The notes below the pieces were generated by a model that did not search any database, had not been told where the DNA came from, and saw only the letters and a program-made list of their open reading frames with translations. Of a stretch of DNA of 49,027 nucleotides, positions 1 through 49,027 are shown piece by piece. The stretch's first letter is position 1. Every line of letters begins with the position of its first letter. Origin of the DNA: an uncultured Eubacteriales bacterium (GTDB lineage Bacteria > Bacillota > Clostridia > Christensenellales > Aristaeellaceae); the NCBI GenBank assembly GCA_902765735.1, contig CACXBB010000047.1, positions 1 to 49,027 on the forward strand, read 5' to 3'. The translations under genes and the position numbers were made by a program.

Positions 1-170
1 GCCGCCAAAAGGCTCCCGTCATGGCCCCCTCTCCGAGGGGGCTGTCAGCGAAGCTGACTGGGGGAGTGAAGGGAGCTGGCGCGTAGCGCCTGAGGGAGTC
101 CTCCTCGAGGGGGCTGTCAGCGAAGCTGACTGGGGGAGTCCTCATTGAAGGAGTTCTTGCGCAATCCCAT
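1..170. repeat. Non-coding flank with duplicated ~34-bp repeat
   Basis: No gene is seen in this end of the window. A unit containing GGGGGCTGTCAGCGAAGCTG occurs twice (about 34-67 and 106-139). Inside each unit GTCAGC and GCTGAC form a small hairpin. The units resemble the other short palindromic repeats scattered through the window, and their function is unknown. Confidence 0.6.
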
Positions 171-204
171 AAGAAAACGGGAAGAACCTGTTTTTTCTGC
201 CCGT
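171..204 (-). terminator. Rho-independent terminator of the DUF2975 gene
   Basis: Immediately after the leftward stop codon, the minus strand reads CGGG-C-AGAA, an 8-base loop, then TTCT-T-CCCG followed by TTTTCTT. The stem has one internal mismatch and a T-run, so it fits an intrinsic terminator for the DUF2975 gene. Confidence 0.6.
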
Positions 205-668
205 CAGTCGCCGTCATCCTGGGACAGGGCGGCCTTGTGGACCAGGTGGGACAGGCACGCCGCCCCCACCGACATCGCCAGGCCCACGAAGCACAGTATC
301 GCTGAGGCCAGGGCGAGGGTCGGCACGCTGTGCCTGGTGAGCATGAAGGCCAGGTTCCCGACGAGCAAGAGCGCGGAGTCCAGGCCCGCCAGCAGCGCGA
401 TGTATTTCAGCAGCTTCGCGTTCTCCAGCGAGAAGCTGTTGTCCTTTTTGATCTCGTCCGACATCTTCCAGATGCACACCAGCACCGCATAGCAGGGCAC
501 CGCCAGCACCAACATGAATACGTTCCAGGCCGTGTGGGGCAGGTCCGGCACCTCCTCCGCCGCGTAGGCCAGATAGCGCGGCAGTATGAAGCCGAACAGC
601 GCCAGGCCGCACAGCGCGCAGCCCACCACGATCGCCTTGAGCCATATCGCCAGCTTCTTCTGATCCAT
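204..668 (-). CDS. DUF2975 family four-helix membrane protein
   Basis: The 154-residue protein is very hydrophobic, with four predicted membrane segments at about residues 9-30, 48-68, 88-110 and 118-142. A polar loop at about 70-85 contains the sequence KKDNSFSLENAKLLK. This S-F-x-x-E-N-x-x-x-L pattern between helices 2 and 3 is typical of the DUF2975 family (YoaS-like). Members are often encoded next to a small Cro/C1-type helix-turn-helix regulator. None is seen here, although it could lie beyond the left edge. The molecular function of the family is not established. The start ATG has an AGGGAGGCGTT-like ribosome site upstream. A terminator hairpin follows the stop directly, so the gene looks monocistronic. 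Confidence 0.75.
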   Translation of the reverse strand: MDQKKLAIWLKAIVVGCALCGLALFGFILPRYLAYAAEEVPDLPHTAWNVFMLVLAVPCYAVLVCIWKMSDEIKKDNSFSLENAKLLKYIALLAGLDSALLLVGNLAFMLTRHSVPTLALASAILCFVGLAMSVGAACLSHLVHKAALSQDDGD

Positions 669-803
669 TCTAACGCCTCCCTGCGGGGGTATCGCCGTAT
701 CTCATACCCTATCATACCCCCGGTTCGGGGGGGATGTCAACCGGTTAATTACAAAATAACTCCCCCGCGTCCGTTTCCGCGGGGGGAGGGGGAGGGCAAC
801 GGA

Positions 804-1496
804 TCAGTGCGCCCAGGAGTAGGCCCGGGAGATGGCCTTCTGGTGGGACTCGTTCACGCTGTCGGAGCCGTGGGTCCTGCTGCCCAGCATGTGCAGGCAG
901 AACTGGCCGTCGTAGCCGTTGTTGTGGAGGGTCTGGTCGCCGTGAGGCTTGGTGTTGAAGGAGCAGGCGATGTACTTGCCGTCCACCTTCAGTATGCCCG
1001 CCCGGGCGTCCCAGGAATAGCCCAGCTTGTACAGCTTGGCGGTATCCGCCTTGGTGGCGGGCTCCACGTCCGCGTGGTTGTGGCCGCCCATGCGCTTGAT
1101 GCGGATGCTGGTGCCGGAGCTGATGTCGTACAGCGTGGCGTATTCGCCCTCGTGGAAGGCGCTGTTGCCGCCGTCGAACCACTTGGTCGCCGTCACCCGG
1201 GCCTTCCAGGACTTTTTCTGCGCGCCGCGGGTCAGCACGGAGGTCTTCATGTACCCCGTGACCCCTTTATATGAAACCCTGGCCCAGCCGTTCTTGACCG
1301 CGGAGACCGTCACCGTGGCGCCCTTGCTGATGTCCACGTGGGTGCTGGAGGTGGACGCCTTCTGGTACAGGTTCGCGGAAGAACTGCTGACCTTCGCCTT
1401 CATGCTGGACGCAAGCGCCGGGCAGAAGTTCGCAGTCAGCAGCAGCGCGATCAGGGTCAGGCTGATGATCCTTTTGATTTTTTCTTTTGTATTCAT
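804..1496 (-). CDS. Secreted SH3b protein with C-terminal HADVEP/THGS domain
   Basis: The 230-residue protein begins with a signal peptide (cleavage probably after ALA, near residue 29). One bacterial SH3 (SH3b) domain follows at about 33-90, with the typical GWARVSYKGVTGYM core, then a C-terminal domain of about 130 residues. That domain carries NHADVEP, DTAKL, SWDAR, KPHG, GQFCLHM and SRTHGS motifs and a final HQ-AI. The same domain ends two other secreted proteins in this window (starts at 7262 and 21350). Invariant across the three are the His and Asp of HADV, the His of PHG, the Cys and His of CxH, and the His of THGS. This looks like a metal-binding or hydrolytic site, but I know of no assigned activity. 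SH3b domains usually bind peptidoglycan, so a cell-wall role is inferred. The ATG has a GGGAGG site 9 bases upstream. Confidence 0.8.
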   Translation of the reverse strand: MNTKEKIKRIISLTLIALLLTANFCPALASSMKAKVSSSSANLYQKASTSSTHVDISKGATVTVSAVKNGWARVSYKGVTGYMKTSVLTRGAQKKSWKARVTATKWFDGGNSAFHEGEYATLYDISSGTSIRIKRMGGHNHADVEPATKADTAKLYKLGYSWDARAGILKVDGKYIACSFNTKPHGDQTLHNNGYDGQFCLHMLGSRTHGSDSVNESHQKAISRAYSWAH

Positions 1497-1549
1497 AACA
1501 TGTTGCCTCCCTTGAAGAAACTGTTTTTCTTTATTTCGGAACTACTGAC

Positions 1550-1583
1550 ATTATATTACAAAATCATTTCAAAATAAATAGAT
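1550..1583 (-). promoter_or_regulatory. Promoter of the 804-1496 gene, sharing a block with the 7262 gene
   Basis: The minus strand has TATAAT at 1555-1550, preceded by TTTTGAAAT-GA-TTTTGTAA. Almost the same block (TTTTGAAAT-AG-TTTTGTAATATAAT) precedes the 7262 gene, which encodes a protein with the same C-terminal domain. The -35 element here is weak (TTTATT at 17 bases). The 5' leader would be about 50 bases. Confidence 0.65.
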
Positions 1584-1709
1584 GTATTGTAAAGACCGAA
1601 TATTGTTGAAATTCCTGCCAACTCCGTGCGATTTTTGGTCGTAGTTGACAGCCGTTGGCGGTAAAACGGCACAAAACCTTGACATTTTTTCAAAATATGC
1701 CCCCGCGAT

Positions 1710-1738
1710 TTGACGGGATGCTTATAAACGGTTATAAT
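1710..1738 (+). promoter_or_regulatory. Sigma-A type promoter for the 1807 gene
   Basis: TTGACG (1710-1715), a 17-base spacer and TATAAT (1733-1738) form a near-consensus housekeeping promoter about 65 bases before the start codon at 1807. A further TTGACA lies at 1679-1684 but lacks a matching -10. Confidence 0.8.
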
Positions 1739-1806
1739 AGATGTATCTTTGATAAAGACATGGCCACGGTCGGCGTGGCCCGCGATAGATGAGAGGAGCG
1801 TGTATC

Positions 1807-2076
1807 ATGTCGAAGAACGGCAAGAACCGGCCTTCAATCCTGAACTGGATGGGCTCGTTGATACTGTTGGGCATTCCCGGCGTCAATCTGATCTTTCTGA
1901 TCCTGAGCATCATATTCGCCAAGACCAGCGCGAAGCGCAACTTCGCCATCGCGGCGCTGCTGCTGATGGTGCTGTCGGTGGTGCTCCTTTGCGCGGCGTT
2001 CGTGGCCTTCCCGGATTACTTCACGCGCATGGCCCAGTCGCTGCGCGACGCGAGCGAGACGGTCTCCATTCCCTGA
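1807..2076 (+). CDS. Small two-helix membrane protein, unknown function
   Basis: The 89-residue protein starts at the ATG preceded by GAGAGGAG at about 9 bases. An upstream in-frame ATG at 1789 overlaps this ribosome site and was rejected. A short basic N-terminus (KNGKNRPS) is followed by two hydrophobic segments, at about residues 14-37 and 43-66, and a polar C-terminal tail of about 20 residues. The KTSAKRNF loop between the helices is positive, so both ends are probably outside or both inside. No family was recognised beyond a general resemblance to small hypothetical Firmicute membrane proteins. It has its own strong promoter and is convergent with the gene ending at 2099. Confidence 0.65.
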   Translation: MSKNGKNRPSILNWMGSLILLGIPGVNLIFLILSIIFAKTSAKRNFAIAALLLMVLSVVLLCAAFVAFPDYFTRMAQSLRDASETVSIP

Positions 2077-2089
2077 CGCGGAAAAAAAC

Positions 2090-2211
2090 GGGGCTGTCTC
2101 AAAACGCATATCGATTCATGAAACATGCGTAGGGGCGCCGATGCGGCGCCCGCCCGGGTACGAAACATTTGCGGACGCCATGAATGGCGTCCCTACGGGC
2201 GGGCGGCGCAT
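2090..2211. repeat. Dispersed GGGGCTGTCTC / GTAGGGGCG repeat, copy 1
   Basis: The element begins with GGGGCTGTCTCAAAACG and continues through AGGGGCGCCGATGCGGCGCC and GGACGCCATGAATGGCGTCC to GGGCGGGCGGCGCAT. It has inverted ends and an inner palindrome. About 60-90 bases of it match the copy at 9104-9239 in reverse orientation. It lies at the convergent junction of the 1807 and 3313 genes, and it supplies the last ~38 codons of the leftward gene. Confidence 0.75.
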
Positions 2212-3313
2212 GCTTGCCGCTGCCGCCCTGTTTGACGACGCAGAAGGTGTAGGTGGTGTGGTCGGTCTTGACGCCGGCGCTGGTCTTCATCAGGTAGTCG
2301 AAGGTGACGTGGCAGGTGAAGCAGTCGTCCGACAGCGCGTAGAACTGATCCACCGATTCGTTCTGGAACGCGATGTCGCTGTGGGGCGTGGCGTACTGGT
2401 TGCTCAGGTCGTTGAACTTCTTGCGGGCCGGGGAATCCTTGGCGCAGAACTTGAGGATGGCGTCCTTGGAGCCATCCCGGGAGGTGAACCGCGCGATGCG
2501 CTGGCCCAGCGCGTAGGCGGCCTTGGAGAACTGGGATTTGAGGGCCTCGTCCTCCCGCAGCGAACAGTTCCACACGTAGTCCGAGGGGTGCTCCAGCGCC
2601 ATGGCGGCGCCGGAAGCGTCGGCGACGGTCACCTCGGGGTCCGGGTTCGGGCTGTTGTACTCGTATCTGACCAGCATCGGCGCCTCCACGCTGGAGGGCA
2701 GGAAGCCCTCCTCGAACAGCGGCGTCTCGGTGGCCGTGGCGTTGGCGGTGGACACCGCTTCGCCGTCCACGGTGACCGCGTAGCCCTTCGGCGCGGTGAT
2801 GGTGCAGGCGTAGGTGGCGGCGGGCACGTATTCCTCGGGGGCCTCGTCGTGGTTCTCCACGGCCACGTAGGTGGTCACCGCGCCCAGCGTCCACAGCTTG
2901 CTGCCCCGGGAGGTGGTCTCGCCGTTGGGCACCACGGTGAAGGAGGCGAAGCGCTCGCCGTCCAGGGTGACGTTGTAGCGGTGCACGTCCTCGTCCGAGG
3001 TGAAGGACTCCGACCAGGAGACCGCCTTGCCCTCGGCGATCTTGCTCAGGTTCTCCACGTAGAAGGCCTTGTCGCCCTGGGCGATCTGCCCGGCGGACTT
3101 GTCCAGCGCGTAGATGTTCGAGAAGTCCTTGGCCTCGAACAGCTTGGCGACCTCCCGGGCCACGTAGATGGGCTGGGCGGACTCCACGTCCCGCAGCACG
3201 GTCATCAGCCACACCGTGCCCAGCAGGATCAGCACCACCGCCACGGCCAGGCAGGTGAAGTACACGCGATAGAACTTGCTGTCCAGCAGGTTCGTCTTTT
3301 TTTCCTTGCTCAT
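2099..3313 (-). CDS. Membrane-anchored PEGA/NTF2-like protein, C-terminus replaced by repeat
   Basis: The 404-residue protein has a short cytoplasmic N-terminus and one membrane helix (about 16-40). A large exterior part has an N-terminal alpha/beta region and a PEGA-like segment near residues 170-185 (ITAPKGYAVTVDGE). Its C-terminal half resembles NTF2-like folds (FYALSDDCFTCHVTFDY). It is a clear paralogue of the product of 4545-5810. The paralogue ends in TGKLYNLTFN, but here the reading frame runs at GSGK into a dispersed repeat and ends with about 38 unrelated residues. It is the last gene of a four-gene leftward set, 11 bases after the glycosidase at 3325. The GAGGGAGGGCGTT ribosome site is good. 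Function is unknown; an extracellular role linked to the adjacent phosphodiester glycosidase is inferred. Confidence 0.7.
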   Translation of the reverse strand: MSKEKKTNLLDSKFYRVYFTCLAVAVVLILLGTVWLMTVLRDVESAQPIYVAREVAKLFEAKDFSNIYALDKSAGQIAQGDKAFYVENLSKIAEGKAVSWSESFTSDEDVHRYNVTLDGERFASFTVVPNGETTSRGSKLWTLGAVTTYVAVENHDEAPEEYVPAATYACTITAPKGYAVTVDGEAVSTANATATETPLFEEGFLPSSVEAPMLVRYEYNSPNPDPEVTVADASGAAMALEHPSDYVWNCSLREDEALKSQFSKAAYALGQRIARFTSRDGSKDAILKFCAKDSPARKKFNDLSNQYATPHSDIAFQNESVDQFYALSDDCFTCHVTFDYLMKTSAGVKTDHTTYTFCVVKQGGSGKHAPPARRDAIHGVRKCFVPGRAPHRRPYACFMNRYAF

Positions 3314-3324
3314 AACGCCCTCCC

Positions 3325-4521
3325 TCAGCGCACGATGAACGCCGTCGGCATCTCGCGGGAGCCGGTCAGCACCACGCCGTTGTTGAGGTAATTGCCCCGG
3401 TAGTACATGAGGGACGAGGAACCGCCGTCCAGGTTGATGGCGTTCACCGCGCCGTACTCCACCATGACCTTGATCAGGTCGGAGTAGGTCGCGCCCAGGC
3501 TGGAGGCCTGGCGGCCGTCGATGACCAGCATCAGCACCGCGCCGTCGGCCCTCTGGCCGATGGCCGTGCGGGGGTTCAGCCCCGAGCTCTGGCCCTTGAC
3601 GTTGGCGGGTTCGCCGTTGACGATCAGCCGTGGGCCGAAGGTGATGGCGTCGCGGATGCCCTTCTTCTTGGCCTCGCTGGCGGACATCTTGCTGATGATC
3701 ATCACGTCGTCCTGGTTGAAGCCCACGGTGGCGTAGAAGTCGCCGGAGTCCCCGCCGGTGTGCATCAGCTTGCCGTTGGAGACCACCAGGCCGATGGGCG
3801 TGCCGCCGTTGCCGGCGCCGCCGGCATCCTCGAAGCCGCCGCCGTTGATGGCCGCGACGGCGTCATAGCGCTTGGCGATGTCCTTCAGTTGCAGGCCCTT
3901 CTGGCGGGTGAAGCTGTCCCGGCAGGTGCCGCAGGTGACCCGTGAGGGGTCGTACACCACCATCATGTAGCCCTTGTAGGTGCCGCCCTGCACTTGGAAC
4001 ACGTCGATGCCGTCCTCCGAGAGCAGCAGGTTCTCCGGCGGGGCCGTGACCACGGGGGTGGCCTCCGCCTCGAGGGCGGCGTCAGGGTCCGGCGTCGGAG
4101 TGGGCTTTGCAATGACGATCAGGGAGGTGTCGGTCTCGCTGTCGCCGGTGTCCACCGCGTTGCGGGCGATGATGGCGTCCATCTCGCTGGCGCTGTAATA
4201 CAGGCGCGGCACGAATTTCAGCGCGCTGGTCTCTAGCATGGACATGGTCAGCAGGTCGCCGGTGGAGGGGGAGGGCCCCCTGAACGCCGCCCAGCCCGCC
4301 GCCAGCGCCGCCGCCAGGATCACGCCGATCACCGTCAGCACCGACAGCGTGACGCGCCAGGCGATGCGGCGGACGCGGGCCTTGTGCCTGCGCTCCGCCT
4401 TGGTCAGCGGCTTTTCGGGCCGGTTGCCGGAAAACCGGGCCTTGACGCCGTCCAGAGTCCCCGCAAAATCCACCTTCGGCAGATTGAGCTTGGGCTTCTT
4501 TTTCTGTGATTTCTTTGCCAT
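3325..4521 (-). CDS. Phosphodiester glycosidase (NAGPA domain) membrane protein
   Basis: The 398-residue protein has a Lys-rich cytoplasmic N-terminus, a membrane helix at about 60-82, a linker with a Pro/Thr-rich stretch (PTPTPDPDA), and a C-terminal NAGPA (DUF2233, phosphodiester glycosidase) domain from about residue 190 to the end. Typical motifs are AAINGGGF, SGLNPRTAIGQ, LMLVIDGRQ and NAINLDGGSSS. Family members cleave sugar-phosphodiester bonds, as in the lysosomal uncovering enzyme, and bacterial ones often act on wall or exopolysaccharide glycans; the substrate here is unknown. The ATG at 4521 has AGGAG 10 bases upstream, and an in-frame TTG further out was rejected. It is a close paralogue of the gene at 5823-7025, and each is followed by a PEGA/NTF2-like partner. 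So the pair arose by tandem duplication of a two-gene module. Confidence 0.85.
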   Translation of the reverse strand: MAKKSQKKKPKLNLPKVDFAGTLDGVKARFSGNRPEKPLTKAERRHKARVRRIAWRVTLSVLTVIGVILAAALAAGWAAFRGPSPSTGDLLTMSMLETSALKFVPRLYYSASEMDAIIARNAVDTGDSETDTSLIVIAKPTPTPDPDAALEAEATPVVTAPPENLLLSEDGIDVFQVQGGTYKGYMMVVYDPSRVTCGTCRDSFTRQKGLQLKDIAKRYDAVAAINGGGFEDAGGAGNGGTPIGLVVSNGKLMHTGGDSGDFYATVGFNQDDVMIISKMSASEAKKKGIRDAITFGPRLIVNGEPANVKGQSSGLNPRTAIGQRADGAVLMLVIDGRQASSLGATYSDLIKVMVEYGAVNAINLDGGSSSLMYYRGNYLNNGVVLTGSREMPTAFIVR

Positions 4522-4544
4522 GGTATGTAAACTCCTGCTCAGGA

Positions 4545-5810
4545 TCAATTAAACGTCAGGTTGTACAGCTTCCCCGTCCCGTGGTACTTTGTGATGCAGA
4601 AGGTGTACTCGGTGTGATAGGGGTAGTCGTTGTCGCGCACGGAGGTGATGATGAAGTCAAAGCTCACGTGGCAGGTGAAGCAGTCGTCGGACAGCACGTA
4701 GAACTGGGACACCGTCATGTCCTTGAAGGACACGCTCTTGTGGGTGGGGGCCCAGCGGTTGGAGAAGCGCTTGAGCTGGGTCTCCGCCGGGGAGCCGGGG
4801 ACGGTGCTGTCCAGCACCGCGCCCTGGGAGAGGTCCTGGCTGGTGAACTTGGCGATGCGCTGGGCCAGCTTGCCCACGGCGTCCTCGCACCTGGCCTTTA
4901 TGTCGGCGTCCTCCCCGGGGAGGCACACCCAGATGTTCTCGCTGGACTCGCTGACGGCCATCTGTGCGCCGGCTGCGTCGGTGACGGCGATCTGCGGCTG
5001 TTCGCTTTCGGAATTGAAGCCGTACTCCGTAAGCGTCGGCGCGGTCACGCCCTTGGGCAGCTCGAACTTATCCGGCAGTACGGAGATGTCCCTGCGGATG
5101 ATGTCCGTCTCGGTCAGAGGAGTGCCGTCGATTGTGACGGCGCAGCCCGCCGGGGCCTGTATGCGGCAGGTCGCCATGCCGGGGTCGTTGGCCTGCGCGG
5201 CGCTCTCGGTGATCACGTTGGTGGTGATGCTCCCCAGCTTCCACAGGGTGTTGCCGTGGGCGGTGGTCTCGCCGCTGGGCACCAGCGTGAAGTCCGCGAA
5301 TTTGTCGCTGTCCAGGGTCACGGTGTAGCGCCGCTGCCCCTCGGACTCCGAGGCGAAGGACCAGCCCACCCGCTTGCCCGCGGACACGCCCCGGAGGCTG
5401 TTCACGTAAAACGCCTTGTCGCCGCCGGAGATGGCCTGCGCGGAGGTGTCGGCATCGTAGACGGCGTCGTAGTTGCCGTCCTCGAACAGCTTTGCCACGT
5501 CCTCGGCCACATGGCTGGGCTGGGCGATTTCGTAGTCCGCCACCACGCCGTTGAGCCAGTGAAGTCCGATGAATATGGCGATCAGCGCCACGGCCACGAC
5601 GCCGAAGTAGATCCGGTAAAACCAGCTGTCGAACAGCTTAACGAACCGCCCCGGCAGGGTCTTCAGGCGCTTCGGGAGATCCGCGAACCAGTCCACCAGC
5701 TTCCCCAGCCACTCGGGCAGATCGTCCTCCGGCTGCGGCCGCGGACGCTTCTTCGCCGCGGGGGGCTTTGCGCCCGCCGGACGGGGCTTCGGCTTGCTCT
5801 TGTCTTGCAT
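4545..5810 (-). CDS. Membrane-anchored PEGA/NTF2-like protein, intact paralogue
   Basis: The 421-residue protein has a Pro/Lys-rich cytoplasmic tail (residues 1-50), an amphipathic stretch, one membrane helix at about 70-92, and an exterior region matching the 2099-3313 product from end to end. Shared landmarks are AKLFE, GDKAFYV, RYTVTLD, the PEGA-like IQAPAGCAVTIDG, QRIAKFTSQD and FYVLSDDCFTCHVSFDF. The conserved Cys pair in CFTC may form a disulfide outside the cell. It ends naturally at GTGKLYNLTFN, which shows where its paralogue was altered. It lies 12 bases after the phosphodiester glycosidase gene. No function is known; co-duplication with the glycosidase suggests a shared complex or pathway. 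Confidence 0.7.
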   Translation of the reverse strand: MQDKSKPKPRPAGAKPPAAKKRPRPQPEDDLPEWLGKLVDWFADLPKRLKTLPGRFVKLFDSWFYRIYFGVVAVALIAIFIGLHWLNGVVADYEIAQPSHVAEDVAKLFEDGNYDAVYDADTSAQAISGGDKAFYVNSLRGVSAGKRVGWSFASESEGQRRYTVTLDSDKFADFTLVPSGETTAHGNTLWKLGSITTNVITESAAQANDPGMATCRIQAPAGCAVTIDGTPLTETDIIRRDISVLPDKFELPKGVTAPTLTEYGFNSESEQPQIAVTDAAGAQMAVSESSENIWVCLPGEDADIKARCEDAVGKLAQRIAKFTSQDLSQGAVLDSTVPGSPAETQLKRFSNRWAPTHKSVSFKDMTVSQFYVLSDDCFTCHVSFDFIITSVRDNDYPYHTEYTFCITKYHGTGKLYNLTFN

Positions 5811-5822
5811 GTATTCTCTCCC

Positions 5823-7025
5823 TTATCTCACGACAAACCCCGTCGGCATCTTCCGTGAGCCCGTCAGTATGACGCCGCGATTCAGGTATTCGCCCTTATA
5901 GTACATCAGCGACGAGGAGCCGCCGTCGAGGTTACAGGCGTTGACGGCGCCGTACTCCAGCAGCACGCTGATGAGGTCGGCGTAGGTGGCGCCCAGGCTG
6001 GAGGCCTGCCGGCCGTCGATGACCAGCATCAGCACCGCGCCGTCGGCGCGCTGGCCGATGGCGGTGCGGGGGTTGAGGCCGGAGCTGGCGCCCCGGACCT
6101 CCGCGCCCTTGCCGTTGACCACCAGCGCCGGCCCGAAGGACAGCGCGTCCCGCAGGCCCTTCTTCTCGGCCTCGGCGGAGGTCATCTTGCCGATGATCAG
6201 CTTGTTGTCCCTGTTGAAGCCCACCACGGTGTTGTGATCCTCGTCGGAGGTGGACTTGTTGAGCAGCTTGCCCTCGGAGATCACCAGCCCGATGGGTTTT
6301 CCGCCGTTGCCCACGCCGCCGCTGTCGGAGAAGCCGCCGCCGTTGACCGCAGCCACGGCGTCGTAGCGCTGGGCGATCTCGTAGAGCTCCATGCCGGGCT
6401 TGGAGGAGAAGTTCTCGCGGCACACGCCGGTGATGACCCGCGAGGGGTCCTGCACCACCATCATCCAGCCGTTGTAGGTCGCGCCCTGCACGTCGAAGAT
6501 CTCGATGCCGTCCTCGGAGAACAGCAGGTTCGTGGGCTTGGGCGTGGCGCGCAGCGCCGCCTCGCTGCCGGGCTCCGGTGTGGGCCCGGCGATGACGATC
6601 ATGTCCGTGTCGGTCTCGTTGTCCAGCGCGCCCACCTCGTTGCGGGCCACGATCTCGGCGACCTCGGCCTTGCTGTAATACAGCCGGGGCACGAACTTGA
6701 GGGCGCTGGTCTCCAGCATCGATACCGTCAGAAGGTCGCCCAGCGACCGCGACGGCCCCTTGAAGGCCACCCACCCCGCACCCAGCGCCGCCACGAGGAT
6801 CAGCACGACCGCCGTCAAGAGCGACAGTCCCGCGCGCCCGAGGATCGTTTTCAGCTTTTTCTTCTTCGCCTGCCGCGCCCGCGCCGCGCGCTGTTCGGCG
6901 CGGTTCATGGGCCGGGCGGCGGCCTTCGGCTTCCTTTTCACGGGGCCCGCCGTCGCGCCGCGCTTCCCGGTCTGCGCCGGGGCCGTGCGCCTTATGGGCG
7001 CGGGCCGCTTGTTGCTCTCCTGCAT
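5823..7025 (-). CDS. Phosphodiester glycosidase (NAGPA domain), first gene of duplicated module
   Basis: This 400-residue paralogue of the 3325-4521 product has the same layout. A very basic cytoplasmic tail (Arg/Lys/Ala/Pro-rich, residues 1-60) is followed by a membrane helix at about 65-90, a variable linker, and a NAGPA/phosphodiester glycosidase domain from about 190. The motifs are AAVNGGGF, GLNPRTAIGQRA, LMLVIDGRQ and NLDGGSSS. The ATG at 7025 has AAGGA about 7 bases upstream; longer in-frame extensions run through the promoter and were rejected. It is the first gene of the set 7025-2099 and has an extended -10 promoter upstream. The order glycosidase, partner, glycosidase, partner indicates a module duplication followed by divergence of the linkers and basic tails. 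Confidence 0.85.
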   Translation of the reverse strand: MQESNKRPAPIRRTAPAQTGKRGATAGPVKRKPKAAARPMNRAEQRAARARQAKKKKLKTILGRAGLSLLTAVVLILVAALGAGWVAFKGPSRSLGDLLTVSMLETSALKFVPRLYYSKAEVAEIVARNEVGALDNETDTDMIVIAGPTPEPGSEAALRATPKPTNLLFSEDGIEIFDVQGATYNGWMMVVQDPSRVITGVCRENFSSKPGMELYEIAQRYDAVAAVNGGGFSDSGGVGNGGKPIGLVISEGKLLNKSTSDEDHNTVVGFNRDNKLIIGKMTSAEAEKKGLRDALSFGPALVVNGKGAEVRGASSGLNPRTAIGQRADGAVLMLVIDGRQASSLGATYADLISVLLEYGAVNACNLDGGSSSLMYYKGEYLNRGVILTGSRKMPTGFVVR

Positions 7026-7091
7026 GGATATTTCCTTCGCCCGCGAAGGGGCTCTTCCTTTATATACGCATCTGTCGTGACATACGGAATT

Positions 7092-7100
7092 ATTATACCA
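7092..7100 (-). promoter_or_regulatory. Extended -10 promoter of the glycosidase module
   Basis: The minus strand reads TGGTATAAT (7100-7092), an extended -10 with a perfect TATAAT, about 65 bases before the ATG at 7025. No good -35 is present (ACCATC at 17 bases), which agrees with reliance on the TGn extension. Confidence 0.65.
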
Positions 7101-7201
7101 TTGATTCACCAATTGATGGTTGTTTTACTGTTAACAGAGACGATTGTTACAGAATAACGCAAAATTGACACAAAAATGGGCGTAAATTTGACGTTGAAGT
7201 C

Positions 7202-7230
7202 TTGATTTTGAAATAGTTTTGTAATATAAT
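7202..7230 (+). promoter_or_regulatory. Promoter of the 7262 gene with shared TTTTGAAAT block
   Basis: TTGATT (7202-7207), a 17-base spacer and TATAAT (7225-7230). The spacer TTGAAATAGTTTTGTAA nearly matches that of the promoter at 1550-1583, which drives the related secreted protein. Confidence 0.75.
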
Positions 7231-7261
7231 AGGGCCAATGATGAATTTGGAGGCAACCGTT

Positions 7262-8473
7262 ATGTCCGCAATGAAACGTATGATCACCGCAATGCTCGCC
7301 TGTGTACTGCTGATGGCGCTTGTGTCGTCGGCCTGGGCGGAGAGCTGTTCCGTCCGCGTGAAGCGCGGCGGCGCGGTGGTCTACGACGCGAGCGGCGATG
7401 CGGTGGCGACGCTGCCGCAAAACACCATGCTCACGCTGACCGGCCGAAAGGGCAAGGTTTGCCGGATCAGCTACAAGGGAAAGACCGGCTACATGAAAAA
7501 ATCCGACCTGGCGAAGGTGGCCGCCGCGTCCGCGGAGGCGACCGGCAATGCCGGCGGCAATGCCGCCGACTATACGCCGATGAACAAGGCGGCCTACGTG
7601 GCGTCCGAACGCGCGAAGGTGTACAACGCCAAGGGCAAGGGCGTGGGAAAGCTGTCGCTGAATGACCAGGTCACCGTGACGGCCATGAAGGACGACATCT
7701 GCAGGATCAGCGTAAACGGCAAGACCGGCTACATGAAGCGCTATGACCTGTCCGCGAAGCCCGTGAAGGCCGCCTCGGCGTCCGGGTCCGAGGCAAAGCA
7801 GGCGGGGATGAAGACCGCCTACGTGGCCTCCGACGGCGCGAAGGTGTACAACGCCAAGGGCAAGGGCGTGGGCAAGCTGTCCAGGAACGCCCAGGTCACC
7901 GTGCTGGCGGTGAAGGACGACGTGTGCAAGATCAGCGTGGGCGGCAGGAAGGGCTATATGAAGAAGGGCGACCTGTCGACGAAGCAGGCGGGCCAGCCCG
8001 CGGCGTCGGTGCAGGCGGAGGCCGCTTCGTCCTCCGGCTCCGCCGCGACCCCGGCCAGGGGCACCGCCAGGGAGATGGACTGGTGGAACAGCGACATCCA
8101 GAAGATCTTCCCCCGGGGCGGCACCGCCACCGTCACCGACGTGGACACCGGCCTCGCGTGGAAGGAGCAGCGCCGGGGCGGCACCAACCACGCCGACGTG
8201 CAGCCCGTCACCGCCGCGGACACCGCCGCGCTGAAGCAGGCCTACGGCGGCACGTGGAGCTGGGCGCGCCGGGCGATCTTCGTCACCGTCAACGGCGAAA
8301 ACTACGCCGCCTCCATGAACGGCATGCCCCACGGCGGCGGGTCCATATCGGACAACGATTTCAACGGCCATCACTGCATCCACTTCACCAACAGCCGCAC
8401 CCACGGCAGCGACCGGGTGTGCGCGCTGCACCAGGCGGCCATCAAGAAGGCGGCGGAGACGACGCTGAATTGA
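7262..8473 (+). CDS. Secreted protein with three SH3b domains and HADVQP/THGS domain
   Basis: The 403-residue protein has a signal peptide (residues 1-26, cleavage after AWA) and three SH3b domains at about 28-86, 108-165 and 184-241. The second and third are nearly identical in sequence (shared KVYNAKGKGVGKLS) and in DNA, so they arose by recent internal duplication. A linker rich in Ala/Ser follows. The C-terminal domain of about 130 residues has NHADVQP, DTAALK, SWARR, MPHG, HHCIHF, SRTHGS and HQAAI, the same domain as in the 804 and 21350 genes. SH3b domains suggest peptidoglycan binding; the terminal domain is of unknown activity with a possible metal or Cys/His active site. The ATG at 7262 follows GGAGG at 8 bases, so the ATG at 7238 is not used. 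Confidence 0.85.
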   Translation: MSAMKRMITAMLACVLLMALVSSAWAESCSVRVKRGGAVVYDASGDAVATLPQNTMLTLTGRKGKVCRISYKGKTGYMKKSDLAKVAAASAEATGNAGGNAADYTPMNKAAYVASERAKVYNAKGKGVGKLSLNDQVTVTAMKDDICRISVNGKTGYMKRYDLSAKPVKAASASGSEAKQAGMKTAYVASDGAKVYNAKGKGVGKLSRNAQVTVLAVKDDVCKISVGGRKGYMKKGDLSTKQAGQPAASVQAEAASSSGSAATPARGTAREMDWWNSDIQKIFPRGGTATVTDVDTGLAWKEQRRGGTNHADVQPVTAADTAALKQAYGGTWSWARRAIFVTVNGENYAASMNGMPHGGGSISDNDFNGHHCIHFTNSRTHGSDRVCALHQAAIKKAAETTLN

Positions 8474-8481
8474 TAAATCAC

Positions 8482-9096
8482 ATGCGCAAATATAGACACT
8501 ACATCTGGGACTTCGACGGCACGCTGTTCGACAGCTATCCCCACAGCACCCGGGCGCTGTACGTCACGGCGCGGCACTACGGCGCGGAGGTCACCTACGA
8601 CGCGGTCAGCCGCGCCATCCGCCACAGCTTCGCGCGGGCGTTTAAACTGGTGGGGCTGTCCGAGGAACAGCTTATGATGTTCCACCGGCTCCGGGCCGAC
8701 GACGCCTTCCCCCCGCCCATCGTGCCCTTTCCCCACGCGGAGGCGGTGCTGCGGGCGCTTTGCGAGGGCGGGGCGCGGCACACGCTGTACACCCACTCCA
8801 ACCACAAGATGTCCGTCCGGTTCTTAAGGCAGTTCGGGCTGGACCGTTTTTTCGACGGCTGGGTGACGCCGGACGACCCCGGCTTTTCCATGAAGCCCGA
8901 CCCCGGCGCCATACGCTACATCCTGGAGCACCGGGCCATCGACCCCGCCGACGCCGTGATGGTGGGCGACCGGGAGATCGACATGCGCTGTGCCCGGGAC
9001 GCCGGGGTGGACGGCATACTGGTGGACCCGGACCGCCTGGTGGCAGAGACCTGCGCCAGGTACCGCGCGGACGACCTGATAGATATCATATTGTAA
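8482..9096 (+). CDS. HAD-superfamily phosphatase, phosphoglycolate phosphatase-like
   Basis: The 204-residue protein shows all four HAD motifs. DFDGTLFD near the N-terminus holds the two catalytic aspartates, THSN at about residue 100 is motif II, KPDP at about 137 gives the motif III lysine, and GDREIDM at about 160 is motif IV. A helical cap lies between motifs I and II, as in the beta-phosphoglucomutase/phosphoglycolate phosphatase subgroup. The substrate is probably a small phosphorylated metabolite and cannot be named from sequence. The start ATG lies 8 bases after the stop of the SH3b gene and has no clear ribosome site, so it is probably read by translational coupling in the same transcript. 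The 3' end runs directly into a dispersed repeat. Confidence 0.85.
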   Translation: MRKYRHYIWDFDGTLFDSYPHSTRALYVTARHYGAEVTYDAVSRAIRHSFARAFKLVGLSEEQLMMFHRLRADDAFPPPIVPFPHAEAVLRALCEGGARHTLYTHSNHKMSVRFLRQFGLDRFFDGWVTPDDPGFSMKPDPGAIRYILEHRAIDPADAVMVGDREIDMRCARDAGVDGILVDPDRLVAETCARYRADDLIDIIL

Positions 9097-9103
9097 CGAA
9101 CAA

Positions 9104-9239
9104 GGGGCTATCTCAAAACGCATAATCATTCAAATGAATACATGTTGTAGGGGCGGCGATGCGCCGCCCGCCCGTAGGGACGCCATTCATGGCGTCCGCA
9201 AATGTTTCGTACCCGGGCGGGCGCCGCATCGGCGCCCCT
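9104..9239. repeat. Dispersed GGGGCTGTCTC / GTAGGGGCG repeat, copy 2
   Basis: It begins GGGGCTATCTCAAAACGCAT and is bounded by inverted repeats (AGGGGCGGCGATGCGCCGCC and GGGCGCCGCATCGGCGCCCC) around GGACGCCATTCATGGCGTCC. Its core is the reverse complement of the 2090-2211 copy. It sits at the convergent junction of the HAD and ligase genes and supplies the last ~16 codons of the ligase. Confidence 0.75.
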
Positions 9240-10686
9240 TTCTGAGCAGCTTGCCGTTATAGGTGCGGGGGACGCGGTCGATGGCTTCAATGTAGGCCGG
9301 CACCTTATAGGCCTCCAGCCGTCCGGCGAGGAAGGCCCGCAGTGCGGCGAAATCCACGGCGCACCCGGGCTTTGACTGGACGTACAGCCTGGGCACATTG
9401 CCCCGGTGGGGGTCGCTGACCGGCACCGCGGCGCAGTCGGCGACGCCCTCAAAGCCCATGGCGGCGTCCTCGATCTCCTCCGGGGAGACCTTGTTGCCCC
9501 CCACGTTGATCACATAGCCCCGCCGTCCCAGCAGTATGATGTCGCCGTCCGGGTCCAGATAGGCCTCGTCGTTGGAGTAGATCACGCCGTCCGCCATGGC
9601 GCGGGCGGTCTCTTCGTCGTCCTGCCAGTAGCCCAGCATGTTCATGCCACCGGCGGAGGCCAGCAGCCCGGCGCGGTCGGCGGAGGTCTCGATCTTTCGG
9701 CGGTCGTCGTCCACGAAGAACAGCCGGGCGTTGCAGGCAGATTTGCCGATGCAGTTGGGCTTGGCGTCCGGGCGGTTGAAGTTGTACAGCGCCACGCAGC
9801 CGCTCTCCGTGGAGCCGTAGAAGTTGTAAAGCCGACTGTTCGGCAGCAGGCGGCAGATCTCCCGGCGGTCCGCCTCGGGCATGGGCGCGGCCCCGAACTG
9901 TATGTAGCGGATGCGGTCCGCGTAGTCTTTAAGCCTGCCCCGGGAGAGCCTGAGCACGGCGGTGAGCGCCGCGGGCACCAGGTCCAGGGCGTTTACGCCG
10001 CAGTCGTCCAGGTTCCTGAAGAACTGCTTCATGTTCATGGCGCTGCCCAGCAGCACCACGGTGGAGCCGTTGACCATGTTGGCGTAGTAGCGGCGCAGGC
10101 CGTGGGAGTGGTTCATCGGCGAGGGGATCATCTCCACGTTGTCATCTTCCATCTCCACGCCGTATATGACGTTCTCCGCCAGCGCGATGTCGTTGCCGTG
10201 GGTCAGCACGATGCCCTTCTCCCGGCCGGTGGTGCCGGTGGAGAACAGTATCTCACTGACGTCGGCGCGCACGGGCCAACGGTCCGACTCAAAGGGTTTT
10301 GCTTCGCCTTCCATGCGGGCCAGGTCCTCGAAGCACCAGCGCCGCGCGGCGGCATCCCCGGGACGGCAGGCGACGATGGCCACGGCCCCGACCCTCTCCG
10401 CGATGGCGTCGATCTTGCCGGGGGCGCAGTTGTGCTCCAGCGGCACGAATATCGCGCCGACGCGCTGCAGCGCCAGCTCGGTGGCCAGGTAGTCGATGGT
10501 CTGGCAGGCCTCGACCACCACCCGGTCGCCGGGGGCGACGCCCTCCCGGACAAACGCCCCGGCCAGCCGGGCGATCTTCCGCGCGTATTCGCGATAGGTG
10601 ACCCGGCCGTTGTCGTCAGTCAGGCACAGCCGGTCGGGGGACTGCTCCGCGTGGCGGAATACCGCCTCAACGATGGAATCAAACAT
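9187..10686 (-). CDS. Class I adenylate-forming acid ligase (AMP-dependent synthetase)
   Basis: The 499-residue protein carries the full set of adenylation core motifs. These are FSTGTTGREKG (phosphate loop), NHSHG, NFYGSTESG, the SNDEAYLDPDGDI region, the GRRGYVINVGGNKVSPEEIED hinge split over its usual positions, and the C-terminal PRTYNGKLLRK with the catalytic lysine. It would activate a carboxylic acid as an acyl-AMP and load it on CoA or a carrier protein. The NHSHG segment resembles acyl-CoA ligases rather than the amino-acid-specific FDLS segment of DltA, so D-alanine is not the obvious substrate. It ends the leftward set containing a DltC-like carrier, MBOAT and DltD-like genes and an ABC importer. 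Its last ~16 residues are encoded by an inserted repeat. The ATG at 10686 has AAGGAG about 10 bases upstream. Confidence 0.85.
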   Translation of the reverse strand: MFDSIVEAVFRHAEQSPDRLCLTDDNGRVTYREYARKIARLAGAFVREGVAPGDRVVVEACQTIDYLATELALQRVGAIFVPLEHNCAPGKIDAIAERVGAVAIVACRPGDAAARRWCFEDLARMEGEAKPFESDRWPVRADVSEILFSTGTTGREKGIVLTHGNDIALAENVIYGVEMEDDNVEMIPSPMNHSHGLRRYYANMVNGSTVVLLGSAMNMKQFFRNLDDCGVNALDLVPAALTAVLRLSRGRLKDYADRIRYIQFGAAPMPEADRREICRLLPNSRLYNFYGSTESGCVALYNFNRPDAKPNCIGKSACNARLFFVDDDRRKIETSADRAGLLASAGGMNMLGYWQDDEETARAMADGVIYSNDEAYLDPDGDIILLGRRGYVINVGGNKVSPEEIEDAAMGFEGVADCAAVPVSDPHRGNVPRLYVQSKPGCAVDFAALRAFLAGRLEAYKVPAYIEAIDRVPRTYNGKLLRKGRRCGARPGTKHLRTP

Positions 10687-10700
10687 GATGCCATGCTCCT

Positions 10701-11464
<764 letters not shown>

Positions 11465-11468
<4 letters not shown>

Positions 11469-12271
11469 AGCTTGCGCATCCCCCATTTGACTACGGTGTG
11501 CTTTTCGATGGGATTGAGTATGCCGTACTGCACCACCAGGCCGATGATGATGATGACCACCAGCGTGGCGTACATCTCGGCGTTGTTCATGTTGGTGCGC
11601 ATCTGATTGATGTACATGCCGATGCCCGGCGCGGCGGCGATGCCGAAGATCATCTCCGCGCTGATGAGCCCGCGCCACGCCCTGGCCCAGCCCACCTTGA
11701 GGCCGGAGAGTATGTAGGACATGGCGGCGGGGAAGTAGACGTCAAACAGCATCCCGGCCCCGCTGAGCCCCAGGTTCCTGCCCGCCTCCACGTAGAGTTT
11801 GGGCACGGACTTGAAGCCGTCGATCAGGTTGCGGGACATGGGCCAGATGACCGAGTGCACCACCAGAAACACGATCACCCCCGGGTTCACGCCGAATATG
11901 ATGATCACCACCGGCAGAAGCGCCACGCCCGGCAGCAGGTCGGCCACGGCCACCACAAGGCTGTACACGTTGTGGAACCCGTGGCTGACCATGCACAGCC
12001 CGGAGAACAGGAAGGCCAGCAGTATGCCGATGGCCATGCCCTCCAGGAGCAGCTTCATGGAGTTGAACAGATAGACCCACAGGGACACCCCCGCGTAGCC
12101 CATCACGAAGTTCTTCACAAACGCCCGGGCGATGGTCTCCAGCCGGGGGAAGATGATCTCCGAGCGCGCGCCGAACACGTGGGCCCGGGCGACGATCTCC
12201 CACGCCGCGAGTATCACGGCCACGAAGATCAGCTTCTCCGCAATGCCCTTCAAGGGCGTTTTTTTCGTCAT
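11465..12271 (-). CDS. ABC importer permease, NitT/TauT (SsuC/TauC) type
   Basis: The 268-residue protein has about six membrane segments and the binding-protein-dependent transport fold. The EAA-type cytoplasmic loop (ysvpklYVEAGRNLGLSGAGMLFDVYFPA region, about residues 157-185) matches the TauC/SsuC family consensus. The SEIIFPRL start of the periplasmic loop after helix 1 is also typical. GGAGG lies 8 bases before the ATG. It follows the binding-protein gene by 119 bases, of which about 46 are a small inverted GTAGGG repeat, and overlaps the ATPase gene by 4 bases. The protein presumably forms a homodimer with two ATPase subunits. Confidence 0.9.
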
Positions 12272-12292
12272 TCCAAGCCTCCAGAGTACACC

Positions 12293-12338
12293 GTAGGGGC
12301 GGAAGACCGCCCCCGGACGCCATAAATGGCGTCCCTAC
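12293..12338. repeat. Short GTAGGG...CCCTAC inverted repeat, copy of dispersed family
   Basis: GTAGGGGCGG at one end and GGACGCCATAAATGGCGTCC followed by CTAC at the other form a palindromic element between the binding-protein and permease genes. It shares GGACGCCAT-AATGGCGTCC with the copies at 2090, 9104 and 27301. On the RNA it would form hairpins that may lower expression of the permease relative to the binding protein. Confidence 0.65.
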
Positions 12339-12390
12339 GGGTGGATTGCGTCGCGTTGCCGTCGATTAAGGCCGTCCGCGGATGCCTGCG

Positions 12391-13335
12391 TCAGTTCCCC
12401 TTCACGTTGTCGAACACCAGATTGCTGTAATTGCCGGGATCGGCCTCGATGAAGGCGTTGTCGAACATGAACCGGGCCATGTCCTCGATGCCCTGGGTCT
12501 CGGCGGAATAGCTGCCCATGCCGAGGTAGCGGATCTCGTCCTCCACGGAGTTGCCGTCGTACTGGCTGGTCAGCGCCGCGGTGGCCTCGAGGTTGCCGTT
12601 GACGTAGTCGATGGCCTCCGTCAGGCCGTCGCAGAGCGCCTTGTACAGCTCGGGCCGGTTGTCGTGCAGGTCGACGGCCGCGACGCCCACGATGAAGGAG
12701 TTCTCCTTGGGCCAGGCGGCCTTCAGGGCCTCGATCTCGTGCAGGCCCTCGGTCTCCCGCTCGCGGAAGATGTAGGGGTTGGTGGTCAGGTGCAGCGGCA
12801 GGCTGCCGGTCATGAGGGCGTTCATGCCATCGGGGTGCTTCATGGCCACGAGGTTGGCGTCCAGCGCGTGGGCGTCGTAGCCGTTGTCGCTTAAGCACTT
12901 GGCCAGTATGATGTGCTGTATGGAGCCGATGTTCACCAGCGCGACCTGGTTCTCGCTGCCCACGATGTCCTCCAGCGCGTTGATGCTGTCGTCGTTGGAC
13001 ATCAGGCCGTGCTCCTGGCCGGACAGGTTGGTGAAGATCTTGTAGCCCACGTTCTTGGAGATGCCGGTGATGGCCGGGCCAACGCCCATGAAGCCCACGT
13101 CCACGGAGCCGGACATGACGCCGGTGTTGATGTCCGCGCCGGAGCTCATCTGCACCCATTCGACCTCCAGGTCGCCGTCATAGGCCTTCTCGATGAATCC
13201 CTCGGTCATGGCCACCACCACGGGGGCGTAGGCCAGGCCGTACTGGTAGGCGATGGTCAGGTGCGCGCCCTCGGCGAGCGCCGGAACGGCGCAGAGCAGG
13301 GCGGCGATCAGCAGGGCGGTCAGCAGCTTCTTCAT
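12391..13335 (-). CDS. ABC importer substrate-binding protein, NMT1/SsuA-like
   Basis: The 314-residue protein starts at the ATG with a perfect AGGAGG site 7 bases upstream. The first 21 residues are a signal peptide (cleavage after PALA). There is no canonical lipobox, since the Cys lies inside the hydrophobic core as LLC, so anchoring is uncertain. The mature part has the two-lobed NMT1/SsuA-like pattern: LTIAYQYGLAYAPVVVA at the start, VEWVQMSSGADINTGVMSGSVDVGFMGVGPAI, then NVGSI-like and MTGSLPLHLTTNPYIF segments. The ligand cannot be deduced. Position between the carrier protein and the permease genes suggests that it captures the acid, or its precursor, that the ligase of the same set activates. 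Confidence 0.85.
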   Translation of the reverse strand: MKKLLTALLIAALLCAVPALAEGAHLTIAYQYGLAYAPVVVAMTEGFIEKAYDGDLEVEWVQMSSGADINTGVMSGSVDVGFMGVGPAITGISKNVGYKIFTNLSGQEHGLMSNDDSINALEDIVGSENQVALVNIGSIQHIILAKCLSDNGYDAHALDANLVAMKHPDGMNALMTGSLPLHLTTNPYIFRERETEGLHEIEALKAAWPKENSFIVGVAAVDLHDNRPELYKALCDGLTEAIDYVNGNLEATAALTSQYDGNSVEDEIRYLGMGSYSAETQGIEDMARFMFDNAFIEADPGNYSNLVFDNVKGN

Positions 13336-13358
13336 GATGATTCCTCCTAAAATGGTTG

Positions 13359-13580
13359 TTATTGCAACTCCTCCACCATGGCCCACATGGCCTCGACGGA
13401 TTCAAAGTTCTCGGGCTGTATGTATTCCATCGTGACGGAGATGTCGAACATCTCCTCCAGGTTGGCGATGATGCCCACCACCGCCAGGGAGTCGAGTATG
13501 CCGTCGGTCATGAGGTGCTTTTCGTGGTCGAAGTCGATGAGGGGGAATTCGCGCTTGAGCATGTCGAGTATCTGTTCCAT
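13359..13580 (-). CDS. DltC-like acyl carrier protein
   Basis: The 73-residue acidic four-helix protein carries the phosphopantetheine attachment motif GILDSLAVV, with Ser31 as the modified residue. The pattern after it (ANLEEMFDISVTMEYIQPENF) follows DltC, the D-alanyl carrier, more closely than fatty-acid ACP, notably in the I-x-P-E-N-F turn. It sits between an MBOAT acyltransferase and an ABC importer, in the same leftward set as an adenylating ligase. So it most probably receives the activated acid from the ligase and presents it to an MBOAT. AGGAGG lies 7 bases before the ATG. Confidence 0.9.
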   Translation of the reverse strand: MEQILDMLKREFPLIDFDHEKHLMTDGILDSLAVVGIIANLEEMFDISVTMEYIQPENFESVEAMWAMVEELQ

Positions 13581-13591
13581 AATAACCTCCT

Positions 13592-15166
13592 TTAATAGCG
13601 TTCATAGATGAATGCGCTGCCGTAGCCGTGCCCGTACATGCCGAATATGACGATGGCAAACAGGCAGCCGTAGGCGAGCAGCCACCTGAGGGCGATGCCG
13701 CGCCGATTAAGCGTCTCGCGGATCGGGAGGCGCTCCTGCACCGCGTCCACGACGATCAGTATGACCACGGCGGCCGCGGACACGATCGCCCGGTCGATGT
13801 TCATGCCGTAGGTCGAGGGCTTGAGCAGGCTGGCCCACGCGATGCCGGGGCGCGCCATCTTCCGAAGGATGGCGACGGCGGTGCGCAGGTCGTCGGCCCG
13901 GAAGAACACCCGGCCGAGGCAGCACAGCGCGAAGGTGCGCAGCGTCTGCCAGGCCCGCCAGGCGAAGTGGGCGGTGTCGATCCGCAGCCGGCGGTTCACG
14001 CCCGCGAACACCGGCTCGAGTATGGCGCTTCCGATCAGCAGCGCGGCGTGGAACAGTCCCCACACCACGTATTTCCACGCGGCGCCGAGCCAGATGCCGC
14101 TGACCAGCCACACCACCAGTATCGGAAAGCAGCTGCCGAACAGCTCCGCCGCCCGGGTCCTCCCGGCCTTCGCCCACCGGCGCTTGGTGTTCTTGACGAA
14201 CGCCGACGTGGACACCGGGAAGTAGATGTAATCCTTGAACCACTCCTGCAGCGAGATGTGCCAGCGCCGCCAGAATTCACCCATGGTCCGGGAGAAGTAG
14301 GGGTGGTTGAAGTTCCTTTTGAGCGATATACCCATCATTTCGGCCACGCCCGTCACGATGTCGATGCAGCCGGAGAAGTCCGCGTAGATCTGCACGGAGT
14401 AGGTGACCACCGCCGCAATCAGCACAAAGCCCCGCAACCGGCTCCAGTGGGTGAAGGCCGCGTCCACGAACAGCCCCAGGCGGTCGGCGACGACCAGCTT
14501 TTTGAAGAAGCCCCACATCATCAGCTGCGCGCCGGAGGCCAGCTTTTCGTAGCTGAACGCCACGCCGCCCTTGAGCTGCCGCTTAAAGTCGTTGTAGCGG
14601 TCGATGGGCCCCTGCACCACGTGGGGGAAGAACGACAGAAACGCGAAGTAGGCGATGGGCGATTCCTCCGCGGGGTAGCGTTTCCAGTACACGTCCAGCA
14701 GGTAGCCCAGGGCCATGAAGGTGTAGAAGGAGACGCCCAGCGGCAGCAGCAGCCGAAAGACCGGCAGCTGCTTAAGATGTATGAGCCCCAGCGCCGCGTT
14801 CAGGTTTTCCAGCGCGAACGCCGCGTACTTGCACACGACCAGCAGCCCGATGGCGACCGCCATGCCCACCGAGAGCGCCTTCTTCGCCCGGGCCTTGGCC
14901 TCGGCGCGCAGCACCTTGCGCTCGGCGGCCTCGGCGGCCTTGATCCTTGCGTCGTATGCGCGGTAGATGCCGCCGATCCGCTTCGCCGCGAGGAACGTGA
15001 CCAGCGCGGTCGTCAGCAGAAAGGGCAGGGCCTTCAGTCCCGAGAGGGCGTAGAACGCCAGGTTCGAAAGCGCGATGACAATGGTCTGCCGCCTGCGCCC
15101 CACCGTATAGTAGACGGCCAGCACGACGCCCACGAAGCCCAGAAACTGTATCGAATGGTAACTCAT
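13592..15166 (-). CDS. MBOAT-family membrane acyltransferase, GxWHG histidine replaced by Leu
   Basis: The 524-residue polytopic protein belongs to the MBOAT family (DltB/AlgI/PatA type). The block YFSRTMGEFWRRWHISLQEW includes the first conserved histidine (His303) and is followed by FKDYIYFP. The second conserved motif, normally G-x-W-H-G-A, reads GIWLGAAW. The codon at 14089-14087 is CTC (Leu360), where the paralogue at 16621-18204 has CAC. In DltB and AlgI the histidine of this motif is considered catalytic, so this copy may be inactive as a transferase or work in partnership with the other. ATG at 15166 has AAGGGGTGG upstream. It lies 26 bases after an SGNH gene and 11 bases before the carrier protein gene. 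Confidence 0.9.
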   Translation of the reverse strand: MSYHSIQFLGFVGVVLAVYYTVGRRRQTIVIALSNLAFYALSGLKALPFLLTTALVTFLAAKRIGGIYRAYDARIKAAEAAERKVLRAEAKARAKKALSVGMAVAIGLLVVCKYAAFALENLNAALGLIHLKQLPVFRLLLPLGVSFYTFMALGYLLDVYWKRYPAEESPIAYFAFLSFFPHVVQGPIDRYNDFKRQLKGGVAFSYEKLASGAQLMMWGFFKKLVVADRLGLFVDAAFTHWSRLRGFVLIAAVVTYSVQIYADFSGCIDIVTGVAEMMGISLKRNFNHPYFSRTMGEFWRRWHISLQEWFKDYIYFPVSTSAFVKNTKRRWAKAGRTRAAELFGSCFPILVVWLVSGIWLGAAWKYVVWGLFHAALLIGSAILEPVFAGVNRRLRIDTAHFAWRAWQTLRTFALCCLGRVFFRADDLRTAVAILRKMARPGIAWASLLKPSTYGMNIDRAIVSAAAVVILIVVDAVQERLPIRETLNRRGIALRWLLAYGCLFAIVIFGMYGHGYGSAFIYERY

Positions 15167-15192
15167 GTCCACCCCTTGAATGACGCAGGTAT

Positions 15193-16530
15193 TTATTCCG
15201 GTTTGACGCCGCCGTAGAGGAAATTGCCGTAGAAGGTCTCCCCCTCCGACGCGCGCCACGGGACCACGGTGTAGCGGCAGTCGCCCTCCGGCGCGCCCTC
15301 CGCGTCCTCAAACCGGGTGTCGACGGTGTCGGCAAGGCGCGTCCAGGCCCCGTCGGGCCCGTCCTTTCGGTAGACCGAATACCCGTCGGCCCCGCGCGCC
15401 GCCGCCCAATTGATCCGGACGCCGCCGTCCGCCGCCGCGGCTTCGAGGCTCCCGGGCGCCGGAAGGGTCCAGTCCCGGTGCGCGGCGTCCAGCTCGATGT
15501 CCAGAAGCCACGGCGTGATGACGTCCGCGTAGCGCTCCCAGGCGGCGTCCCAGTCGGCGTAGGCCGCGTCGCCGCGCTTGTCCCTCAGGTCGGGATCGAG
15601 CGCCGTGAGCCGGGCGCACAGGCCGTCGGTGAACTTGACGGAGCCGTGGATGTTGGTGTGCTTGTCGTTGTAGAAGTCCTGGGTCAGGTCAAGGCCCAGC
15701 GCCACGGTCTGATCGGAGAGGTCGAGCACCTCGTAGCCCCGGGCGCGCAGGTGGTCGCAGACGGTGTTGATCCGGCCCATGGTCTCGCCGGTCTTTTCCG
15801 CCCGGGGGACCGAGACGAACAGCACCTCCACGCCCTCGCGGTCGCAGTAGTCCAGCAGGCTGTCGATCGCCTCCATGAGCGTCTCCGGCACGGCGGTGCG
15901 CAGGTCGGAGTCCAGGTATTCGTCGGAGATGTCCTCCGCGCCGCCGAGGTAGTCTTTGTAGGTGCCCGCGCCGTTGAAGCCGTCCAGCTCGGGCACGGGG
16001 CCGTTGATCAGCCGGTCGTACCAGAGCTCCCGGAGCCGAAGCCACGGAAAGCGGAACTCCAGCCGGTCCAGCCATCCGTAGCCCATCAGATCGGAGAGCC
16101 GGTCGGTCAGCGCCCGCTTTTCCCCGGATTCGGGCATGTAGTTGAGCAGGTAGTGCGCCCCGGAGGCGTCGAGGTCGTCCGCGTCCACGGAGTTGACGCT
16201 CACGATGAACCGGGCGTCGGGCTGGGTCTTGCGGACCTCCCGGATGAGGTATTCCGTGGCGTAGAAGGGCTGGTCCGGGCTGGCGTAGGGGTAGACGGCC
16301 AGCCCGTGGTTGTGCCACGCGACCAGGGCGTTCCAGAAGGCGTAGCAGTTGCTGGAGCCGAGGTAGACCGCGTCCAGGCTGTCGTCGGCCTCCTCGTAGA
16401 AGCCGCCGATGGTCTGATAACTCCGGTAGTCCGGGTAATGGGCGAACACCCGGGTCACCGGGTAGAGCAGCAGGGCGAACAGGGCCCAGAACGCGGCAAC
16501 TCTCAATACAATGGTCTTTTTCTTTTTCAT
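15193..16530 (-). CDS. SGNH/DltD-like membrane-anchored protein with C-terminal FN3-like domain
   Basis: The 445-residue protein has one N-terminal membrane helix (about 8-28) and an exterior SGNH-type hydrolase/acyltransferase region. The nucleophile motif is YLGSSNCYAFWN with Ser60, a VSVPR strand follows near residue 240, and the His-bearing motif is DFYNDKHTNIHGSVKFT near residue 290. The last ~85 residues (INWAAARGADGYSVYRKDG and onward) look like a fibronectin type III-like domain. DltD and alginate AlgJ/AlgX-type proteins act with MBOAT partners in the final extracytoplasmic transfer. Here an MBOAT gene follows after 26 bases. Two further paralogues are at 18230 and 19706. It lies behind its own strong promoter and has no clear Shine-Dalgarno sequence, only a GGTTAT/ATAACC hairpin just before the ATG. 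Confidence 0.8.
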   Translation of the reverse strand: MKKKKTIVLRVAAFWALFALLLYPVTRVFAHYPDYRSYQTIGGFYEEADDSLDAVYLGSSNCYAFWNALVAWHNHGLAVYPYASPDQPFYATEYLIREVRKTQPDARFIVSVNSVDADDLDASGAHYLLNYMPESGEKRALTDRLSDLMGYGWLDRLEFRFPWLRLRELWYDRLINGPVPELDGFNGAGTYKDYLGGAEDISDEYLDSDLRTAVPETLMEAIDSLLDYCDREGVEVLFVSVPRAEKTGETMGRINTVCDHLRARGYEVLDLSDQTVALGLDLTQDFYNDKHTNIHGSVKFTDGLCARLTALDPDLRDKRGDAAYADWDAAWERYADVITPWLLDIELDAAHRDWTLPAPGSLEAAAADGGVRINWAAARGADGYSVYRKDGPDGAWTRLADTVDTRFEDAEGAPEGDCRYTVVPWRASEGETFYGNFLYGGVKPE

Positions 16531-16532
16531 CT

Positions 16533-16549
16533 GGTTATGTCCGATAACC
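16533..16549. promoter_or_regulatory. Inverted repeat in the leader just before the 16530 start
   Basis: GGTTAT, 5 bases, ATAACC lies between the promoter and the ATG, at the place where a ribosome site is expected but absent. It could be a protein operator or a leader hairpin. Confidence 0.45.
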
Positions 16550-16574
16550 CACTTTCAAGTAATAACCTACCGGA

Positions 16575-16603
16575 ATTATACCCACTGAACGGGGAAATGT
16601 CAA
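16575..16603 (-). promoter_or_regulatory. Consensus promoter for the SGNH-MBOAT-ACP-ABC-ligase operon
   Basis: The minus strand has a perfect TTGACA (16603-16598), a 17-base spacer and a perfect TATAAT (16580-16575), about 40 bases before the start at 16530. It makes the seven genes from 16530 to 9187 a separate transcription unit from the SGNH-MBOAT pair upstream, although no strong terminator is visible between them. Confidence 0.9.
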
Positions 16604-16620
16604 CCTCGCGCGGGCGCCCG

Positions 16621-18204
16621 TCAGAACTGCTCGTAGATGAACCCCGTCGCGCCGTAGCCGGGGCCGTAGACCCCGAAGATCAGCACGAAGAACAGGCAGC
16701 CGAAGATGAGGGCCCACCGGATGGCGATGCTGCGCCTCGACAGCGTCTCGCGCAGAGGGGTCCGCTCCTGAACGATGTCCACGATAAACAGTATCAGCAT
16801 GGCGGCCAGTGTGACCAGCAGGTCCGGCACAGTGCCGCTGAACGCAACCAGACTCTCCCACAGCGCAGCAAGCGAGAGCGGTCCGCGGGCGATGGCCCTG
16901 AAGATGCCCATGGCGTCCGACAGGCTCGCTGCCCGGAAGAACACCCGGCCCACGCAGCAGATGAAGAAGGTGCGCAGTATCTGCCACGCCCGCCAGAGGG
17001 GGTTCTCCGCCCTGATCCCGAGGCGGCGGTTTGCGGCGATGAAGGCCGGCTCCAGCAGGGCGCTTGAGATCAGCACGGCGGCGTGGAACAGGCCCCAGAC
17101 CACGAATTTCCAGTCCGCGCCGTGCCAGATGCCGGTGACCATCCACACCACAAGGATCGGGAAGCAGGTGGCGAAGCGCTCGGCGGCGCGGGGTTTGCCC
17201 TTCTCCCGCAGGCGCTTCTTGACGCCCCGCATCAGCCCGGAGGCGGATACGGGGAAGTACACGTAATCCTTGAACCACTCCTGCAGCGAGATGTGCCAGC
17301 GCCGCCAGAACTCGCCCATGGAACGGGACAGGTAGGGGTGGTTGAAGTTCTTTTTGAGGCGGATGCCCAGCATCTCCGACACGCCGGAGACGATGTCGAT
17401 GCAGCCGGAGAAGTCCGCGTAGATCTGTATGGAGTAGAGCGCCACCGCGCCGATGAGCACGCCGCCGCCCAGCTCCTGCCAGCCGGAAAAGGCCTTGTCG
17501 ATGATCAGGCCCAGCCGGTCCGCGATCACCAGCTTCTTGAAGAAGCCCCACAGCGTCAATTCCGCGCCGAAGGCGAGCTGCCGGGGGTCGAAGGCCACGC
17601 CGTCACGGATCTGGTCCCGGAACTCCTTGTAGCGGTCGATGGGCCCCTGCACCACGTGGGGGAAGTAGGAGAGGAACGCGGCGTAGCTGAGCAGGCTCTG
17701 CTCGGCCTCGTACCGACGCCAGTACACGTCCAGCACGTAGCCCAGCGCCATGAAGGTGTAAAACGATATGCCCACCGGCAGTATCACGCGAAACACCGGG
17801 ACCTGCGGCCGGTTGATAAGCGCCAGCGCGGCGTTGAGGTTCTGCAGCAGGAAGCCCGTGTACTTGCAGACCACCAGCAGTGCGATGGGGATGAGCATCC
17901 CCGGGATCAGCGCCCTTTTGGCCCGGGCCTTCGCCGCGGCGCGCAGGGCCTTTTTGGCCTGTTTGTCGGCCTCCGCCCTGATCTGCGCGTCGGTCTCGCG
18001 GTACGCCCGGTCCATGGCCCGGGCCGACCAGAAGGAGACCAGCAGCGTCGTCGCCAGAAACGGCAGGTATTGCGGGCCGGCCATGCCGTAGAACGCCAGG
18101 TTCGCCAGCAGCAGCACGGCCTTCTGACGCCTGCGCCCTGCCAGGTAGTAGACGGTCAGCACGACCAGCACGAATGCGAGAAACAGTATGGATTGATAGC
18201 GCAT
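16621..18204 (-). CDS. MBOAT-family membrane acyltransferase with intact GxWHG motif
   Basis: The 527-residue polytopic protein is a paralogue of the 13592-15166 product along its whole length. It keeps both histidines expected for an active MBOAT of the DltB/AlgI type: RRWHISLQEWFKDYVYFP (His304) and GIWHGADWKFVVWG (His361). Such proteins move an acyl group from a cytoplasmic thioester through the membrane to an acceptor or an SGNH partner. The start at 18204 is chosen because GAGGG lies 6 bases upstream; the ATG at 18210 abuts that site. It follows the SGNH gene at 18230 by 25 bases, and the two form a unit driven by the promoter at 19621-19649. Confidence 0.92.
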   Translation of the reverse strand: MRYQSILFLAFVLVVLTVYYLAGRRRQKAVLLLANLAFYGMAGPQYLPFLATTLLVSFWSARAMDRAYRETDAQIRAEADKQAKKALRAAAKARAKRALIPGMLIPIALLVVCKYTGFLLQNLNAALALINRPQVPVFRVILPVGISFYTFMALGYVLDVYWRRYEAEQSLLSYAAFLSYFPHVVQGPIDRYKEFRDQIRDGVAFDPRQLAFGAELTLWGFFKKLVIADRLGLIIDKAFSGWQELGGGVLIGAVALYSIQIYADFSGCIDIVSGVSEMLGIRLKKNFNHPYLSRSMGEFWRRWHISLQEWFKDYVYFPVSASGLMRGVKKRLREKGKPRAAERFATCFPILVVWMVTGIWHGADWKFVVWGLFHAAVLISSALLEPAFIAANRRLGIRAENPLWRAWQILRTFFICCVGRVFFRAASLSDAMGIFRAIARGPLSLAALWESLVAFSGTVPDLLVTLAAMLILFIVDIVQERTPLRETLSRRSIAIRWALIFGCLFFVLIFGVYGPGYGATGFIYEQF

Positions 18205-18229
18205 GTTCATCCCTCAGGCTGTCGTAGTA

Positions 18230-19561
18230 TCACAGTGTTATGCTCTGGCCGAAGGTGGAGAAGTTGCCGTACAGCAGGTCCTCCCCGGACCGGCGCGCGG
18301 GCACCACGGTGTAGCGGTACTCGACGCCGCCTCTGAGCCCGCCGTCCGCGAAGGCGCAGTCCTCCGTCGCGGCCACCCGCTCCCAGACGCCCTTGGCCCC
18401 CTCCTTGCGGTAGACACAGTAGACCTCCGCGCCCTTCACCGGCCGCCAGGCGATCTCTGCCCGAGCGTCCCCGGCGGGGGAAACCTTCACGCCCCGGGGC
18501 TCGGCGAGGGAGAAGTCCCGGCTTCCGGCTTCCGGCTCGAAGTCCAGCACATAGGGGGCGATGATCTCCATGTAGCGCGCCAGGCCACTGTCCCAGCTTG
18601 CGTAGGCCGGGTCGCCGCGCCGATCCTCCAGGCCGTAGGTTTCGATCAGGTATTTTGAGAGGTAGTCGGTGAACTTGATGGCCCCGTGGATGTTCGTGTG
18701 GGTGGGGTCGTAGAAATCCTGCGAGAGGTCCAGCGGGATCGCCCCGACCTGATCGTTCAGGTACAATACGTCGTGGCCCCGTTCGCGGATGAGGTCGCAG
18801 GCGGTGTTGATCCGGCCCAGCAGGTTTGCGGTCTTTTCGTCCCGGGGCACCGCGACGAACAGCACCCGGACGCCCTCCGCGTCGCAGTAGTCCATAAGGT
18901 GCTCGAGGCACGCGCGCTGGTTGTCCGTAATGGGGGTCCGCTTTTCGGTGGTCCTGTACCGGCGGGTGAGGTTGAGGCTCCTGGACAGGAAGTTGTCGTA
19001 GTGGCTGGCGGCCTTCATGCCGTCCACCCGGGGGATGATGCCCTCGTCCAGGTATTCCGTCCAGTACTGCCGCATGCGGATCCACGGCAGGTACAGCTCC
19101 AGGCGCTCCGACCAGCCGAGCCCCAGCAGGTCGCAGAGGTGGTCCCGGAGCTTCCGCTTGAGCTCGGAATCGGGCATGTAGCTTAAAACGTGGTGGACGT
19201 GGGAGATGTCCATGGCGTCGAACACCACGGAATTGATGCTCACGATGTACAGTGCGTCCGGCTGGGTCTTGCGGGCCTCCCGGATGACGTACTCTATGGC
19301 GTAGAGCGGCATGCCGGCGCAGGTGTACGGGAACACGGTCAGGCCGTGGTTCTTCCAGGCCATCAGGGCGTTCCAGAAGGCATAGCAGGTGCTCGTGCCG
19401 ATGTACACCCCCTGCAGGCTGCCCGCGGGCTCGTCGTAGAAGGCGCGTATGGACTGGGCGATTCTGAAATCGGGATGATTGGAAAACACCGCAGTCATCG
19501 CGGCGTACAGTATGATGAATATGCCGATAAAGGCAACGATTTTAAGGATGCTTTTCTTCAC
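18230..19561 (-). CDS. SGNH/DltD-like protein with FN3-like domain, duplicated copy 2
   Basis: The 443-residue protein has a membrane helix near the N-terminus and an exterior SGNH region with YIGTSTCYAFWN (nucleophile Ser in G-T-S), FVAVPRDEK, and DFYDPTHTNIHGAIKFT with an intact D-x-x-H. A fibronectin-like C-terminal domain (EIAWRPVKGAEVYCVYRKEG) follows. It is very similar to the gene at 19706 and less so to 15193. GTG at 19561 is preferred as start since GAGG lies 7 bases upstream; a TTG at 19576 in the same frame is the alternative and lacks a ribosome site. The MBOAT gene follows after 25 bases. The role is inferred to be the exoplasmic transfer or hydrolysis step of a surface acylation pathway. 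Confidence 0.8.
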   Translation of the reverse strand: MKKSILKIVAFIGIFIILYAAMTAVFSNHPDFRIAQSIRAFYDEPAGSLQGVYIGTSTCYAFWNALMAWKNHGLTVFPYTCAGMPLYAIEYVIREARKTQPDALYIVSINSVVFDAMDISHVHHVLSYMPDSELKRKLRDHLCDLLGLGWSERLELYLPWIRMRQYWTEYLDEGIIPRVDGMKAASHYDNFLSRSLNLTRRYRTTEKRTPITDNQRACLEHLMDYCDAEGVRVLFVAVPRDEKTANLLGRINTACDLIRERGHDVLYLNDQVGAIPLDLSQDFYDPTHTNIHGAIKFTDYLSKYLIETYGLEDRRGDPAYASWDSGLARYMEIIAPYVLDFEPEAGSRDFSLAEPRGVKVSPAGDARAEIAWRPVKGAEVYCVYRKEGAKGVWERVAATEDCAFADGGLRGGVEYRYTVVPARRSGEDLLYGNFSTFGQSITL

Positions 19562-19620
19562 CTGGCGCCTCGTCAAGGGTCGGTCTCTTCGTGTCCGTGT
19601 ATTTAGCCGTCATTCGCCCC

Positions 19621-19649
19621 AGTATACCACAACGGCGCATCGATGGCAA
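19621..19649 (-). promoter_or_regulatory. Promoter of the 19561 SGNH gene
   Basis: On the minus strand TTGCCA (19649-19644), a 17-base spacer and an extended -10 TGGTATACT (ending at 19621). The same arrangement with TTGTCA precedes the duplicate gene at 21092-21120. Confidence 0.75.
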
Positions 19650-19705
19650 CCGCAAAACCCGCCCGAAAATGTAAGGTTTTCCGGCATTTCCGAATGGCGG
19701 GGCGG

Positions 19706-21037
19706 TCACAGTGTTATGCTCCGGCCGAAGGTGGAGAAGTTGCCGTACAGCAAATCCTCCCCGGACCGGCGCGCGGGCACGACGGTGTAGCGGTATTCGA
19801 CGCCGCCTTTGAGGCCATCGTCCGCGAAGGCGCAGTCCTCCGACACGGCCACACGCTCCCAGACGCCCGTGGCCCCCTCCTTGCGGTAGACACAGTAGAC
19901 CTCCGCGCCCTTCACCGGCCGCCAGGCGATCTCCGCCCGAGCGTCCCCGGCGGGGGCGACCTCCACGCCCCGGGGCGCTTTGAGGGTGAAATCCCGGTTC
20001 CCCACGTCCAGCTCGAAGTCCAGCACGTAGGGGGCGATGATATTCAGGTAGCGCGCCAGGCCACTGTCCCAGCTTGCATAGGCCGGGTCGCCGCGCCGAT
20101 CCTCCAGACCGTAGGCTTCGATCAGGTATTCCGAGAGGTAGTTGGTGAACTTGATGGCGCCGTGGATGTTGGTGTGCTTGATCTCGTAGAAGTCCTGCGA
20201 CAGGTCCAGGTGCACCGCGTCGGCCTGATCGGTCAGGTACAGTACGTCGTGGCCCCGCTCGCGGATGAGGTCGCAGGCGGTATTGATCCGGCCCAGCGAC
20301 TCCGCCGAGCGCTCCCCTCGGGGCACCGACACGAACAGCACCCGGACGCCCTCCGCGTCGCAGTAGTCCATAAGATGCTCGAGGCACGCCTGCTGGTTGG
20401 GGGAGATGGGGGTGCGCTTTTCGGTGGTCTTGTACCGGCGGGTGAGGTCGAAGGTCCTTGAAAGGAAGTTGTCGTAGTAGCTGGCGCCCTTCATGCCGTC
20501 TATCCGGGGGATGATGCCCTCGTCCAGGTACTCCGTCCAGTACTGCCGCATGCGGATCCATGGGAAGTCCAGCTCCAGCCGCTGCGAACGGTCCAGCATC
20601 AGCAGGTCGCAGAGGTGGTCCCGGAGCTCCCGCTTGAGCTCGGAATCGGGCATGTAGCTCATGATGTGGTAGATATGGGTGATGTTGAGATCGTCATAGT
20701 CCACGGAGTTGACGTTGACGATGAACACGGCGTCCGGCTGGGTCTTGCGGGCCTCCCGGATGACGTACTCCGTGGCGTAGATGGGCATCGAGGCGCAGCT
20801 GTACGGGAACACGGTCAGGCCGTGGTTCTTCCAGGCGATCAGAGCGTTCCAGAAGGCGTAGCAGTTGCTGGAGCCGATGTACACCCCCTGCAGGCTGCCC
20901 GCGGGCTCGTCGTAGAAGGCACCTATGGACTGGGCGATCCTGAAATCGGGATGATTGGAAAACACCGCGGTCATCGCGGTGAACAGTATGATGAATATGC
21001 CGATAAAGGCGATGATTTTTAGGATGCTTTTCTTCAC
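19706..21037 (-). CDS. SGNH/DltD-like protein with FN3-like domain, duplicated copy 1
   Basis: This 443-residue close paralogue of the 18230-19561 product has the same membrane helix, the nucleophile motif YIGSSNCYAFWN, FVSVPRGER, and the histidine motif DFYEIKHTNIHGAIKFT. Glu stands here at the D-x-x-H acid position. The C-terminal FN3-like domain is nearly identical. The gene, its promoter and about 20 bases beyond (shared ATGTAAGGTTTT) are a tandem duplicate of the next gene. The middle third, about residues 130-200, has diverged most and may hold acceptor specificity. GTG at 21037 with GAGG upstream is preferred over the TTG at 21052. It is the most upstream gene of the acylation region. 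Confidence 0.8.
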   Translation of the reverse strand: MKKSILKIIAFIGIFIILFTAMTAVFSNHPDFRIAQSIGAFYDEPAGSLQGVYIGSSNCYAFWNALIAWKNHGLTVFPYSCASMPIYATEYVIREARKTQPDAVFIVNVNSVDYDDLNITHIYHIMSYMPDSELKRELRDHLCDLLMLDRSQRLELDFPWIRMRQYWTEYLDEGIIPRIDGMKGASYYDNFLSRTFDLTRRYKTTEKRTPISPNQQACLEHLMDYCDAEGVRVLFVSVPRGERSAESLGRINTACDLIRERGHDVLYLTDQADAVHLDLSQDFYEIKHTNIHGAIKFTNYLSEYLIEAYGLEDRRGDPAYASWDSGLARYLNIIAPYVLDFELDVGNRDFTLKAPRGVEVAPAGDARAEIAWRPVKGAEVYCVYRKEGATGVWERVAVSEDCAFADDGLKGGVEYRYTVVPARRSGEDLLYGNFSTFGRSITL

Positions 21038-21091
21038 CTGGCGCCTCGTCAAGGTCTCTTTGTGTTCGTGTATTCAGCCGTTGTTCGCCCC

Positions 21092-21120
21092 AGTATACCA
21101 CAACGGCGCAACGATGACAA
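21092..21120 (-). promoter_or_regulatory. Promoter of the 21037 SGNH gene
   Basis: On the minus strand TTGTCA (21120-21115), 17 bases, TATACT (21097-21092) within an extended TGGTATACT. It is the duplicate of the promoter at 19621-19649. Confidence 0.75.
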
Positions 21121-21216
21121 CCACAAAACCCGCCCGAATATGTAAGGTTTTTCGGAAGCGACGGTGCGGATGATTCAACAAAAAACATCTACTCTGTTCC
21201 AGAATTTGCCACAGCT

Positions 21217-21276
21217 TTGACAATTCTTGAATGTAGAATGATTCTAGACAAAATTGTGATGGAATGGCATATTCCA
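21217..21276. promoter_or_regulatory. Palindrome-rich control region before the 21350 gene
   Basis: The stretch contains TTGACA (21217-21222), the palindrome TAGAAT-G-ATTCTA (21234-21246) and TGGAAT-5-ATTCCA (about 21260-21276). The TTGACA has only a weak -10 candidate (ATTCTA or GATTCT). These dyads are unlike the other promoters here and could bind a dedicated regulator of this secreted protein. Confidence 0.4.
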
Positions 21277-21349
21277 TACCCCATGGGTCATAAGAAAGTC
21301 ATGAACACAGCGGCGCGCCGCGCGCCGCGACAATCAGGAGGCAAATGAT

Positions 21350-21937
21350 ATGAAATCCCTTATTCGCAAATTGATCTGTCTGATGCTGGTGCTGGCGAAC
21401 CTGAACGTCGTCGCGCTGGCGGAGCCTACCCTGGCCGTGCGCACCGCCGTATTCGGCGCGGAGGAGGCGCGGTCGGCGGACGTCTTTTCCGCCGACCCGG
21501 ACAGCGTGTTCACCCTCACCAGAAGCGGGGGCTGGAAGAGCCGTGTGGTGGCCATGAAGTGGTACGACGGCGGGTCCGGCGTGCTTCGGAAGGGCGAGTA
21601 CGGCGGACTGTACGACGTGAAGACCGGCATGCACCTGAAGATCAAGCGCATGGGCGGCAGCTCCCATGCCGACGTGGAGCCCGCCTCGAAGTCCGACACC
21701 GCGAAGCTCAAAAAGATGGGCTATTCCTGGGACCGCCGCCCGGGTATACTCTACTCCGACGGCAAGTTCGTGGCCTGCTCCTTCGCCACGCAGCCCCACG
21801 GCCACCAGACGATCTCGAAAAACGGCTATCACGGCCAGTTCTGCCTGCACATGGTGGGCAGCAAGACCCACGGCTCCGACCACGTGGACGCCGACCATCA
21901 GGCGGCCATCAAGAAGGCGTATAGCTGGGCGCATTGA
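21350..21937 (+). CDS. Secreted HADVEP/THGS-domain protein without SH3b
   Basis: The 195-residue protein has a signal peptide (cleavage near VALA/E, residue 24), a short spacer of about 40 residues instead of an SH3b domain, and then the same C-terminal domain as the 804 and 7262 genes. Shared motifs are KWYDGG, KIKRMGG, SHADVEP, DTAKLKK, YSWDRRPGIL, QPHG, GQFCLHM, SKTHGS and HQAAIKKAYSWAH. It is closest to the 804 product, also in the final YSWAH. Its lack of a wall-binding domain means that the terminal domain can work alone as a soluble secreted protein. AGGAGG lies 8 bases before the ATG. It stands alone, facing away from the SGNH genes. Activity is unknown. Confidence 0.8.
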   Translation: MKSLIRKLICLMLVLANLNVVALAEPTLAVRTAVFGAEEARSADVFSADPDSVFTLTRSGGWKSRVVAMKWYDGGSGVLRKGEYGGLYDVKTGMHLKIKRMGGSSHADVEPASKSDTAKLKKMGYSWDRRPGILYSDGKFVACSFATQPHGHQTISKNGYHGQFCLHMVGSKTHGSDHVDADHQAAIKKAYSWAH

Positions 21938-21948
21938 TGCGATCTGCT

Positions 21949-22112
21949 TAGAGTGTGTTTCTAAAATGCCTGAAGCGCATTTTCGGCGTATTTAGCTGCA
22001 TTTCTGCGTTGATTTCCCTTGACTTAGCCCCACTAAGCCTGCGGAAAATCGCCTTGAAATGCAGCCAAATCCGCTCGAAATTGCATCTCCCGGCATTTAG
22101 AAACACACTCTA
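21949..22112. mobile_element. TA-flanked MITE, full-length copy
   Basis: The element is about 164 bp with terminal inverted repeats (TAGAGTGTGTTTCTAAAATG at the left, its near complement GGCATTTAGAAACACACTCT at the right). TA at both outer ends is the hallmark of Tc1/mariner-IS630-type target duplication. It encodes no protein. A shorter copy is at 38998-39131 and a truncated one at 36467-36560. Confidence 0.8.
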
Positions 22113-22129
22113 GTTTGGTAATAAACGGG

Positions 22130-22384
22130 AAGTTATTTGAGTGTGGAGTGTGGAGAGTGGAGTGTGGAGTTAAAGCTACCGGCTGACGCAGAATCCCATA
22201 GTATCCGCGCGGCATGCTTTCCCCTTCAGGGGAAGGTGGCAGCCCGTAGGGCTGACGGAAGAGGTCGTGCCTTCCCCTTGAGGGGAAGGTGGACCGCCGC
22301 AGGCGGGACGGATGAGGGAAGGTGGACCGCCGCAGGCGGGACGGATGAGGTGTTCACTCTACACTCCACACTCCACACTCGGGC
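22130..22384. repeat. Inverted GAGTGTGGA arrays around CTTCCCCTTGAGGGGAAGG units
   Basis: The left arm is a degenerate tandem array of GAGTGTGGA/GTGGAGA units (22138-22170). The right arm is the reverse complement (ACACTCCACACTCCACACTC, 22361-22380). Between them are three units of the type CTTCCCCT-(GA)GGGGAAGGTGG with GACGGATGAGG. The last two units (GGTGGACCGCCGCAGGCGGG) are near-perfect direct repeats. No coding sequence is seen. Confidence 0.65.
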
Positions 22385-22404
22385 GAAGCCCGACAACTTC
22401 TAAT

Positions 22405-22923
22405 TTACCGACAAAACTGAGCAGTCACGATACCCCAGGCATCGGCAATGATCCGATCGTGGTCGAAGGCCAGCCGCTCGCCCGCCGGGAGCGCGGGCAC
22501 GCCGTCCGCGACGTCGAACCACCGGGCCTCCGCCGCGTCGTCACCCGCCGAGGCGTCGATCATGCCGTCGTCCAGCAGCACCGTGTAGGCGGCGGAGACC
22601 GTCCAGCCCCGGGGATCGCGCCCCGGCGCGCTGTATACGCCCACCAGAGACAGGGACAGATCCCTGATCCCCGTCTCCTCCTCCAGTTCCCGCGCGGCGG
22701 TGCGCTCGATGGTCTCGCCCTCCTCCGCAAAGCCCCCCGGCAGCGCCCAGCACCCCAGACACGGGTGGCCGCCGCGCCGGATGAGGAGCAGCCGGATTTT
22801 CCCGTCGCACTTCGCGAATACGGCCACGTCCGCCGTCAGCGCGGGCTTGGGATAGTTCTTCGCGCGGTACCTGGCGATGGCCTCGGCCTCGGTCAGGCCC
22901 CGCTTGTCCCTCAGTTCGCTCAT
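22405..22923 (-). CDS. Nudix hydrolase
   Basis: The 172-residue protein has the complete Nudix box GGFAEEGETIERTAARELEEETGI, broken here as GG-x5-E-x7-R-E-x2-E-E-x-G, at about residues 70-92. It is preceded by an IRRGGHPCLGCWALPGG lead-in like that of ADP-ribose/NAD-type Nudix enzymes. An extra N-terminal stretch of about 30 residues (LTEAEAIARYRAKNYPKPALTADV) is typical of clostridial NUDIX proteins annotated as NAD or ADP-ribose pyrophosphatases. The exact nucleotide is not predictable. ATG at 22923 has GGGAGG 8 bases upstream, with an extended -10 promoter and a leader hairpin before it. It is divergent from a flavodoxin-like reductase, and both may deal with nicotinamide nucleotides. Confidence 0.85.
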   Translation of the reverse strand: MSELRDKRGLTEAEAIARYRAKNYPKPALTADVAVFAKCDGKIRLLLIRRGGHPCLGCWALPGGFAEEGETIERTAARELEEETGIRDLSLSLVGVYSAPGRDPRGWTVSAAYTVLLDDGMIDASAGDDAAEARWFDVADGVPALPAGERLAFDHDRIIADAWGIVTAQFCR

Positions 22924-22949
22924 AATGATCCTCCCCCCAATGCGATATG

Positions 22950-22974
22950 GCAGGGCCGATTCCTCTGGCCCTGC
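22950..22974 (-). promoter_or_regulatory. Leader hairpin at the 5' end of the Nudix mRNA
   Basis: GCAGGGCC, a 9-base loop and GGCCCTGC form an 8-bp GC-rich stem almost at the transcription start of the Nudix gene. It has no T-run, so it is more likely an mRNA-stabilising structure or protein site than a terminator. Confidence 0.5.
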
Positions 22975-22978
22975 TATC

Positions 22979-23007
22979 ATTATACCATTCCCCGCGGCAT
23001 TCGTCCA
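22979..23007 (-). promoter_or_regulatory. Extended -10 promoter of the Nudix gene
   Basis: On the minus strand TGGACG, 17 bases, TATAAT (22984-22979) with TGG extension. Confidence 0.7.
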
Positions 23008-23056
23008 TCGACTGTGACATTTCGCGGGAGATTTCCCGGTTTATTGTGAAAGCGGC

Positions 23057-23085
23057 TTGCAAGTCCCGTCAAAAAGTAATATAAT
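23057..23085 (+). promoter_or_regulatory. Promoter of the flavodoxin-like reductase/STAS set
   Basis: TTGCAA (23057-23062), 17-base spacer, TATAAT (23080-23085), 35 bases before the ATG at 23120. Confidence 0.8.
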
Positions 23086-23119
23086 GGAATGGATTATGAA
23101 TGTCCGGAGGTTTTGAGAC

Positions 23120-23704
23120 ATGCTGTTATTCATCGACGCCTGCGTGCGGCGCGAGTCCCGCACGCGGCGGCTGGCGGAGCGCTACCTGGCCGGGGTCGGC
23201 GGGGAAGTGAAGCGCCTGCGCCTGGAGGAGATGGATTTTCCCGGGGTGGACGAGGCCTTTCTGCGCTGGCGGGACGGCTGCATTGCCCGCGGCGACTACG
23301 CCTCGGCGCGGTTTGCGCCGGCGCGCGCCTTCGCCGCGGCGGACGAGATCGTGATCGCCGCGCCCTACTGGGACCTGTCCTTCCCGGCGATGCTCAAGCA
23401 GTTCTTCGAGCAGATCTGCGTGCTGGGGCTGACCTTCCGCTACACCCCGGAGGACGTGCCCGAGGGCCTCTGCCGCGCGCGGCGGCTGACCTACTTCACC
23501 ACCGCGGGAGGGCCCATCTATTCGCAGGCGCCGGGGTTCGGCTACGTGGAGGCGCTGACCCGGACGTTCTACGGAATCCCGGAGGTGCGCCTGATCAGCG
23601 CGGAAAACCTGGACATCGCGGGCGCGGACGTGGCGGGACTGCTGCGCGCCGCCGAGGCAGACATCGACCAACTGCTCAAATCACAGGACAAGGAGGAAAC
23701 CTGA
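23120..23704 (+). CDS. Flavodoxin-like NAD(P)H oxidoreductase (AzoR/NQO family)
   Basis: The 194-residue protein has the flavodoxin-like fold of FMN-dependent quinone/azo reductases. The phosphate-binding first strand and loop (LLFIDACVRRESRTRRLAE) and the flavin motif APYWDLSFPAMLKQFFEQI at about 85-105 closely follow AzoR/NQO-type proteins. TTAGGPIY near residue 135 matches the third flavin-contact loop. It would reduce quinones, azo or nitro compounds with NAD(P)H. Start ATG has GGAGG 9 bases upstream. The STAS gene begins 2 bases after the stop, and its ribosome site AAGGAGG lies within the end of this gene, so the two are co-transcribed. Confidence 0.8.
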   Translation: MLLFIDACVRRESRTRRLAERYLAGVGGEVKRLRLEEMDFPGVDEAFLRWRDGCIARGDYASARFAPARAFAAADEIVIAAPYWDLSFPAMLKQFFEQICVLGLTFRYTPEDVPEGLCRARRLTYFTTAGGPIYSQAPGFGYVEALTRTFYGIPEVRLISAENLDIAGADVAGLLRAAEADIDQLLKSQDKEET

Positions 23705-23706
23705 CT

Positions 23707-24003
23707 ATGAAGATCACCAAGAACGTGAACGGCAACATCGCCACCATCGCCCTGGAGGGCCGCCTGGACACCACCACCGCGCCGGAGCTGGAGAAGGAGC
23801 TCAAGGGCGTCATCGAGAGCGCCGACGCGCTGACGCTGGATTTCGGCAGCCTGGATTACATATCCTCCGCCGGACTGCGCGTGCTGCTTTCGGCCCACAA
23901 GGCCATGAGCAAGAAGGGCGGCATGAAGGTCGTGAACGTCAACGAGCTGGTGCGCGAGGTGTTCGACGTGACCGGCTTCTCGGACATCCTGACGATCGAG
24001 TGA
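23707..24003 (+). CDS. STAS-domain anti-anti-sigma factor-like protein
   Basis: The 98-residue single-domain protein matches the STAS fold of SpoIIAA/RsbV: ATIALEGRLDTTTAPELEKEL at the start, TLDFGSLDYISSAGLRVLL at residues 43-61, and a final KVVNVNELVREVFDVTGF. Ser54 in SSAGL corresponds to the serine phosphorylated by partner kinases. In the family, the unphosphorylated protein binds an ATPase-type anti-sigma factor. The next gene (24031) encodes an ATPase-like protein with a degenerate N-box, so a partner-switch pair is likely, though the regulated target is unknown. Its ribosome site AGGAGG sits in the end of the previous gene. Confidence 0.88.
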   Translation: MKITKNVNGNIATIALEGRLDTTTAPELEKELKGVIESADALTLDFGSLDYISSAGLRVLLSAHKAMSKKGGMKVVNVNELVREVFDVTGFSDILTIE

Positions 24004-24030
24004 CCGTCGCGCCGTGAGGAGGTCAACACA

Positions 24031-24651
24031 ATGGTATCGGATAAATTCATGGTCAACAGCGACGCCGAGCGCATGGCGGCCGCCCGCTACGCCACGGAGC
24101 GCTTCGCCTGGCAGGCGAAGCTGGACAGGCACGACACGCTGCGGCTCAGCCTGCTGGTGGAGGAGACGCTGGGCATGGTGAAGACCATGCTGGACGACTT
24201 CTACGGCCAGCTTTGGTTCGTCAATCAGGGCCGGACCTGCGAGATCCACTTCGAGGTCACGGCGGACATGAACATGGACCGGAAGGAAGCGCTGTTGTCG
24301 GTGTCCAGCACGGGCAAGAACGCCGCGGCGAAGGGCTTCATGGCCAGGCTGGGCGACATGATCTCCTCGGCGGTGTACGGCCTGGGCGAGACCATCGACG
24401 CCTACGGCCGGGAGACCATGCAGTACGGCATCGTGAATACCACCGGCATGATGGTGTCCAACGCCGAGATGGTGCCCATCTGGACGCTGCAGACCTACCG
24501 GCAGGACCTGAACCAGGCCAAGGACGCCGACGGCGCGGCGGACGAAGCCTGGGACGAGCTGGAGAAGTCCATCGTCGCCCGGCTGGCGGACGACATCGTG
24601 GTGGGCGTCAAGGGCGACCGCATCGACATGATCATCACCAAGAAGTTCTGA
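24031..24651 (+). CDS. Degenerate HATPase/anti-sigma-like partner of the STAS protein
   Basis: The 206-residue protein has an N-terminal half reminiscent of RsbW/SpoIIAB-type kinases: a helix with ATERFAWQAKL, then RLSLLVEETLGMVKTMLDDF where these enzymes have the N-box E-x3-N. Here Gly (ETLGMV) stands in place of the ATP/Mg-binding Asn, and no clear DxGxG G1 box is found. The second half (GLGETIDAYGRETMQYGIV and onward) has no recognised family. It lies 27 bases after the STAS gene and has GAGGAGG 8 bases before the ATG. I infer a non-catalytic binding partner of the STAS protein. An unrelated fold is possible. Confidence 0.55.
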   Translation: MVSDKFMVNSDAERMAAARYATERFAWQAKLDRHDTLRLSLLVEETLGMVKTMLDDFYGQLWFVNQGRTCEIHFEVTADMNMDRKEALLSVSSTGKNAAAKGFMARLGDMISSAVYGLGETIDAYGRETMQYGIVNTTGMMVSNAEMVPIWTLQTYRQDLNQAKDADGAADEAWDELEKSIVARLADDIVVGVKGDRIDMIITKKF

Positions 24652-24686
24652 TATAGGGGGGGCGATGGCATCATCGCCCCCTGTAT
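24652..24686 (+). terminator. GC-rich hairpin after the STAS partner gene
   Basis: GGGGGCGATG, loop GCAT, CATCGCCCCC, 6 bases after the stop. A T-run is missing, so termination would be partial. It resembles the GTAGGGGCG repeat family and separates the STAS pair from the two-component genes. Confidence 0.45.
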
Positions 24687-24713
24687 CATCATCCCGTCAA
24701 CGGAGCGCACGAT

Positions 24714-26468
24714 ATGCGAATCACGTCGTATTTCAGAACCTGGCGCAACCGGACCACCCTCGGAAAGCAGCTGAGCCGGGTGCTCAACCTGCTTTTGTTT
24801 TTGCTGCTGATCCCGCTGCTTCTGTACTTTCAGACGGCGCAGTCCCGGGTCAACCTGGCCCACGAGGCGGCGTCGGTCAAGCGGGTGCTGGCGCTGGAGG
24901 CCGTGCGGCTGGAGGACTACATCGCCGAGCTGGGCGACTACTCGCTGCAGTTGCGCAACGATTCCGGCTTCATGGGGCTTCTGTCCCGGGAGGGGGAGCT
25001 GGACTACGCCCGGCAGCGCACCGTGGAGAGCGCGCTGAGGATGCTGTTTTACAGCCGGGACGACATCGAGTGGATGGAGCTTTACTTACTGAAGTCCCGG
25101 GCGGCGTTTCGCATCGAGAGCGACCGCCGGAAGGTACTGCCGCTTGCGTACCTTCCCCCGGAGGCGCTGGACGACCATGACGCCTTCATCGCCGCTCCGG
25201 ACTACGTGTCTATCCAGCCGGAGGCGGCGGGCTTCGTGCGCGTCACCCGCACGATCATCGATTCCCCCCGCACCACCCCGCTGGCGGTGGTGCGCTTTCT
25301 GGCGGACAGCTCCATCCCCGACGCCATGGCCCGCAGCCACGGTGAGAACGGGGAGCAGCTCTACCTGTTCTCCCCGGACGGCGTCAGCCTGACCCGCAAC
25401 GGCGAAGAGGCCGAGGTGCTCTCGGCGCTTAATGCGGGCGAAACGGCGCTGGGCGGGCGGCGGGACCGCCGCATGCTGGCGGGCTTTCGCGCCAGGACGG
25501 GGCTCACGCTGGCCGTGCTCAAGCCCATCGCGCTGATCGACGCGGCGCTGGGGCATTACAGCGCGGTCACCACGGTGCTGGTGGCGCTGGTGCTGGGCCT
25601 GGGGCTTTTGCTCTCTGAGGTGGCGATCCGCCTGTTCACCCGGCCCGTGCGGGACCTGGCCCGGCGCATGCAGGACGTGGGCAAGGGCGACCTTCGGGCG
25701 AAGGACGACATGCGCGGCGACGGGCAGCTCGGCCTGTCCGCCGAGGCGAACCACATGCTGGCGGGCATCTCCGTGCTGATGGACCGCAGCCACGTCTCCG
25801 AGCTGAACGCGCGCGCCGCGCGGCTGGCGGCGCTGGAGGCCCAGACCAATCCCCACTTCCTGTTCAACACGCTGCAGGCCATCGCCACCGAGGCGATACT
25901 GGCCGGCGACGACAAGGTCTACCGCATGGTCACCGCGCTGGCGGCGCTGATGCGCTACACCATCAAGGGCGGCAACCTCGTTAAACTGTCCACGGAGCTG
26001 GAGATCGTGGAGAAGTACCTGCGGCTCCAGAAGTCCCGGTTCGGGGAGCGGCTGGAGTACGCCTTCGACGTGGACGACCGGCTCAGGGACGCCGAAGTGC
26101 CCAAGCTGGGGCTGCTGGCGCTGGTGGAAAACTCGGTGGTGCACGGCATGGGCGGCGCGGTGGAGGCCGTACGCCTGGGCATTGGCTGCCGCGTGGAGGG
26201 CGACTGCGCCGTGATCCGCGTGGAGGACGACGGCGCGGGCATCTCGCCGGAGCGCATGGCCGAGATCCGCGCGATGCTGGACCGGGACGACGCGGTGGTC
26301 ACCCGGAACATCGGCCTGGGCAACCTGGCGACGCGGCTGAGGCTTCTGTACGGCGGGGCGGCGCGGGTCGAGATCGAGAGCGAACCCGTCCCCGGGCGCA
26401 AGACCGAGGTCAGGATGATCATACCCATGGAGGTGCTTCAAAATGCGCAAGGTGCTGATCGTGGATGA
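24714..26468 (+). CDS. YesM-type sensor histidine kinase
   Basis: The 584-residue membrane kinase has two membrane segments (about 22-42 and 280-303) enclosing an exterior sensor region of about 240 residues. It then has a HAMP domain (TRPVRDLARRMQDVGKGDL) and a His_kinase domain with the phosphoacceptor motif EAQTNPHFLFNTLQAIA. The ATPase domain has ALVENSVVHGM (N box), VEDDGAGI and IGLGNLATRLRLLYG. This layout is that of the LytS/YesM group, which mostly senses sugars or cell-surface signals in Firmicutes. GGAG lies 9 bases before the ATG. The 3' end overlaps the response-regulator gene by 26 bases, which ensures joint expression. Confidence 0.93.
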   Translation: MRITSYFRTWRNRTTLGKQLSRVLNLLLFLLLIPLLLYFQTAQSRVNLAHEAASVKRVLALEAVRLEDYIAELGDYSLQLRNDSGFMGLLSREGELDYARQRTVESALRMLFYSRDDIEWMELYLLKSRAAFRIESDRRKVLPLAYLPPEALDDHDAFIAAPDYVSIQPEAAGFVRVTRTIIDSPRTTPLAVVRFLADSSIPDAMARSHGENGEQLYLFSPDGVSLTRNGEEAEVLSALNAGETALGGRRDRRMLAGFRARTGLTLAVLKPIALIDAALGHYSAVTTVLVALVLGLGLLLSEVAIRLFTRPVRDLARRMQDVGKGDLRAKDDMRGDGQLGLSAEANHMLAGISVLMDRSHVSELNARAARLAALEAQTNPHFLFNTLQAIATEAILAGDDKVYRMVTALAALMRYTIKGGNLVKLSTELEIVEKYLRLQKSRFGERLEYAFDVDDRLRDAEVPKLGLLALVENSVVHGMGGAVEAVRLGIGCRVEGDCAVIRVEDDGAGISPERMAEIRAMLDRDDAVVTRNIGLGNLATRLRLLYGGAARVEIESEPVPGRKTEVRMIIPMEVLQNAQGADRG

Positions 26469-27153
26469 CGAGCGGTCAGTCCATCAGGCCATACAGTCGC
26501 TGGTGGACTGGGACGCCCTGTGCCTGCACGCGCCCTGCTCGGCCATGAACGGCGTGGAGGGCCTTCGGCAGATGGCGGCGCTGCGGCCCGATATCGTGTT
26601 CGTGGACATGAACATGCCGCTGATGGACGGGGTGAGCTTCCTGTCCCGGGCCACAAAGCAGTACCCGGACGCCCGGTTCATCGTCGTCAGCGGGTACGAC
26701 TCCTTTGATTTCGCCCAGGCCGCCATACGCTTCAACGTGGTGGACTACCTGCTCAAGCCCATCGACGTGGACGAGTTGCACGCCGCGCTTCAGAAGGCGC
26801 TGTCCCGGCTGCCCGCCCAGCCGGAGGCCTCCCGGGACACCCCCGCCGACATCGCCGCGGAGATCCGGCGCTACGTGGACCAGAACTATACCGGCGACAT
26901 CAACCTGACCGACCTCGCCGAGCGGTTCTATTTCAGCCGGGAGTACATCGGGCGCGTGTTCCGGGCGCAGTACGGCTGCGGCGTGTACGAGTACATCCAG
27001 CAATTGCGCATGCAGCGGGCCATGGAGCTATTGAAGAACCCCGACCTGTCCCTGCAGGCCATCGCCGAGCACCTGGGGTACAGCAACGCCAACTATTTCA
27101 GCAAGGCGTTTCGAAAGTATTACGGCAGGTCCCCGAGCGCGTGTAGAGGTTAG
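26443..27153 (+). CDS. YesN-type response regulator with AraC DNA-binding domain
   Basis: The 236-residue protein has a receiver domain at 1-115 (VDDE, phosphoacceptor Asp55 in VFVDMNMP, switch residues VSGYDSF, LLKPID). A short linker leads to a C-terminal AraC/XylS pair of helix-turn-helix motifs (NLTDLAERFYFSREYIGRVF and LQAIAEHLGYSNANYFSKAF). The protein is much shorter than usual YesN proteins of about 500 residues since the middle region is absent. The neighbouring genes include no obvious sugar transporter, so the regulated genes are probably elsewhere. GGAGG lies 8 bases before the ATG inside the kinase gene. Confidence 0.93.
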   Translation: MRKVLIVDDERSVHQAIQSLVDWDALCLHAPCSAMNGVEGLRQMAALRPDIVFVDMNMPLMDGVSFLSRATKQYPDARFIVVSGYDSFDFAQAAIRFNVVDYLLKPIDVDELHAALQKALSRLPAQPEASRDTPADIAAEIRRYVDQNYTGDINLTDLAERFYFSREYIGRVFRAQYGCGVYEYIQQLRMQRAMELLKNPDLSLQAIAEHLGYSNANYFSKAFRKYYGRSPSACRG

Positions 27154-27226
27154 GGAACAGGGAGAAGGGAGTAGGGATCAGGTTGGTGCAAAAACAAGGC
27201 TCATCATGGAAATATGGGGGATGCTC

Positions 27227-27278
27227 ACTCCCTCCGTCTCGGCTTCGCCGAGCCACCTCCCTCTAAGAGGGAGGCTAT
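27227..27278. repeat. CTCCCTCCGTCTCGGCTTCG repeat unit
   Basis: Unit with the palindromes CGGCTTCGCCG and CCTCCCTCTAAGAGGGAGG; the same unit is at about 45098-45147. It lies in the convergent gap between the response regulator and purL. No gene is seen in 27154-27409. Confidence 0.6.
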
Positions 27279-27300
27279 GGATACGCCTTCGCGACCAAAA

Positions 27301-27404
27301 GGGGGCTGTCTCAAAACGACGATCATACGGTGCAATCCATCCGTAGGGACGCCATTCATGGCGTCCGCGGGGCTGTCTCAAAATAGAGACAGCCCCTTTT
27401 GTAA
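27301..27404. repeat. Dispersed GGGGCTGTCTC / GTAGGGACGCC repeat, copy 3
   Basis: The element runs from GGGGCTGTCTCAAAACGACG through GTAGGGACGCCATTCATGG to a terminal hairpin with GAGACAGCCCC. It lies in the convergent gap, like copies 1 and 2. Confidence 0.75.
27371..27404 (+). terminator. Hairpin terminator at the convergent YesN/purL junction
   Basis: GGGGCTGTCTC, loop AAAATA, GAGACAGCCCC followed by TTTT, an 11-bp perfect stem. It is suited to end rightward transcripts and, through the stem alone, to hinder leftward ones. Confidence 0.75.
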
Positions 27405-27409
27405 CTGCG

Positions 27410-30400
27410 TCATCCGTAATAATCCACCGCGCCGCGGAACATGCCGTTGTCGTAGTTGCCGGGCACGTTGACGTAGAGCGGCACGTCGAAGCCCACGCGC
27501 TCGGAGTGGGCCATCTTGCCGAACACCCGGCCGTCCGGGGAGGTGATGCCCTCGACGGCGGCGCAGGAGCCGTTGGGGTTGTCGAGGATGTCCATGCTGG
27601 GGCGACCGTCGATGTCGCAATACTGCGTGGCGATCTGGCCCTTCGCCGCCAGCTTCTCGATGAAGGCGTCGGAGGCGATGAACCGTCCCTCGCCGTGGGA
27701 GACGGGGGCCATGTACACATCGCCCACCCGGGTGTGCATCAGCCACGGGCTCAGGTCGGAGGCGATGCGGGTGCGCACCAGCCGGGACTGGTGGCGGCCG
27801 ATGTCGTTGAAGGTCAGCGTGGCCTCGCTGCAGCGGTCCGCCTCGCGGATCTCGCCGTAGGGCACCAGGCCCAGCTTGATCAGCGCCTGGAAGCCGTTGC
27901 AGATGCCGCCCATCAGGCCGTCGCGTTGCTTGAGCAGGTCGTGCACCCTGTCCCGCACCACGGGGTTTCTGAAGAACGCGGTGATGAACTTGCCGGAGCC
28001 GTCGGGCTCGTCGCCGCCGGAGAAGCCGCCGGGGATGAATATGATCTGGCTTTCATTGATCTTCTCCGCGAAGGCCGCGGCGGACTCCGCCACCGCCCGG
28101 GCGGACATGTTGCGGATCACCATGATCTCCGGCACCGCCCCGGCTTTTAAGAAGGCGCGGGCGGTGTCGTATTCGCAGTTGGTGCCGGGGAACACCGGGA
28201 TCAGCACCCTCGGCTTCGCCGCACGGATCGCCGGGCTGACCCGCTTTTCGGCACGGTATTCAAACGCCTTTGGCGTCGGATAGGTCTTTTTGACCGTGGC
28301 CGGGAACACGCCGTTCAGCCGGCCCTCGTAGAGCGCCTCCAGATCGTCGGCGGGGATGCTGGCGCCGCCGCAGGCAAACGCCCGCGCCGCGGTGACCTCG
28401 CCGATCACATCCGCGCCTTTGTCGGCGTACTCCACCAGGAAGCTGCCGTACACGGGGGCGAACAGATCGACGCCCTCTTTAAATCGCACGCCGAAGCCGT
28501 TGCCCAGCGCCATGCGGAACGCCGCCGCCGCCGCGCCGCCCCTGCCCACCGCGCAGGCGGCGAGGATGGAGCCGTCCTTCAATCCCGCGTCTACCCTCGC
28601 AAACAGCGCCCTCTGGCTGTCGGGGTCGGGGGTGCCGTTTTTGCGGTATTCGGGTCTGAGCCAGCCGATTTTCGACCCGGCCTTTTTGAACTCGCCGGAT
28701 CTGACGTTCGCCGCCGGGCACACGCCCACGGCGAAGGACACCAGCGTCGGCGGCACGTGCAGGTCCTCGAAGGAGCCGGACATGCTGTCCTTGCCGCCGA
28801 TGGCCGCCGCGCCGAAGTCGAGCTGCGCCTCCAGCGCGCCCAGCAGCGCCGACAGGGGCTTGCCCCAGGCCGCCGGGCCGGTCATGCGCTCGAAGTACTC
28901 CTGGAAGGTCAGGTGGACGTTCTGGGTGCCGCTGCCGGTGGCGACCAGCCGGGCGATGGAATCCACCACCGCCAGGTACGCGCCGCGCCACGGGCTTCGC
29001 TCGCTGATCACGGGGTCGAAGCCGTAGGCCATCACGCTGGCGGTGTCGCTCTCCGCGCCCTCCACCGGCACGCGGGAGGCCATGGCCTGTATGGGCGTGA
29101 GCTGCCGCTTGCCGCCGAAGGGCATCAGCAGCGAGGACGCGCCGTTGGTGCTGTCGAAGCGCTCCGACAGGCCCCGTTGGGAGCACAGGTTGAGGTCGGA
29201 GACCATCGCCCGCATGCCCGCCTCGAATTCCACACGTGCGTAATTCTGCGCCTTGTCCTGCGCACTGACGATCACGTCGGTATGCTTGGGCGCGCCGTTG
29301 GAGTTTAAGAAGTCGCGGGACACGTCCACGATGGTCCTGCCGTTCCAGCGCATCACCAGCCGGGGATTTTCGGTGACCGTCGCCACCGCGGTGGCCTCCA
29401 GGTTTTCCTTGTCCGCCAGCGCCATGAAGGCCTTCACGTCCTCGGGTGAGAGCACCACGGCCATGCGCTCCTGGGATTCGGAGATGGCAAGCTCCGTGCC
29501 GTCCAGGCCCTCGTACTTGCGGGGCACGGCGTTTAAGTCGATGTCCAGGCCGTCGGCCAGCTCGCCGATGGCCACGCTGACGCCGCCCGCACCGAAGTCG
29601 TTGCAGCGCTTGATCATCCGCACGGCCTCGGGGTTGCGGAACAGCCGCTGCAGCTTGCGCTCCTCGGGGGCGTTGCCCTTCTGGACCTCCGCGCCGCAGG
29701 TCTCAAGCGACGCCTCGGTGTGGGCCTTGCTGGAGCCCGTCGCGCCGCCGCAGCCGTCGCGGCCCGTGCGCCCGCCGAGCAGGATCACCACATCGCCGGG
29801 GGCAGGGACCTCCCGCCGCACCTCGGAGGCCGGTGCCGCGCCGATCACCGCGCCGATCTCCATGCGCTTGGCGGCGTAGCCGTCGTGGTAGATTTCCTCA
29901 ACCAAACCCGTGGCCAGGCCGATCTGGTTACCGTAGGAGGAGTAGCCCGCCGCGGCGGTGGTCACCAGCTGGCGCTGGGGCAGCTTGCCCCTGATGGTCT
30001 CTTCCACGGAGCGCGTGGGGTCCGCCGCGCCGGTGATGCGCATGGCCTGATACACGTAGCCGCGCCCGGACAGCGGGTCGCGGATCGCGCCGCCGATGCA
30101 GGTCGCCGCGCCGCCGAAGGGCTCGATCTCGGTGGGGTGGTTGTGGGTCTCGTTCTTGAAGAGCAACAGCCACTTCTGCGTCTCGCCGTGCACGTCCACG
30201 TCCATCTTGATGGTGCAGGCGTTGATCTCATCACTCTCGTCCAGGTCCGTCAGCACGCCCTTTTCCTTCAGATACTTCGCACCGATGGTGGCGATGTCCA
30301 TCAGGCACACGGGCTTGGTGCGGTTCAGCTCCCCGCGCACGGCCAGATAGCGCCGGTACGCCTTCTCCACGTCCTCATCCTCGAAGGTCACGTTCCCCAG

Positions 30401-31090
30401 CTCCGTCAGGAAGGTGGTGTGGCGGCAGTGATCGGACCAGTAGGTGTCGATCATGCGAATTTCCGTCAATGTGGGGTCGCGGTGCTCAGACTTGAAGTAT
30501 TGCTGGCAGAAGGCGATGTCCGCCGCGTCCATGGCCAGGCCGTAGCGCCTGATGAAGTTCTTCAACTCCGCTTCGGTGTAGCCGATGAAGCCGGTCATGG
30601 TCTCGACCGTCTCGGGGATGGCGAAGGCGGTCTTGAGGGTCTTGACCGGCGCAAGCGACGCCTCCCGGCGCTCCACGGGGTTGATGACGTGGCGCTTCAC
30701 GGCGGCGATGTCCTCATCGGACAGCGCGCCCTCCAGGATGTATACCGTGGCGGTGCGCACGTCCGGGCGCTCGCACTGGGCCAGAAGCTGTATGCACTGG
30801 GCCGCGGAGTCCGCCCGCTGGTCGAACTGGCCGGGCAGGTACTCGGCGGCGAACACATAACCGCTGTGCTCCGGCAGCTCGCGGGTCACCGTGTCGAGCA
30901 TCGGCTCGGAGAACACGTTGCTGACGGCCTTCTCGAACACCGCCGCGTCGAGGTTCTCCACGTCGTAGCGGTTGACGATCCTGACGCCCGTCAGCCCCCC
31001 GATGCCCAGGAAGGATTTCAGCTCGCCGTATAATGCGCTGGCCTCGTGGTCGAAGCCGGGCTTTTTTTCAACGTAGATGCGATAGACCAT
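27410..31090 (-). CDS. purL: Phosphoribosylformylglycinamidine synthase, single-chain
   Basis: The 1226-residue enzyme makes FGAM from FGAR, glutamine and ATP in purine synthesis. It is the large single-chain form carrying its own glutaminase, unlike the three-part PurS/PurL/PurQ of bacilli. Visible landmarks are KNETHNHPTEIEPFGG near residue 310, GGRTGRDGCGGATGSS, KRCNDFGAGGVSVAIGE, and a C-terminal class I glutaminase with VFPGTNCEYDTA, PGGFSGGD, the catalytic Cys in GGICNGFQ, and a final HGEGRF. This clostridial single-chain type is common in Firmicutes such as Clostridium. AGGAG lies 9 bases before the ATG. It is the last gene of the leftward pur set and ends beside a convergent terminator repeat. 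Confidence 0.95.
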   Translation of the reverse strand: MVYRIYVEKKPGFDHEASALYGELKSFLGIGGLTGVRIVNRYDVENLDAAVFEKAVSNVFSEPMLDTVTRELPEHSGYVFAAEYLPGQFDQRADSAAQCIQLLAQCERPDVRTATVYILEGALSDEDIAAVKRHVINPVERREASLAPVKTLKTAFAIPETVETMTGFIGYTEAELKNFIRRYGLAMDAADIAFCQQYFKSEHRDPTLTEIRMIDTYWSDHCRHTTFLTELGNVTFEDEDVEKAYRRYLAVRGELNRTKPVCLMDIATIGAKYLKEKGVLTDLDESDEINACTIKMDVDVHGETQKWLLLFKNETHNHPTEIEPFGGAATCIGGAIRDPLSGRGYVYQAMRITGAADPTRSVEETIRGKLPQRQLVTTAAAGYSSYGNQIGLATGLVEEIYHDGYAAKRMEIGAVIGAAPASEVRREVPAPGDVVILLGGRTGRDGCGGATGSSKAHTEASLETCGAEVQKGNAPEERKLQRLFRNPEAVRMIKRCNDFGAGGVSVAIGELADGLDIDLNAVPRKYEGLDGTELAISESQERMAVVLSPEDVKAFMALADKENLEATAVATVTENPRLVMRWNGRTIVDVSRDFLNSNGAPKHTDVIVSAQDKAQNYARVEFEAGMRAMVSDLNLCSQRGLSERFDSTNGASSLLMPFGGKRQLTPIQAMASRVPVEGAESDTASVMAYGFDPVISERSPWRGAYLAVVDSIARLVATGSGTQNVHLTFQEYFERMTGPAAWGKPLSALLGALEAQLDFGAAAIGGKDSMSGSFEDLHVPPTLVSFAVGVCPAANVRSGEFKKAGSKIGWLRPEYRKNGTPDPDSQRALFARVDAGLKDGSILAACAVGRGGAAAAAFRMALGNGFGVRFKEGVDLFAPVYGSFLVEYADKGADVIGEVTAARAFACGGASIPADDLEALYEGRLNGVFPATVKKTYPTPKAFEYRAEKRVSPAIRAAKPRVLIPVFPGTNCEYDTARAFLKAGAVPEIMVIRNMSARAVAESAAAFAEKINESQIIFIPGGFSGGDEPDGSGKFITAFFRNPVVRDRVHDLLKQRDGLMGGICNGFQALIKLGLVPYGEIREADRCSEATLTFNDIGRHQSRLVRTRIASDLSPWLMHTRVGDVYMAPVSHGEGRFIASDAFIEKLAAKGQIATQYCDIDGRPSMDILDNPNGSCAAVEGITSPDGRVFGKMAHSERVGFDVPLYVNVPGNYDNGMFRGAVDYYG

Positions 31091-31110
31091 CTGTAAATCT
31101 CCTTTTTGAA

Positions 31111-31240
31111 TTGGGAATTGGGAATTAGGAATTAGGAATTAGGAATTAGGAATTCAGGTGGAAATCCTTGCGGATTTCTTTGATTCATGGATTACAGCCG
31201 GGCAGGTCTCCCGGTATTTTCAATTCCTAATTCCTCACTC

Positions 31241-31258
<18 letters not shown>
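31111..31258. repeat. Inverted GAATTAGGA arrays between purD and purL
   Basis: Tandem GAATTAGGA-type units (31111-31155) and their reverse complement TCCTAATTC units (31220-31258) flank a core with GTGGAAATCC, GGATTTCTTTGA and CCGGGCAGGTCTCCCGG. The right arm overlaps the last codons of purD. Related elements are at 36363-36592 and 37354-37455. Confidence 0.65.
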
Positions 31259-32524
<1,266 letters not shown>

Positions 32525-32548
32525 GATCGCGTCTCCTTTATCCGAATA

Positions 32549-32569
32549 AACCGGGCGCGAGGCCCGGTT
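32549..32569 (-). promoter_or_regulatory. Hairpin between purH and purD
   Basis: AACCGGGC, a 5-base loop and GCCCGGTT, followed on the minus strand by TATT, in the 170-base gap before purD. It could attenuate expression of purD and purL, but the T-run is too poor for a strong terminator. Confidence 0.4.
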
Positions 32570-32694
32570 GTTGGTTGTATGTGAATTGAAGTCTCACGGC
32601 CCGGTTTTTGTCCCATCGCCGACCGCACCGACGCCCCTCCGTCGTCACGACCGGGAAAAACAGGGCCTATGCCGGGCCATGAAGGCTTCAAACT

Positions 32695-33876
32695 TTAATG
32701 GTGGAACAGCCTGATCCCCGTAAACGCCATGGCGATGCCGTACTCGTCGCACTTGGCGATCACCAGGTCGTCGCGGATGGAGCCGCCGGGCTCGGCGATA
32801 CAGGTGACGCCGCTGCGCTTGGCGCGCTCGATGTTGTCCGGGAACGGGAAGAAGGCGTCGGAGCCCAGGGCCACGTCGGTGACGGTGTCCAGGTAGGCCC
32901 GTTTCTCCTCGCGGGTCAGCGGCTCGGGGCGGGTGGTGAACAGGCTCTGCCACCTGCCGTCGTCCAGCACGTCCTGCCAGTCCTCGGAGATGTACACGTC
33001 GATGGCGTTGTCCCGCTCGGGGCGGCCCACGGTGTCCTTAAAGGGCAGGTTCAGCACCTTCTCGTGCTGACGGAGGTGCCAGTTGTCGGCCTTGCCGCCC
33101 GCCAGACGGGTGCAGTGGATGCGGCTCTGCTGGCCCGCGCCCACGCCGATGGCCTGGCCGTCCTTGACGTAGCACACCGAGTTGGACTGGGTGTACTTGA
33201 GCGTGATGAGGCTGATGAGCAGGTCGCGCTTCTGCGCGGCGGTGAGGGTCTTGTTGGCGGTGACCACGTTGGAGATCATGGCCTCGTCGATGGGCAGCGC
33301 CTGACGCCCCTGCTCGAAGGTGATGCCGAACACCTGCTTGCGCTCGATCTCGGCGGGCACATAGGCGGGGTCGATTTTGATGACGTTGTAGCCGCCCCTG
33401 CGCTTGGCTTTCAGTACCGCCAGCGCGTCGTCGTCATAGCCGGGGGCGATGACGCCGTCGGACACCTCGTGCTGTATGAGCTTCGCCGTGGCAAGGTCGC
33501 ACACGTCGGACAGCGCGATGAAGTCCCCGAAGGAGGACATGCGGTCCGCGCCGCGGGCCCGGGCGTAGGCGCAGGCCAGCGGGGAAAGCGCCATGTCCAT
33601 GGGGACGAAATAAATCCTGCGCAGAACATCCGTCAGCGGCAGGCCGATGGCCGCGCCGGCGGGGCTCACGTGCTTGAAGGACGCCGCGGCGGGCATGCCG
33701 GTGGCCTTCTTCAATTCGCTCACGAGCTGCCAGCTGTTCAGCGCGTCCAGGAAGTTGATGTAGCCCGGGCGGCCGTTCAAGACCTCCAGGGGCAGTTCGC
33801 CGTCGCCCTTCATGAAGATGCGGGAGGGCTTCTGGTTGGGGTTGCAGCCGTACTTCAACTGAATCTCGTTGGGCAT
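32695..33876 (-). CDS. purH: AICAR transformylase (PurH C-terminal half only)
   Basis: The 393-residue protein corresponds only to the AICAR formyltransferase part of the usual ~510-residue bifunctional PurH. It begins LKYGCNPNQKPSR and has the catalytic Lys-His pair in SFKHVSPAGAA, the YARARGADRMSSFGDFIALSD segment split across its usual positions, NSVCYVKDGQAIGVGAGQQSR and the final IRDDLVIAKCDEYGIAM. It has no IMP cyclohydrolase domain. That activity is supplied by the separate PurO-like product just upstream, whose stop is one base from this ATG (TGACATG). It transfers a formyl group from 10-formyl-THF to AICAR to make FAICAR. A GAAGGAGG-like site lies before the start. Confidence 0.93.
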   Translation of the reverse strand: MPNEIQLKYGCNPNQKPSRIFMKGDGELPLEVLNGRPGYINFLDALNSWQLVSELKKATGMPAAASFKHVSPAGAAIGLPLTDVLRRIYFVPMDMALSPLACAYARARGADRMSSFGDFIALSDVCDLATAKLIQHEVSDGVIAPGYDDDALAVLKAKRRGGYNVIKIDPAYVPAEIERKQVFGITFEQGRQALPIDEAMISNVVTANKTLTAAQKRDLLISLITLKYTQSNSVCYVKDGQAIGVGAGQQSRIHCTRLAGGKADNWHLRQHEKVLNLPFKDTVGRPERDNAIDVYISEDWQDVLDDGRWQSLFTTRPEPLTREEKRAYLDTVTDVALGSDAFFPFPDNIERAKRSGVTCIAEPGGSIRDDLVIAKCDEYGIAMAFTGIRLFHH

Positions 33877-33877
33877 G

Positions 33878-34600
33878 TCAGGCGTCCTCCTTCACGTTGC
33901 GGTTGATGATGACGGCGTCGCTCTCGCCGGTTTCAAGGTCGCGGGTCATGACCCACAGCGACACACGGTTGTCGGCGTTCAGCCCGGCCCACAGGTCGTC
34001 CGCGATCTCCCGGGCGGTGCCGTCGCCCACGGCCACGGTCTCCGGGTCGCCGGTGAAGGACGGTATGGGGCTTCCGTCGGACAGGTAGGTGTGCAGGAAC
34101 CTGCCGGTGCCGGGGACGAGGCTTTCGTACTCCCAGAACACCCGGTCGCAGCGGGACCCCTCGGCGTCGCCGGCGCGGAGGATGCCCATGTCCAGCGCAA
34201 AGTCGCCGTCCTCGAACGTCGCCATGGCGCTCACCCGGGGGGTGAAGTTCGGGGCGTCGGGCTCGAAGGTCCGGGTGCGCAGGGCCTTTATGAAGGAGGC
34301 GCCGTTGCGCACGAAGTCGTAGATGGTGTCGGTCTGGTCGCCGTTGGTGACGATCAGCCGGTTGCCGGTCTCGCGCACCGGCCAGTAGATGATCAGGCTG
34401 GGGTCCTCCATCTTCGAGGGATCGAACGCCTCGGTGCGGATGCCGCCCTGATCGGTCACGAACACGCGGTTGCGGCTGTTGACGCTGCGGCCCATGATGA
34501 AGTAGGCCAGCACGGCCCGCCTGCCGTCTGCTGACTTGCCGACGATGATGCCGCGGCCCGGATAGGTGGTCGCGCCGACGGCCTGTTTTGCTGCTAACAT
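33878..34600 (-). CDS. IMP cyclohydrolase, PurO-like stand-alone enzyme
   Basis: The 240-residue protein matches the archaeal-type IMP cyclohydrolase family (PurO). It has YPGRGIIVGKSADGRRAVLAYFIMGRS near the start and NRVFVTDQGGIRTEAFD. Position decides the call: it is directly upstream of an AICAR transformylase that lacks the cyclohydrolase domain, and one base separates them. It closes the ring of FAICAR to give IMP. The same split pair is found in many Clostridia. ATG at 34600 is preceded by AAAGGAGAT, and the longer frame to 34705 runs through a repeat and was rejected. The second half has ETVAVGDGTAREIADDLWAG and ends in a conserved RVSLWVMTRDL strand. Confidence 0.87.
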   Translation of the reverse strand: MLAAKQAVGATTYPGRGIIVGKSADGRRAVLAYFIMGRSVNSRNRVFVTDQGGIRTEAFDPSKMEDPSLIIYWPVRETGNRLIVTNGDQTDTIYDFVRNGASFIKALRTRTFEPDAPNFTPRVSAMATFEDGDFALDMGILRAGDAEGSRCDRVFWEYESLVPGTGRFLHTYLSDGSPIPSFTGDPETVAVGDGTAREIADDLWAGLNADNRVSLWVMTRDLETGESDAVIINRNVKEDA

Positions 34601-34619
34601 ATCGCTATCTCCTTTTTTA

Positions 34620-34735
34620 AGAGTGGAGAGTTGAGAGTGAAGAGTGAAGATTTGAATTGCCTGAGAACGAAGTAATGCGCGGCTTTCTTTATCTCCACTC
34701 TCCACTCTTCAATCTTCACTCTCCCTTATGCGTTT
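34620..34735. repeat. Inverted GAGTGGAGA/TCTCCACTC arrays between purN and purO-like gene
   Basis: One arm has GAGTGGAGAGTTGAGAGTG and GAAGAGTGAAG units (34621-34650), the other TCTCCACTCTCCACTCTTC (34691-34710) and more CT-rich units. The end of purN lies in the right arm. Confidence 0.65.
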
Positions 34736-35299
34736 TGCCACGATCTCCGCCGCCCTCGGCAGCAGTATCCACTCGGCCTGTTCCATCACCCGGCGCTGCA
34801 GGGTCTCCGGGGTGTCGCTGTCGCGGATCTCGACAGCCTTCTGCGCGATGATGCGCCCGCCGTCGGGGATCTCGTTGACGTAGTGCACCGTCGCGCCGGT
34901 GACCTTCACGCCGTAGTTCAGCGCGGCCTCGTGGACCCGCAGACCGTAGAAGCCCTCGCCGCAGAAGGACGGTATCAGCGACGGGTGGATGTTGATGATG
35001 CGTTCCGGCCAGCGGCTGACGAAGTCCTTGGACAGTATCGCCATGAAGCCCGCCAGCACGATCATCCCGATATTGTGGGAGGCCAGTGCTTCGAGGATCT
35101 TCTTTTCCATGTCGGGCTTTGTGCACACGGCGGTCTTTATGCCTGCTGTTTTCGCCCGCTCGAGGGCGTAGGCGTTGGGGTTGTTGGAGATCACCAGAGT
35201 GATCTCGCCGTCGGGGATCTCCCCCCGGCCCTGGGCGTCGATCAACGCCTGCAAATTCGTGCCGCCGCCGGACACCAGCACCGCGATGCGCGTCCTCAT
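34709..35299 (-). CDS. purN: Phosphoribosylglycinamide formyltransferase
   Basis: The 196-residue enzyme formylates GAR with 10-formyl-THF. It has VLVSGGGTNLQALID at the N-terminus for the nucleotide, the active-site NIHPSLIPSF with Asn and His, GVKVTGATVHYV, and PDGGRIIAQ. The SFCGEGFYGLRVHEAAL segment is typical of clostridial PurN. Its ATG overlaps the stop of purM as ATGA, so translation is coupled. The long upstream in-frame extension lies inside purM and was rejected. The last codons (RIRESED) fall in a CT-rich repeat arm. Confidence 0.95.
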   Translation of the reverse strand: MRTRIAVLVSGGGTNLQALIDAQGRGEIPDGEITLVISNNPNAYALERAKTAGIKTAVCTKPDMEKKILEALASHNIGMIVLAGFMAILSKDFVSRWPERIINIHPSLIPSFCGEGFYGLRVHEAALNYGVKVTGATVHYVNEIPDGGRIIAQKAVEIRDSDTPETLQRRVMEQAEWILLPRAAEIVAKRIRESED

Positions 35300-36339
35300 A
35301 CCAGCTCGACCCTTTCTTCGCCCTTCACCACCGTGCCGATGATGCGGGCGTCCTCGCCGCATTCGCGGAGGATGCGCACGGCTTCATCCGCCTGCTCCGC
35401 GGGCACGGTCAGGCACATGCCGATGCCCATGTTGAAGGTGTTGTACATGTCCCGCGCGGGGATGTTCCCGGCCTTCGCGATGCGCTCAAACAGCGGGGAG
35501 GTGCCCAGCTTATTGAGCTCGATGCGGGCGGTGAGGCCCTGGGGCAGCGAGCGCGGGATGTTCTCATAGAACCCGCCACCGGTGATGTGGGAGGCGGCCT
35601 TGACGTTCACCGTCTCCGCCAGCTTCAATACGGACTTGACGTAGATGCGGGTGGGCGTCAGCAGCGCCTCGCCGAGGGTCATGCCCAGGTCGTCGCAGTA
35701 GCAGTCCAGGCCGCCCTTCTCCACGTCGAACACCTTGCGCACCAGCGAAAAGCCGTTGGAGTGCACGCCCGAGGAGGGCAGGCCGATCAGCGCGTCCCCG
35801 GCCTTCACGGAATCCGGCTCGAAGATTTTGGATTTATCGACGACGCCCACGGAGAAGCCCGCCAGGTCGTATTCGTTTTCGGGATAGAAGCCGGGCATCT
35901 CGGCGGTCTCGCCGCCGATGAGCGCGCAGCCCGCCTGGACGCAGCCCTCGGCCACGCCGGAGACGATGGTGGCGATCTTCTCGGGCACGTTTTTGCCGCA
36001 GGCGATGTAATCCAGGAAGGTGAGCGGCTTTGCGCCGCAGCACACGATGTCGTTGACGCACATGGCCACGCAGTCGATGCCCACGGTGTCGTGCCTGTCC
36101 ATCAGAAACGCCAGCTTGAGCTTGGTGCCCACGCCGTCGGTGCCGGACACCAGCACGGGGCGCTGAAGCCCGGTCATGTCCAGCTCAAACAGGCCGCCGA
36201 AGCCGCCGATGCCGGACACCACGCCGGGAATGTTCGTGCGGGCGATGTGGGCCTTCATCAGCTCCACCGCCCGATACCCCGCGGTGATGTCCACGCCCGC
36301 TGCGGCGTAGGAGGCGGAGAAGGAATCTCTATGTTCCAT
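35296..36339 (-). CDS. purM: Phosphoribosylformylglycinamidine cyclo-ligase (AIR synthetase)
   Basis: The 347-residue enzyme converts FGAM to AIR with ATP. Typical features are SYAAAGVDITAGYRAVELMK at the start, the Gly-rich GIGGFGGLFEL, the nucleotide motif VSGTDGVGTKLKLAF, MCVNDIVCCGAKPLTFLDY, and ALIGGETAEMPGFY. Length equals the family norm. GGAGG lies about 9 bases before the ATG. It precedes purN with a 4-base overlap. The 253-base gap before it holds a MITE fragment and GAATTAGGA-type arrays. Confidence 0.96.
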   Translation of the reverse strand: MEHRDSFSASYAAAGVDITAGYRAVELMKAHIARTNIPGVVSGIGGFGGLFELDMTGLQRPVLVSGTDGVGTKLKLAFLMDRHDTVGIDCVAMCVNDIVCCGAKPLTFLDYIACGKNVPEKIATIVSGVAEGCVQAGCALIGGETAEMPGFYPENEYDLAGFSVGVVDKSKIFEPDSVKAGDALIGLPSSGVHSNGFSLVRKVFDVEKGGLDCYCDDLGMTLGEALLTPTRIYVKSVLKLAETVNVKAASHITGGGFYENIPRSLPQGLTARIELNKLGTSPLFERIAKAGNIPARDMYNTFNMGIGMCLTVPAEQADEAVRILRECGEDARIIGTVVKGEERVELV

Positions 36340-36362
36340 TTATAGCAATCCTCCGGTATCAT

Positions 36363-36592
36363 TGAATGAGGAATTAGGAATGAGGAATGAGGAATTCTGG
36401 TGGAAATCCTACGGATTTCTTTGAACTATTGTACTGTCATTGGCCTGCCTGGCATCCTCTGATTCCTAGAGTGTGTTTCTAAATGCCGGGAGATGCAGTT
36501 TCGAGCGGATTTGGCTGCATTTCAAGGCGATTTTCCGCAGGCTTAGTGGGGCTAAGTCAAATTCCTAACTCCTAATTTCTAATTCTAACGAA
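36363..36592. repeat. Inverted GAATTAGGA arrays interrupted by a MITE, between purC and purM
   Basis: GAATTAGGAATGAGG units (36366-36395), the core GTGGAAATCC-TACGGATTTCTTTGA, then a truncated MITE (36467-36560) and the closing arm TCCTAACTCCTAATTTCTAA. The MITE appears inserted in the older array element. Confidence 0.6.
36467..36560. mobile_element. Truncated TA-flanked MITE
   Basis: It begins TA-GAGTGTGTTTCTAAATGC and matches the right half of the 21949-22112 element in inverse orientation, then stops at GGGGCTAAGTCAA without its second end. Confidence 0.7.
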
Positions 36593-37303
36593 CTATTTCC
36601 CCATAAGGCGGCGCATCACTTCGTTGTACGCTTCCTCGACGCCGCCGAGGTCGCGGCGGAAGCGGTCCTTATCGAGCTTTTCGCCGGTGTCCTTGTCCCA
36701 GAAGCGGCAGGTGTCGGGGGAGATCTCGTCGGCCAGCACGATGGTGCCGTCGGGCAGGCGGCCGAACTCCAGCTTGAAGTCCACGAGGGTGATGTTGAGT
36801 TTGAGGAAGTACGCCTTCAACACCTCGTTGACCTTGAAGGCCATGCGCTCAATGGTGTCGATCTCGTCCTCGGTGGCCAGCTTGAGGGCCAGGGCGTGGT
36901 AACGGTTCAGAAGCGGGTCGCCCAGGTCGTCGTTCTTATAGGAAAACTCGATGGTGGGATTATCGAACACGATGCCCTCCTCAACGCCGTAGCGCTTGGC
37001 GAAGGAGCCCGCGGAGATATTGCGGATGATGACCTCCAGCGGCACGATGGACACCTTCTTCACCAGGGTCTCGCGGTCGGACAGCTCCTTGACGAAGTGG
37101 GTCGGCACGCCCTGCTGCTCCAGCATCTGCATCAGCATGTTGCTCATGCGGTTGTTGATGACGCCCTTGCCCGCGATGGTGCCCTTCTTTAAGCCGTTGA
37201 AGGCGGTGGCGTCGTCCTTGTAGGACACGATGTACAGGTTCTCGTCGGCGGTCGCGTAGACCTTCTTGGCCTTGCCCTCGTAGAGCTGCCTGAGCTTTTC
37301 CAT
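36593..37303 (-). CDS. purC: SAICAR synthetase
   Basis: The 236-residue enzyme joins aspartate to CAIR with ATP. It shows [15 protein letters not shown] at the start, [10 protein letters not shown], the family signature [18 protein letters not shown] split as usual around residue 95, and [10 protein letters not shown] and [14 protein letters not shown] near the end. The length is normal for the short bacterial form. GGGAGG lies 7 bases before the ATG. It is second in the pur set, 150 bases after purE, with an inverted GAATTAGGA repeat in the gap. Confidence 0.96.
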
Positions 37304-37353
37304 GGTGGTTTCCTCCCGATTTGTAGTAGCGTTGTCGGATTGTTTATGTGATT

Positions 37354-37455
37354 GAATTAGGAATTAGGAGTTAGGAGTCAGGAATTTGAATACCACTGAT
37401 GCTGAAACGGCAGCTGCAATTCACAATTCCTAATTCCTCATTCCTAATTCCTCAT
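37354..37455. repeat. Inverted GAATTAGGA arrays between purE and purC
   Basis: GAATTAGGAATTAGGAGTTA units (37354-37383) face CAATTCCTAATTCCTCATTC units (37425-37455) around a core of about 40 bases containing CAGCTG. The same architecture occurs at 31111 and 36363. Confidence 0.65.
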
Positions 37456-37953
37456 TTAAAGACAACTGTACTCCTCCGCAATGCGTTTATCCTTCTCCAC
37501 AACCTTCGCGGTCTGCGCGGCGCGGTAAGCGGCGAAGCGTTGATAGAGGGCGTCGTCGGAGAGGGCGAGGATCTGGGCGGCGAGCAGCGCCGCGTTGGTC
37601 GCGCCGTCGATGGCCACCGTGGCCACCGGCATGCCCGAGGGCATCTGCACCGTGGACAGCAGCGCGTCGAGCCCGTCCAGCGTGGAGGACTTCATCGGCA
37701 CGCCGATCACCGGCAGCAGCGTGTTGGCCGCCATGGCCCCCGCCAGGTGCGCCGCCTTGCCCGCCGCGGCGATGATCACGCCGTAGCCGTCGTCCCGCGC
37801 GCCCCGGGCGAACGCCGAGGCCGCCTCCGGGGTCCTGTGCGCCGACAGTATGCGCACCGCAAAGGGGACCTCCAGCGCCTTGAGCGCGTCCATCGCACCC
37901 TGCATGGCCTTGAGGTCGCTGTCGCTGCCCATGATGATGGCAACCTTCTTCAT
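37456..37953 (-). CDS. purE: 5-(carboxyamino)imidazole ribonucleotide mutase
   Basis: The 165-residue protein is a Pur[20 protein letters not shown] for the phosphate loop, [12 protein letters not shown] with the active-site SAHRTP, and [20 protein letters not shown], then [19 protein letters not shown]. The pattern fits class I PurE, which normally works with PurK; no purK is in the window, so class II (direct carboxylase) use remains open. AGGAGGG lies 8 bases before the ATG at 37953. It is the first gene of the pur set, with a consensus promoter only about 35-60 bases upstream, leaving no room for a purine riboswitch. Confidence 0.95.
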
Positions 37954-37986
37954 ATATGCCCTCCTGACGGTTCGAATGATAGTCTC

Positions 37987-38015
37987 AGTATATCGGCGGC
38001 ATATTATATCGTCAA
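37987..38015 (-). promoter_or_regulatory. Promoter of the purine operon
   Basis: On the minus strand TTGACG (38015-38010), a 17-base spacer, TATACT (37992-37987). A second TATAAT inside the spacer (about 38007-38002) could give a shifted start. The leader before purE is about 25-30 bases. Confidence 0.75.
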
Positions 38016-38035
38016 TCAAAAACCGAATATTTAAC

Positions 38036-38058
38036 CATAAAAAAAGCCGAACGTTCGG
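38036..38058 (-). terminator. Terminator of the arylamine N-acetyltransferase gene
   Basis: The minus strand has the palindrome CCGAACGTTCGG followed by CTTTTTTTATGG. It lies 90 bases after the stop at 38150, between that gene and the purE promoter. Confidence 0.75.
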
Positions 38059-38149
38059 ATAAATCGACACCCTTCGTCAAAGTTTATCCTGTTCGACGCA
38101 CAGAATTAATGGCGGGGATGCCCGCGGCACCCCCGTCTCAATGCTATAA

Positions 38150-38941
38150 TCACGCCGTCATGTCGATGCCGAAGCGGCTGGCGAGCGCCTGACGAAGCGC
38201 CGCGTCGTTCTCGAGATGCGTCGTTTGGACTTCCCCGCCCCTTCTTACGGTCAGTTCATCGTCGGTGACGGACAGCGCGCCGTCCGCCGTGCGCAGGTTG
38301 ACCAGCAGCTTGTTGACGAACAGGGACGCCGGGTCCAGGGCGCACTTCATGTTGGCGGCCAGGAACTCCTGGGGGGTCTGGGGGAAGGTGTTGAACTGGA
38401 GCACGGCCTCCCGGCGGCCGTCGGAGGCGTCCCGGGACATGGTCCACCAGTAATCGTCGAAGCGGTCGATGCGGAAGTATTCGCCGCGAACGTCCCCGCC
38501 GACGCCGTCGCCGATGCGCAGCGCCCCGGCGGGCATGGGGCCGCCGAAGCCCACGTCGCAGAAGTACATGTCCTCCCCGAACGCCGCCACGATGGCCTGA
38601 TGGGCGCAGGGCGGCAGGAAGTCGCGCCCCCGCACCACCCGGCAGAACACCCTGCGGACGTCGAAGCCCAGGTCCTGCAGAAGCCGGGCGAACAGCGCGT
38701 TCAGCTCGTAGCAGTAGCCGCCCCTGCGCCGGACGACCACCTTGTCGTAGAGGATGGGGATCTCCAGCGACACGGGCCGCCGCGTATAATAGACGTCCAG
38801 GTCCTCAAAGGGCACGTGGGTCTGATGCGCCCAGATCAGCGCGTTCAGCCCCGCCAAACTCACCTCCGGCGCCGAAGCCATGCCGATCCTGTTCAGATAT
38901 GCGCCCACGTCCGGTATCGGTTGATTCATCGTTTCGTACAT
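38150..38941 (-). CDS. nat: Arylamine N-acetyltransferase
   Basis: The 263-residue enzyme has the Cys-His-Asp triad of the NAT family: Cys77 in RRGGYCYELN, His114 in PPCAHQAIV and Asp129 in YFCDVGFGG. It would move acetyl from acetyl-CoA to an arylamine, hydrazine or similar acceptor, though physiological substrates in Firmicutes are mostly unknown. The N-terminal helical bundle (AYLNRIGM..., LIWAHQTHVPFEDLDVY) and length are typical. GGAGG lies 8 bases before the ATG at 38941. It is followed by its own terminator and appears monocistronic. Confidence 0.93.
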   Translation of the reverse strand: MYETMNQPIPDVGAYLNRIGMASAPEVSLAGLNALIWAHQTHVPFEDLDVYYTRRPVSLEIPILYDKVVVRRRGGYCYELNALFARLLQDLGFDVRRVFCRVVRGRDFLPPCAHQAIVAAFGEDMYFCDVGFGGPMPAGALRIGDGVGGDVRGEYFRIDRFDDYWWTMSRDASDGRREAVLQFNTFPQTPQEFLAANMKCALDPASLFVNKLLVNLRTADGALSVTDDELTVRRGGEVQTTHLENDAALRQALASRFGIDMTA

Positions 38942-39267
38942 ATATTACCTCCGTTTTTTCAGAGTGGAGAGTGAAGAGTGGAGAGTGGAGATATAGTTAG
39001 AGTGTGTTTCTAAAATGCCTGAAGCGCATTTTCGGCGTCTTTGGCTGCATTTCTGCGTTGATTTCCCTTGACTTAGCCCCACTAAGCCTGCGGACGAAAC
39101 TGCATCTCCCGGCATTTAGAAACACACTCTAGCCGCGCACATAACAATACGGGTCTACCAATCAATGCTCCCGCGAATAAGCGTGTTTTGTGAAAGGAAA
39201 TCACATTGCTTCGTTCCCAGGCATTCTTTATCTCCACTCTGCACTCTCGGGCGAAGCCCGTCATGCC
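38942..39267. repeat. Intergenic repeat cluster: GAGTGGAGA arrays around a MITE
   Basis: No gene is seen. GAGTGGAGAGTGAAGAGTGG units (38961-38990) and the opposite arm TATCTCCACTCTGCACTCTC (39229-39248) followed by GGGCGAAGCCC enclose a MITE copy at 38998-39131. The arms and the GGGCGAAGCCC hairpin recur at 22130-22390 and near 48930. Confidence 0.6.
38998..39131. mobile_element. TA-flanked MITE, internally deleted copy
   Basis: The 134-bp copy has the same 21-bp inverted ends and TA borders as 21949-22112 but lacks about 30 internal bases between CCTGCGGA and CTGCATCTCCC. The left 115 bases are nearly identical to the full copy. Confidence 0.8.
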
Positions 39268-40791
39268 TCACATCAGCTTCAGCGACACCGCGATGTGAAA
39301 CATCTCCCTTGCGTCGCTCAAATCGAGTCCGGTGAGCTCCTGCAGCCGCCGCAGGCGGTAGGCGAGGGTGGTGCGGTGGATGCCCAGCGCCTCGGCAGTC
39401 TCCAGCTGGTTGAAGGTGTGCTGGATCAGGGCCTGGAGGCTGCGGATGTACTCGGTGCCTTCCTCCCGGTCCAGCGCGGCCAGGCGGATCACGGCGGGGT
39501 GCATCAGGTCCTCGCGGCGGGCGTGGCTGCGCAGGTGGCGGAGCATCCGGGGGTAGCGGGCGTCCTCGTAGAAGCAGACGCTCCCGTCCATGAGTTCCAG
39601 CGCCACCTGGGCCTGCCGATAGAAGCGCGGGGTGTCCAGCAGGTCCTCGTAGACGTCGCTGACCCCCGCCCGCAGGGGATTGATGGCGCAGAAGCGGTCC
39701 ACGGTCTCCAGCACCCGGGCGAAGCGGTCCGGATCGGCGGCGGTGAGCAACAGCCCGATGTGGGGCTCCGGCCGGTCGATGACGCAGGCCAGGCCGTTGA
39801 GCTTCAGGGCGGTCAGGCGGTCGTAGTAACTGCGCCACTGTTCGCCGGTCAAAAAGGGCAGCCCGGCCCGCAGCACCACGAACCGGAAGCTGCTCATCGC
39901 CTGCCAGTCCACGGCGATCAGGCGGGTGTTCAGAAGCTCCCGGGAGGCGATCTCGCCCTTCAGCAGGTCCAGCATGAACTGCCGTGGCACCGCGTCGGGC
40001 ACGGGCCCGCCCACGTCCGAGCACTGCATGCCGATGGCGACGAACTCCGCGAAGAAGCCCAGCAGGTCCCGGCTGCCCTCGCTGAGGGGCCGGTGGTACT
40101 CCACCGCGTTCACCATGCCCCGAGGCCGCCCGCCCACCCGGACCGGCGCGGACCAGAAGGGCTCGCTCATGCCCTCGCCCTTGAAGCGGAAGGGGGCGTC
40201 GTGCTCCTCCACCTCATACAAAAAGCGCATGAGGTCCGCCGACAGGCTCTCCGAATCCGTCCGCGCCACGCCGTCGCGCACGGTGTCCGTCCACAGCGGG
40301 TCCCGGGCGCTGTCGTCGTCGGTGTAGGCCAGCACCCGCATGCTGCGGTTGTAGATGATCATGGGGTTGCCGATCACCCGGTGCCCCACCGAGAGCAGCT
40401 CGTACCAGTCCCCGCCCCGGCGGATCACGTCCAGAAGCGCTTCATCCCAGGCGTTGTAGAAGGCGAAGCACTGCTCCATGGCCGACACCAGCCGCCGAAG
40501 CGACACCGTGTGGGGCAGCGCCACCAGGGTGCGCTCCCCCTCGCACTCCGGCAGGCCCGCGGCCTCCTCCGTCCGGGAGGCGATGTACACGCAGTGCTTC
40601 GCGCCGCAGGACGCATAGGGCCGCAGGCCGCCGGAATTGTCGTTGAGCCAGAGGATGTCCTGCCGGCGCCGGTCCCGCGTGGCCGATGAAAAACCGTTGA
40701 TCCGGGCCTCGGCGGCGTATTTCTGATACAGCGGTTCCACGCCCAGCAGCTCCAGCGCTTTCTCCACCACGATCGGCGCCGTGTAGCGCAC
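39268..40791 (-). CDS. PucR/CdaR-type transcriptional regulator
   Basis: The 507-residue cytoplasmic protein ends with the PucR-type helix-turn-helix: FNQLETAEALGIHRTTLAYRL and RRLQELTGLDLSDAREMF. The centre (about 215-400) resembles the GGDEF-like CdaR region, and the N-terminal half has a PAS/GAF-like segment around HRVIGNPMIIYNRSMRVLAY. Such regulators act on nearby transport and catabolic genes in response to a small molecule. It is divergent from a DASS transporter gene, with overlapping control region and a dyad at 40839-40866. The start is GTG at 40791, with GGGGG about 8 bases upstream; an ATG two bases further out is in another frame. It probably controls the genes at 40942-44972. 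Confidence 0.85.
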   Translation of the reverse strand: MRYTAPIVVEKALELLGVEPLYQKYAAEARINGFSSATRDRRRQDILWLNDNSGGLRPYASCGAKHCVYIASRTEEAAGLPECEGERTLVALPHTVSLRRLVSAMEQCFAFYNAWDEALLDVIRRGGDWYELLSVGHRVIGNPMIIYNRSMRVLAYTDDDSARDPLWTDTVRDGVARTDSESLSADLMRFLYEVEEHDAPFRFKGEGMSEPFWSAPVRVGGRPRGMVNAVEYHRPLSEGSRDLLGFFAEFVAIGMQCSDVGGPVPDAVPRQFMLDLLKGEIASRELLNTRLIAVDWQAMSSFRFVVLRAGLPFLTGEQWRSYYDRLTALKLNGLACVIDRPEPHIGLLLTAADPDRFARVLETVDRFCAINPLRAGVSDVYEDLLDTPRFYRQAQVALELMDGSVCFYEDARYPRMLRHLRSHARREDLMHPAVIRLAALDREEGTEYIRSLQALIQHTFNQLETAEALGIHRTTLAYRLRRLQELTGLDLSDAREMFHIAVSLKLM

Positions 40792-40823
40792 ATAAACACC
40801 CCCTTCTACTGATTCACAATTTC

Positions 40824-40851
40824 ATTATACTACATTTTGCAGTAATGTCAA
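40824..40851 (-). promoter_or_regulatory. Promoter of the PucR-type gene
   Basis: On the minus strand TTGACA (40851-40846), 16 bases, TATAAT (40829-40824), about 30 bases before the GTG start. Confidence 0.8.
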
Positions 40852-40866
40852 TGTAAAATAACTGCA
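40839..40866. promoter_or_regulatory. Candidate operator dyad between divergent promoters
   Basis: TGCAGTAAT and ATAACTGCA are 9-base inverted arms with one mismatch around a 10-base centre, covering the -35 region of the regulator promoter. Another CTGCATACTGC follows on the transporter side. This suits autorepression by the PucR-type protein. Confidence 0.5.
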
Positions 40867-40875
40867 TACTGCGCA

Positions 40876-40903
40876 TTGACAACGCCTTAAAAAAAGCTAA
40901 ACT
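40876..40903 (+). promoter_or_regulatory. Promoter of the DASS transporter set
   Basis: TTGACA (40876-40881), 16 bases, TAAACT (40898-40903), about 40 bases before the ATG at 40942. The -10 is weak, as expected for an activated promoter. Confidence 0.6.
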
Positions 40904-40941
40904 ATTAACATGGAGTTATCAATAAAAAGGAAATGTTTGAT

Positions 40942-42333
40942 ATGCAAAAGCAAGGAAAAGGGCGTTTTCTCATCCTGGCGGCGGCCTTGATCATACTGTC
41001 AAGCGTGCTGCCCTGCCCCGAGGGGCTCACCCGGGCGGGCATGCAGTCCTTCGGCGTGATACTGGCCTCCATCGTGCTGTGGGTCACGGAGACCATGAAC
41101 ATGGCGGTCACCGGCATCTTCATGGCGACGCTTCTGGTGTTCATGAAGATCCTGACGCCGGGCGACATGTTCAAGGGCTTCGGCGGCTCGGTGTTCTTCT
41201 TCATGGTCGGCACCATGTCCATCACCACGGCGATGGCGTCCACCACGATCCCCACCCGCATCGCCGGATTGATCATGACCTGGGCGAAGAAGTCGCCCCG
41301 CAAGCTGGTGGTGGGCTTCGCGGTGGGCACGGCGCTTCTGTCCTCCATCATGTCCAACATCCCCACCTGCGCGCTGTTCGCGTCGCTGGGGCTGGCGGTA
41401 TTGAAGGCCAACGGCGACCCGAAGCCGGGCACCTCCAACCTGGGCAAGTGCCTGATGATCGCCATACCGGCGGCCTCGGTGGTGGGCGGCTACATGACCC
41501 CCGCCGGCGGCCCGACCAACATCATCGCCATGAACACCCTGGCGGCCATGGACCGGCCCGTGACCTTCCTCAAGTGGATGATCCAGGGCTATCCCATCGG
41601 CCTGCTGGTGACGGTACTGGTGGCGCTGTGGATCACCTTCGTCCACAAGCCGGAGAACATCTCCGACGAGGCCATGAAGGTCGCCGAGAAGATGGTGCAC
41701 GGCGCGGGCCCGCTGGATACCCGTGAGAAGAAGGCCCTGGCGGTCATCGCAGCCATGTTCGTGGCGTGGATCGCCTCCTCCTGGATCCCGGTGCTCAACA
41801 CCACCTGCGTGGCGCTGATGGGAACCTGCCTGTTCATGTTCCCGGGCATCGAGGTATTGAGCTGGGAGGAATACTCCCAGAAGGGCGGCTGGGACGCCAC
41901 CTTCATGGTGGGCTCGGTGGGCGCGCTGGCGGACGCCACGCTGGTCACCGGCGCAGCCAAGTGGCTGATCACCGTCACCCTGGGCGGCGCGGCCAACTGG
42001 AGCCCCTTCGCGGTGTTCCTGCTGATCTCCTTCCTGGTGTGTATCATCCACATCCTCATCCCCTCCGGCCCCGCGGTGGCGGGCCTGGCGGTGGTGCCCA
42101 TCGTGGAGCTGGCGGTGCTGGCGGGCATCAATCCCGCGGGCGCGGCGATACTGGTGTCCTTCTGGTCGGCGGTGACCTTCGTGCTGCCCACCGACGCGGT
42201 GCCCATGTTTACCTACAAGTTCAAATACTACAAGTTCAGCGATATGGTCAAGACCGGCGTGCCCGCCTCCGTGGTGATCGCGGTGCTGGTGGCCATACTG
42301 ATCCCCGCGGCGTGCGCGCTGCTGGGATGCTGA
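40942..42333 (+). CDS. DASS family (SLC13-like) anion:sodium symporter
   Basis: The 463-residue polytopic protein belongs to the divalent anion:Na+ symporter family. Sodium/substrate hairpin motifs are SNIPTCALFASLGLAV in the first half with TPAGGPTNIIAMN, and PTDAVPMF in the second half. About eleven membrane helices are evident. Members carry dicarboxylates, sulfate, tartrate and similar organic acids. It is the first gene after the divergent PucR-type regulator. The ATG at 40942 is preferred, with AAGGA 9-10 bases upstream; the ATG at 40933 is too close to that site. Confidence 0.9.
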   Translation: MQKQGKGRFLILAAALIILSSVLPCPEGLTRAGMQSFGVILASIVLWVTETMNMAVTGIFMATLLVFMKILTPGDMFKGFGGSVFFFMVGTMSITTAMASTTIPTRIAGLIMTWAKKSPRKLVVGFAVGTALLSSIMSNIPTCALFASLGLAVLKANGDPKPGTSNLGKCLMIAIPAASVVGGYMTPAGGPTNIIAMNTLAAMDRPVTFLKWMIQGYPIGLLVTVLVALWITFVHKPENISDEAMKVAEKMVHGAGPLDTREKKALAVIAAMFVAWIASSWIPVLNTTCVALMGTCLFMFPGIEVLSWEEYSQKGGWDATFMVGSVGALADATLVTGAAKWLITVTLGGAANWSPFAVFLLISFLVCIIHILIPSGPAVAGLAVVPIVELAVLAGINPAGAAILVSFWSAVTFVLPTDAVPMFTYKFKYYKFSDMVKTGVPASVVIAVLVAILIPAACALLGC

Positions 42334-42552
42334 GCGCCTGACACAGCCCATGGCCGGGGAAGCGAAGCCGCTTTCCCGGTTATGCCGCGTCCCGGGAGTA
42401 CCAGCCCGGGCCGGCGGTCCGGGGCCGGCACAGCCCCGGGTCGATAGACGGGAACACATCATATTGAAGGGGGACTGAACGACAGACCAATCGTTATGCC
42501 ACGGTATCGCTGTAAAACAGACAAGTCATCATAATAAGGGGAGGAATAAACA
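42334..42552. other. GC-rich structured gap between two transporter genes
   Basis: No gene is seen. The first 110 bases can form several hairpins, including CCGGGGAAGCG-AAGC-CGCTTTCCCGG (42354-42380) and CCCGGG/CCGGCC-rich stems up to about 42440. The last ~70 bases are AT-rich and unstructured (up to the GGGGAGG site of the next gene) but show no good promoter. It may be a processing or attenuation site separating expression of the two transporters. Confidence 0.45.
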
Positions 42553-43944
42553 ATGAGTCAGAACAAGTCACAGGCCCAGAACAAGCCGCTCAGCAGCGCG
42601 CTGAGGAACTTCTTCGGTGTCGGCGACGCCGGCTTCGTGCTGATGAGCAACGTCGAGACCTTCTACTTCATGAACTTTTTGACGAACATTGCCGCGTTTA
42701 GCCCGGCTGTTGCCGGCGTCATCAACTCGGTGTTCTCCATCATCGATGCCTGCCTGAGCTGGATCTACGGCGGCATACTGAACGGCACCAAGGCCAAGAA
42801 GTGGGGCCGCTACCGCTCCTGGCTGATACTGACGCCCTGGATCGTGCCCTTCATCTTCACCTTCCAGTTCATCCGCATCAGCGAGAATGAATGGCTGTCC
42901 GCCATCATCATCATCATCGCCGCCGTCGTGTCCCACGTGATCTGGAACATCGGCTACGTGGCCAACGCCACGCTGGTGTCCGTCGTGGGCAAGACCCCCG
43001 AGGACAAGGCCACCCTGTCCTCCTCCCGCGCGACCTGGAACAACATCGGCGGCCTGCTGTTCAGCTATCTGGGCCTGCCTTTTGCCACCGTGCTGGGCGG
43101 CATCGTGGGCGAGAAGAATCAGTTCGCAGCTGCGGCCTTCGTGCTGGGCCTGACCATGGTTGCCGGCTACTATGCGCACTTCAAGATGACCGACGGCTAT
43201 GAGGAGATCGAGGACGAGAGCCACGCCAAGAAGGCGCAGCAGAACAAGATCTCCATCCCCGACATGTTCAAGTCCCTGTTCCAGAATCCCCAGCTCATCA
43301 TACTGATGCTGGCCGACCTGGCCAAGTGGTGCGTGAAGTTCGTCACCGCCGCCTCCGCCATCTACTACTTCCGCGACGCCGCCGGCAATGTTTCGCTGCA
43401 AGCGCATTACCTGCTGGCAATTGCGTTGGCTGCAATGCTGGGTGCTTATGTGGTCCGTTACTGGGTCAAGGTAATGCCTTCCCGTACCATTACCATTATT
43501 TCTTATATTGGTATGGCAACGTTCCTGTTCCTTAGCCATATGAGCTATGCGAATCCCATTATGGTCATCGTGTTCATGACCTGCGCCCAGTTCTTCTACG
43601 GCGTGGCCTTCGCGTCCTCTCCGGCTCTGTACGCCGACACCGTGACCTACACCACCTGGAAGACCGGCAAGAACGCCGCCGGCTGGATCATGGGCCTGCA
43701 GAATCTTCCCTTGAAGGTTGCCATCTTCCTCCGTGGTACTATCCTTACGCTTGCGCTGAACGCGGTTGGCTGGCAGAAGGACGTGGTGCTTGAGGGCGCT
43801 GCCCGCCAGGGCATGACCGTGGCCTTCGCTCTGGTGCCTGCCATCTTCTGCGCCGTCGGCGCCGTGCTGCTGATCTTCGGCTTTAGGATCACCAAGGATG
43901 TCGTCGACAAGGCCCAGAAGGAGATCGACGCCCGCAACGCCTGA
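42553..43944 (+). CDS. GPH-type MFS symporter (sugar/glycoside:cation, MelB-like)
   Basis: The 463-residue protein has about twelve membrane segments and the glycoside-pentoside-hexuronide:cation pattern. The motif KKWGRYRSWLILTPWIVPFI corresponds to the family's KxGRxRPW loop, split by the second membrane pair. A central cytoplasmic loop (DGYEEIEDESHAKKAQQNK) and a second half repeat the fold. Substrates in the family are glycosides and uronates. GGGGAGGAATAAACA precedes the ATG. A patch of about 180 bases (43384-43565) and another near 43700-43770 have AT-rich third codon positions, unlike the rest of the gene, so part may come from recombination with a related allele. The UroD-like gene follows after 35 bases. 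Confidence 0.9.
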   Translation: MSQNKSQAQNKPLSSALRNFFGVGDAGFVLMSNVETFYFMNFLTNIAAFSPAVAGVINSVFSIIDACLSWIYGGILNGTKAKKWGRYRSWLILTPWIVPFIFTFQFIRISENEWLSAIIIIIAAVVSHVIWNIGYVANATLVSVVGKTPEDKATLSSSRATWNNIGGLLFSYLGLPFATVLGGIVGEKNQFAAAAFVLGLTMVAGYYAHFKMTDGYEEIEDESHAKKAQQNKISIPDMFKSLFQNPQLIILMLADLAKWCVKFVTAASAIYYFRDAAGNVSLQAHYLLAIALAAMLGAYVVRYWVKVMPSRTITIISYIGMATFLFLSHMSYANPIMVIVFMTCAQFFYGVAFASSPALYADTVTYTTWKTGKNAAGWIMGLQNLPLKVAIFLRGTILTLALNAVGWQKDVVLEGAARQGMTVAFALVPAIFCAVGAVLLIFGFRITKDVVDKAQKEIDARNA

Positions 43945-43979
43945 TCGTCGGACAAGTCAAACGAGGAGGATAATCGTCA

Positions 43980-44972
43980 ATGCTGACCAAGAGACAGAAC
44001 ATGATCGAAACCATGAAGGGCGGCCATCCGGATCGCTTCGTCAACGGCTATGAAGCGCTGGGCCTCGTCATGGGTTCCCCCTTCGGCAAGCGCAATCCCA
44101 ACCCCAAGCCCGGCGAGCTGAACGTGGTCAACGCCTGGGGCGTCACCAAGTCCTGGCCCAAGGGCACGCCCGGCGCCTTCCCGGTGCACACCCCGGACAA
44201 GATCGTCATCAAGGACATCGACGAGTGGCAGAAATACCTGAAGATCCCGCGCGTGGTGTACGACGCCGAGGAGTGGGAGCCCTTCATCGAGATGTACGAA
44301 AAGGTGGATCGCAACGAGCAGTTCGCCTGCACCTACTTCGCCCCCGGCGTGTTCGAGCAGTGCCACTACCTGCTGGAGATCCAGAACTGCCTGATGGCCT
44401 TCTACGAGAGCCCGGACGAGATGCACGAACTCATCGACGCCATCACCCAGTTTGAGCTGGACTACGCCGCCGAGGTGTGCAAGTACCTCAAGCCCGAGGG
44501 CCTGTTCCACCACGACGACTGGGGCAGCCAGCAGTCCACCTTCCTGTCCCCGGAGATGTTCCGCGAGTTCATCAAGCCCGCGTACATGAAGATCTACCAC
44601 TACTACAAGGATCACGGCGTGAAGCTGATCGTGCATCACTCCGATTCCTACGCCGCGACCCTGGTGCCGGATATGATCGACATGGGCATCGACGTGTGGC
44701 AGGGCGTCATGCGCACCAACGACATCCCCGCGCTGATCAAGCAGTACGGCGGACAGATCACCTTCATGGGCGGCATCGACAGCGCCACCGTGGACTACGA
44801 GGGATGGACCGAGGAAGAGGTCGCCAAGCAGGTGCGCGCCGCGTGCGAATCCTGCGGCACCAAGTACTTCATCCCCTGCACGTCCCAGGGCCTGCCCATC
44901 AGCACCTATCCCGGTGTGTATGAGGCCGTCGCCCGCGAGATCGACAACATGTCCAAGGAAATGTTCCATTAA
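43980..44972 (+). CDS. Uroporphyrinogen decarboxylase-fold (UroD/MtaA family) protein
   Basis: The 330-residue protein has the UroD (alpha/beta barrel) family pattern: GHPDRFVNGYEALGLVMG near the start, FHHDDWGSQQSTFLSPEMFREFIKP (broken over the usual position at about 175-198), VKLIVHHSDSY, MGGIDS and CGTKYFIPC. It has His residues and a Cys in places where the MtaA/CmuA-type methyltransferases bind Zn, but not the H-x-C motif, so methyl transfer is uncertain. It is probably not a haem enzyme, because no haem genes are nearby. In gut Firmicutes such proteins often cluster with sugar or methyl-donor transporters. It follows a GPH symporter by 35 bases with GAGGAGG upstream. No corrinoid protein is adjacent. 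A terminator follows. Confidence 0.75.
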   Translation: MLTKRQNMIETMKGGHPDRFVNGYEALGLVMGSPFGKRNPNPKPGELNVVNAWGVTKSWPKGTPGAFPVHTPDKIVIKDIDEWQKYLKIPRVVYDAEEWEPFIEMYEKVDRNEQFACTYFAPGVFEQCHYLLEIQNCLMAFYESPDEMHELIDAITQFELDYAAEVCKYLKPEGLFHHDDWGSQQSTFLSPEMFREFIKPAYMKIYHYYKDHGVKLIVHHSDSYAATLVPDMIDMGIDVWQGVMRTNDIPALIKQYGGQITFMGGIDSATVDYEGWTEEEVAKQVRAACESCGTKYFIPCTSQGLPISTYPGVYEAVAREIDNMSKEMFH

Positions 44973-44989
44973 GACCAGGTAACCAAAAC

Positions 44990-45021
44990 AAAGGCCATGT
45001 CGGCGCACCGGCATGGCCTTT
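44990..45021 (+). terminator. Terminator after the UroD-like gene
   Basis: AAAGGCCATG-T-CGG, loop CGCA, CCG-G-CATGGCCTTT: a stem of about 14 bp ending in CCTTTCATC, 17 bases after the stop codon. Confidence 0.75.
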
Positions 45022-45062
45022 CATCATCACCCCGGAGGGCGGGCAGACAAGGAAAGAAGGGG

Positions 45063-45315
45063 AACAACCTCTCCGCCTCGCTTCGCTCGGCACCTCCCAC
45101 TCCCTCCGTCTCGGCTTCGCCGAGCCACCTCCCTCTAAGAGGGAGGCATGACGGGGAGGCAAGGCTTCCCCTTCAGGGGAAGGTGGCATGGCGAAGCCAT
45201 GACGGATGAGGTGCCCCTCCCAGGGGAGCTGGCACAGCCGCAGGCTGTGACTGAGAGGTCTTGCCTTCCCCTTGAGGGGAAGGTGGCCGAGCGAAGCGAG
45301 GTCGGATGAGGTGCT
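45063..45315. repeat. Cluster of short palindromic repeats
   Basis: No gene is seen in 44973-45439. The cluster contains GCCTCGCTTCGCTCGGC, CTCCCTCCGTCTCGGCTTCG, CTTCCCCTTCAGGGGAAGG (about 45167), AGCTGGCACAGCCGCAGGCT and CTTCCCCTTGAGGGGAAGG (about 45266). Units are spaced about 50-100 bases apart and end in ACGGATGAGG or TCGGATGAGG. The same units occur at 22209-22352, 27227-27278 and the right edge. Confidence 0.7.
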
Positions 45316-45343
45316 TACCCCACAACTCCGTGAAGAGCCAATA

Positions 45344-45389
45344 ATTAACAGTCACCGCATTGTATTTCGCTGTGTTAATCGCCTATAAT
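45344..45389 (+). promoter_or_regulatory. Promoter and dyad of the adhE gene
   Basis: TTGTAT (45360-45365), an 18-base spacer and TATAAT (45384-45389). Arms ATTAACA (45344-45350) and TGTTAAT (45373-45379) flank the -35. The TTAACA half-sites resemble those of the redox repressor Rex, but the 22-base separation does not fit the normal contiguous Rex site. Confidence 0.6.
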
Positions 45390-45439
45390 GAAAGTGTAAA
45401 CGGCCGGGGCGATCCCGGACAGGAAGGAAGTGTGGAACC

Positions 45440-48064
45440 ATGGAGAAAACGAGACCGTATGTGGCGACGGTAGAGGAGCTCGAGGCGCGACTGGCCGTCA
45501 TGCGCGCGGCGCAGCGCAAATTCGGCACCTACACGCAGGCGCAGGTGGACGAGATCTTCCGCGCCGCGGCGATGGCCGCGAACAAGGCCAGGATCCCGCT
45601 GGCGAAGATGGCCGTCGAGGAGACCGGCATGGGCGTGGTGGAGGACAAGGTGATCAAGAACCACTACGCGGCGGAGTACATCTACAACACCTATCGCAGA
45701 ACCCAGACCTGCGGCGTCATCGAGGAGGATCAGGCCTTCGGCATCAAAAAGGTCGCCGAGCCCATCGGCCTGGTGGCGGCGGTCATCCCCACCACCAACC
45801 CCACGTCCACGGCGATCTTCAAGACGCTTCTGTGCTTAAAGACCCGCAACGCCATCATCATCAGCCCCCATCCACGGGCCAAAAACTCCACCATCGAGGC
45901 CGCCCGGATCGTCTATGAGGCCGCGGTGGCGGCGGGCGCGCCGGAGGACATCATCGGCTGGATCGACGTGCCCTCGCTGGAGCTCACCAACCGGGTCATG
46001 AAGGAGGCCGACATCATCCTCGCCACCGGCGGCCCCGGCATGGTGCGCGCGGCGTACTCCTCCGGCAAGCCGGCGCTGGGCGTGGGCGCGGGCAATGTGC
46101 CGGTCATCATAGACAGCTCCGCCGACATCCGGCTGGCCGTCAATTCCATCATCCACTCCAAGACCTTCGACAACGGCATGATCTGCGCCTCGGAGCAGTC
46201 CGTCACCGCGCTTGCGGACGTCTACGACGAGGTCCGCGCCGAGTTCGAGCGCCGCGGCTGCTACTTCCTTAAGGGCGACGAGATCGAAAAGGTGGGCAAC
46301 ACCGTGATCATCAACGGCGGCGTGAACGCGAAGATCGTCGGCCAGAGCGCGTACAAGATCGCGCAGATGGCGGGGGTCGAGGTACCTGAAAAGACGAAGA
46401 TACTGATCGGCGAGGTCACCTCCACCGACATCTCCGAGCCCTTCGCCCACGAGAAGCTCTCGCCCGTGCTGGCCATGTACAAAGCCGACACCTTCGAGCA
46501 GGCGCTGGACATGTCCGAGCAGCTGCTGATGGACGGCGGCCCCGGCCACACGGCGTCTCTGTACATCGCCACCACCGAGAAGGAGAAGATGGCCGCCCAC
46601 GCCGCGCGCATGCACGCCTGCCGCATCGTGGTGAACACGCCCTCCTCCCACGGCGGCATCGGCGACATCTACAACTTCCGCCTCACGCCCTCGCTGACGC
46701 TGGGCTGCGGCTCCTGGGGCGGCAACTCCATCTCCCACAACGTGGGGGCCATGGACCTGCTGAACATCAAGACGGTGGCGGAGAGGAGAGAGAACATGCT
46801 GTGGCTGAGACTGCCCGAGAAGGTGTACTTCAAGCGGGGCTGCATGCCCGTGGCCCTGGACGAGCTGGGCACGGTGATGCACAAACAGAAGGCGTTCATC
46901 GTCACCGACACCTTCCTCTACAAAAACGGCTATGTGAAGCCCATCGAGGACAAGCTCAACGCCATGGGCATCCGGCACACCTGCTTCTGGGACGTGGCGC
47001 CCGACCCGACGCTGCAGTGTGCCCAGGAGGGCGTGAAGCAGATGCGCTCCTTTGAGCCGGACGTGATCATCGCGCTGGGCGGCGGCTCCGCGATGGACGC
47101 CGCGAAGATCATGTGGGTGATGTACGAGTACCCGGACGCCAACTTCGAGGACATGGCCATGGACTTCATGGACATCCGAAAGCGCATCTACACCTATCCC
47201 GAGATGGGCAAGAAGGCGTATTTTGTCGCCATCCCGACTTCTTCCGGCACGGGCTCCGAGGTCACCCCGTTTGCCATCATCACCGACGCCACCACCGGCA
47301 CCAAGTGGCCGCTGGCCGACTACGAGCTGATGCCCGACATGGCCATCGTGGACGCCGACAATATGATGAACCAGCCCAAGGGTCTCACCAGCGCCTCGGG
47401 CATCGACGTGATGACCCACGCGCTGGAGGCGTATGTGTCCGTGATGGCCTCCGACATGACCGACGGCCTGGCGCTGCAGGCCACCAAGCTGGTGTTCGAT
47501 TACCTGCCGGACGCCTACAACCTGGGCGCGAAGGCCCCGAAGGCCCGCGAGCACATGGCGCTGGCCTCCACGCTGGCCGGCGAGGCGTTCGCCAACGCCT
47601 TCCTGGGCATCAACCACTCCATGGCCCACAAGCTGGGCGCGTATCACCACATCCCCCACGGCGTGGCCAACGCGCTGATACTGACCTACGTGATGCGCTA
47701 CAACGCCAGCGAGGTCCCCACCAAGATGGGCACCTTCCCGCAGTACGAGTACCCGCACGCATTGCAGCGCTATTGCGACGTGGCCCGCTACAACGGCATC
47801 GTCGGCAAGGACGATCAGGAGACCTTCGACAAGCTGATCGACAAGCTGGAGGAACTCAAGCGGACCATCGGCATCCCCGAATCCATACAGGCCTTCGGCG
47901 TGAAGGAGGAGGACTTCCTCGCCACGCTGGACGATATGACCGAGAACGCCTTCAACGACCAGTGCACCGGCGCGAACCCCCGCTATCCGCTGATGAGCGA
48001 GATCAAACAGCTCTACCTGCTGGCCTACTACGGTAAGGATACCCGCGAGGCCGGGAAGATCTGA
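45440..48064 (+). CDS. adhE: Bifunctional acetaldehyde-CoA/alcohol dehydrogenase
   Basis: The 874-residue fusion enzyme reduces acetyl-CoA to acetaldehyde and then to ethanol with two NADH. The N-terminal aldehyde dehydrogenase half (1-440) has VAAVIPTTNPTSTAIFKTL and the catalytic Cys in DNGMICASEQS. The C-terminal iron-dependent alcohol dehydrogenase half (450-870) has GGGSAMDAAK for NAD and TSSGTGSEVTPF. Its metal histidines lie in DVMTHALEAY, NHSMAHKLGAYHHIPHG. Length and order are those of fermentative AdhE, which forms spirosomes. GGAAGGAAG lies upstream of the ATG. An APH-like kinase gene follows after 12 bases. The upstream dyad suggests redox control. Confidence 0.96.
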   Translation: MEKTRPYVATVEELEARLAVMRAAQRKFGTYTQAQVDEIFRAAAMAANKARIPLAKMAVEETGMGVVEDKVIKNHYAAEYIYNTYRRTQTCGVIEEDQAFGIKKVAEPIGLVAAVIPTTNPTSTAIFKTLLCLKTRNAIIISPHPRAKNSTIEAARIVYEAAVAAGAPEDIIGWIDVPSLELTNRVMKEADIILATGGPGMVRAAYSSGKPALGVGAGNVPVIIDSSADIRLAVNSIIHSKTFDNGMICASEQSVTALADVYDEVRAEFERRGCYFLKGDEIEKVGNTVIINGGVNAKIVGQSAYKIAQMAGVEVPEKTKILIGEVTSTDISEPFAHEKLSPVLAMYKADTFEQALDMSEQLLMDGGPGHTASLYIATTEKEKMAAHAARMHACRIVVNTPSSHGGIGDIYNFRLTPSLTLGCGSWGGNSISHNVGAMDLLNIKTVAERRENMLWLRLPEKVYFKRGCMPVALDELGTVMHKQKAFIVTDTFLYKNGYVKPIEDKLNAMGIRHTCFWDVAPDPTLQCAQEGVKQMRSFEPDVIIALGGGSAMDAAKIMWVMYEYPDANFEDMAMDFMDIRKRIYTYPEMGKKAYFVAIPTSSGTGSEVTPFAIITDATTGTKWPLADYELMPDMAIVDADNMMNQPKGLTSASGIDVMTHALEAYVSVMASDMTDGLALQATKLVFDYLPDAYNLGAKAPKAREHMALASTLAGEAFANAFLGINHSMAHKLGAYHHIPHGVANALILTYVMRYNASEVPTKMGTFPQYEYPHALQRYCDVARYNGIVGKDDQETFDKLIDKLEELKRTIGIPESIQAFGVKEEDFLATLDDMTENAFNDQCTGANPRYPLMSEIKQLYLLAYYGKDTREAGKI

Positions 48065-48076
48065 CGAAAGGATGGG

Positions 48077-48832
48077 ATGAAAGTGGCAGACAGGATCATA
48101 TTGGAGGAGAAATCCTATAAAACCGTCTATCGGGAAGGGAACGTGATCGTCAAGGAGTTCACCGCCTCCCATCCCAAGTCCAACGTGTTCAACGAGGCCT
48201 ACATCCACGCCTGCGTGGAGGACGCCGGCGTGCCGGTGCCCAAGCTGCTGGGCGTCAATCCCGTGCACGGCGGCTGGGCCATCTCCACCGAGTACGTGGC
48301 CGGACAGACGCTGGAGGAGCTGATGAAGGCGCATCCCGAGAAGGTGGACGAGTACCTCGAAAAGCTGGTGGACGTGCAGCTCGAGGTGGGCAGCTATCGC
48401 GTGCGCAACCTGCGCAACACCCGCGTGAAGATGGAGGACGCCATCAAGACGCTCACCGCCATCGACGCCAGCACCCGCTATGAGCTGTTGCAGCGCATCC
48501 ACGGCATGGCCCAGCACTCCAAGCTGTGCCACGGCGACCTGGTGCCCTCCAACATCGTCATCAAGGAGGACGGCAGCTACTGCGTGCTGGACTGGGCCCA
48601 CGCCAGCGCGGGCAACGCCGGGGCGGACGCCGCCATCACCTACCTGCGCTTCTCGCTGGACGCGCCGGAGCTGGCGGAGAAGTACCTCAGGCTGTTCTGC
48701 AAAAAGGCCGACATGGCCATACAGTACGTGCAGACCTGGATGCCCGTGGTCGCCGCCGCGCAGATGACCAGGCACATCGAATCCGAGCGCGAACTGCTGG
48801 AAAAGTGGATCAGCGTCGCGGAATATCAATGA
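48077..48832 (+). CDS. APH-family small-molecule kinase
   Basis: The 251-residue protein has the aminoglycoside/choline kinase-like fold. An N-lobe with VIVKEF (nucleotide Lys) and STEYVAGQTLEELM as hinge is followed by the catalytic loop HGDLVPSNI (Asp154, Asn159) and the metal-binding Asp172 in VLDWAHAS. Family members phosphorylate aminoglycosides, choline, sugars or other small alcohols. The short length and lack of an antibiotic-resistance signature argue for a metabolic role. The start lies 12 bases after adhE with AAAGGATGGG upstream, so it is co-transcribed with it, an uncommon pairing. A strong hairpin follows. Confidence 0.82.
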   Translation: MKVADRIILEEKSYKTVYREGNVIVKEFTASHPKSNVFNEAYIHACVEDAGVPVPKLLGVNPVHGGWAISTEYVAGQTLEELMKAHPEKVDEYLEKLVDVQLEVGSYRVRNLRNTRVKMEDAIKTLTAIDASTRYELLQRIHGMAQHSKLCHGDLVPSNIVIKEDGSYCVLDWAHASAGNAGADAAITYLRFSLDAPELAEKYLRLFCKKADMAIQYVQTWMPVVAAAQMTRHIESERELLEKWISVAEYQ

Positions 48833-48843
48833 CGATACCCGCG

Positions 48844-48879
48844 ATCAGGGGGCTGTCTCAGACGAGACAGCCCCCTGAT
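48844..48879 (+). terminator. 16-bp hairpin after the APH-like gene
   Basis: ATCAGGGGGCTGTCTC, loop AGAC, GAGACAGCCCCCTGAT is a perfect 16-bp stem 11 bases after the stop. It contains the same GGGGCTGTCTC/GAGACAGCCCC arms as the repeats at 27301 and elsewhere. T-run is weak (ATATCAT). Confidence 0.65.
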
Positions 48880-48927
48880 ATCATATACGGCCGGTAACTG
48901 TTCAGTGCTATCAGTAATTTGAAAGCT

Positions 48928-49027
48928 ATCGGGCTGCGCCCGAGTGTGGAGTGTGGAGTGTTGAGAGTGGAGTTGACACCTCATCCGTCCCGCCTGCGGC
49001 GGTCCACCTTCCCCTCAAGGGGAAGGC
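48928..49027. repeat. Right-edge repeats (GAGTGTGGA array and CCTTCCCCTCAAGGGGAAGG)
   Basis: GGGCTGCGCCC hairpin, GAGTGTGGAGTGTGGAGTG array, then CACCTCATCCGTCCCGCCTG and CACCTTCCCCTCAAGGGGAA up to the edge. These are the reverse complement of the units at 22261-22352. No gene is seen after 48832. Confidence 0.65.

What the first reader, a model, noticed from the sequence alone, without database searches (positions are those of the whole stretch)
9187..21037. A Dlt-like surface acylation machine built around an ABC importer
One leftward cluster contains a ligase of the adenylating type, a DltC-like carrier, two MBOATs and three SGNH/DltD-like exoplasmic proteins. A complete NitT/TauT-type importer (binding protein, permease, ATPase) lies between the carrier and the ligase with 4-base overlap and 14-base spacing. 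Known dlt operons make their D-alanine inside the cell and have no importer. The ligase has a NHSHG segment like acyl-CoA ligases and not the DltA-type FDLS pocket. I infer that an environmental carboxylate is imported, activated, loaded on the carrier and placed on an extracellular glycan or teichoic-type polymer. The parts are seen; the pathway and substrate are inference.
Basis: partly seen in the sequence, partly recalled or inferred. Interest (0 to 1): 0.85.

Follow-up and report, generated by a model that had tools for sequence, protein, structure and literature searches.

The report
Surface-acylation operon with its own importer
A gut-type bacterium carries a gene cluster that probably takes up an acid from its surroundings, activates it and fixes it to its cell surface; in some relatives the uptake gene is swapped for an unrelated kind of importer, which suggests that import is part of the job.

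Summary
Ten leftward genes (9187-21037) encode three SGNH-like proteins, two MBOATs, a carrier, a NitT/TauT-type ABC importer and an AMP-forming ligase. The neighbourhood is conserved. Twelve loci hold this ligase with carrier and MBOAT; nine, in five gene orders, have the same ABC importer. One has a DASS/citrate-type permease instead and one an SSF symporter, each ending 13 bases before the ligase; one has no importer found within 20 kb. This swap is the strongest sign that import serves the ligase. Both MBOATs end in the acyl-shuttle hexapeptide FXYXX[FY], so DltX is not needed. The ligase lacks the Asp that binds alpha-amines and has an invariant pocket Arg; the binding protein keeps TauA's anion site but has His for an amine-binding Glu. 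Together these argue against D-alanine and for an anionic carboxylate, perhaps a dicarboxylate or sulfo-carboxylate. One relative carries a canonical dlt operon besides this system. Substrate and acceptor polymer remain inferred; no structure could be predicted. Verdict: a real new variant of MBOAT-SGNH envelope acylation.

The parts
9187..10686 (-). AMP-forming carboxylate ligase (499 aa, ATG 10686), proposed to load the carrier
   Evidence: Pfam AMP-binding 9.8e-54 and AMP-binding_C; TIGR01734 (DltA) 106.6 bits, cut-off 559.85
10093..10110 (-). Ligase pocket segment His193-Ser194-...-Arg198 (EntF/GrsA positions 234, 235, 239)
   Evidence: alignment anchored on EntF and a DltA; Arg198 in 15 of 17 ligases, Ser/Ala at 235 in the same 15
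10701..11468 (-). ABC importer ATPase
   Evidence: ABC_tran 3.3e-32; overlaps permease by 4 bases
11465..12271 (-). ABC importer permease, NitT/TauT type
   Evidence: BPD_transp_1 3.1e-15; SaoP/NtrB/SsuC/TauC models below cut-off
12391..13335 (-). Substrate-binding protein, sulfonate/taurine branch
   Evidence: NMT1_2 4e-13; profile finds SsuA 2x26 (1.5e-12) and TauA 6ssy (6.3e-10)
13009..13011 (-). His109 codon, aligned with TauA Glu106
   Evidence: His in 9 of 9 binding proteins of the system; Leu, Ile or Val in 9 of 9 related ones outside it
13359..13580 (-). Carrier protein (73 aa), attachment Ser31 (LDSL)
   Evidence: NCBIfam AmcB 7e-9, DltC 3e-8, both below cut-off; Ser kept in 15 of 15 carriers
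13592..15166 (-). MBOAT 1
   Evidence: MBOAT 3.1e-17; WRRWHISL active-site His and tail FIYERY
13595..13612 (-). C-terminal acyl-shuttle hexapeptide FIYERY of MBOAT 1
   Evidence: motif FXYXXF in PMC12148441, here with Tyr last
15193..16530 (-). SGNH-like exoplasmic transferase 1 with C-terminal Fn3-like region
   Evidence: G58-S-S60 and His291: G58, S60, H291 invariant in 12; Fn3-like 3mpc 4.8e-4; N-terminal hydrophobic segment
16621..18210 (-). MBOAT 2
   Evidence: MBOAT 8.1e-20; 60% identical to MBOAT 1
16624..16641 (-). C-terminal acyl-shuttle hexapeptide FIYEQF of MBOAT 2
   Evidence: PMC12148441
18230..19561 (-). SGNH-like exoplasmic transferase 2
19706..21037 (-). SGNH-like exoplasmic transferase 3, recent tandem copy of 2
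   Evidence: 88% identical DNA over 1456 bases

Best explanation
The operon is a self-contained envelope acylation pathway fed from outside. The importer brings in a small carboxylate that is not an alpha-amino acid and probably carries a second anionic or polar group. The ligase activates it with ATP and loads it on the carrier as a thioester. An MBOAT passes the acyl group through the membrane onto the tyrosine of its own C-terminal hexapeptide, and an SGNH-like protein takes it from there and esterifies a surface polymer, most likely a teichoic-type polymer. Shown: the genes, the motifs, the conserved linkage, the exchange of importer type. Inferred: every chemical step, the substrate class, the acceptor.
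For: Linkage of ligase, carrier, MBOAT and an importer in 11 of 12 loci; five gene orders among the nine ABC loci. Importer swap: DASS permease in L024 (CitMHS 1.3e-44, Na_sulph_symp 1.6e-34), the only Na_sulph_symp match in that genome; SSF symporter in L027 (2.8e-41; two in that 83% complete genome); each ends 13 bases before the ligase. L024 is the closest ligase outside the window's ABC clade (100/99 support) and shares nine of ten pocket letters with the window. LysR regulators sit between ligase and binding protein in L016 and L026. Shuttle motif on 15 of 15 MBOATs of the 12 loci, mechanism established for PatA (abstract and passages of PMC12148441). Pockets of ligase and binding protein both lack the acids that bind an amine in their models and both gain a basic residue (Arg, His).
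Against: L038 has the ligase, carrier, MBOAT and SGNH-like gene without an importer found within 20 kb, and its genome has no match to the binding protein. In L016 the ligase is on the other strand and an unrelated open frame lies between MBOAT and ligase. Ile at the place of TauA Asp205 is shared by the nine related proteins outside the system, so only His109, Ser65 and Gly66 are particular to it. Asp at ligase position 278 (10 of 12) could bind an amine. The two single-case swaps could be chance neighbours: a CstA transporter also lies near the dlt operon of G513. Three SGNH-like proteins and two MBOATs in one operon are unexplained.
Confidence: 0.6

Rival explanations
1. The importer is a salvage device: it recovers the acyl acid after esterases release it from the polymer, while the acid itself is made inside the cell.
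For: Explains L038 without importer and why different importers can serve.
Against: I recognised no biosynthetic gene for an acid that travels with the cluster, but only part of the flanking genes was scanned.
Confidence: 0.13
2. The importer and the acylation genes are merely neighbours; the ligase uses a common internal acid.
For: Binding-protein relatives of 32-40% identity occur without ligase, carrier or MBOAT in the DNA held: L017-L023 (4.6 to 20.9 kb held) and G014, G058 (17.5 to 18 kb held). L038 lacks the importer.
Against: His109 with S65-G66 is in 9 of 9 binding proteins at ligase loci and in 0 of 9 elsewhere; five gene orders; swapped importers.
Confidence: 0.15
3. The imported compound is a zwitterion such as a beta- or gamma-amino acid, held by Arg239 and Asp278 of the ligase, giving a D-alanine-like cationic ester.
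For: Asp278 in 10 of 12 system ligases; the binding protein belongs to the taurine/sulfonate branch; the best carrier model, below cut-off, is AmcB of cispentacin synthesis.
Against: TauA's amine-binding Glu106 and Asp205 are His in 9 of 9 and Ile/Leu in 9 of 9; a DASS permease, a family known for di-anions (recalled), replaces the ABC importer at the ligase with nearly the same code.
Confidence: 0.2

Closest known systems
Dlt pathway (D-alanylation of teichoic acids: DltA, DltC, DltB, DltX, DltD)
   Same: Ligase, carrier, MBOAT and an exoplasmic transferase in one operon; acyl-Tyr shuttle hexapeptide.
   Different: No Asp235 in the ligase, shuttle fused to the MBOAT, no significant DltD match, importer in the operon; a canonical dlt operon exists separately in G513.
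MBOAT-SGNH acylation with fused shuttle (PatA/PatB peptidoglycan O-acetylation)
   Same: MBOAT with C-terminal FXYXXF-type motif and a separate exoplasmic protein.
   Different: PMC12148441 (passages) says that such pathways lack a carrier, evidently because they use acyl-CoA; here a carrier and a ligase are encoded.
Lic-1 phosphorylcholine pathway (LicB importer, LicA, LicC, LicD)
   Same: An environmental small molecule is imported, activated and put on teichoic acid or LOS (PMC10434233 passages).
   Different: Phosphorylcholine transfer from CDP-choline; no carrier, MBOAT or SGNH protein named in those passages.
TauABC / SsuABC sulfonate importers
   Same: Binding protein, permease and ATPase of the NitT/TauT type; anion contacts of TauA kept, Thr132 as Ser.
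   Different: Amine-binding acids of TauA replaced; linked here to acylation genes.

Membership tests
Dlt pathway | DltA specific for D-alanine (Asp at GrsA position 235) | tested here: not met
   TIGR01734 106.6 of 559.85 bits; Ser194 at 235 while G513 DltA has Asp
Dlt pathway | DltC carrier | tested here: not met
   NF003464 33.5 of 68 bits, TIGR01688 19.8 of 52.35 bits; a carrier, but not DltC by cut-off
Dlt pathway | DltB MBOAT | tested here: not met
   TIGR04091 159.6 and 164.4 of 375 bits; G513 DltB scores 500
Dlt pathway | Separate DltX microprotein with FXYXXF | tested here: not met
   motif is the MBOAT tail; the DltX-like small protein of G513 ends FTYAEF (it matches no NCBIfam model)
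Dlt pathway | DltD transferase | tested here: not met
   no Pfam or NCBIfam match to DltD at E 0.01; hhalign probability 0.5% against one DltD, though GSS lies on GSS
MBOAT-SGNH envelope acylation | MBOAT with active-site His | tested here: met
   Pfam MBOAT over cut-off; WH[IMV] in 15 of 15
MBOAT-SGNH envelope acylation | C-terminal acyl-shuttle hexapeptide FXYXXF | tested here: met
   15 of 15, with F or Y as last residue
MBOAT-SGNH envelope acylation | Partner of the SGNH fold | tested here: inconclusive
   invariant G58, S60, H291 in 12; [DNE]xxH in 10 of 12, Gly in both L015 copies; no SGNH enzyme found by sequence among solved structures; structure job failed
MBOAT-SGNH envelope acylation | Acyl-CoA donor, no carrier protein | tested here: not met
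   carrier and ligase in the operon
NitT/TauT ABC importer | NMT1-type binding protein, BPD permease, ATPase together | tested here: met
Taurine importer | Amine-binding Glu106 and Asp205 of TauA | tested here: not met
   His109 and Ile215 (PMC6906117 passages)
Pathway as proposed | Imported acid is the ligase substrate and ends as an ester outside | not testable with these tools
   needs biochemistry

The most novel reading that the evidence does not exclude
A class of envelope acylation systems that decorate the surface with an anionic acid taken from the surroundings (dicarboxylate or sulfo-carboxylate), joining Dlt-type carrier chemistry to a shuttle-fused MBOAT, with an exchangeable importer (ABC, DASS, SSF; a DctM gene beside the ligase in L039, a relative with carrier and hexapeptide transferase). 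Surface charge would then follow the diet or habitat, in the opposite sense to D-alanylation.
Probability: 0.35. Interest if true: 0.82.

Novelty: new variant of a known kind. Interest (0 to 1): 0.66.

Why it matters
The envelope acylation pathways known to me make their acyl group inside the cell. A pathway whose acyl donor is imported would tie a gut bacterium's surface chemistry to what the host or other microbes supply, and adds a combination (carrier plus fused shuttle) to the MBOAT-SGNH scheme. It can be tested directly: a small acid panel on two soluble proteins, ligase and binding protein, should give the same answer.

Tried and rejected
Malonyl-CoA-synthetase-like recognition was considered from memory of MatB and not pursued: no alignment to it was obtained (one search printed only chains of linear gramicidin synthase A). 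Sulfoacetate and plain dicarboxylates remain candidates only. The DASS gene of the own window (40933-42333) was considered as a second importer: it is 21% identical to the L024 permease and lies about 20 kb from the operon's near end, so rejected. The only Na_sulph_symp match of G513 (C15) was considered as the missing importer: it lies beside what look like a glycyl-radical enzyme and its activase (named from first residues, not scanned), so not claimed. L034, L039 and L040 (ligase, carrier and a Hexapep transferase, by Pfam in L039 and by similar first residues in the other two) were kept out of the 12-locus count because no MBOAT was found in the DNA held; L035 and L036 because no carrier was found. 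An MFS gene in L040 lies about 600 bases from the ligase and was not counted as an importer.

Bias: L012, L013, L015 and L016 came only from the binding-protein search, so they are biased towards having the importer. The set found from the ligase, own genome left out, is 12 genomes: 7 with carrier and MBOAT (4 ABC, 1 DASS, 1 SSF, 1 none), 3 of the Hexapep type, 2 without carrier. The profile searches scored at most three candidates a genome and used cut-offs of 1e-85 to 1e-90, so weaker relatives were not sought. Genes around the three further MBOATs of the own genome (L028-L030) were compared only with the window's own ten proteins, so they are no full control for importers. The ATPase of L037 was missed by my ORF filter and found by tblastn. 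Three further TauA pocket residues named in the paper (Asn55, Asp84, Ser109) did not match the letters at those numbers and were not used.
Full report
What is there. Families are as. Two SGNH-like genes are a tandem duplication, 88% identical over 1456 bases.

Is the neighbourhood conserved? A ligase search of 150 genomes of the family gave 6 of 150 at E 1e-40; a profile of nine ligases gave 5 of 396 in the order (E 1e-90), 5 of 391 in the class and 2 of 398 in the phylum (E 1e-85); the own genome is counted in each, and some genomes are shared between draws. The system is rare and patchy: of the 7 own-genus genomes that one search listed, 2 have it, and their ligases are only 42% identical. 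A scan of genome contigs with the binding protein gave 12 loci, 5 of them with the ligase. Together, 12 loci hold ligase, carrier and MBOAT: window, L012, L013, L014, L015, L016, L024, L025, L026, L027, L037, L038. Nine have the ABC importer, in five gene orders: window type (with L012, L013, L014); MBOAT-SGNH-carrier-ligase-importer (L015, L025); ligase-LysR-importer-SGNH-carrier-MBOAT (L026); carrier-MBOAT, an unrelated open frame, ligase on the other strand, LysR-importer-SGNH (L016); importer-MBOAT-SGNH-ligase-carrier (L037). Of these twelve, four (L012, L013, L015, L016) were found only by the binding protein and so had to have it.

The importer swap. L024 has no such ABC genes at the locus. 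Between carrier and ligase lies a permease of the citrate/sodium:sulfate family, the only Na_sulph_symp match in its genome. L027 has a sodium:solute symporter before the ligase, one of two found in its 83% complete genome. In both the importer's stop codon is 13 bases before the ligase start. On the ligase tree L024 is sister to the window's ABC clade with 100/99 support. L039, a relative with carrier and a hexapeptide transferase and no MBOAT found, has a DctM gene and a LysR gene beside the ligase. L038 is the exception: no importer recognised within 20 kb and no match to the binding protein in the genome. Caution: transporters are common, and a CstA gene lies near the dlt operon of G513 too.

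Transfer across the membrane. PMC12148441 (abstract and passages read) reports that PatA acetylates the Tyr of its own C-terminal FXYXXF hexapeptide and that PatB can take the acetyl from such a peptide; DltX carries the motif in the Dlt pathway. The 15 MBOATs of the 12 loci all end in FxYxx[FY] and keep the active-site His; so do the three other MBOATs of the own genome and the three of L035 and L036, while the DltB of G513 does not end so. The tail is therefore general to shuttle-fused MBOATs and not special to this system. What is unusual is the carrier: the same paper says that other MBOAT/SGNH pathways lack one, evidently because they use acyl-CoA.

Substrate. I aligned 17 ligases with EntF of E. 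coli K-12 and the DltA of G513; at the positions of the serine code EntF gave D V W H F S L V D, the code as I recall it, so the mapping looks sound. The window ligase reads S H R D Q G F C V at 235, 236, 239, 278, 299, 301, 322, 330, 331. Arg at 239 is in the 15 ligases with a neighbouring carrier and in neither of the two without; Asp at 235 is in none of the 17; the DltA has Asp there. One search aligned the binding protein with TauA (27 bits). With the residues named in PMC6906117 (passages), the sulfonate contacts Gln30, Gly61, Gly79 and Thr132 are Q, G, G and S in 9 of 9 system proteins, while the amine contacts Glu106 and Asp205 are His in 9 of 9 and Ile in 8 (Leu in 1). Nine related proteins outside the system have Thr or Pro at 61 and Leu, Ile or Val at 106, but the same Ile at 205, so His109 is particular to the system and Ile215 is not. 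Both pockets thus point to an anionic ligand without an alpha-amine. Asp278 (10 of 12) leaves room for a hydroxyl or an amine.

Acceptor. L038 lies among three Glyphos_transf genes, an IspD-type cytidylyltransferase and an epimerase, which fits a teichoic polymer. Seven of eight genomes searched have Glyphos_transf genes, four in the own genome; G103 has none found. None of the eight reaches the DltA cut-off; G513 comes closest (549 of 559.85 bits), and its operon is a genuine dlt operon, with DltB, DltC and DltD over cut-off, a second DltA model (PRK04813.1) over cut-off, and a DltX-like small protein ending FTYAEF. That one genome holds both shows that this is not a drifted dlt operon.

Literature. 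Searches of the held library listed no paper whose title or abstract start describes a carrier-dependent MBOAT operon with an importer; this covers only that library and those terms. The nearest idea in print that I saw is choline import by LicB for teichoic acid or LOS (passages of PMC10434233).

Limits. No structure was obtained. SGNH is assigned by motif and partner; the two copies in L015 have Gly in place of the acid of [DNE]xxH. Flanking genes were scanned only in part. Substrate, flow and acceptor are inference.

Noticed in passing
window 40933-42333 (+): A DASS/citrate-type permease (Na_sulph_symp 5.3e-42), the only such match in the genome, about 20 kb from the operon; 21% identical to the permease in L024.
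   Followed up: partly
window 7238-8473 (+) and 21350-21937 (+): Two plus-strand genes on either side of the operon share a C-terminal stretch (N/SHADV...HG...CLH/CIHF...THGSD...HQAAIKKA, by eye); only SH3-type matches in the first were found in Pfam.
   Followed up: partly
L042 (G058) and L043 (G014): A sister branch of the binding protein with permease and ATPase sits next to a gene with an L-amino acid ligase C-terminal domain in L042 and one with a similar start in L043: perhaps another import-and-ligate pair.
   Followed up: partly
L034, L039, L040: Ligase with Arg239 and carrier beside a hexapeptide-repeat transferase (Hexapep in L039), with polysaccharide-type genes around: perhaps the same acid put on a glycan by a cytoplasmic enzyme.
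   Followed up: partly
L016 8874-9839 and L026 7823-8782: LysR regulators lie directly beside the binding-protein gene and could sense the imported acid.
   Followed up: no
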